Positions 1 through 64,000 of a DNA stretch of 64,000 nucleotides are shown here, one piece after another. Positions within the stretch are counted from its first letter, which is position 1; each line of letters opens with the position of its first letter. A program made the translations under genes and the position numbers. The stretch is from Ecdyonurus torrentis (taxonomy: Eukaryota > Arthropoda > Insecta > Ephemeroptera > Heptageniidae), in NCBI GenBank assembly GCA_949318235.1, contig OX439131.1, positions 44,737,726 to 44,801,725 of the forward strand, in the 5' to 3' direction. Under the pieces are notes generated by a model, which was not told the origin of the DNA, ran no database searches, and was given only the letters and a program-made list of their open reading frames with translations.

Positions 1-227
1 TAAATATTTGGTTATGTTTGCTTGTGTTTGACACAACTAAAAAAATAAGAAAAATAAGAAAATATTTATTTCCCAAGGCAGTATATTATAACAATGGAGT
101 GTTTGCATGGAAAAGTGCAGAAGCACTTCGACGCCATATACTTAAATATACTTAATTAATTGATTAAAATATAATACTAAAGTTTTATAGGCAATAATTA
201 TACTATTTGTTATCATTCAAAATTAAG

Positions 228-287
228 AAAAATAAACCATCGTGGTTAGGTTGATGATATAAAAGATAGGGATAGGGGAAACCAGCG
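228..287 (-). repeat. fragment of the AACCATCG-hairpin repeat family
   Basis: The stretch contains AACCATCGTGGTTAGGT and then, after a spacer, GATAGGGGAAACCAG. The reverse complement of 57314-57385 carries the same two blocks in the same order and at similar spacing (AACCATCG..TGGTTAGGT, then GATAGAAGAAACCAG). It is therefore probably a truncated copy of the foldback family seen in PCM1 introns. The boundaries are approximate. Confidence 0.5.
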
Positions 288-400
288 CTGATCTAACACA
301 TAGTAGAGAGTCATAGGCTTATTTATATTTTATGTTCTCATAATCTCAATGAAATAATGCTGTAAATCAACTATTCTCAAATGTAATTATCGTGAATATA

Positions 401-542
401 CAGTAAACTCTCGATTTTGTGAAGTGCTCAGTTGGGTCCGCAGCAGACTTCAATATAAGCATTTGGCAATGTCAAAGCTCAAAGCTCTCGATTTTGTGAA
501 ATTCTGGGACCCTTGCGATTTCAGACAATCGAGAGTATACTG
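401..542. mobile_element. short Tigger/pogo-like MITE
   Basis: The terminal inverted repeats are CAGTAAACTCTCGATT on the left and AATCGAGAGTATACTG on the right, with about 110 bp between them. The CAGT...CTCGATT end resembles Tigger/pogo (Tc1/mariner superfamily) termini. The core contains a second copy of CTCTCGATTTTGTGAA. No transposase is present, so it would be non-autonomous. A clean TA duplication is not visible on the right side. Confidence 0.55.
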
Positions 543-2483
543 CATATTGAAATGTACTTAACGTCGCGTAATATAAAGACAATTATTATTATTTATTTAC
601 GAAGTATTTTATAAACAAATATTTACTTATGTAATATAAATTAAATGACATATTATGCAGTTGAAAATGTTAAAATAGATACTCATATACATATTATAAA
701 ATAATAATTTTTACGAAACACTTTGTTACTATGAACGGCATTTACAATAAGATTATACTAAACTTACAATAAAATTAGTTTAGGCATGGCAGAGACCCAA
801 TTGTTGACACTTTGAAAAATATTAAGTTGCAGAGCATTTTTTATACCAACATTGAGTCCAATCCTGCACCCTGAGTATCCAAATTTTCACATTTCATGTC
901 TCTATTTTTATTGGTTGAAGACAAAATAATTTTTTATGTTTTAACTTACACATCTGCCAACAATTGGTACTTGACAACAACTGGGTTTCAACGTCTCAAC
1001 CATAGTAATTTTTAGGTTATATCACGACCAAAGCAGTCGCAAGAGTAGAAATGTAAATCTTATAAAAATGATAACTCTAGGTCTAGGTGAAGTAGCAATC
1101 CAGGTAGCAGGTAATGCATCAGACATTTGTCAGAAGTTGGTATAAATCCCCCCCTCCCCCCAAAAAAAATCTAATACTGACCACAGATAGGTTCTATCTT
1201 GTTGTAAAAATAGGTTCGTACAATACTCTGTACGCCGACGAGAAGAAATAAAAATGCAGAAATATTTTAGTTGAATTTTATTACAACTATGACTTATGTA
1301 CATTATTTATTTATTGTGTCAAATAGATATTCGGAATACTGACAGTCACGGTTTTTTGAGTCCATATCGTTATAAATTTACTTTCACATTTTTTGCGCCT
1401 TCAATTTCATATTATTTGATACTTGAACCATCTCGACGTTGCCAATTAAACGTTATAAAGAATTCTAATATTTTTTTTTCTCCTGGAAATTACTACTTAA
1501 AATTATAAAATTATAAACCAATATTAGGAGGCAACAAGGGCCCTATATATATAAAAATTTAACAGCCAACATTGAAGTATATAATGTAAAAAGAACAGAT
1601 TATATATAGACATTCAATGTTATATCAACTTTTTTTTTTTGGGTTATTATTGTTTTTTTTTGTTTTTTTTTTTGTTACCAAAAGTACTCGCTATTTATAT
1701 CTTTTGTTATTATACCCACCCACTAGGTGGCTTGTACATACCAACACTCAAATATTGCTCTTTAATTTTTCTCTATACGTTACACTTTTAAATTTAACAA
1801 TAAAACACATTAAAATACAAGATTTTTGCAAAATAAATCAAAACAATGAATAAAATATTTTAGAGTTGTGTGTTATATAATATCATTAAAAATGGACATT
1901 TTTAATATCATTTATTGAAATTTAATATAAGATTTGCATTACTGGTGAATATTATAATTTAAACAAAAAAGCTTTTATAATTGTAATTATATTATTCTGA
2001 AGTATTAAAAATACTGTGTAATACAACATTATAACGCATGCATTTTTTTTTTTTTAATATAATTTGACTTAAGTAATGACATTTACAATAGTTTGATATT
2101 TTTAACAGCTAATAGCTTTTTTTTATTTATTTGAATAAATTAATTGAGTTAAAATATATAGAAATTTACATATAACAATTATAAATAAAAAAGTATAGGA
2201 GGCACAACTGTGGTTATACTATAATATATTAATATATATATATATTTTTTGACGACTAAATTACATTATTATTATACACAATATATATTGGGCTGCCAAT
2301 ATTTTTATTATTATTAATTATATAGGCGCAGTTTATAATATATATATGTTACATTAGGTATTGTCGACTACGTATACATATATATTTATATGTACATATG
2401 TACGTAGTTAGGAATTGTATAGCGTGTGCTAGCAGTGCCTAGCTGACTAGACTAATGAGTGTTTTGTTTTTCTTTGTTTTATT

Positions 2484-25753
<23,270 letters not shown>

Positions 25754-27489
25754 CCCGGGGCCGCCGCCCGTCACCTGTGCTGTACTTGTGAGCTTTCATC
25801 ACAACACACACCATTCTCTATCGCCAGCGGCATCGTAAGGTCTAACTTGACAGCATCTAAACAAACATCAAACACTTCTTTAAATCTTCACTCTCGCTCT
25901 CTCAGTTTTTTACAGGCGAAATAACACGACATATAAAAGACCTTTTTGTAACAAAATCAATAAAGTTGAAGCGCATCTCGAGAACCGTCGGGTGAAATCG
26001 TAGCCTCTCGGAAACTGTATGTCGAGAGGAATATAGGTTGATAATGTACGTACGTGAACTACATTTCCACCAATTCAAAAATAATGATTTAAATTTTACT
26101 GTCATGGTTAAAAATAAATAATTGTTATTTCTTTTGTATATAATTATTCTTTGATATTAACCTGAAGTACAAACCGCACCAAAAACTACCATAATAATAT
26201 ATTCTTATAACGATTGACCTCTACTAAAATATTCTACCTCCAAATTGGGTCACCATCGCAAACGCAAAACTGCCTGTAAAGCTGGCCACCTTTTGTGCAT
26301 TTGTGTATCGCAGGACAGTATACCCATCAGGATGCTTAAAAATAATGCATAAATTGGCGTAATGACATTTGTATTGAGCAATTTAATGAATGACCTATTA
26401 AAATATTATGTATAAATATTTTATACAACTTGGTTATAAATTATACACATTTATAATTATTAAAAACAACATCTATAGCTTTTTTTACGAGTATTCAGTT
26501 ATACACCAAGAGATTGGGAGCGTTTTTGCTACGCAAAATTTAGAGAGATATTCACTACGAAAATTTTTTTACAATTCGAAATCAGGCTACAGTTTTCCAT
26601 GCACTATAAATAAATCTTATCAAAACATATTATATTTTTATCTCAAAATAATGATAATATATATAACAGCAAAATAATGAAATTTAAATTTTTTTTTTTT
26701 TAGTTTTACTCACATTAAGGGTGTGAACTTGCGAACGTGTGAGAACGTATTGTGGCTCCTCAAATCTTTGCAAGCAGTAGCAATAGCAGCAGCAGTAGCA
26801 GCAGTAGCAGGGTGACCCACCCCCAGTTTGCTGCTAGCTCACTTGCTAATCAATCGCAACTGGGTCTTGTGGCTTTGCGCATGCGGTCTAACTATTATTC
26901 CATATATACGTAATGTACTGTGTACGTACGTACGTACGTATACTCTAAAGTAGCGAGTTGCGCATTCAAACACCTCTCTTTATAGCTCAATATAGATATA
27001 AATATTATGGATGTTTGACGCTTATATGATCATTTAGATAATATATCAAAGCAAACTCGTAATTGCACAAGACTTTTATCTGAATGGAGGAATAACATTT
27101 GAATAGAAAATATTTACTTAATTGTTATATAATTGCTTTGGAAACAAAATCGACTGAACGAGATTTCATAAGTCGTTGTAGTTGAAATAATTCATGTTTT
27201 TGTACATGTAAAATACTTTTAAAACGTAAAAGAGGTTAATTGGTTCAAAAGATATACGAATACTCGTATCAAATAACCAAGTGTAATAAAAGTAAACGAT
27301 ATACATCCGTAATAATAGCATTTTTCATATATGAAAACGTGTACGATAAATGGATAAACCTTGTATCCTTTTTTTTGCTACACATATTTCCACTTTCATT
27401 TCCTGATCGTGAAATGATTTTAGGAAGATTTCATCATAAAACAGCGTGAAATAAAAGTAAAAAAAAAAAATCCATAATATTCTTGTCAG

Positions 27490-27529
<40 letters not shown>

Positions 27530-28418
27530 ACGTCATTGTGACGTACGTGTATTTGAGAGTAAAACTTCTACATATTGATTGTTAAGTTAAGCCTGTCAAA
27601 ATGCTCTCATTTTACTGTAATTTTATGGTTCACGTTGATTTTACACGTAAGTGCTGATGCCCTGATACCCACAATTAAGTTCAAAATATAAACATAAAGT
27701 GCTCTTACTCTACTCGCAATTTCTCAGAACTTATTGCTGAGGATATTAAATTATAATGTCAATATTTTCACGAAACTCAAACTTATCAAGATATAAGAGG
27801 AAACATTAATTTTCGAATGGAGAAGCGAAAATTGAATAGAGAGAGTCAGGTAAATGTTTTAATAAGGAAGAATCAATATACGATAGAGAAAAACCTCTTC
27901 AAACACAAATTTAATTAAACTGCCGAAAGAAAATATCAAACTTTATACCAACAATTTTCATCATTTAATTAAATATCTTATTTTGTCAAAAATTATTTGT
28001 CAAGAACGTTTAATGATAAAGAGATAATTTGGTAAAATTGAATTTACTATAATTTTATTACGTTTGTAATATGATATAATATTTTAGTAACATTATAACA
28101 GCTCTATCCTATAGTTTTCTATATTTTAAGAAATAAGAAATTTTATTGACCGAGGCAGTTCATAGTAACATATTAATTGTTACAACAAAAGCGTTGGTCT
28201 AGTCATGTTTTACAAGAGAAAAAAATACATAATCAATTAATTAAAATTATAATCAATAGTCCTATCCTATCATAACAATTAACATATTTTATATAAGTTG
28301 CTAAAAATTTAGACATTTGTTCCGATTTTGAGTGAGTGGTATCACCAATTTCATCAATTTTTGAATTAGGATCAAAATATTAAACATGCATAATCGCTTG
28401 CGTCGTCTTCAGTAATGA

Positions 28419-28890
28419 GGAAGTCTACACGAACTTAACCCCTAGGTTTGAATACGTCATTTGAAAGAGAAAAAGTAGTAGATAAACTTAGCATAGGCAA
28501 TTACCTGGAAATATGACGTTTTATTTAATATAAGAAGAAATAAAAAATTTCAATTCCCAACCCTTTGCCGACTATGACGTCATTTATTTACATCCGATTT
28601 TCAATTGTCTTCTGGATTTCATGCAACTGCTACAAATTAAAAAAAAAAATAACTGCCAACGGCCGCCTTTCAACAATGGGATCGTTTGAAATCCAGAAGA
28701 CAATTGAAAATCAGATGTAAACAAATGATGTCATAGTCGGCAAAGGGTTGGAAATTGAAATTTTTTATTTCTTCTTATATTAAATAAAACATCATTTTTG
28801 CAGGTAATTGCCTATGCCAAGTTTATCTACTACTTTTTCTCTTTCAAATGATGTATTCAAACCTAGGGGTTAACTTTGTGTAGACTTCCT
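28419..28890. mobile_element. 470-bp foldback element
   Basis: Long inverted arms (about 190 bp each, above 90% identical by eye) run from GGAAGTCTACAC at the left to GTGTAGACTTCC at the right. They include TAGGCAATTACCTG and its complement, and CCAACCCTTTGCCGACTATG and its complement. The loop is about 90 bp (GCAACTGCTACAAATT to ATGGGATCG). There is no open frame. Target duplications were not resolved. Confidence 0.85.
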
Positions 28891-29261
28891 TATTTTTAAA
28901 AAGAAGAAATAGATGTATTCCATCCACCAATTTCTCCAAAATTTGATGTCATCAAAGTTATTCGCATCGTTTTAAAGCTTATATCGTGTCAGCTTCTACT
29001 TCTAGTAATAAATTTTTTAGATTAGGTCACCATTAAGTTAAGAATTTTTTTATAAACGTTGTGCCTTAGGAGACTAAAAATTAAAACTCGTGTAAATTAA
29101 AAATTTACACTTCATAATTTTTACATATTTGAGTTTCTCTTGATTCAATGCATGCCCTATCAGGTCCAGTTAAAGATAAAAATTTGATCAATTGATTGAC
29201 TTCCCCATAAAACCATGGAATTAAAAATATTTCAATGGTTTGGTCACATAATGCATAATAA

Positions 29262-29384
29262 TAATAATAAAGATTTTATTGAGCAAATTATTACAATACA
29301 ACATTGCACATAGTCAAGCTGCTCAACAGGAGATCAAAAAAGGCAAAGCCCATACAAAATTTGATATCCAAATATACGAAAGGC
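29262..29384 (-). repeat. LINE-like 3' tail, interrupted by a MITE
   Basis: Read on the minus strand, the region runs GTATTGTAATAATTTGCTCA, then AATAAAATCTTTATTATTAT with TTA repeats. This is the usual look of a non-LTR retrotransposon 3' end with a polyadenylation-like signal and short tandem tail. The foldback at 29385-29692 sits directly beside it, possibly inserted into it. No protein-coding part of the LINE is present. Confidence 0.45.
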
Positions 29385-29692
29385 GTAGAACACCTTGAAC
29401 AAAAAAATTGTGTAATATCCTAACAAACCTGAAAATCAACGTTGATTTGGCCGGAGTCATTGATTTCTAATTGATTTTCCATTCACAAAATGCCGCTGCC
29501 GGTCACTGACGTCACAGCTCGCCCGGTTTACTTGCGCGTGGACGCGTGGACCAGGCAAGCTGTGACGTCAGTGACCTGCAGCGGCATTTTGTGATTGGAA
29601 AATAAATTAGAAATCAATGACTCCGGCCAAATCAACGTTGATTTTCAGGTTTGTTAGGATATTACGCAAATTTTTTGTTCAAGGTGTTCTAC
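29385..29692. mobile_element. 308-bp foldback element, full-length copy
   Basis: The arms are about 135 bp. The left begins GTAGAACACCTTGAAC and the right ends GTTCAAGGTGTTCTAC. Both contain AAATCAACGTTGATTTGGCC (or its complement), AGAAATCAATGACTCCGG and GTCACTGACGTCACAGCT-like sequence. The GC-rich loop is about 40 bp (CGCCCGGTTTACTTGCGCG and following). GGC flanks both ends and could be a 3-bp target duplication. A deleted copy is at 22924-22978. Confidence 0.85.
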
Positions 29693-30075
29693 GGCTGAAG
29701 TAAAAGATTATGATAGACATAAAAACAAAGATAAATAAGTATATAATATACGAAAAAAAAAAGTAGTACATTTACAACTAAATATACTAGTTTTGAACTT
29801 ACGTTGTGCAATATAAATTTGATTGCTTGTAATTAAAATAAATAATTAAATGTTTATGCAATCAGATTTATTGTTTATTGCACATTAAAAATATTGCTCC
29901 ATATTTGCTCCATATAAATGCTTTATAGCATTCTTATGTTAGATTTTATTTTCCCCCTATTTTGTAACAACTCTGATTGCATGTAAGTTTATTGTTTTTA
30001 TTCAAGTGATGTATCATTTATTGTACATAATAAAAATATTACACTGCATTATGAGGTAGACCATATTGCATTATT

Positions 30076-30338
30076 CTAAAAGAGGAAAACATCGCTTAAA
30101 TTGGCTGATGACCTGTGCACTTGTAATTTTTAAGTTTATATCATTCAGTATTTTTAATTATTTTTTGAAAATTGCGAAATGTCGTCACGGTCGGTAATTT
30201 ATGCATAAGTGTGCACGCAAAAGGTATACCGTGGTGTGACGTTACATCATAATTTTAAAAAATTAACCAATACTTCATATCAACTAAAAAATTACAAAAT
30301 CACACATCGATTGATTCAGGACAATGTCAGTCTCTTAG
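30076..30338. mobile_element. 263-bp relative of the 25061 MITE
   Basis: The left end is CTAAAAGAGGAAAACATCG and the right end is GACAATGTCAGTCTCTTAG, preceded by ATCGATTGATTCAG. It contains AATGTCGTCACGGTCGGTAA and GTGTGACGTTACATCA, which echo 19380-19445. It is longer and less symmetric than 25061-25213. Confidence 0.6.
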
Positions 30339-31229
30339 ATTATGCAATAAAATAACCCCCAAACCCAAAAATTACTTGGTTTTTACTTTTTACACATTGC
30401 CTTGATTAGTAAATTAATATTAATTTCATATAATGATTTTACTTTTACTTCCTATACTGTTGATTTTTTTTATTGTGAATGAGGCCCTACGCACGTCAAA
30501 TTCAGTAGCATCACATTTTAGTTTATTTTTTATTTTTTACAATTTTAGCCTGTATGTATTATCGTTTTACATTTATTCCATACCATTGTAATTTTTTCAG
30601 TTTTAACTAATTTTAAGTTCATATATTATATTATTGTTGTAAAAAAAAGGATGCGCTAACTTTTTTTTATTATTTTTTTTATTTTATTTTTTTAATTTTT
30701 TCTAACTTGTTTGTTTACACAGAACGTAAGCAATAGTTTCATGTGGCAATGAATTTGATTGTATTAAAATTTAATGGTTTTTATTGGCAGATTGCATGCA
30801 ATCACAGTTATTGCATTGCAAGAAGGAAAATTACTGCTCGGGTATATAGAGCTAGAAGCTAGAAGTACGATTTGTTGTGTACCACAAATATATTAGTTGT
30901 TGAAATTTTCTGCTCCGAAATCAATAACGTCTTTAAGCTTCAAGCCATGTTTTTTAATTTATTAAAATGTTTATTTTGAAGTTGAATTTTAAAAAGTGCA
31001 TTTTTAGTGATGAGTTTGACGATCATTTCTCAGTGTCTCTATATTTTGTTTGTACATGTTTACCTATTTGACATATGCATAAACTAAAACTGAATGCAAT
31101 AAACTGTTATTTCTTACAGTACAACAAATTTATATTAATATTATTGTCATGAATGTATTTTATTCTATTATTACTTTTTTCTGTGCAGTGGACTTGTTCT
31201 ATATACTCTGTATTGACATGGAACGTAAT

Positions 31230-31315
31230 AAAACCTTATATCTTATTGTTTTGTATACTGATTGTGATTGATGTAGAAGAAAGAAAGAAATAAACAATTT
31301 TGAATTTGAATTTGC
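31230..31315 (+). repeat. retroposed 3' end with (TTGAAT)n tail
   Basis: AAGAAATAAACAATTTTGAA leads into GAATTTGAATTTG, a short tandem tail typical of CR1/L2-type retrotransposon 3' termini. The sequence upstream is AT-rich and shows no reverse-transcriptase frame. A similar-looking ending (TCAATAAAAACCATG then TATTATTATTATT) occurs near 31958-31990. Confidence 0.35.
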
Positions 31316-31577
31316 TGATGAAAATCAAACAAATTACTTTTAATCTTGTGGTTGTAATATAATTACGAGATCCTGCGTGTAATACACCGTGTATTCTATT
31401 TCACGATATCCGAGATATCTATTAATTTATATTATTTATGTATTTGACTGCAGAACGATTAAATAATATATGAACTGTTTCAATAATGCCAATTATTGCA
31501 AATTAGAGCAAATTTTAAGCACTGTAGGCTGTAGTGGTGTATACTTTTATTTTTTATTTTGTCAGAGTTTGATCATG

Positions 31578-31774
<197 letters not shown>

Positions 31775-32160
31775 GGCTGACAGGCAAGAATGTAGCTCAT
31801 ATATTATGCGTAATTATTGTGATTTTACGGAAAAAATTAGGAATTAAATAATTTGAAATGAAATATTTAGAATTTTTGTAATGCATTTTACAATAGTTTT
31901 ATGGGGCAGTGCATTTATCAGCTTTGTTGCACCAGTTCGGAGATACTTTTGAGGCCTCTCAATAAAAACCATGTATTATTATTATTCATTATAATTTATA
32001 AATATAATGTTTTATTACATGTTTTATTGTTTAAAAACCCCACATTTTTTATTCAACAAATTGACTAAATCCATTAGTACATTTCACTCTAACGCACCAT
32101 ATCTATATCTACGTGCTTGAGTATGGAGATTAATATAGATCTAATAATTACGATATATAA

Positions 32161-32203
<43 letters not shown>

Positions 32204-32809
32204 TGCTTATCATTTTTGAATAACTTCTTAGGGGTTTTCATTTCCTTCTATATCAAAATTTGTATAATAATAAATGTTAAGAAAAAAAATGATGATGCCT
32301 GATGCCTCTATTAATAGATACTGAACAATGTAGATATCTGCTTAACCATGATGTCAAAACGTGCAATGTAAATGAGGCGCATTTTATTGATCGAATTAAG
32401 AACTGTTTATTGATTAAAAAGAATGAGACGTTAAATTAAAACGTACGAGAAATCTTTTTCTTGATAAAACACACAATTAAATTATATCGCCGTTGTTTTC
32501 TTTCTCTTTTATAAAATCTTCAAATTTGATTATAAAAGATTGAATTATTTAATTATTTTTATAAGTTCTATAGTGCGTTAAAATTGTTTCATACGCATAG
32601 GTACATAATTAATATTTGTATATAATATTAACACTATAGCAAAAACTAGTTCTATAGAGATTCTAGTGAATAGTACCATATATGGTAAACTATAGTATAA
32701 ATATATATTTATATTTATACTATGATAATACGCACAGAATATTTAAAGTCTGGGTATACCCAAAATCCATTAATCATTCATAACAATCATTCATAAAAAG
32801 TAAAATCCG

Positions 32810-32813
<4 letters not shown>

Positions 32814-32861
<48 letters not shown>
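32814..32861. repeat. (TA)n microsatellite
   Basis: A (TA)n run of about 48 bp. A second, shorter run lies at 32160-32200. Confidence 0.9.
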
Positions 32862-32863
<2 letters not shown>

Positions 32864-33469
32864 CGAGAAAAATTAAAACATTATATTATTTAATCGTATT
32901 TAATTTGTATAAAATAATAATTTAATCAAATCTTATTAAAATTTATATATATATTATGATTTAAAAATCATTATACAAATTAAGCAATTCTGTAATGATG
33001 TTGTGAAAGCTCTGATTGTGTGATTATATAATATATTGTGCTTTTCCAGCATGAGGAAGAGAGTGTGAATGATAAGACAACCACAATAAGCGAGCAGGGG
33101 AAAAGTATAGCGGAACTGACTGATGGTGATAACAGACCTGCTCATTTTGTTTGACACAAGTCTGCACGAAATAATAACGGGTCAACATACACACGATTAC
33201 AATTATATCATAAAATATTATACTATATAACAGTTTGCTTTTTTCTGATGCAACATGACGTGTAATCAACATTAATTAAAATATTTAATAAAATAATATA
33301 AATATTTTATGGTTGAAATATTTATGGTTATATGTAAATAGGCTACTTATAAAACCCAAAACTATAGTAACAAATGACGCAATATCTAATATTTAATAAT
33401 ACATAATTTTAGTATAATTGAAATATAATTAACGCAGGTTGACTTACTTAAGTGTACAGATGTGTGGAT

Positions 33470-33665
33470 CACGCGAAAACTCCCAGTCTCAGCACTCACA
33501 CATAAAATAAGATCCCTCGCTTCGGCTTTGGTTTTGCTTCGCTCGCTCGTAGCGACAAACAGATCAATCGACTTGGGGCGCTGCTTGTCTGTGTCGCGCA
33601 CAGTCGTGAACCGAAGCACCTGTTCTACTCAGCTCGCGCGGCCGCTAGAGGGGCGGGGGAGTGAC
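33470..33665. promoter_or_regulatory. CpG-rich promoter-like island
   Basis: Within very AT-rich spacer this 200-bp stretch is CpG-dense. It carries CGCTCGCTCG, CGCGCGGCCGC, a GC box (GGGGCGGGG, 33652-33660) and TGACGTCA (CRE core, 33662-33669), followed by ATTTGCAT. It may be a promoter or first exon for MADD (minus strand, 7.7 kb upstream of its ATG), for the dynein (plus strand, 0.4 kb upstream), or bidirectional. No transcript evidence is available. Confidence 0.5.
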
Positions 33666-33949
33666 GTCAGCCAGCATACCTCATTTGCATGTCATATAAT
33701 GTGCATATTATATCATATTATATATGACATCTAGATAGGGATAACACACATGCTAAAATAACACATACATTTGTGATTAAAATATCATTACAAAATAAAT
33801 TTCTGTGTGCATATATAAATATCCCATTTTATCTATACTTTATAAAAGTATATGCATTTATAATTTATTCATTTTTTTTAAATCTTTATTCGTTCTCTTT
33901 TTATTTATAAATATGTATAATATTCTTATTTTCTCATATTATGCCAGTG

Positions 33950-34034
33950 TGGACGAGTCGGACGAGTTGGCACGAGCTGCGCGATCGTGGGGTGCGAACT
34001 GTTGAACATTTTCGCGCCTCTGTCGTTAGTGCGC
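33950..34034 (+). promoter_or_regulatory. likely dynein core promoter / 5' UTR
   Basis: CpG-rich sequence (GACGAGTCGGACGAG, GCTGCGCGATCG) lies directly before the proposed start codon. The start codon is embedded in GCGCATGCGT (34031-34040), an NRF1-type palindrome. No TATA box is seen close by. This supports transcription beginning here rather than further upstream, but remains an inference. Confidence 0.4.
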
Positions 34035-34454
34035 ATGCGTTTACTACATAAACCAATCAAACGCTTTGTTGATGTTTTAAAAAATCAATTGAGGAAACAA
34101 CTGTCGATTGAATGGTCATGTGTGTTTGTCGGCATTGTATTATTCTTTGAAAATAATGTAAGTTGCTATATGATTCCATTTAATTATTATTCTGTATAGT
34201 TTATACCTATCAAGCTAATAATATTTGTAGTTTTACAGCTAATAATGCCACGATTACAAGAAGAATTAAATGCTTGCGAGCTGCCAATCCTGCAGGATCT
34301 CGTACTTGAGATTGCTGCGGCACTGGATTCTACACAAGCTGAAGAATGGTTGTCAAAATATGATGCAGAATTCAATGCTATTATTAAAGAGACTGATAAG
34401 CATAAAGCGAGATTTGAAGAAGAGGCTAAATGTCCAACAGGATTAGATTTAGAA
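34035..34454 (+). other. dynein exons 1-2 (N-terminus, tentative)
   Basis: Exon 1 is 34035-34157 (ATG in [29 protein letters not shown] and onward) with donor AAT|GTAAGT. Exon 2 is 34239-34454, acceptor TTTTACAG, beginning [20 protein letters not shown]. Both are phase 0, so they join in frame. Translation could instead begin at the Met in exon 2 (34245). Exon 1 contains a hydrophobic stretch ([10 protein letters not shown]) unlike normal dynein tail and is the least certain exon. No exons for the missing upstream tail were recognised. Confidence 0.5.
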
Positions 34455-37400
34455 GTATGTACAGAGTAATGGAAAGGTTTTGTATCCCGGTCGGTCGGTC
34501 GGGGACCGGTGCACATCATGATGCACCTGATTATTTTCAACTTCTTTTTACTGTATGCGTACCGAAGCGAAGTGTCACCAAACACTTTCAATTGATTATG
34601 CTTATGGTAGTAGAAAAAAAAATATCTAGCATACAACATAAATATGCAATGCATACATTCAGTCACACATGAAAACGGGTATGAAAGGGAACGGAGTGCA
34701 GTTGATTGCATTTACATATTTATTCTATGCCCATGAAAGTTTTTGGTGACATTTTGGTATATCTTATTACATAAGAATGTGGTTTTAATAAATTGTGTAA
34801 TGCTTTTGGTGTTGAATAAAACTCCCTTATTTTATGAAGTTTTAGCAGATTATATAATAAATAATTTCTGTATTTTAATAAATGCATATTATTTTAAAGG
34901 ATGTGACAAAGGTGACGGAGTTGTACATAAATCGCCGAGAGAAATATCGTGGTATGTCTCCAAAAGTTGACCTGGGATTATACCAAATTGAACTTCCTAT
35001 GACAGGAAATAAACTGCACCCTATTCTCAACTATATTGAGAATTTTATTAAAGAAACGGCAAATAAAGTTTGTCTAATTCTACGTGACGTTAGTTACAAG
35101 TGAGTTGAAATTTAGCTCTTAGCTATATTTTTCATGTATAAATGTGGTATTGGGTCACCTTCTTGATCGAGTCATTATTTTGTTTGCGCCATCTATTCTT
35201 GTGGTTCAGAAATTTTGTGACCATGGTCGTACCACATCTGCATGACCTCATAGAATAAGTTTGTTTGAATTTGATCGATCTACCAGGGACTGTGAACAAT
35301 GAGTCCCAAACATGAGTGGAGAAGTGTCATTTAAAGTACGTGGAACCTTATGAGTTAAGATGCTCACAATGTTAAAAATTTCTTTCAACAACAGAGTAAC
35401 CCAATACCATACATTTCTGAAATCTTTATTATTAATCTCTGTCTCATTTCATAACATAATATATTGTTATGCAATATTGTCACTCGGATATGAAAACCTC
35501 GGATTAGACATTTGAGTGTTTTCGAAGTTTGAATCGCCATAAAAAAATTGATATCATTTTTGTAATGCACAATTATTTCTGGCCATATATTTTAATAATA
35601 TTACATTTTTATTTCAAGCAGTTTGCTCTCAATTCACACTGTTTTTGTACTCTGTTCAAAAAAGTGAAATTAAAATTATTTTTCCCATGCAACAGTAAGC
35701 CATAAAATTTTCTAATTAATATCATAGATTCAAGAAATGCTACTTATTCTTAATTAATGTACAGTTGAATTTTTTTTGCAAGCAACCCCTTAGCCAAAAT
35801 TTGCAAAAAACGGATCTTGCGTTCTATTAATGTTTTGAAGCTCAAAATTATTTCAGGGGTGCAATTTTGTATTCTTAAAAGAGTTCTTTGCAATATACAA
35901 AATTATTTTAAAATTAACTAAAATTTATGAATTAATTAACTTATAACCCCTGTATTTAAACAGAAAGCAGTACATAAAATGCCTGATGATGGCAACCAGC
36001 AGTAGATCAAAATTTTAAAAATTCATTTAACATCATGGAAATAAGATATATACATTATTAACAAAAGAACATTTTAGGGATTCAAAATTGCACCCCTAAA
36101 ATAATTTTGAGCTTCAAAGCATTTAATAGATTGCAAGATTTTTTTTTTTTTTTTTTTTTTGAAAGTTTTGCAAGTTTTGCAAGTTTTGGCAAAGGGGTTG
36201 CTTGCAAAAAAATTTCATTTGTACATTATAAATCAGCAACATTTCTTGACTCTGCGATATTAATTTGAAACTTTTATTGCTTACAGTTGCATGGGAAAAA
36301 TAATTTTAATTTCACTTTTTTGAACAAAGTTCAAAAGTAGGGTGTTTTAGTTTACTAATTGATGAATTGTGAGCCAATTGTTTGAGATAAAAATGTGAAA
36401 TTAATAAAATATATTTTCAGATATATAGGCTAAGCCGTAAGACAAAAATAATTTCAGTTTTTTGTGACTTTTTATTTTTGTACGCATTATGACGATTCAA
36501 ACTTCGAAAACACTCAAATGTCTAATCCTAGGTTTTGATATCCGAGGGACGATATGTATATATTTTTTTTTACTTGAGGTGTTTTAGTTTGATTTTACTC
36601 TTGTTTCATGTGCATAATCCAGATTGTGTTTGGATTACAAAAAGTCGTATGAGTTTGCAAGGAGAGAGCCTGCAAACGTTGAAGATGCCGTGCAGCTCTT
36701 ACTGCAAATTACTGCTGCTCAAGAGAAAGACTTACCTTTGTTGTCAACAAAAGTAGATTATGTTGAAACACTTATGGAATACCTCACTAAATATGGACAT
36801 TTCAGTGATCAACTGACAGGTGTGTATAGTTGTGAAACCTATATGTGTTTATGCTGTTCTCATACATAATAATGTGTTGTTTTTTTTTGTCTTGCAGGAA
36901 AAGACTACCGTTTAGGAACTCAAGTCATCAAGTTCAGAGCTGCTGCTCAACAAGAAATGGAGCTAAATCTTGATCGTCTGCTTCAGAAAAAGACAGATGA
37001 AGAAAAGATTGTTTCTGATAAACTAGATGATTTTAGTGAAAGGTAAAGTTGTTATTGAAAGTTGCCTACGTTATATTTAACTGACATTCTTTGTGCAGAT
37101 TGCAAGCACTGCTGGCCACATGTAAAGCTTACATGGCAGAGGAACCTCCTGAAGTGAACACAGAGTCAATGCAAGAGCAGGCACAATGCTCAGGAGAGCT
37201 CTGGGAGACACTACACCAGATGAAACGAGAGCTTGAGGTATACAGTTAATAGCTCATGTAATCATGAACTTAAGACTATTTTTTATTTTATTTATTTTTC
37301 CAGGGTCTAAATAGAGATGAAGTTTTACTAGAGTTGGACCAAACTCCATTTCCAAAACTTAGAGAACAAATTGAAGCATTTGAGGCACATTATTCTCTCT

Positions 37401-39757
37401 GGAAATTCACCAAACTATTTTATGAACGGAGAGATTATTGGTTTAATGGGCCTCTCAGCGAAATTGTATCAAATAAAGTTCAGGACGAGGTAGCCAATAT
37501 CAAATCAGAAGTATTTAAAGTTAGGAATGGACTTGCTCAGCAACCTGCTCACCAAGAGATTGCAAAGAGTGTGCTCAACAACATTGCAAATCTTAAAGAT
37601 CCTCTCAGACTTTTGGATGTTGTTTGTAACAAGTCGCTGTGTCCAAGGCATTGGAACAAGGTACATACATTGAATAACATTATATCATAAATGTGTTTTT
37701 ATCCACTAACAATGTCAAAATATTGTGTTCTGATGTGTGTGATTTATTTCATTTAATTTTCCTACAGATGATGATAGAAATTGGAACAGAAACTAATTTG
37801 GGTGAACTGAGCTGTCTACAAGAATGCATTGATGAAAATCTTGTAATGCACATCAAAGTAATGGAAGATGTTTCTGTTGTTGCAACCAATGAATTTGATG
37901 ATAAATTGAAGTTAGACATGATGAAAGAAGAATGGAAAGACATCCACTTTGAGTTGAATCTTTACAAGTAAGCACTCGTGGCGGGGGTTTGTTATGTTTT
38001 AGTTGATTTTACTGCAACTAATGTTGTATGTACTTGATATAGGGACACTGGGGTTAAGATTTTGTCTGCTGTCGACAAAATTCAAGAGACTCTGGATGAA
38101 CACTGTGCCAAGTCCCAGCGTCTGCTCAACTCTGTCTTTGTGGAACCATTCTTTGATGAGATGGAGGAATGGACCAACAGACTACTGAAGATTCAAAAAA
38201 TCTTTGAACTTTGGATTCCTGTAAGTTACTGGCAAGAAGTTATCATCAAAATAATACATACTGATGCTTTTTGTCACTTTGTTCTCAGGTGCAGCAGGGT
38301 TGGATGTATTTGCAGCCAATTTTTGGCTCTGCTGATATTCAGCAACAGATGCCTCAGGAAGGCCAGCAATTTTCTCGTGTCAACAGAATCTTTTTGAAAA
38401 TCATGCAGTACACTCAGGCACATACCCTTGTGATGGATGCCACAGAAAAGCCAAGCCTGCTGGAAGATCTGCAGGAGTGTAATTTACTGCTCACCACCAT
38501 CAAACAACGAGTCAATGACTACTTGGAGAAAAAACGCTCTGCTTTCCCAAGGTGAGCATCTTTTGCAAAATCTACCCAAAAATATACTATTATAGCATTA
38601 ATGCTATTTGTTACTTTTAGATTCTTCTTCTTGTCCAATGATGAACTGCTGGAGATTTTGGCAGAGACTAAAGAACCTCTGCGAGTACAACCTCATCTCA
38701 AAAAGTTCTTTGAGGGTATTAATAAATTGGAGTTCAATGATAATAAAGAAATTCTTGGCATGGAATCAGCAGAGAAGGAAAAGGTGACATTCCTCAACAT
38801 CATCAAGCCTGTGGAGGCTAAGGTAAGCGTCCTATAAGAGGTTTGTGTGTTCAATGTGTTTATGGCATGTATTTTTATCAAAGGGCCTAGTGGAAAGGTG
38901 GCTTCTTCAAGTAGAATGTGAGATGTTTGAGGCCATCAAACATGAGGTACTAAAGGCAGTTGATGACTATGACCAGACACCTCGAAGGGAGTGGGTGCAG
39001 AAGTGGATTGGTCAAGCTGTTCTGTGTGGTGCTACAGTAGCCTGGACAAGAGATGTGGAGGCAGCCATTGTTGCAGATTCACAGTCTGGTGGAGAAGGAA
39101 ACAAACTCAAAGTATGTTTTTTCTTTTGCTCTTTGCAATGTTTTATTATGTACTCTCAAATATTTATTTTCTATCTGACTTCTAGGAGTACCATGCAGTT
39201 TGTGAGAACCAAATTACTGAGCTGGTAGAGCTTGTTCGTACTGACCTTCCAGCTGGACTGAGAATCACTCTAGAAGCTCTTATTGTGATTGACGTGCATG
39301 GTAAGCCTGCTTGCTGCTTAAAGGTATATTATTGTGGCAGTGACACTTGAGTTTATGTGTTTTATTTGTGTAGCCAAGGACGTGGTGAAGCTATTGATTG
39401 ATGAGGGAGTACGGGGCATTGAGGACTTTGTGTGGCTCAGTCAGCTGAGATACTACAAAGGAAACAACACCATCACAGTGCGTATGGTGCAGACGGAGGT
39501 GCCATATGGCTGTGAATATTTGGGCAACACTCCTCGCCTTGTCATCACACCACTCACAGATCGCTGCTACAGGTACAGTATGCTCTCAGTTATAGCTTTT
39601 CTGGGCATGAATTTGTTGGTACAGTATATAATATTTAGCTACTCGGTTTGATATCTAAATTTCTGTAATAAATTTTACACAACTACGATAAAAAAAGTTT
39701 CTATTAATACCTTCTTGCCAACTGTAATGGAAAAATCTCCATCTATTCATAGCCATC

Positions 39758-39793
<36 letters not shown>

Positions 39794-42029
39794 AGTACAG
39801 TTTCTAATTTTGCCAATGTTAATTTTGCAGAACTCTGATGTGTGCCATGGACCTGTACCTGGGAGGTGCTCCTGAAGGTCCTGCCGGCACAGGAAAAACA
39901 GAGACCTCTAAGGATCTGGCCAAAGCCCTGGCCAAACACTGCGTAGTCTTCAACTGCTCTGATCAGTTGGATCATGTAGCCATGGGAAAGTTCTTCAAAG
40001 GAATCTCACAATGTGGTTCATGGGCTTGTTTTGATGAGTTCAACAGAATTGAGCTGGAGGTGTTGTCTGTGGTAGCAGCTCAGATCAACATGATTCAGGA
40101 AGCAAAAATCAGGCAGCAAGTTCGCTTTGATTTTGAGGGCAGCAACATCAAACTAAACCCCTCCTGTCAAGCCATCATCACAATGAATCCTGGGTTAGTA
40201 ACAATATAAGAATAATATTAATAATAATTAAAGAAAAGAAATAGAATACTGTTCTTTCTAGCTAAATTTTTAATGAAAAAAAAAGGGGATATTAAAATAA
40301 AAATGTATTGCTGTGTACTATAGGTATGCTGGTCGTCAAGAGCTGCCTGATAACTTGAAGAGACTTTTCCGTCCAGTGGCAATGATGGTCCCTGACTATG
40401 CTTTGATTGGTGAGCTGTCCCTCTACTCCAGAGGCTTCAAGAATGCCAGACCGTAAGTGTCATATTTCCATGATTTATTTTTGTAGATTGCTGCAAATGT
40501 TGTTTTTGATTTTATTAGGCTGGCTGTGAAAATTGTGCAAACCTACAAGCTGTGCTCAGAGCAACTTTCATCCCAGCCTCACTACGATTATGGCATGCGT
40601 GCAGTCAAGTCTGTGCTAACTGCAGCTGGCAATCTCAAGCTAGCAGACACATCTGGATCTCAGAGTTTAGAAGATGAGTCCAAGCTAGTTTTACGTGCTA
40701 TCATTGACGTCAACAGACCCAAGTTTTTGGCAGAAGATGTGCCTCTGTTTGAGGGTATTGTAGCTGACCTGTTCCCTGGTGTAGACTTACCACCACCAGA
40801 TAGAGGAGAGTTGCTTGAAGCATTGTATGTGGAGCTGAAGCTTAGGAACTTGCAAGCCACAGACTGGTACCTTGAGAAACTTATCCAGCTGTACGAGATG
40901 ATTCTCGTCCGTCACGGTCTTATGCTTGTAGGACCACCTTTTGGAGGGAAAAGTAGTGCCTTTAAGGTATGGTATTTAAATTAGTTTTAAATCTGTGAAG
41001 TCACTAAATTTATATTGCATTCTCACAGGTTCTAGCTGATGCTCTGCGTAAAATCGCAGTGAATCCCAACCAAAAGATGAATGAACATGGCGTGATTTTC
41101 AAAGTGATCAGTACAAAGTCTATTACTAGTGATCAATTGTATGGCTATGTAGATTCTGTGTCTCAAGAATGGCATGATGGTAAGTAACAAATATTTCACA
41201 AAGTATATTATATTGAAATTGACAATGAATGAACATTTTGTTTTCCAGGAGTCCTTGCTCAGACATTCAGAGAGTATGCAAGATCTGAGGCTCCTGAGCG
41301 CAAGTGGATCATCTTGGATGGTCCAGTGGATGCTGTGTGGGTAGAAAACCTCAACACTGTGTTGGATGATAACAAAAAACTGTGTCTCTCTTCAGGAGAA
41401 GTTGTTCAGGTACAAAAATACTTGTTTGGTGTTTTATACAGCAGAATTTTCCACTGCATTTTTATTATTATTATTTTCTTTTGTTATTATTATAACTATT
41501 TGTTGCAGATGTCCAACACCATGAACTTAATTTTTGAGACCGGAGATCTAGACCAAGCTTCCCCAGCAACAGTATCACGTTGTGGCATGGTATTCATGGA
41601 TCCTGGACAGCTTGGGATCTCCTCTGTGATGAAGTCATTTGTTGAGGGTCCACTGCACAAGCACCTCGAGGGCAATGAAGATCAGCTGCAACTGATACAT
41701 GATACAATGAAGTGGCTGCTGCCTCCAAGTTTGACAGCAGTCAAAACTTTATCTCGTTTTGTTGAAACTTCTGACATGCACCAGTTTGATGTGAGTGTAA
41801 AAATATGTATTTCTTTACAGTCCTGCATCTATTACCTTTATCCTTGTCCTTCCATAACCTTGTAACCTTGCCTTCTCACAGAGTTTTGCACGATTGCTGA
41901 ATGGCTTAATAATCATAAAGAAGGAATTTAGTCTTCAGTGGCTGCAAGGAGCTTTGGTCTTTGCTGTAATTTGGGGAGTGGGTTCTACACTCAGAGGTAC
42001 TCTCAAAACATTTTACTATTGCACTTGCC

Positions 42030-42067
<38 letters not shown>

Positions 42068-45000
42068 GGTCTAACCCAATTTAATTTGATACATTTGATA
42101 TTTACAGCTGAGGGTCGCAAAGGCTTTGACACAATGTTCAGAGCTCTTCTCAAAGATAATTCAAGAAAACCTGAAGGTTTTGAACTGTCTGAGCATCAGT
42201 TGATTCCAAATAAAGGTGTAGTTCACGAGTGGTGCTACACAGAGAATGGTACATGGGTGCAGTGGGAAGAGACCCTGGAGCTAGCAGGAGCATCATCTCA
42301 GGTACGTCATTTATCTCAGTAGGTCTGAAGTGGAAGGACTAACAGTATTTATTTCAGGCTAACAAGATGTTAGTACCAACCCCTGAGACTGCTTGTATGC
42401 AGTTCTTCCTGAAGACATGCCTTGAAAGTCGTCTTCCTCTTTTGTTTGTGGGTCCTACTGGCACAGGCAAATCTGTGGTCACAGTAGATCATTTACTGTC
42501 TCTCCCCTCTGAGGAGTATGTGAGTAACATTGTCAACTTCTCTGCCAGGACGTCAGCAGCTCTCACCCTCGACCTCATCATGGACAAGCTGATGAAGTAA
42601 GTGCAAGCTTGCTATGTAATGAATATCAAATATTGATTATTTATGTGATGTTTCAGATTGCCTAGAAGAACATTTGGACCTGAGCCTGGCAAGAAATGTG
42701 TTGTGTTTGTGGATGATCTGAACATGCCACAGAAAGAGGAGTATGGAGCACAGCCTCCCATTGAGTTGTTACGTCAATGGCTGGATCATGGTTATTGGTT
42801 TGATGAAGACACTAGCATGATGCACCTCAAAGATGTGGTAAGTTTATAATATGAGAGAAATCAGTTACAAACAAGTGAATTACATTGCACATTAGAGATG
42901 AAAAGTATTATTACAAAGAAATATTTTTATCTGAAAGAAATGGTATATTTTTATGAGTAGAGACAATAAATAAATAAGTGTTTGTTATTCAGTGATATGA
43001 TAATTTAATAATATCAAATAAATAGTGAGTTTGTGGCGTGGTTTTGCTAACATATAGATATAAAACAAATATGGTATACATAACATTTCTTTGTAGCTTT
43101 GTGATTTATTTGTAACATTGTGTATGGTGTGCAGCTACTGGTGGCAGCCATGGCGGTGCCTGGCAACAATGACGTGACTGACCGGCTGCTGCGTCAGTTC
43201 ATCATCATTGGAGTGGACAAGTACGCTGACACAACTGTCGAGAAGATTTTTGGCACGATGATCCAGGGGCATTTCTCAAAAGAAGTGGCCACTCTGGGCA
43301 GCGTAAGTCATGTCTGTTTTTCTTGGATTTAAGTACATAATGTAAACTTTATAGCTTCAACAATTTTATAGAAGTTTCAAATTTCTAAAAAGTTAGTAAC
43401 ATTTTAACTGACTATTGTTTCCCCCCTTTTTTTTTTTAGTTTATTATTATTATAATTATTGCCCATGCATGAGCAACTTAAAATTTAGATACATAGCTGT
43501 TTGAAAAAATGCATAATATTATTTTCTGTCTTTGCATCATAGGCTATTGTGACTGCAAGCATGCAAACCTTTGCTGAGGCCTCAACTCACTTCCGCCCTC
43601 TGCCATCTACTTGTCACTACCTTTTCAATCTTCGTGACATTTCACGTCTCATTCAGGGAGTCATGCTAGTTCCTCCTAGCAAGCTCACAGACCAAGACAA
43701 ACTGATTCGGCTGTGGGCACATGAGGCATACCGTGTCTTTTATGATAGACTTGTAGCTCAATCAGAAAGGTAGCACTGTTTTTCTTTTTGACCGATCAAC
43801 ATTATTAACTTTTCTTGTTTTATTTTGAAAAATGCTAATGTATTGCACTGTTACAGAGAAATGTTTTTTGAAGTGGTAAAGGAGGCTTGCTCTAAAAGTT
43901 TTGGTAAACCATTAAAAGCTGTTCTTGGTGCTTTGGTACCACAGGCAGATGAGGCTTCTGACTCTCACATGCAGAAGCTTTACTTTGGAAACTTTATGAT
44001 TCCTGATGCATTTCCTCGAGAATATGATGAGGTATGTTCAACACTATCTAGATCTTGTCAAGATTTTACAATGTGATATTGTTTTTCAGATCAAGAGCGA
44101 GACTGATCTCAAGTTCAGACTGGAGGCATACCTCAAGGAATACAATGAGACAGCAAGAGCTCCCATGTCCTTCGTGATGTCCCCCTACGCAGTGGGTCAC
44201 ATCTGCCGAGTATCTCGAGTGCTGCAGCAAGCCAATGGTCACGTGCTGCTCATGGGCATGGGCGGCAGTGGACGTCGAAGTGTGGCTCGATTTGCAGCCA
44301 CTCTCGCAGGCTATGACTTGTATGAAGTAAGTAGCTGGAGTGTGCCTGATAGCTACAAGCAGCATTCTTAACAATGAGTAATGTTTCAGATTGAAATGAC
44401 CAAGAGTTTTGGTGTGGCGGAGTGGCGAGATCACCTCCGCATTTTGCTGCGGCGTGCTGGTGCAGAAAGCAAGCAAATGGTGTTTCTCTTCTCAGATACA
44501 CAAGTGGCAGATGAATCCTTCCTTGAGGACATCAACTTGCTGCTCAACACGGGAGACATTCCAAATCTGTATGGTGCTGAGGATAAGGCAGCAATCCTGG
44601 ATGATGTTAGAAAGATTGCGGAAAAAGAGGCAAGTAAATTGTAGTACAGTAAACTGATTTTTTAAACTTAATTTTTACTATTTTCAAAATAACATGAACA
44701 TAAATTTTTTGGCTTTATTTCCCCCATCCATTGTATATTTTTACACTATACATTGAAAATATTTGTGTTACAACATTTGGAGCTAAAATAGAGGATTTCT
44801 AACTGAATTTTATTTCATTTAATTTTTCAGGGCAAGAAGCTCCCACAGAGTATGTTGGCTCAGTACTCATTCTTTATTGAGCTGGTGAAGCAAAATCTGC
44901 ATGTTGTCTTGGCTATGTCACCCATTGGCAAGGAGTTCCGAGAGCGTCTGCGCATGTTTCCCTCACTTATTAATTGCTGCACTCTTGACTGGTAAGATCT

Positions 45001-46796
45001 TTCATTCAATTTTACTTCCTTACAGGTAGATTCACATGGCATTGTTTACTTTTGTTGGGAGGCAAATAAACAATGACATGTAAGATGGAAAAAAGTGGTT
45101 TGAATAGTGAGATGTGTGTGTTCTTTGCAGGCTAACAGACTGGCCTGAAGATATGCTGCAAGATGTAGCAGACGACACCCTCAAGGAAGTGGATCTGTCA
45201 GGAGGACTGGAAGTCGAGGGGTTGTCTGCTAAAATCAAGGCTGAATGTATCAACATGTTCATGTCTTTCCATGTAGATGCCTTGCAGCTCTCTTCAAAGT
45301 AAGTATTACAAGTTGTTACACCACAGTCGCTTGACTTACATTGCTCGCATGTTTTACAGGTATTGGAATGAGTGCAAGCGACGTGTCTACATCACTTCCC
45401 CCTCGTTCCTTGAGCTGCTCAACAGCTTCAAAGCCTTGTATGCCAAGTGTAAGGACAAAATTGAGGCTCGTGCCACTGGTTACCATAATGGCTTAGACAA
45501 ACTGGCATCAGCTTCTAAACAGGTATGAGATTGTAGAATGTAGTATACATGATGTAGAGTGTCTAATGCTAATGTGGTATGATTTTGCAGGTGGGAGAGT
45601 TGCAAGAAGTGCAAAAAGGACTGGAAATTGAACTGAAAACCAAGGCAGCTGAGGTTGCCATAATTATTGAGAACTTAGAGAAAGAAAAATCATCAGTTAA
45701 TGAAATCAAGCAGGTACGTAATGAAAAGAAAAAAAAAGTTTGTCTCGAAAATATTGTGCATTATACCTTAATACTTGATTTATTTGTTGTTCTTTTTGCT
45801 GTTGTTGTTGTTGACAAGATCTAGATTACTAACATGTAATCTTCTGATCAATAAACTTATTTATTTATTTTGTGTGATAGCGAGTACAAGCCGAGGAGGC
45901 CGTGGCAATAGTTCAAGCTCAGGAAGTGGCCAAGCTGGAGGCAAGTGTGAATGAAGAAATGGCAGAAGCAACACCCGCCCTTCAAGCTGCTATCGCTGCT
46001 CTCGACACAATCAAGCCTGCAGACATCACAGTCGTCAAGTCCATGAAAAATCCTCCTCAAGCAATCAAAACTGTCATGGAGGCCATCTGTATTTTAATGG
46101 AAAAGAAACCTGACAAAAAGCAAGACCCAGCAACATTAAAGAAGGTTGATGACTACTGGCCAGCCTCACAGAAATTGCTTAGTGATATGAAATTCATTCA
46201 GAATTTAAAGGAATTTAAGAAAGAAAACATTACTGATGATGTTATTAATAAAATCAGGACTAAGTATGTGTGCTTGCATTCCTCCCCCCCCCCCCCCCCA
46301 CCCCTAGTTTCTAATATACAACTTTGATTGTAACATTATGTGTCCAGATACATGACCAACCCAGACTTCAAGCCTGAAGTGGTGAAGAAATCTTCTGAGG
46401 CATGCGAGGGCTTGCTGCTGTGGGTGTTAGCCATGGAGAAATACAATAGAATTTACAAAGTTGTGGGACCTCTTATTAAAAAGCGTGACGAGGTGACAGC
46501 ACAAGCCGATGCGTCAAGATTAGAGTTACAGAAAAAACAGGATGAAGTTCGAGAGGTAAATTTTTGTCTTGTTTTATATTTTTGACTTTGTATTGATTTA
46601 ACTTAACATTAAGTTATTATATAATTCGGGGTTAAATATAAAATATTTATTTATTATTTATTACAATTTTGTATTGCACAGTATAATTATATGCATTATT
46701 TCTTCTTAACAAATTATTTGTATATGCTATTTAAAATTAGTATTTATCAATTTAAAAGCACACAAGACAAGGTAGGTGTTAATTGTCAAAATCTTC

Positions 46797-46828
<32 letters not shown>

Positions 46829-49800
46829 CCCTTGTATTGCAAATTGTATGACAGATCTTTCAATGTCTTTTAATAACTATACTGGTATAGGAAAACCACA
46901 GTTTTTTTGCGCTAAGTTTTGTAGATTTCTCATTAAATAAATTAACTGTTAAATGCAAACCAATTTTGTTTTATGGCCAGTCAGAAATTCAGCCACAATT
47001 ATTTTTTTTATTATTTTTTTGAGGATTTTTGAAAAATATCGATTTCAATGCAGGTTTCATGATTTTTGGTACACTATAAGCAAATGCAAAATTTGTATTT
47101 CAGCTGGAAGCCAAGTTGCAGGCATTGGAAGACAACTATCAGGCCCAAGCAGCAGTTCAAGCCCAACTGGAGGCACAGAAAGACCTGTGTGCCCTCAAGC
47201 TGAAGCGAGCAGAGGAGCTCATTGGTAAGTTTATTGTGAGATTTGTTATGTAGGTTTCATACTCTCATGTAATTGTCGTATTGCAGCCGGTGTTGGCGGA
47301 GAGAAAGTGAGATGGGCAGAACTGGAGGTTTACTACAGAGATCTCCTTACCACTGTGGTTGGAGATATGCTGCTCTCTGTGGGCATCATTGCTTACCTGG
47401 GACCATTCTCAGTCGACTACAGACAGGTATGGCACTCAAAATAACACAATTACGTACCTAGAGAAAGGGAACAAATAGATCTCTTTTTTTCTTCTTCTAA
47501 AATTTAAGAAAAATGGAGCAAAAGGTGATAAATATCAACTTATTAACTTGTTAGTTAACTTGTTAAATAACTTGTTAGTTATTTGTACCTTACTGTCATT
47601 TATTCTCACTGTATTATGTATTTATTCCGTTACTTTTTACTCTTTTTTTTAGTTGATCAGTTTTTTTTTTTTTTTTTAATATGACATTTTCAGCATTAAA
47701 GTTAATTTCTGGATGTTTTCTCTCAGTGCACATTATTTATTTATGTGATGCTAAAGCGCAAGACAGAGCGGTCAATTTCTTATCCTATCCAACTAAAAGC
47801 GATAAGAAATTGACCGCTGTCCTGTGCTTAAATGGTTTCTTGTAGTACTGCTGGCACAAGGTTGTGAAGTATCTAATGTGAATTACAGGGTATTCAAAGT
47901 ATGTGGATCAAAAGATGCCAGGATCTGGGTATCCCATGCTCTCCCAGCTTCTCTTTGCTCTCTTCCTTGGGAGACCCAGTGCAGCTGCAAGATTGGGCCA
48001 TTGCAGGACTGCCAGTTGATGAGTTCTCCCAGGACAATGCCATCATCTCTCACAATGCTGGACGTTGGCCTCTCTTCATTGACCCTCAAGGTAACAACTC
48101 TGTAGTATTATGCTGTGGTGCTGGTATATATTTCAGCTAAATGTTTCAGCTAAAATGATGTTCGGAAACCCTGTTCCCTTGCTCCAAAAAGTGCGCAATT
48201 CTATTTAAAAAGCATTAGTTGATCGTCAATTTTTTGTGGTTTATAGCACAAAAAAACAGGGTCTACGAACATCATTACTGTTATAAAAACTGGCAAGTAA
48301 TATAGGCCTATATTATTAAAAATTGCCAAAGCTTTAAAAAAAAATAATAATAATAAAAAGTAAAAAATAAGCCCATGAAATAAAATTTATTTATACTATG
48401 ATTTAATGTACAATTTTATTCTGTTAGGACAAGCAAATAACTGGATCAAGAATGCTGAGAGGGAAAACAATCTTGTTGTCCTAAAAATGTCCAACCCTAA
48501 GTATACAGACACATTACAGAAAGCAATTACTAGTGGTTGGCCAGCATTAATTGAGGATGTAGGAGAAGAACTGGATCCTGCACTCAGTAAGTAAAATACA
48601 TTGCAAGTTTGGAAGCAATGTAAGTGATTGTGGCTAATTAAATTTATGTATTCAGATCCATTGTTCCTCAAACAAACTTACATGCTTGGTGGCATGCTGA
48701 ACATCAGAGTAGGCAATGATGTCGTGAGGTACCATGAATCCTTCCGTCTCTATCTCACCACCAGATTGTCTAACCCTCACTACTTACCTGAGACTGCAAT
48801 CATGGTAAGAAAATACAAGTGGTATGGTACTACAAGTGGGCGTGTAAATCTACAATGTTATATTTTCAGGTAACACTCCTCAACTTTGCCATCACTCCAC
48901 GAGGCTTGGAGGACCAGTTGCTGGGACTTGTGGTGGCAACTGAGAGACCAGATTTAGAGGAGAGCAGGCAGCAGTTAGTGATGGAAAGTGCTCAGAATCG
49001 TAGAGAGCTTCTGGAGACAGAACAACAGATTCTGCATGTACTGTCCACTTCCACAGGAGACATTTTGGAAGATGAAACTGCTATCAGCACTCTCACCAAT
49101 GCCAAGGTATGATAAACTCTCTAAATTTGTATGTAGCTGACCTATTAACTGATGTGGTTCATTGCAGAAACTCTCAGAGAGCATCAAAGCCAAACAGGAA
49201 ATCGCCAAAGAGACAGAGAAAAAACTGGAAGCCACCCGAGAAGAATATTTGACGGTAGCAAAACATGCATCGGAACTATTTTTCTGTATCTCAGCTTTGG
49301 GGAGCTTGGAGCCCATGTATCAATATTCTCTCACCTGGTACATGAACCTCTATGTTCAGGTAAGTCTTCACAACCACTTTTAAAATATACATTGTCTCTA
49401 CAATGTCCTGCCAATTATTTGTACTCTTCCATTATTTTAACTGTAATATTTAATTTCTACTTTTATTTTTTTATTTTTTTAGTCCATCAAGAACAGTGTG
49501 AAGCCAGAGGACCCGTCTATGTGGCTGGATACAATCAAACAAAACTTCACTTACAATCTCTACAGAAATGTTTGCCAGTCTCTCTTTGAAAAACACAAGC
49601 TCTTGTTTTCATTTAACTTATGTGTCTCTATCATGCGTTTGGAGGTAGGTTTGAAGGATTGCTCGAAATTTTAATATAAGCATTTGTGCTCATTTTCTTT
49701 TTCTTGTGTAGGCAACAATTGAAGAAGAAGCTCTCAAGTTTCTGCTGACAACTTCCACCACCTTAGAAACAAGTGCTAATCCAGATCCTAAATGGCTGTC

Positions 49801-50179
49801 AGACAAGAGTTGGGGAGAAATTTGCAGAGCATCAAAACTAATTCCAAAGTATGCTACTCACTGATCTATATAAGATGTATTACTCTGTTTATCTCTCAAA
49901 TATTTAAAAAACTTATGATAAATGTCATAATTCCTGTGTCCTGTATAACAAAATCTGAATACTTTTTTTTTGACAGGTTAAAAGGCATGGATGATGCTGT
50001 TCGTTCCAATCTCAAAGCTTGGGAAGAACTTTATAACAGTCCAGACCCACATGAAACACCCTACCCTGCACCATATGATAAGATAAGGGGACTGGGCTGG
50101 CTTTCTGTCATCAAAATCCTACGTCCAAACAAGCTTGTTCCTGCAGTACAGGTAAGATAATTGTAACAAATTGAAGTGG

Positions 50180-50210
<31 letters not shown>

Positions 50211-52985
50211 GGTTAACCCTGAATTATCCTTTTGTTCTTCAGCGCCTGATTGCAATGGAGATTGGCATCAAATACGTTGAACCTCCTACTTTCAACTTAA
50301 AGGATGCATTTGAAGACTCAACTAGTTCTACTCCTCTCATCTTTGTGTTGTCTCCTGGTTCTGACCCCACTAGTCAGCTGTACCAGTTTGCATTTGAACT
50401 TGATGTGAAAAAGATGGTTCACTTCTCGATGGGCAAGGGCCAAGGAGAGAAAGCTGAGGCTGCAATCAAGCAGGCAGTCAAGTCTCGTACTTGGGTGGTT
50501 CTTCACAACTGTCATCTTGCTACCAGCTGGATGTCTCAGCTAGAGTATCTTTGCAATGAGATGTTGAAACCTGAGGTTGCTGACAAGGACTTTAGACTCT
50601 GGCTAACCAGCTACCCTTCACCTGCATTTCCCGTCTCCATCTTACAAAATGGTAATTTATACTACCATTGTTAGTAATTTACAAGGTATACTGATATACT
50701 CTATGTGTTCCTCAGGTATCAAAATGACAAATGAAGCCCCCAAAGGTGTCAGGTCCAATATGTTGAGACTGTACTTGAATGAACCACTTTGCTCAGAAGA
50801 TTATTTGCCAAAGAAAACTGTTGCACATCAGAAGCTTTTGTTTGGTTTGTGTTTGTTCCATGCTGCAGTACAACAACGTCGTAGCTTTGGACCTCTTGGA
50901 TGGAACATTCCGTATGAGTTCAATGACTCAGATTTTGACATCTCTCTCAAGCAAATGGATGTAAGTGTTCAATGAAAATATAAATTATCTCGCCCCTTCA
51001 AAAATTTATGTTTTTTTCTTTGCATTTTTTTTTTAATAAAGACGATTATTTATTTATTTATCTCACAATAATGAATGTTTTATCTTATTGCAGAAATTTT
51101 TCAAAGATGCCAAGAAAATTCCATTTGATGCTCTTCACTACTTGATTTCTGAATGTTTCTATGGTGGTCGTGTGACAGACAGCAATGACAGACGCCTCAT
51201 CCAGTGTTTGCTCAGTGTATTCTTGTCTAGAGAAGTAGTGGAAACTGATGGGTAAGTCTAATTTATCTGTATGAAGTTACTCTCATTTCACACATCATCT
51301 CTCTGACACTTGGTGTGGCTATATTTCCAGCTACAAGTTTTCTCCGAGTGGTGCATACTGTATGCCTGATGATACTCAACAAGAAGGTTGCATTAGTTAC
51401 ATTCAAACAATGCCACTCATTGCCAAGCCAGAGTTGTTTGGATTGCACGAGAATGCTGAGATCACCAAGGAAATGCAGGAAACTCAAGAAGTAAGCATGA
51501 CTGGTGCCAACTGTCAATGTTTACATATATTTGACTTGTCATTTTCTTGTGTTCAGTTTCTGACTGGAGCTCTGGAGACTCAGCCCAGTGTGGGTGGCAT
51601 GGGAGCAGGTGGAGCCTCACTGCAAATGTTACAGGAGATTGCAACTGATGTTCTAGAGAGACTGCCTCCTGGCTTCAACCTTAAGTTTGTAGGGGAGAAG
51701 TATCCCTTTGACTACAGCAACTCCATGAACACTGTCTTGAGACAGGTGGGTTTGGCAGTATACATACTTTAATTGGTCATTGAATTAGTAATAAAAATAA
51801 TTTATTAACAGTAGAATAAAAAAGAGAAATGACTGTGTCTTTAAGTAAAAATTAAAATCTAAAATGAAGCAAAATGTCACAAAATATGCAACAATTTTAC
51901 TAATTTTTTTTTTTTTTTTTTTGGCAATATTATTTTATTATTTGTTACCCTTTTAATCTTGTGCTTGCTTGTTACATTCTATATATATTTGTTCAATTGC
52001 AGGAACTGATTCGCTTCAATCGGCTGACTAGCAGGATCAGAGTATCCCTGCAACAGTTGCAAAAAGCTATTAAAGGTCAGGTGGTGATGACTCCTGATCT
52101 AGAAGAAGTACAAGCCAGTCTCCTGATTGGCCGCGTCCCCCAGACTTGGCTGGCTAAGTCTTATCCATCACTGAAACCCCTCGGAGGATATGTTGCTGAT
52201 CTCATCAAGAGGTAAGAGTAAGATTTTTGTGGATTTGCCTGCAGTTTTAAATCTTTCTGTGTGTTTTAGATTGGAGTTCTTTGACACTTGGATTCAACAT
52301 GGTGCACCGAATGTGTACTGGATCTCTGGATTCTTCTTCACTCAGTCTTTCTTGACTGGAGTGATGCAAAACTATGCTCGTCGCTTCCGAGTGCCCATCG
52401 ACACAGTGGGCTTTGAGTTTGATGTTCTGGATCATGATGGTGCAGTAGAGACACCCCCAGAAATTGGAGCCTATTGCAATGTAAGATAAAATATAAATGG
52501 CTGACATTTTAACTATATTAATTGAAAAAAAAAAAATGCTGTTTTAGGGACTCTACTTAGAGGGAGCCCGATTCAACAGAGAAACAAAGATGCTTGATGA
52601 GTCTCTACCCAAAGTATTATTTGATCCCTTGCCAATTATTTGGTTGAAACCAGGTATCAAGGTATGTCGTGTTAAAATCCTATTTGCCAGTAATGTGTAT
52701 ACCATAATTTATTGTGTGTGTTATATTTATTGTATTTTACAACAATATTTTCTGGCTGCTCACTTGGTTCATTGTAACTAATGATAATTTTGTTGCTTTC
52801 AGAATGATTTTGTACCCAAGCCTACATATGGCTGCCCAGTGTACAAGACAAGTGCTCGACGAGGAGTGCTCAGTACCACAGGACACTCCACCAACTTTGT
52901 GATGGAAGTACGTCTGCCTAGTGATCGTTCAGAGACTCACTGGGTCAACCGAGGAGTGGCTGCCCTCTGTCAGCTAGACGACTAG
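34035..52985 (+). CDS. DNAH7: axonemal dynein heavy chain, DNAH7-like inner-arm type
   Basis: This is the motor subunit of a ciliary inner dynein arm, hydrolysing ATP to slide doublet microtubules. Fifty-four exons join in phase to about 3,609 residues. Landmarks are a partial tail (1-400), a linker with [17 protein letters not shown], the AAA1 P-loop GPAGTGKT (about 937-944) with CFDEFNRI, the AAA2 loop GPPFGGKSS (about 1223), the AAA3 loop GPTGTGKS (about 1567) with VVFVDD, the AAA4 loop GMGGSGRRS (about 1921), the stalk (about 2135-2465), and a C-terminus ending [24 protein letters not shown]. The C-terminal third reads closest to DNAH7 ([37 protein letters not shown]), with DNAH3/DNAH12 as alternatives. 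It is about 400 residues shorter than vertebrate DNAH7 (about 4,024), all at the N-terminus. It has one GC-AG intron and ends at TAG 52983-52985. Confidence 0.93.
34567..34754. repeat. short-TIR element in dynein intron 2
   Basis: AGTGTCACCAAACACTTTCA (from about 34569) is matched in reverse complement by TGAAAGTTTTTGGTGACATT (34735-34754), 17 of 20 positions. There is no open frame. A (GGTC)n patch with GGGGACCGG lies just to the left (34487-34510). Confidence 0.45.
34900..39572 (+). other. dynein exons 3-14: tail remainder and linker
   Basis: Exons are 34900-35099, 36623-36819, 36898-37042, 37099-37237, 37304-37660, 37768-37967, 38043-38220, 38289-38551, 38621-38822, 38884-39111, 39186-39300 and 39374-39572. 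Helical tail sequence leads to [18 protein letters not shown] and CPRHWNKMMIEIG, then to the linker blocks [94 protein letters not shown] and [19 protein letters not shown]. All phases agree. Confidence 0.92.
35474..36554. mobile_element. about 1.08 kb foldback element in dynein intron 3
   Basis: The outer arms are TCGGATATGAAAACCTCGGA, then ATTAGACATTTGAGTGTTTT and CGAAGTTTGAATCG, mirrored at 36493-36546. Inner arm blocks are also inverted: TTTTGAAGCTCAAAATTATT with GGGGTGCAATTTTG (35840-35875) pairs with 36083-36125; TTGCAAGCAACCCCTT pairs with 36195-36212; TTCCCATGCAACAGTAAGC pairs with 36283-36300. The arms have diverged, with a T-tract in one. There is no open frame. It fills most of the 1.5 kb intron. 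Confidence 0.85.
39831..44326 (+). other. dynein exons 15-28: AAA1 to AAA4 P-loop
   Basis: Exons are 39831-40193, 40324-40452, 40519-40966, 41029-41179, 41249-41409, 41509-41790, 41882-41996, 42108-42301, 42358-42596, 42657-42837, 43135-43302, 43543-43769, 43857-44031 and 44090-44326. AAA1 has Walker [11 protein letters not shown], Walker B CFDEFNRI and ITMNPGYAGR. AAA2 has GGKSSAFK and [23 protein letters not shown]3 has [12 protein letters not shown] and [20 protein letters not shown], but [13 protein letters not shown] replaces the usual AAMGPPGGGRN. AAA4 has [14 protein letters not shown]. All exons are intact in frame. Confidence 0.94.
44390..47426 (+). other. dynein exons 29-37: AAA4, stalk, microtubule-binding domain
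   Basis: Exons are 44390-44629, 44831-44991, 45131-45298, 45360-45522, 45591-45713, 45881-46263, 46348-46555, 47104-47224 and 47287-47426. AAA4 Walker B is [20 protein letters not shown]. Exons 32-36 form the antiparallel coiled-coil stalk ([20 protein letters not shown] outward, [20 protein letters not shown] on return) with the tip domain between ([14 protein letters not shown] to [17 protein letters not shown]). Exon 37 enters AAA5 ([32 protein letters not shown]). The intron after exon 29 begins GC rather than GT. Confidence 0.93.
47751..47830. repeat. 80-bp perfect-type hairpin in dynein intron 37
   Basis: AAGCGCAAGACAGAGCGGTC and AATTTCTTATC are mirrored by GATAAGAAATTGACCGCTGT and CCTGTGCTT with very few mismatches. 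The loop is about 16 bp. It could be a minimal foldback element. A miRNA-like hairpin is possible in shape, but there is no other support. Confidence 0.55.
47889..52985 (+). other. dynein exons 38-54: AAA5, AAA6, C-terminal domain
   Basis: Exons are 47889-48090, 48428-48586, 48656-48804, 48870-49106, 49168-49359, 49483-49644, 49712-49848, 49977-50151, 50243-50651, 50716-50960, 51094-51251, 51331-51490, 51557-51745, 52003-52211, 52270-52480, 52548-52661 and 52803-52985. Markers are [143 protein letters not shown] and [20 protein letters not shown]. Ends match the family. Confidence 0.95.
48154..48276. mobile_element. 122-bp MITE-like element in dynein intron 38
   Basis: ATGATGTTCGGAAACCCTGTT at the left is mirrored by AACAGGGTCTACGAACATCAT at the right (18 of 21 positions). 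The interior is AT-rich with no open frame. Confidence 0.6.
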
Positions 52986-53365
52986 AATCTCGTTGGCTTT
53001 ATGTTTATTGTCTCAATTAGTTCAGTGCAGTATCTTTTTTCATATTGATAGTTTGTTTATATTTGTGCACTTTTGCATGCATTTTATGTATTATATGTGT
53101 TAATAAAAAATTGTTTTGAGTATAAATGCAGTATTATGTTTTTACTTCTGTATTTATTCATAGTATAGCCAGAGATACTATGTATAGCCTGCATATGGTT
53201 TGCATTTCCATATTTTGCGATGTGAAAGATACTGCGGATATTGTTTCATGATCTCTGATTTTTTTTCTTTCTAAATACAAAATAGTAAGTCAATTGTCTA
53301 GTTCATTCAATTTCAAGATAGTTACTAATAATGTAATGTAGACTGTATTATATATATATATATAT
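52986..53365 (+). other. dynein 3' UTR
   Basis: The sequence after the TAG stop is unique and AT-rich, with AATAAA at 53102-53107. It ends at a (TA)n run that hosts the hAT-like palindrome. Confidence 0.7.
53102..53107 (+). terminator. poly(A) signal of the dynein gene
   Basis: A canonical AATAAA lies 117 bp after the stop codon, the first in the 3' UTR. It is followed by a GT/T-rich stretch (TTGTTTTGAG) that suits downstream-element function. Confidence 0.65.
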
Positions 53366-54826
53366 CAGTGGCGTTCGGTGCCTATTTTTAGAATTCAAAT
53401 GATTATAGCGCCGAATTTTATCGATAGATTTTTTAGAAATTTTGGAATTTTGTAGTCAGAAAGTCAAAATTATGAACACTATTTTTTATTTTTTTTTATT
53501 TTGAAGTTAAAGGTCCCAAAGGGCCCCTTAAACAGAAATATTGAGTTAATTTTTTACTCTTCTGATCAGAAAGGACACTGAAAATTAAAAAATCTAAAAA
53601 TAACTAAATTTCAGGATAAAAGAGTTTTGATTAAAGCGCAAAACCCCAAAATTGGTCTTGACTTGTTATGTGGGTCTAATTAGGGACACTTCAAAGTCAA
53701 AATATTTTTAAATTGAAACAAAAATTACAAATTGAGCTAGAAAAACGAAAACTATAAATTTTGTATTTTTTAGGGTGTCAATTTCAAAAATCACATTTTG
53801 GGCTTCCCACGTCTTCCCAAAAGGACCCAAAGGGGCCCTATTTTTTTCAAAAAGCAAGATATCAAAAATCTAACTGCAGAAATCGATTTGTAATGGCCAA
53901 AAACATAGGAATCAATATATTACACACCAAAATCGGCAAAACTCTCAATTTTTTATTTTTGGGGCCCTCCTCAGGTCATGCAATGTGCATGACCTGAGGA
54001 AGGCCCCAAAAATATTTTTTTAAGAGTTTTGCCGATTTTGGTGTGTAATATATTGATTCCTATGTTTTTGGCCATTACAAATCGATTTCTGCAGTTAGAT
54101 TTTTGATATCTTGCTTTTTGAAAAAAATAGGGCCCCTTTGGGCCCTTTTGGGGAGAATTGGGAAGCCCAAAATGTGATTTTTGAAATTGACACCCCAAAA
54201 AATACAAAATTTATAGTTTTCGTTTTTCTAGCTCAATTTGTAATTTTTGTTTCCATTTAAAAATATTTTGACTTCGAAGTGTCCCTAATTAGACCCACAT
54301 AACAAATCAGGACCAATTTTGCGGTTTTGCGCTTTAATCAAAACTCTTTTATCCTGAAATTTAGTTCGTATTCGATTTTTTAATTTTCAGTGTCCTTTCT
54401 GATCAGAAGAGTAAAAAATTACCTCAATTTTTCTATTTAAGGGGCCCTTTGGGACCTTTAACTTCCAATTACAAAAAAATAAAAAATAGTGTTCATAATT
54501 TTGACTTTCTGACTACAAAATTCCAAAATTTCTAAAAAATCGATCGTTAAAATTCGGCGCTATAATCATTTGAATGCTTCTTACCGGCCAAAAAAATTTC
54601 TAAAATTTTTTTTTGGCTTAAAACACGTTAAAGTATGCCTAGTATCCCTCATTTAAAATTTTCCAAAATCGGTGCAGTAGTTTTCTCAAAAATCGCAAAA
54701 AACGTGTTTCACTCCATAAGCGTAATGTTAAATTAGGGGGCCCTAGCTTTTTCCCGCGCTGCCTGTGATTGGTGCGACGTCACGGCCGGTAAGAAGCATT
54801 CTAAAAATAGGCACCGAACGCCACTG
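53366..54826. mobile_element. 1.46 kb hAT-like giant palindrome
   Basis: The ends are CAGTGGCGTTCGGTGCC and GGCACCGAACGCCACTG; CAGTGGCG is a usual hAT-type terminus. The element sits inside (TA)n, so the ATATATAT on both sides fits an 8-bp duplication but cannot prove it. The arms are about 615 bp and highly similar, meeting near 53984 (GGTCATGCAATGTGCATGACC-like centre). No transposase is present. Both arms encode the same 78-residue open frame on opposite strands (53761-53997 and 54207-53971), an artefact of the palindrome. A 227-bp MITE is inserted in the right arm only. It lies between the dynein and PCM1 genes. Confidence 0.9.
54574..54800. mobile_element. 227-bp MITE, copy 2, nested in the hAT palindrome
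   Basis: It begins ATGCTTCTTACCGGCC and ends GGCCGGTAAGAAGCAT. The left arm of the host palindrome has the empty site (TAGAATTCAAATGA at 53389-53402), while here the site is split around the element with AT duplicated on each side. The internal sequence matches copy 1 at 16240-16460. Confidence 0.88.
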
Positions 54827-55165
54827 ATATATATATATATATTGTACTTTCAATTAAACTCGCAATCAATCTAAGTGAAAGAAGCAAAAGACTTGATTTA
54901 TATTTGAAATCTTTAATTTTTGCGCCAAAATGATTAGAATTATAGAATTTTTTTTTCTTGACGCCATCTGCTGGCAAAAATTGAAAACTATTTCTAATCG
55001 AAAAACATTGATCACTAAAAATAATTTTCTGTCAAGTGTTATTTAAACTTTTGCAGTTTTAATGTAGCCATAACAATGTTTTAGGGTTTAGTTATTAACT
55101 GCCTTATTCAGCTCCTTGAGGCATTTGTTATTTACTCAGTTGACGTGGCGTAAAATCACAGAAAC

Positions 55166-58100
55166 ATGTCTTCCTCGGGACGCCCTACTGGCACAGTGCC
55201 CAAAGTGAAGAGTCGTCCAAATACAAGTTCACGAGATCTCGAACAACGACGCGCCCCTATTAGCAGTATGCCTAACAACCTGCAGGTTGGTATTACTACT
55301 TCATGTTCTTAAAATAAACTCGACTCAAAAAACTATTCTTGTCAAAAACGTTTTAGGCGAGCAGTCTCGAGTGGCAGCAATCTACCGCTCATCATCAGCA
55401 ATCTTCTTCCTCGCAATCTCGGTCCCGCAAACCAAGAAACACACGTTCACAACTGTCAAGAGACCTATTTGATGCTGGATTTGGTATGTATACAGGGTGC
55501 ATTGCAGTATCGGCTGATTTAAACTAACGGGAGTAAAATGCAATGTATGTACATAGTTCATACACATATCTACTGGTATGATAGAACCCGTCATTTTCTG
55601 AACATTTCTGGGTGTATGAAACGTTTTTTCAGTGGCAGAGTTAGTATATTTTATTACTGTTTTCAGATACCCATGTGTCTCATGAAAGATTGAGAGGCAA
55701 TTCAAGTGATTTCTCAAGCCGTAGCTTGCACAGTGATTTCATGATGGATAGTGAAAGAGTAAGTCGGTTTTTGTTATATCATACATACATTACATAAACA
55801 GTGTGATTAAAACATATATATATATATATTTCTTTTAAAAGTCTGCAGAAAGTGAAGCTCGCAAGGAAGCAAGTTCTTCCCAGACTTCCAGACGTCAGGA
55901 TCAACCACACAATACATTGCTAGATACAAAGAACAACATTTCTAAAATCGTACGTGTCATCATCGTAATAGTGTATGATAATACTAGTTATCGGCTGGCC
56001 GCAGGTATCGGCCCTTATGTTTTAAAATTTCAGCACAAAAGGAGATGCTTTCTGTGTTACGATTTCAAAACTCTCAATGGAACGTATTAGACAAATAGAG
56101 CAAACTTAGCTGCCTGATAATTACGGCAGTTTTCCGATAACTAGTAATACAATTGCCATATAAGACATAGCTAATACAGATTCTGATGTCTATATGTTGT
56201 GTTATAGCCTGATCGTAACCAAGTACTCAGTCGACTTAATCAAATTAGAGATTATGTGAAACAAACATCTGCCTTGATGGATTCTCTAAGAGGATCGTCA
56301 GACCCTGTAAGTAGAAAGATTTATCTTTATATCCTACTCTTATTTTTATAAATTTACACATTTCTTGTGAAGAGAGGAAAGGATAGTTGATTGCAATGCC
56401 TATTGTAATTCAATTTTAAGATACATTTAACTGGGGTGAAATTGAAACTCGGATCATATATGTTACTTTTCACTTTTCCCTATCTCACTACAGTCCGCGC
56501 CACCAAAGGATGCGACCAATAAGAGGACGCCTAAAAAATCCCCATTTAGTTAGCATTACCCTACCTCCTAACGACCTTGAGCGCTAGAGTGACTATTGGC
56601 TCGTAGCTCAATTTTGATTAATCACGAACATCTTAGCTGGCACGGAGTGTAGACATAGACACAGAGCACTTTAAAAGCAGGTCTGTGATTGGATTTCAGT
56701 TTCACCCCACATGTTTAATTTCACCTTGGTTGACTGTACTGCATCTGCAAGAAAATTAAATGTACATTTATTAGAAATTAACTTAATTAATTAAAGATGA
56801 CAGTATACATAATGAAATATCTTACTAAGATGATACTGATGTTTTAGCAACATAAATTAGAGGTGATCAAGCTGAGCAATATGAACGCTGATCTACGTGA
56901 CAGTGAGAAGAAACTGGTGAACCTGCTATCTACGTTGAACATTCTATCTTACGCAGAACCTGAGGTGGCTAATTGCCTGCGTGTTTGTGTGTTTGTTTGA
57001 GCTTGTTGCAGTGCTTGCTTGTTGCAGCTGCTGCACGTGTTTTATGTGTTTTAACTAACCTCTCAAGTATTGTTTACAAGCTCGAAACATTTTCAACTCA
57101 AGAAAAAAATGATCTTACATTTTAGTTTATCCCCTGGGACCTGGGACTCTACTTTAACAAAATTTACAAAAAAAAAAAAAAAAAAAAAAAAAAGGATAGG
57201 AGAAACCAGAAAGGGCTTTACCATAGTGAAGAGATTCCCATAGCTCTGTGAAAATATTGCTAGCATCTTGCTTTTCACGAGGCTGTGGGACTCTCTTCAC
57301 TATGGTAAGGCCCTTACTGGTTTCTTCTATCGTTTTCTTTCAAATTTATCATACCTAACCATGCGATGGTTCATTTCCTTTCATATTTCTAAAACTCTAA
57401 TAAAGCATTTTTATTTTTATTATTTTTTTTTTTAAAGAACATTCCTAGCAATAAAACGCATTATTTAAATTCAAGGAAAGTATTTTTTAATAATAATAAT
57501 AATAATAACATTAAAATAAAACTATAATATATTTCTAACCATATCTATTTTTACCTTAGTATGAAACCATTTAAGTGCATTCTAATTGAATTACAGCAAA
57601 ATTATTTACTATTTTTTTATCGAGTTGAAACAATTGAAAGCCTATAATAATACACCACATAATAATATCCAAACCATGCTAGCCCCTTGATTCCTGAATC
57701 ACTTGGACTTCTCCAGACTTGCTCAAGACACAAGGAAACTTGAAATTGAATTGCTGATTGTGACTACTGCATGTTGGTTGCCATATGTGTTGAACTAACT
57801 GTGTGTTTTTTCCTATCTAACTGTGCCAGCCACTTGACAATTGCTCCACACCTGAGCACCTTGAGAGGTTCACGCAGCTGCTCGACTTGGTCAAGACACA
57901 AGAGGACACTTGCTTGGGATTGTTCAAAGATGGAGTGCGTATCACATTGTGCCTGCATGTGCAAACATTTTCTTTTTACTTGCCTTGTGTAAAAACTTAA
58001 TAATTTAGTTATTATAATCACAAACGTCCAGCATATTATTTGATTGAGTTTGCTTAACTGTGCTAAATATATTATTTTAATGCTTAACTTTTGCATCAAT

Positions 58101-60940
58101 GCTATATAAATTTGTGTATGAATAATATTTAATTGATTACAGTAACAGTAACTGAAGTAAAGGACAGATATATTTTTTTTTAACTGATTTTTTTACTCTG
58201 ATTTTATATGCTAAAAATGCTGAAAGATCCTAAAACATAAAAATGGTTGGTAGCTTATTATAGAAATGAAAAACATGGGAGAATGATGAAGTTACAAGGT
58301 GTAGGATTCAAAGCCCGCTATATTTTATATTTTCTGCATCTTTATTATTTTATGCACATGAAAAAATCTATAAGCAACAATTTTCAATGCGGGGAAAAAA
58401 AAAAAAAAAAAAAAAGGCTGTCCTTTAATACATAACATTACAGTCATGATGGGTAAATCCATTTGAATATACAATTGAATTGATTTTATCATCCATGTGA
58501 CTCAGACTACAGTACTAACTCCAATTTTTACTTTGCTAGAGCTTAGCAGAGAGCCTGGTGTCACCACAAACTCCTCCCAATGGTGCAATGCCTAGAAGCA
58601 GAGGTCACTCAGGCTCTGAGGGATTTTCTCAGTCTCGATCCCGATCTTCATCAGAGGAACCTGTAAGTTTTACATTCATTGTAGTAACATTTATTTATAC
58701 TACACATTTAGTGTTGAACTTTTCAACATTTTTAATAATATATGAAAATTAGTGGTACTTAGAATCATTATAGCTCATAACATAACTATTTATTTTATTT
58801 TTTGAGAAAATTCAACTTTTAATGAATTCAATTTTTAAGAATACTAGAAGTATATTAATAATTTATTGCTATTTTTACTATGAATAGCAGCATGAAATTC
58901 ACTACAGGACATCTGAAATTTCCTGTTTCAAAATTTGTTAAATGTACTGTGTACTAATATTATACTTATTATTGAAAGATTGATAATTAAAAGATAGATA
59001 GAAACACATAAAAAAGAGAGGTAAAAGATTTTTGGGGAATGGGAGATAATGAGCTTAGTTCAGGGACCCCGCAAAAGAGAGAGAAAAATATTCAAACCCA
59101 GGCCGAAATATGACGCATAGTGCGCCGTATGCACGGTGGTATGAACTAGAAGCTCGTAAGCAAATAGAGATTAGTTAATTAATTAAAGGATTTTTTTGGC
59201 TTACAAAAGTAAATTAATTAGCAAAAACATCACACCAAAATATTCAGCACGACTCGTCGATTATTTTTCCCTTTTCCTTTTTGTGTTGTCCATCTTTACC
59301 CTCTATTTTATCCCACTATCTTTCTATTTTTCTACTCCCTGGCTTACATAAAGTTTGTTTTTTGGTATATTCGTTGCATTTCAAATATTTGGCGCGCCTC
59401 GGAGTAGCAGCCAATCCGCGGTGGAAGCTAAGCGTCCACCGAGGCTGCGGGTATATAAGGCCGCGCAGTCTATGCTACTCCAGCAGTCGATCTCTGACCA
59501 GGGCTACTCTCTGGTAGATCACTGCTTCTCTCTCCTCACCATGCTGATGAGGCCCAGTAGGCCGAAACAGCGTTGTCCATGGTTAGAGAGAGTCGCGCCG
59601 AATATTTTGGTGTGACGTTTTTGCTAATTAATTTACTTTTGTAAGCCAAAAATAATCCTCTAATTAATTATCTAATCTCTATTTGCTTACGAGCTTCTAG
59701 TTCATACCACCGTGCATACGGCGCACTATGCGTCATATTTCGGCCTGGGTTTGAATATTTTTCTCTCTCTTTTGCGGGGTCCCTGAACTAAGCTCATTAT
59801 CTCCCATTCCCCAAAAATCTTTTACCTCTATTTTGTATGTGTTTCTATCTATCTTTTAATTATCAACCTATCGCAAAGTCCATTTTTTGCTAATTATATA
59901 TTTATTATCATTGAAAGAGTGAATAATTGGGTAAATGAATAACAAATAAAAGTGTTTCAGAATGAATAAAAAAAAATGCAATCATAAACTAGAGGATCTA
60001 ATTACTGCTAAATGCCAGTAAATATAAAATTATTTGGCTTATATTTTGTGTTTTTCACAGAGATCACTGCCTACTGCTGCCCAGTATGCCAAGCACCAGG
60101 AGCTGAAATTGAAAGTGGAGGAAAGTCAGAAAAAAGTAAGTGTACCCCCCCCCCCCCCCCACCCCCAATAGTTAACAGAATTATCAGCAAGGGTCTTACC
60201 ACAGTGGAAGTTCTATGGAGAGGTGGAGGTCTTTCGTGGCACATTGTTTTGTTATAAAAAAGTTTATTTCAGAACTTTTGTTATAACAAAATACTGTGTC
60301 AATTAAGACCTCGACCTCTCCATAGAAATTCTACTTTGGTAAGGCCCTTGCTGGTAATTCTATCTTTTTCTTTATTATTGATCTTAACCACGATGGTTTT
60401 TTCCTTAAATTGATTGTTGTATGCATACTACAAATTAATAAGTTTAAAAAAATATTTAGAAAATAGTTGGTAGAGATTAGAGCACGTTGAATTGAAAATT
60501 AATAAAACGCGAAAATTCTCTAATTTAAATAGTAAATTGGGACTAGGGATCAAATATTCTAGCTTGAGCTAGTTAAAAAGTAGACGTTAAAGGGATGGAG
60601 GTATTTGACACTATACCTCCATCCCTTTAACGTCTACTTTTTAACTAGCTCAAGCTAGAATATTTTATCCCTAGTCCCAATTTACTATTTAAATTAGAGA
60701 ATTTTCGCGTTTTATTAATTTTCAATTCAACGTGCTCTAATCTCTACCAACTATTTTCTAAATATTTTTTTAAACTTATTAATACTAACCGCGATGGTTT
60801 TTTCCTAATACGCGTATGCATACTACATACTAACATAGAGGGGTCTGAGGTGCTGTATTTTCAGATATTGATTATTGTCAATTGCCATCAGCTACCTATT
60901 GTGGCTTCTTATTTTTTCCTTCTCTTTTTAAGTTAATGCA

Positions 60941-60971
<31 letters not shown>

Positions 60972-63644
60972 AACAATTACTTTTTTTAATATTCACCTTA
61001 AATATTTGATGTTTTAGCTGCTGGCCTTGCAAGAACATCAAGCAGCATTAGTTGCTCTACAGCACAAGGCACAGGAGCAACTGAGAGAGGCCCAGGCCCA
61101 GCAGGTATGTACCAATGCAGCTTGTGAGTAACATTGTATTATGTGTATATATAACATTCAATGTCATGTTGCAGGGCGCTCTCTTAGCTCGAGGTGATGA
61201 TGAATCTCAAGCTAATATTTCTACCAATATGGAACATTTAAGCAGCAGAATGCAGACTCTGCAAGATATGTTCCTTAATAGAAATGAGGTAAAAAATACT
61301 TCATCATTATTATTTTTTGTGCTATCTTCATTTTCATTTTTTTCTTTTTATGTAATAAATGATTTATATCCATCTATTACTAGGCCTATTATTATATGTA
61401 TATTTTTTGGTGTGTGCTACTGTAATGGTTGAAAATTTGTTTACTTTAGTACGTTAATGTTACATGGTAGGGGGAAAACAAATCGCAAAATTAGCTTTTA
61501 AGTGTTTTGATGAGTTAGGATATAAATGCCAGAGCAGTCCACAATTAAAACCATTTTATAATAAAGCTCAGGACAATTGTATCATGCAGCTCCCTTTTTA
61601 ATATTGTTATGTTTACTTTTATTCTTGGGAAAAAAAAAGTAAAAATGTTTACAAGCAAATGAGATTTAAATAGGTTAAATTTGAGTGTTTTGTAGATTCA
61701 ATAATTAAACTAACATTTTGTTCAGCCTGAGCAATAACTTTAGTGTTTGTTAGGTGGCACATTTGCTTGGAGAGCAAGATGAGGAGCTGGAGGCAGAGCA
61801 CTCTGCTCTGCAAGAGCGACTACAGGAGCTACATGGACGTAAACAAACCATGGAGCGACTGGCCAGAGACCTGCAGGCCCTTGGAGAGGCCCCTAATTCT
61901 CACAATGATGCAGCTGCTCACCACAATGGTAACTACATTTAATGTGGCATTTCCTTTCAATACAAACAGAACAGTAGTCCTATATTACATTGATAGGGTG
62001 TTAATAGTAGAAAAACATATAAAAATAAAACGTGTATGGTCAAACTGTATGTGTAACTACCTTGTGTCCATTTTTGGTAATTGTTCAACTATAAAATATA
62101 AAAATCGTTCTAGGAAAGGATTTTTTATTGTTATTATTATTATGTACTTGGCATTTTGTCCTAGTAAAAAAAAAGGGAGGAGGGGCATAAAATGCTGTGC
62201 AAAAATCAATTAATGTACTGTCCTTTTATTTAAGGTAACTTGTTTTATAGCTGTTTCTATTTATGCATTATTTTAGAATTATAAAACAATAATATGAATA
62301 GAGATCACGTTTAAAATCGCAATTTTACTCTATCACTGCAGTATTTTAGGTTTGTAGATATGGCTTCTTACTTGTGTCATGGAGTACTACTGGAAATAAA
62401 AACAATTTCATGTATTTTGTCTTGTCAGGTGTAAGTACAAGTCATGAGGTCAGCTCAGATGATGAAGTAGAGGAGGAGGTGTCTGAGGTGTCGGACAAGA
62501 TGGAGGAGCTAAGTCGTATGAAGTCTCGCCTTGCACAGCTGCAGGCCATGGTTGCTGCTGTCAACAATGGAGAAGTGCCACACGTGAGTTGATTAAAACT
62601 TATGCATGCAATAACCTGCATTGTTGATATTGCAGCTTTCTCTTTTAATGAAAGTGATGTTTTTTATTTTATTATTATTATTATTATTATTTTTTGTGTG
62701 TGTGAATTTCAAATATTTTACAAGAAATTTTATGACCAAGCATATTAACTACAGTCAACCGGGGTGAAACAGAAACTTTAATCATGTGCAAGCTTTCACT
62801 TTTCTCTATCTCACTCACTGATCTATATAATAAGGATAGAGCATTGCTATACTCCTGCTATAAGCAGCAGTGAATTTTTATCACAGGCGGCAGAATTGCT
62901 TGAACTGTAAGGGTAGTAATTTTTTTTAATCCACTCTGGCAGCTGGATTGGTGGAAAGCAGGCCGCATGTATGGGTTGATTGGCTAAAGGTTAGCTCAGG
63001 GTGAACAAGGGGAGGGAAAAACATTGCCCGATTGACGATTTTGACAGCCCTAATTTTGTTAAGCATTGGGTAACATTGCAATTTGCCACATGCGATTTTC
63101 TTCCAGCTGACTAACATTATCTTGAAGTGGCAAGAGCCTGTATCTCCCCCTGATCTCACTAGACTCGGAGCACTTTGAAAGCCGGCCTGTGATTGGCTTT
63201 CAATTTCACCCCAGTTGACTGCAGTTTAGTTTGGGGGAAAAAAAATCTTACCAAGGTTTTTTATGATCATTTTTAGTTGAGTTTGATTATGAATTAACAG
63301 GCAAAAATAATATCTTTACTTTATCCAAAATATTGTGTAATGCAACAATAATTAATATCTCAACATGTTAAATTAAACATTGTTGTTTACAGGAGACTGT
63401 GAAAGTTGCCCTGACAAGCGGTGCAGTTTTCCGAGTCTCGGACGCTCAGAGAGGAGGCTCCTCCAGCAAACCTGATAACAATGTGTTGAGTTCTGAGTCC
63501 ACTCCAAGTAGCTACCTGGAGGCACAAGTCCTTGAGATACAGATGAAGACTCAGTAAGTTTGAAGTTTTATTTGATATTTTTATTGTAGTGTTTCACCTG
63601 AGATACACACGTGGGTTCAATAAGTTTTAACAAGAGTTCTCAGT

Positions 63645-63676
<32 letters not shown>

Positions 63677-63943
63677 GAGACATTAAATTTAAAAATGGGC
63701 ACCTATTATATAGCTTATGGCATAAAACATTTTTATTTGCAGTTTACAATTTTTAAGTTGCTGAACCTTAAAGTTTTTGTAAGCTATTGCTTTTGTTTTG
63801 ATAATTTTTTATTTTGGTTTGTGCAGACAGCTGGACAAGGCAAAGCAGCGCCTGCAGCAGCTGAGGGAGCTGCTTGGAACTGTGGGCATGGCTGATGATG
63901 AGACAGAGGAGGGAGAGGACAGAGAAGATGCTGCATCTACAAG
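55166..63943 (+). CDS. PCM1: pericentriolar material 1 (PCM1)-like, 3' end outside window
   Basis: PCM1 is the scaffold of centriolar satellites, needed to deliver centrosomal and ciliary proteins. Fifteen phase-consistent exons give 591 residues from the ATG at 55166 (MSSSGRPTGTVPKVKSRPN). The first 130 residues are Ser/Arg/Gln-rich. Family-like helices follow: VLSRLNQIRDYVKQTSALMD (about 150-170), LLALQEHQAALVALQHKAQE (about 323-342, matching vertebrate LQGRQAALLALQHKAE), HLLGEQDEELEAEHSALQER, an acidic patch SSDDEVEEEVSEVSDKMEEL, and RMKSRLAQLQAMVAAV. The whole segment is predicted coiled coil alternating with Ser-rich linkers. Vertebrate PCM1 is about 2,000 residues, so about a quarter is seen. 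Exon 15 reads into TAG in frame after AAGG, but a GTAGCT donor in phase fits better than a stop. An unseen upstream exon is possible. Confidence 0.8.
56429..56741. mobile_element. CAACTGGGGTGAAA element, copy 1
   Basis: The left end is AACTGGGGTGAAATTGAAAC and the right end contains GTTTCACCCCAC, then TTCACCTTGGTTGACTGTAC. Inside the left end are CACTTTTCCCTATCTCACT and, near the right end, AGAGCACTTTAAAAGC..GGTCTGTGATTGG, both shared with copy 2. It lies in the intron between PCM1 exons 5 and 6. Confidence 0.75.
57196..57331. mobile_element. 136-bp foldback, GAAACCAG..AAGGGC family, copy 1
   Basis: GATAGGAGAAACCAGAAAGG..CTTTACCATAGTGAAGAG is mirrored by CTCTTCACTATGGTAAGGCC..CTGGTTTCTTCTATC. 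The loop includes AATATTGCTAGCATC. It is preceded by a poly(A) run (57170-57193) and followed by CTAACCATGCGATGGTT. A related element is at 60179-60362. Confidence 0.8.
59401..59461 (+). promoter_or_regulatory. CCAAT/TATA promoter-like module of the ribozyme cassette
   Basis: CCAAT (59411-59415) lies 37 bp before TATATAA (59452-59458). Between them is a hairpin: GCAGCC (59407-59412) with GGCTGC (59443-59448), enclosing GGTGGA (59420-59425) with TCCACC (59435-59440). GGAGTAGCA (59401-59409) and TGCTACTCC (59473-59481) are perfect inverted repeats around the module. If TATA is used, transcription would begin near 59482 and run into the ribozyme. Confidence 0.45.
59528..59592 (+). ncRNA. type I hammerhead ribozyme
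   Basis: This is a self-cleaving RNA. The core CTGATGA is at 59544-59550. Stem II is GGCC (59551-59554) with GGCC (59560-59563), loop CAGTA. GAAA is at 59564-59567. Stem III is ACA (59567-59569) with TGT (59574-59576), loop GCGT. The cleavage nucleotide is C59577 in GTC. Stem I is ACCATG (59538-59543) with CATGGT (59578-59583), extended across an internal loop (CTC / TA) by CTCTCTC (59528-59534) with GAGAGAG (59586-59592). All invariant core nucleotides are present. Stem I is open, hence type I. The 3-bp stem III is the minimal form known from animal retroelement-associated hammerheads, which often act as dimers. Confidence 0.93.
60179..60362. mobile_element. 184-bp foldback, GAAACCAG..AAGGGC family, copy 2
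   Basis: GAATTATCAGCAAGGGTCTT then ACCACAGTGGAAGTTCTATG and GAGAGG are mirrored by CCTCTCCATAGAAATTCTAC..TTTGGTAAGGCC..CTTGCTGGTAATTC. It follows a poly(C) run (60147-60160) just after PCM1 exon 9. The CAGNAAGGGC..TTACCA..GTGRA pattern links it to 57196-57331. Confidence 0.75.
60433..60784. mobile_element. 352-bp near-perfect palindrome
   Basis: The arms of about 170 bp differ at only one or two positions (for example GATCAAATATT against AATATTTTATC) around a spacer of about 10 bp near 60608 (GGAGGTATTTGACACTATAC). Outside both ends is a partly conserved direct repeat: ACCACGATGGTTTTTTCCTT..GTATGCATACTACA at about 60388 and ACCGCGATGGTTTTTTCCTA..GTATGCATACTACA at about 60787. There is no open frame. 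Confidence 0.9.
62748..63225. mobile_element. CAACTGGGGTGAAA element, copy 2 (478 bp)
   Basis: The left end is ACTACAGTCAACCGGGGTGA and the right end is TCACCCCAGTTGACTGCAGT. Shared with copy 1 are CTTTTCTCTATCTCACT near the left and GAGCACTTTGAAAGC..GGCCTGTGATTGGC near the right. It lies in the intron between PCM1 exons 13 and 14. No protein frame is present. Confidence 0.8.
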
Positions 63944-64000
63944 GTAGCTTCCAGCATCATAACACACGAAGAACATATCTCTGATGTTGACTTGATGTTA

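Follow-up and report, generated by a model that had tools for sequence, protein, structure and literature searches.

Conserved intronic hammerhead ribozymes, HH9 and HH10, are known from amniotes, and hammerheads in Penelope-like elements (PLEs) have reportedly been described in two primary papers. Metazoan retrozymes measure ~170–400 nt according to PMC7229834, and PLEs have been proposed as helpers of animal retrozymes in PMC7229834 and PMC7761336. The latter adds that retrozyme repeats contain no motif revealing their helper, that promoters seem to be absent from them and that the role of the PLE hammerheads is a mystery. For an anole PLE, PMC11167929 reports two internal start sites of reverse transcription, which delimit a tail, as well as cutting and extension of both DNA strands. 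Rotifer Penelope elements, as presented in PMC3846280, show inverted pLTRs, a tail optionally carried by one of them, and target-site duplications (TSDs) of 8–10 bp.

The window analysed here, a stretch of 64,000 nucleotides from the mayfly Ecdyonurus torrentis, contains a hammerhead-bearing repeat unit that is very probably a promoter-bearing, retrozyme-like, non-autonomous and non-coding retroelement moved by a Penelope-type enzyme. With metazoan non-LTR retrozymes it shares a non-coding tandem unit, a type I hammerhead with a weak helix III, many dispersed copies, and TSDs longer than 4 bp. It differs from them in length, since the unit measures about 675 nt instead of ~170–400 nt, and this size counts against the retrozyme-like reading. 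Unlike the retrozymes described in PMC7761336, it carries CCAAT and TATA boxes and shows PLE end signatures. PLEs and their pLTRs resemble the unit in having a TATA box (in the unit accompanied by CCAAT, as in PLE1 of this genome), a hammerhead near the start, partial tandems, two outward ends of which one carries a tail, an inverted head-to-head copy and a TSD of 8–15 bp. In contrast to PLEs, the unit holds in its six frames no open reading frame for a PLE-type reverse transcriptase with GIY-YIG, such as the one present in PLE1, and no relic of, or similarity to, PLE coding sequence was found in a six-frame comparison. Neither was any similarity found between the unit and the coding or terminal sequences of PLE1 and PLE2, which is a point against its movement by a PLE.

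The original prediction, a type I hammerhead inside an intron of a putative PCM1 gene, was correct in its anatomy, and its coordinates, stems and cut site all agree with our reading of the sequence (Table 1). In order, the motif consists of ACCATG, CTGATGA, GGCC-CAGTA-GGCC, GAA-A, CA-GCGT-TGT, C and CATGGT, with the cleavage triplet GTC at 59575–59577 and an outer helix, CTCTCTC/GAGAGAG, that extends stem I across an internal loop CTC/TA. The core CUGANGA...GAAA...NUH is present, all three helices can be paired by eye, and it is stem I that is open, as in type I. A descriptor made of CUGANGA, a 4-bp stem II, GAAA, a 3-bp stem III and a stem I of at least 5 bp, with G-U pairs allowed, matched this motif alone on the two strands of the window, and it matched nothing in 60 windows simulated to the same dinucleotide composition. 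The motif is a genuine hammerhead sequence motif. The covariance score that had been proposed as a check on it came out unfavourably: no match in the window reached an Rfam gathering threshold, and in a permissive scan of 2.1 kb the top clan match, Hammerhead_HH9 (RF02275), covered the full model length at 27.6 bits (E 3.5e-4), under the gathering score of 52. In a 28-kb Rfam scan, two other copies of the element (L013 and L017) showed no hammerhead match at E <= 0.1. Folding of 59520–59600, likewise suggested beforehand, gave stems I and II probabilities of 0.70–0.99 and did not bear out stem III, which stayed at 0.0 in every folding context tried. For 59482–59600, the minimum-energy structure is 4.3 kcal/mol more stable than the strict active fold, and the probability of stem I drops to about 0.1 in longer transcripts. 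Self-cleavage is plausible as a prediction from the motif.

Low divergence around the hammerhead in the first sample of copies was dropped as evidence of conservation, because those copies had been picked by that very stretch. In 23 copies chosen without regard to the ribozyme, divergence of the hammerhead was 1.9% (the counted stretch being off by one base), not clearly under the 1–6% of its neighbours, and there was no clear excess of conservation. The exact majority sequence occurred in 6 of these 23 copies, and a position that we take to be a core G was altered in four. For these reasons, constraint on the hammerhead is not demonstrated.

Table 1. Features of the insertion and its host intron (positions in the window)
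Feature	Position	Strand	Basis
Host intron (GT/AG) of a multi-exon gene, putatively PCM1 according to the original prediction	58663..60060	+	Splice sites read from sequence
Left target-site duplication copy, ATTGAAAGA	58971..58979	+	Flanking-repeat comparison
Partial inverted unit, reverse complement of about 59590–59866, short A end outward	58980..59255	-	Alignment
Sense-orientation unit ending at the long B end	59256..59909	+	Alignments among copies
CCAAT box, 41 nt upstream of TATA box (putative promoter)	59411..59415	+	Sequence
TATA box, TATATAAGG (putative promoter)	59452..59460	+	Same 9-mer in PLE1 pLTR
Predicted hairpin between guessed start site and ribozyme	59482..59526	+	Predicted fold
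Type I hammerhead ribozyme motif, predicted cut after C59577	59528..59592	+	Sequence, descriptor, permissive Rfam, folds
Tail, between the short 3' end (A, about 59865) and the long one (B, about 59905)	59866..59909	+	End mapping across copies
Right target-site duplication copy, ATTGAAAGA	59910..59918	+	Flanking-repeat comparison

What the original prediction overlooked is that the motif forms part of a high-copy unit whose two inverted copies stand head-to-head between flanking duplications, and that the genome contains PLEs, of which one also bears a hammerhead. The unit spans about 59256 to about 59905, has a tandem period of 675 nt at one locus (L009) and presents, in this order, the CCAAT box, TATATAAGG, the hairpin, the hammerhead and a 3' part, with a transcription start predicted near 59482. 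A 131-nt probe around the hammerhead gave at least 41 matches with 98–100% identity on 11 contigs (40 best of 258 candidates scored), and two probes downstream of it gave at least 46 (434 candidates) and at least 45 (517 candidates), again with the 40 best scored each; in all these counts, some matches are the two arms of one insertion. Since dozens of copies were seen and the first-look candidates ran to hundreds, the genome likely contains hundreds of copies.

The window copy is a sense unit joined head-to-head with a partial inverted unit, with ATTGAAAGA on both sides; its arms are 97% complementary over 224 nt, and the arm start given by BLAST, 58974, overlaps the left TSD. We compared 51 insertions, namely the window copy and 50 further loci, 20 of them chosen on the ribozyme and 30 on 59640–59860. 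Head-to-head pairs with both 3' ends outward accounted for 31 insertions, a single outward 3' end was present in 20, and tail-to-tail pairs were absent from the 51. Flanking repeats of at least 8 bp accompanied 30 of the 51 insertions, against 10 of 1020 shifted controls; these duplications were mostly AT-rich, measured 11–15 bp in 24 of the 30 and were of low complexity in a few. No poly(A) was found at the element 3' ends compared alongside the flanking repeats. At the junctions of the 31 head-to-head pairs, the arms overlapped by 0–2 nt in 19 and by 4–9 nt in six, and were separated by a gap of 5–21 nt in six.

The outer 3' ends cluster in two zones, A near 59865 and B near 59905, with some 40 nt between them; the limits of these zones were set after inspection of the first 51 insertions. 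Among the 31 two-ended insertions, 22 combine an A with a B end, a BB pair occurs once and an AA pair never, and in eight one end or both fall in neither zone, so that the combination is AB in 22 of the 23 insertions with both ends within the zones. The other end is B in five of those eight, which are unexplained and count against the reading of an element moved by a PLE. The 20 single-ended insertions comprise 13 B and 7 A ends. A third sample, made up of eight later loci chosen on the B (3') end, contained a second arm in five, with the second end in zone A in all five (in one within 9 nt of the fetched edge). B arms often appear to be the longer ones. A tail on one outward end, an inverted head-to-head copy and a TSD, the marks of the PLE mode of insertion, are all displayed by these copies, and the insertion scars of the element are Penelope-like.

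A PLE reverse-transcriptase query returned at least 150 matches in this genome (the 150 best of 496 candidates), with many open frames of 846–873 aa; among the matches listed, many are head-to-head neighbours. The autonomous PLE1 (L063) has an 873-aa open frame with RVT_1 at 1.6e-11 and a GIY-YIG match at 0.0088, below Pfam's cut-off; its named relatives include a protein from Anolis (anole) with 42% identity, and a search for PDB relatives found none. The 213-bp pLTR of PLE1 carries CCAAT and TATATAAGG 43 nt apart, a spacing of 41 nt in the window unit. It also contains a minimal hammerhead, CTGAAGA...GAAACGTC, which by eye has one extra base ahead of stem II; stem III of the unit's hammerhead (3 bp plus loop) is longer than the ACGU of PLE1. 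Two PLE1 insertions are visible at both ends, each with one A-like and one B-like end 32–33 nt apart, and the repeats flanking them, read from the letters, measure 13 and 12 bp. Because PLE1 in the same genome bears the same marks as the element, a PLE protein is most likely its mover. PLE2 (L067, G000:C12:32155300-32158900) consists of 846-aa frames in a head-to-tail array with a period of 2775 nt, and 826 bases one period apart are identical.

A GIY-YIG model search of the genome gave two matches (L029 and L030) and missed the PLEs, which were found only by the PLE reverse-transcriptase query. The L029 match was considered as a PLE and rejected, its 1496-aa frame being unlike a PLE by eye. 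At this locus (G000:C10:48229001-48239000) the 1496-aa GIY-YIG frame lies beside a 317-aa frame, translocase/helicase-like by eye, a pair that would be unusual in an animal. A further repeat family with a minimal hammerhead (L031:4779-5221, and L032 near 4987) likewise places a hammerhead in a short head-to-head repeat (L031), and it differs from the unit in its sequence and in a stem III of 2 bp by eye. Rfam Hammerhead_3 scores for the L031 repeat were 33.4 and 33.3 bits, under the threshold of 48.5.

Other features of the window were recorded alongside the insertion. Exons of a dynein heavy chain gene (DHC_N2, AAA_6) occupy 37274–40981 on the + strand. The intron next to the host intron contains a near-perfect 171-nt palindrome (60434–60604 and 60613–60783, 99% complementary, 8 nt spacing). 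Inverted repeats at 60177–60361 (85-nt arms) and 57186–57340 (69-nt arms) have a TGGTAAGGCCCTT stretch in common; the former gave sub-threshold plant miRNA matches in Rfam, most likely chance matches owed to its hairpin shape. From both strands, the short inverted repeat at 53758–54210 reads a nearly identical open frame (ILYFLGCQFQKSHFGLP...).

At ten diagnostic sites, the arms of the same insertion were discordant in 6 of 146 comparisons, against 39.9 expected at random (L043 and L045 being excluded). Because these sites agree, both arms of an insertion are taken to derive from a single RNA or a single source copy. Overall arm-to-arm identity is unremarkable in many insertions, and the 97.0% of the window arms is equalled by 40% of comparisons with other insertions. 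Five of 82 arms were excluded from the count made in aligned positions: L012 and the plus arm of L043 contain a foreign gap, while the two arms of L045 and the minus arm of L062 have either a gap or an odd 3' end. More than one unit was spanned by 16 of the 77 arms that remained, in one case by only 2 positions, and the template of such arms would therefore have been multimeric or circular.

The 5' ends of the arms bear on the fate of the template RNA: were it cut by the hammerhead, cDNAs would be expected to end near 59578. In aligned positions, 12 of 42 arms at risk ended at unit positions 326–361, the 36 nt past the cut, against 22 of 249 in the next eight bins (p 0.0009), and on the second lap 3 of 6 ended in the same bin; counted by arm length, the figures are 10 of 41 against 23 of 263 (p 0.006) and 4 of 6. 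No 5' end falls at the hammerhead cut itself: first-lap ends in the bin lie at 332–359, and the nearest ends are those of L021 at 322 and L043 at 320. The excess of cDNA 5' ends just downstream of the cut is only suggestive, because the bin was chosen post hoc, after the data had been viewed, because no end lies at the cut and because some stretches closer to the 3' end have equally high hazards (5 of 17 at 506–541). Alternatively, stalling of the enzyme by the folded ribozyme could cause 5' ends at this place.

Other origins of the motif and of its inverted arms have to be weighed against this reading. A ribozyme belonging to the host intron, which like the intronic HH9 and HH10 would cut the pre-mRNA and tune its processing, would fit the sense orientation of the hammerhead within the intron of a + strand gene as well as its best Rfam clan match, HH9. 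It is nevertheless rejected as highly unlikely, since the motif occurs in at least dozens of near-identical copies on 11 contigs and lies inside an insertion with flanking duplications. The original prediction had allowed for cutting of either the intron or the element RNA; the element part stands, as the motif sits in a high-copy unit, and nothing points to an intron-cutting function, although cutting of the intron RNA is possible because of the sense orientation. Taken alone, the window copy, with its long and almost wholly complementary arms, would also fit a MITE or a cut-and-paste DNA transposon that has terminal inverted repeats of ~280 bp and holds a hammerhead by chance. However, fixed terminal inverted repeats on every copy are not what the insertions display: arm lengths vary from one to another, as do 5' ends, only one outward 3' end is found in 20 of 51, tandem units exist too, and in 22 of 31 pairs the two outer ends are offset by about 40 nt. 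The transposon reading is largely refuted by these observations and keeps scarcely any credibility.

Granted a retroelement, its helper could have been a LINE or another retroelement instead of a PLE. An RVT_1 profile gave at least 150 matches in the genome (the 150 best of 2131 candidates, mixed types possible), and LINE versus PLE is left undecided in PMC7229834; yet the two 3'-end zones, the mostly 11–15-bp, AT-rich TSDs and the head-to-head arms all match PLE1, and the absence of poly(A) from the element 3' ends compared also speaks against such a helper, which we consider improbable. The pairing of arms might, on the other hand, arise from a single cDNA that starts at B, folds, copies itself and stops near A. 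Such a snap-back would account for the same diagnostic variants on both arms; the partner of a B-zone end lies at A or further upstream, except in L025 (667/654) and L041 (656/641), and self-priming has been argued for rotifer Penelope elements in PMC3846280. Against it, new starts were observed in vitro at both sites on both DNA strands (PMC11167929), the junctions, with an overlap of 0–2 nt in 19 of 31 pairs and a gap in six, offer scant sequence for self-priming in most pairs, and no reason is given for a stop at one defined site, A. We regard the snap-back as possible, if rather doubtful.

For the element moved by a PLE enzyme, which we prefer, the following course of events can be proposed. 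Transcription would proceed from the internal Pol II-type promoter, and the hammerhead would cut the transcript into unit-length RNA, perhaps giving circles, which the PLE enzyme would use in trans. As the genomic copies support, reverse transcription would start inside the element RNA at two sites, A and B, about 40 nt apart, and would continue toward the RNA 5' end over variable distances, sometimes beyond one unit. Two cDNAs from the same RNA source, one started at A and the other at B, would often be placed head-to-head at one target, which would come to be flanked by a duplication, mostly AT-rich and of 11–15 bp. In the window, the element would have inserted in sense into the intron of the + strand gene. 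A stronger version, which we put forward tentatively and hold to be unlikely on present evidence, is that each insertion copies one RNA twice, from two fixed starts, onto both sides of a staggered break, and that many cDNAs stop just past the cut, so that the template would already have undergone cleavage in vivo by the ribozyme it carries. If this were true, it would link hammerhead cleavage directly with the PLE type of insertion and would reveal to which class the helper of animal retrozymes belongs.

Retrozymes and PLE hammerheads have already been published; what is new here is the occurrence of promoter boxes and PLE-type ends on a retrozyme-like element. In the literature surveyed, including the available portion of PMC3846280, we found no statement of a strict rule of one A and one B end per pair, which may be published elsewhere; such a rule is a sharp constraint on the mechanism of PLE insertion. 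Since this family combines promoter boxes with PLE-type insertion marks in a genome that also contains PLEs with long open frames, it offers a single system for testing which helper moves it and what its ribozyme does, and the element is a useful test case for the spread of ribozyme elements.
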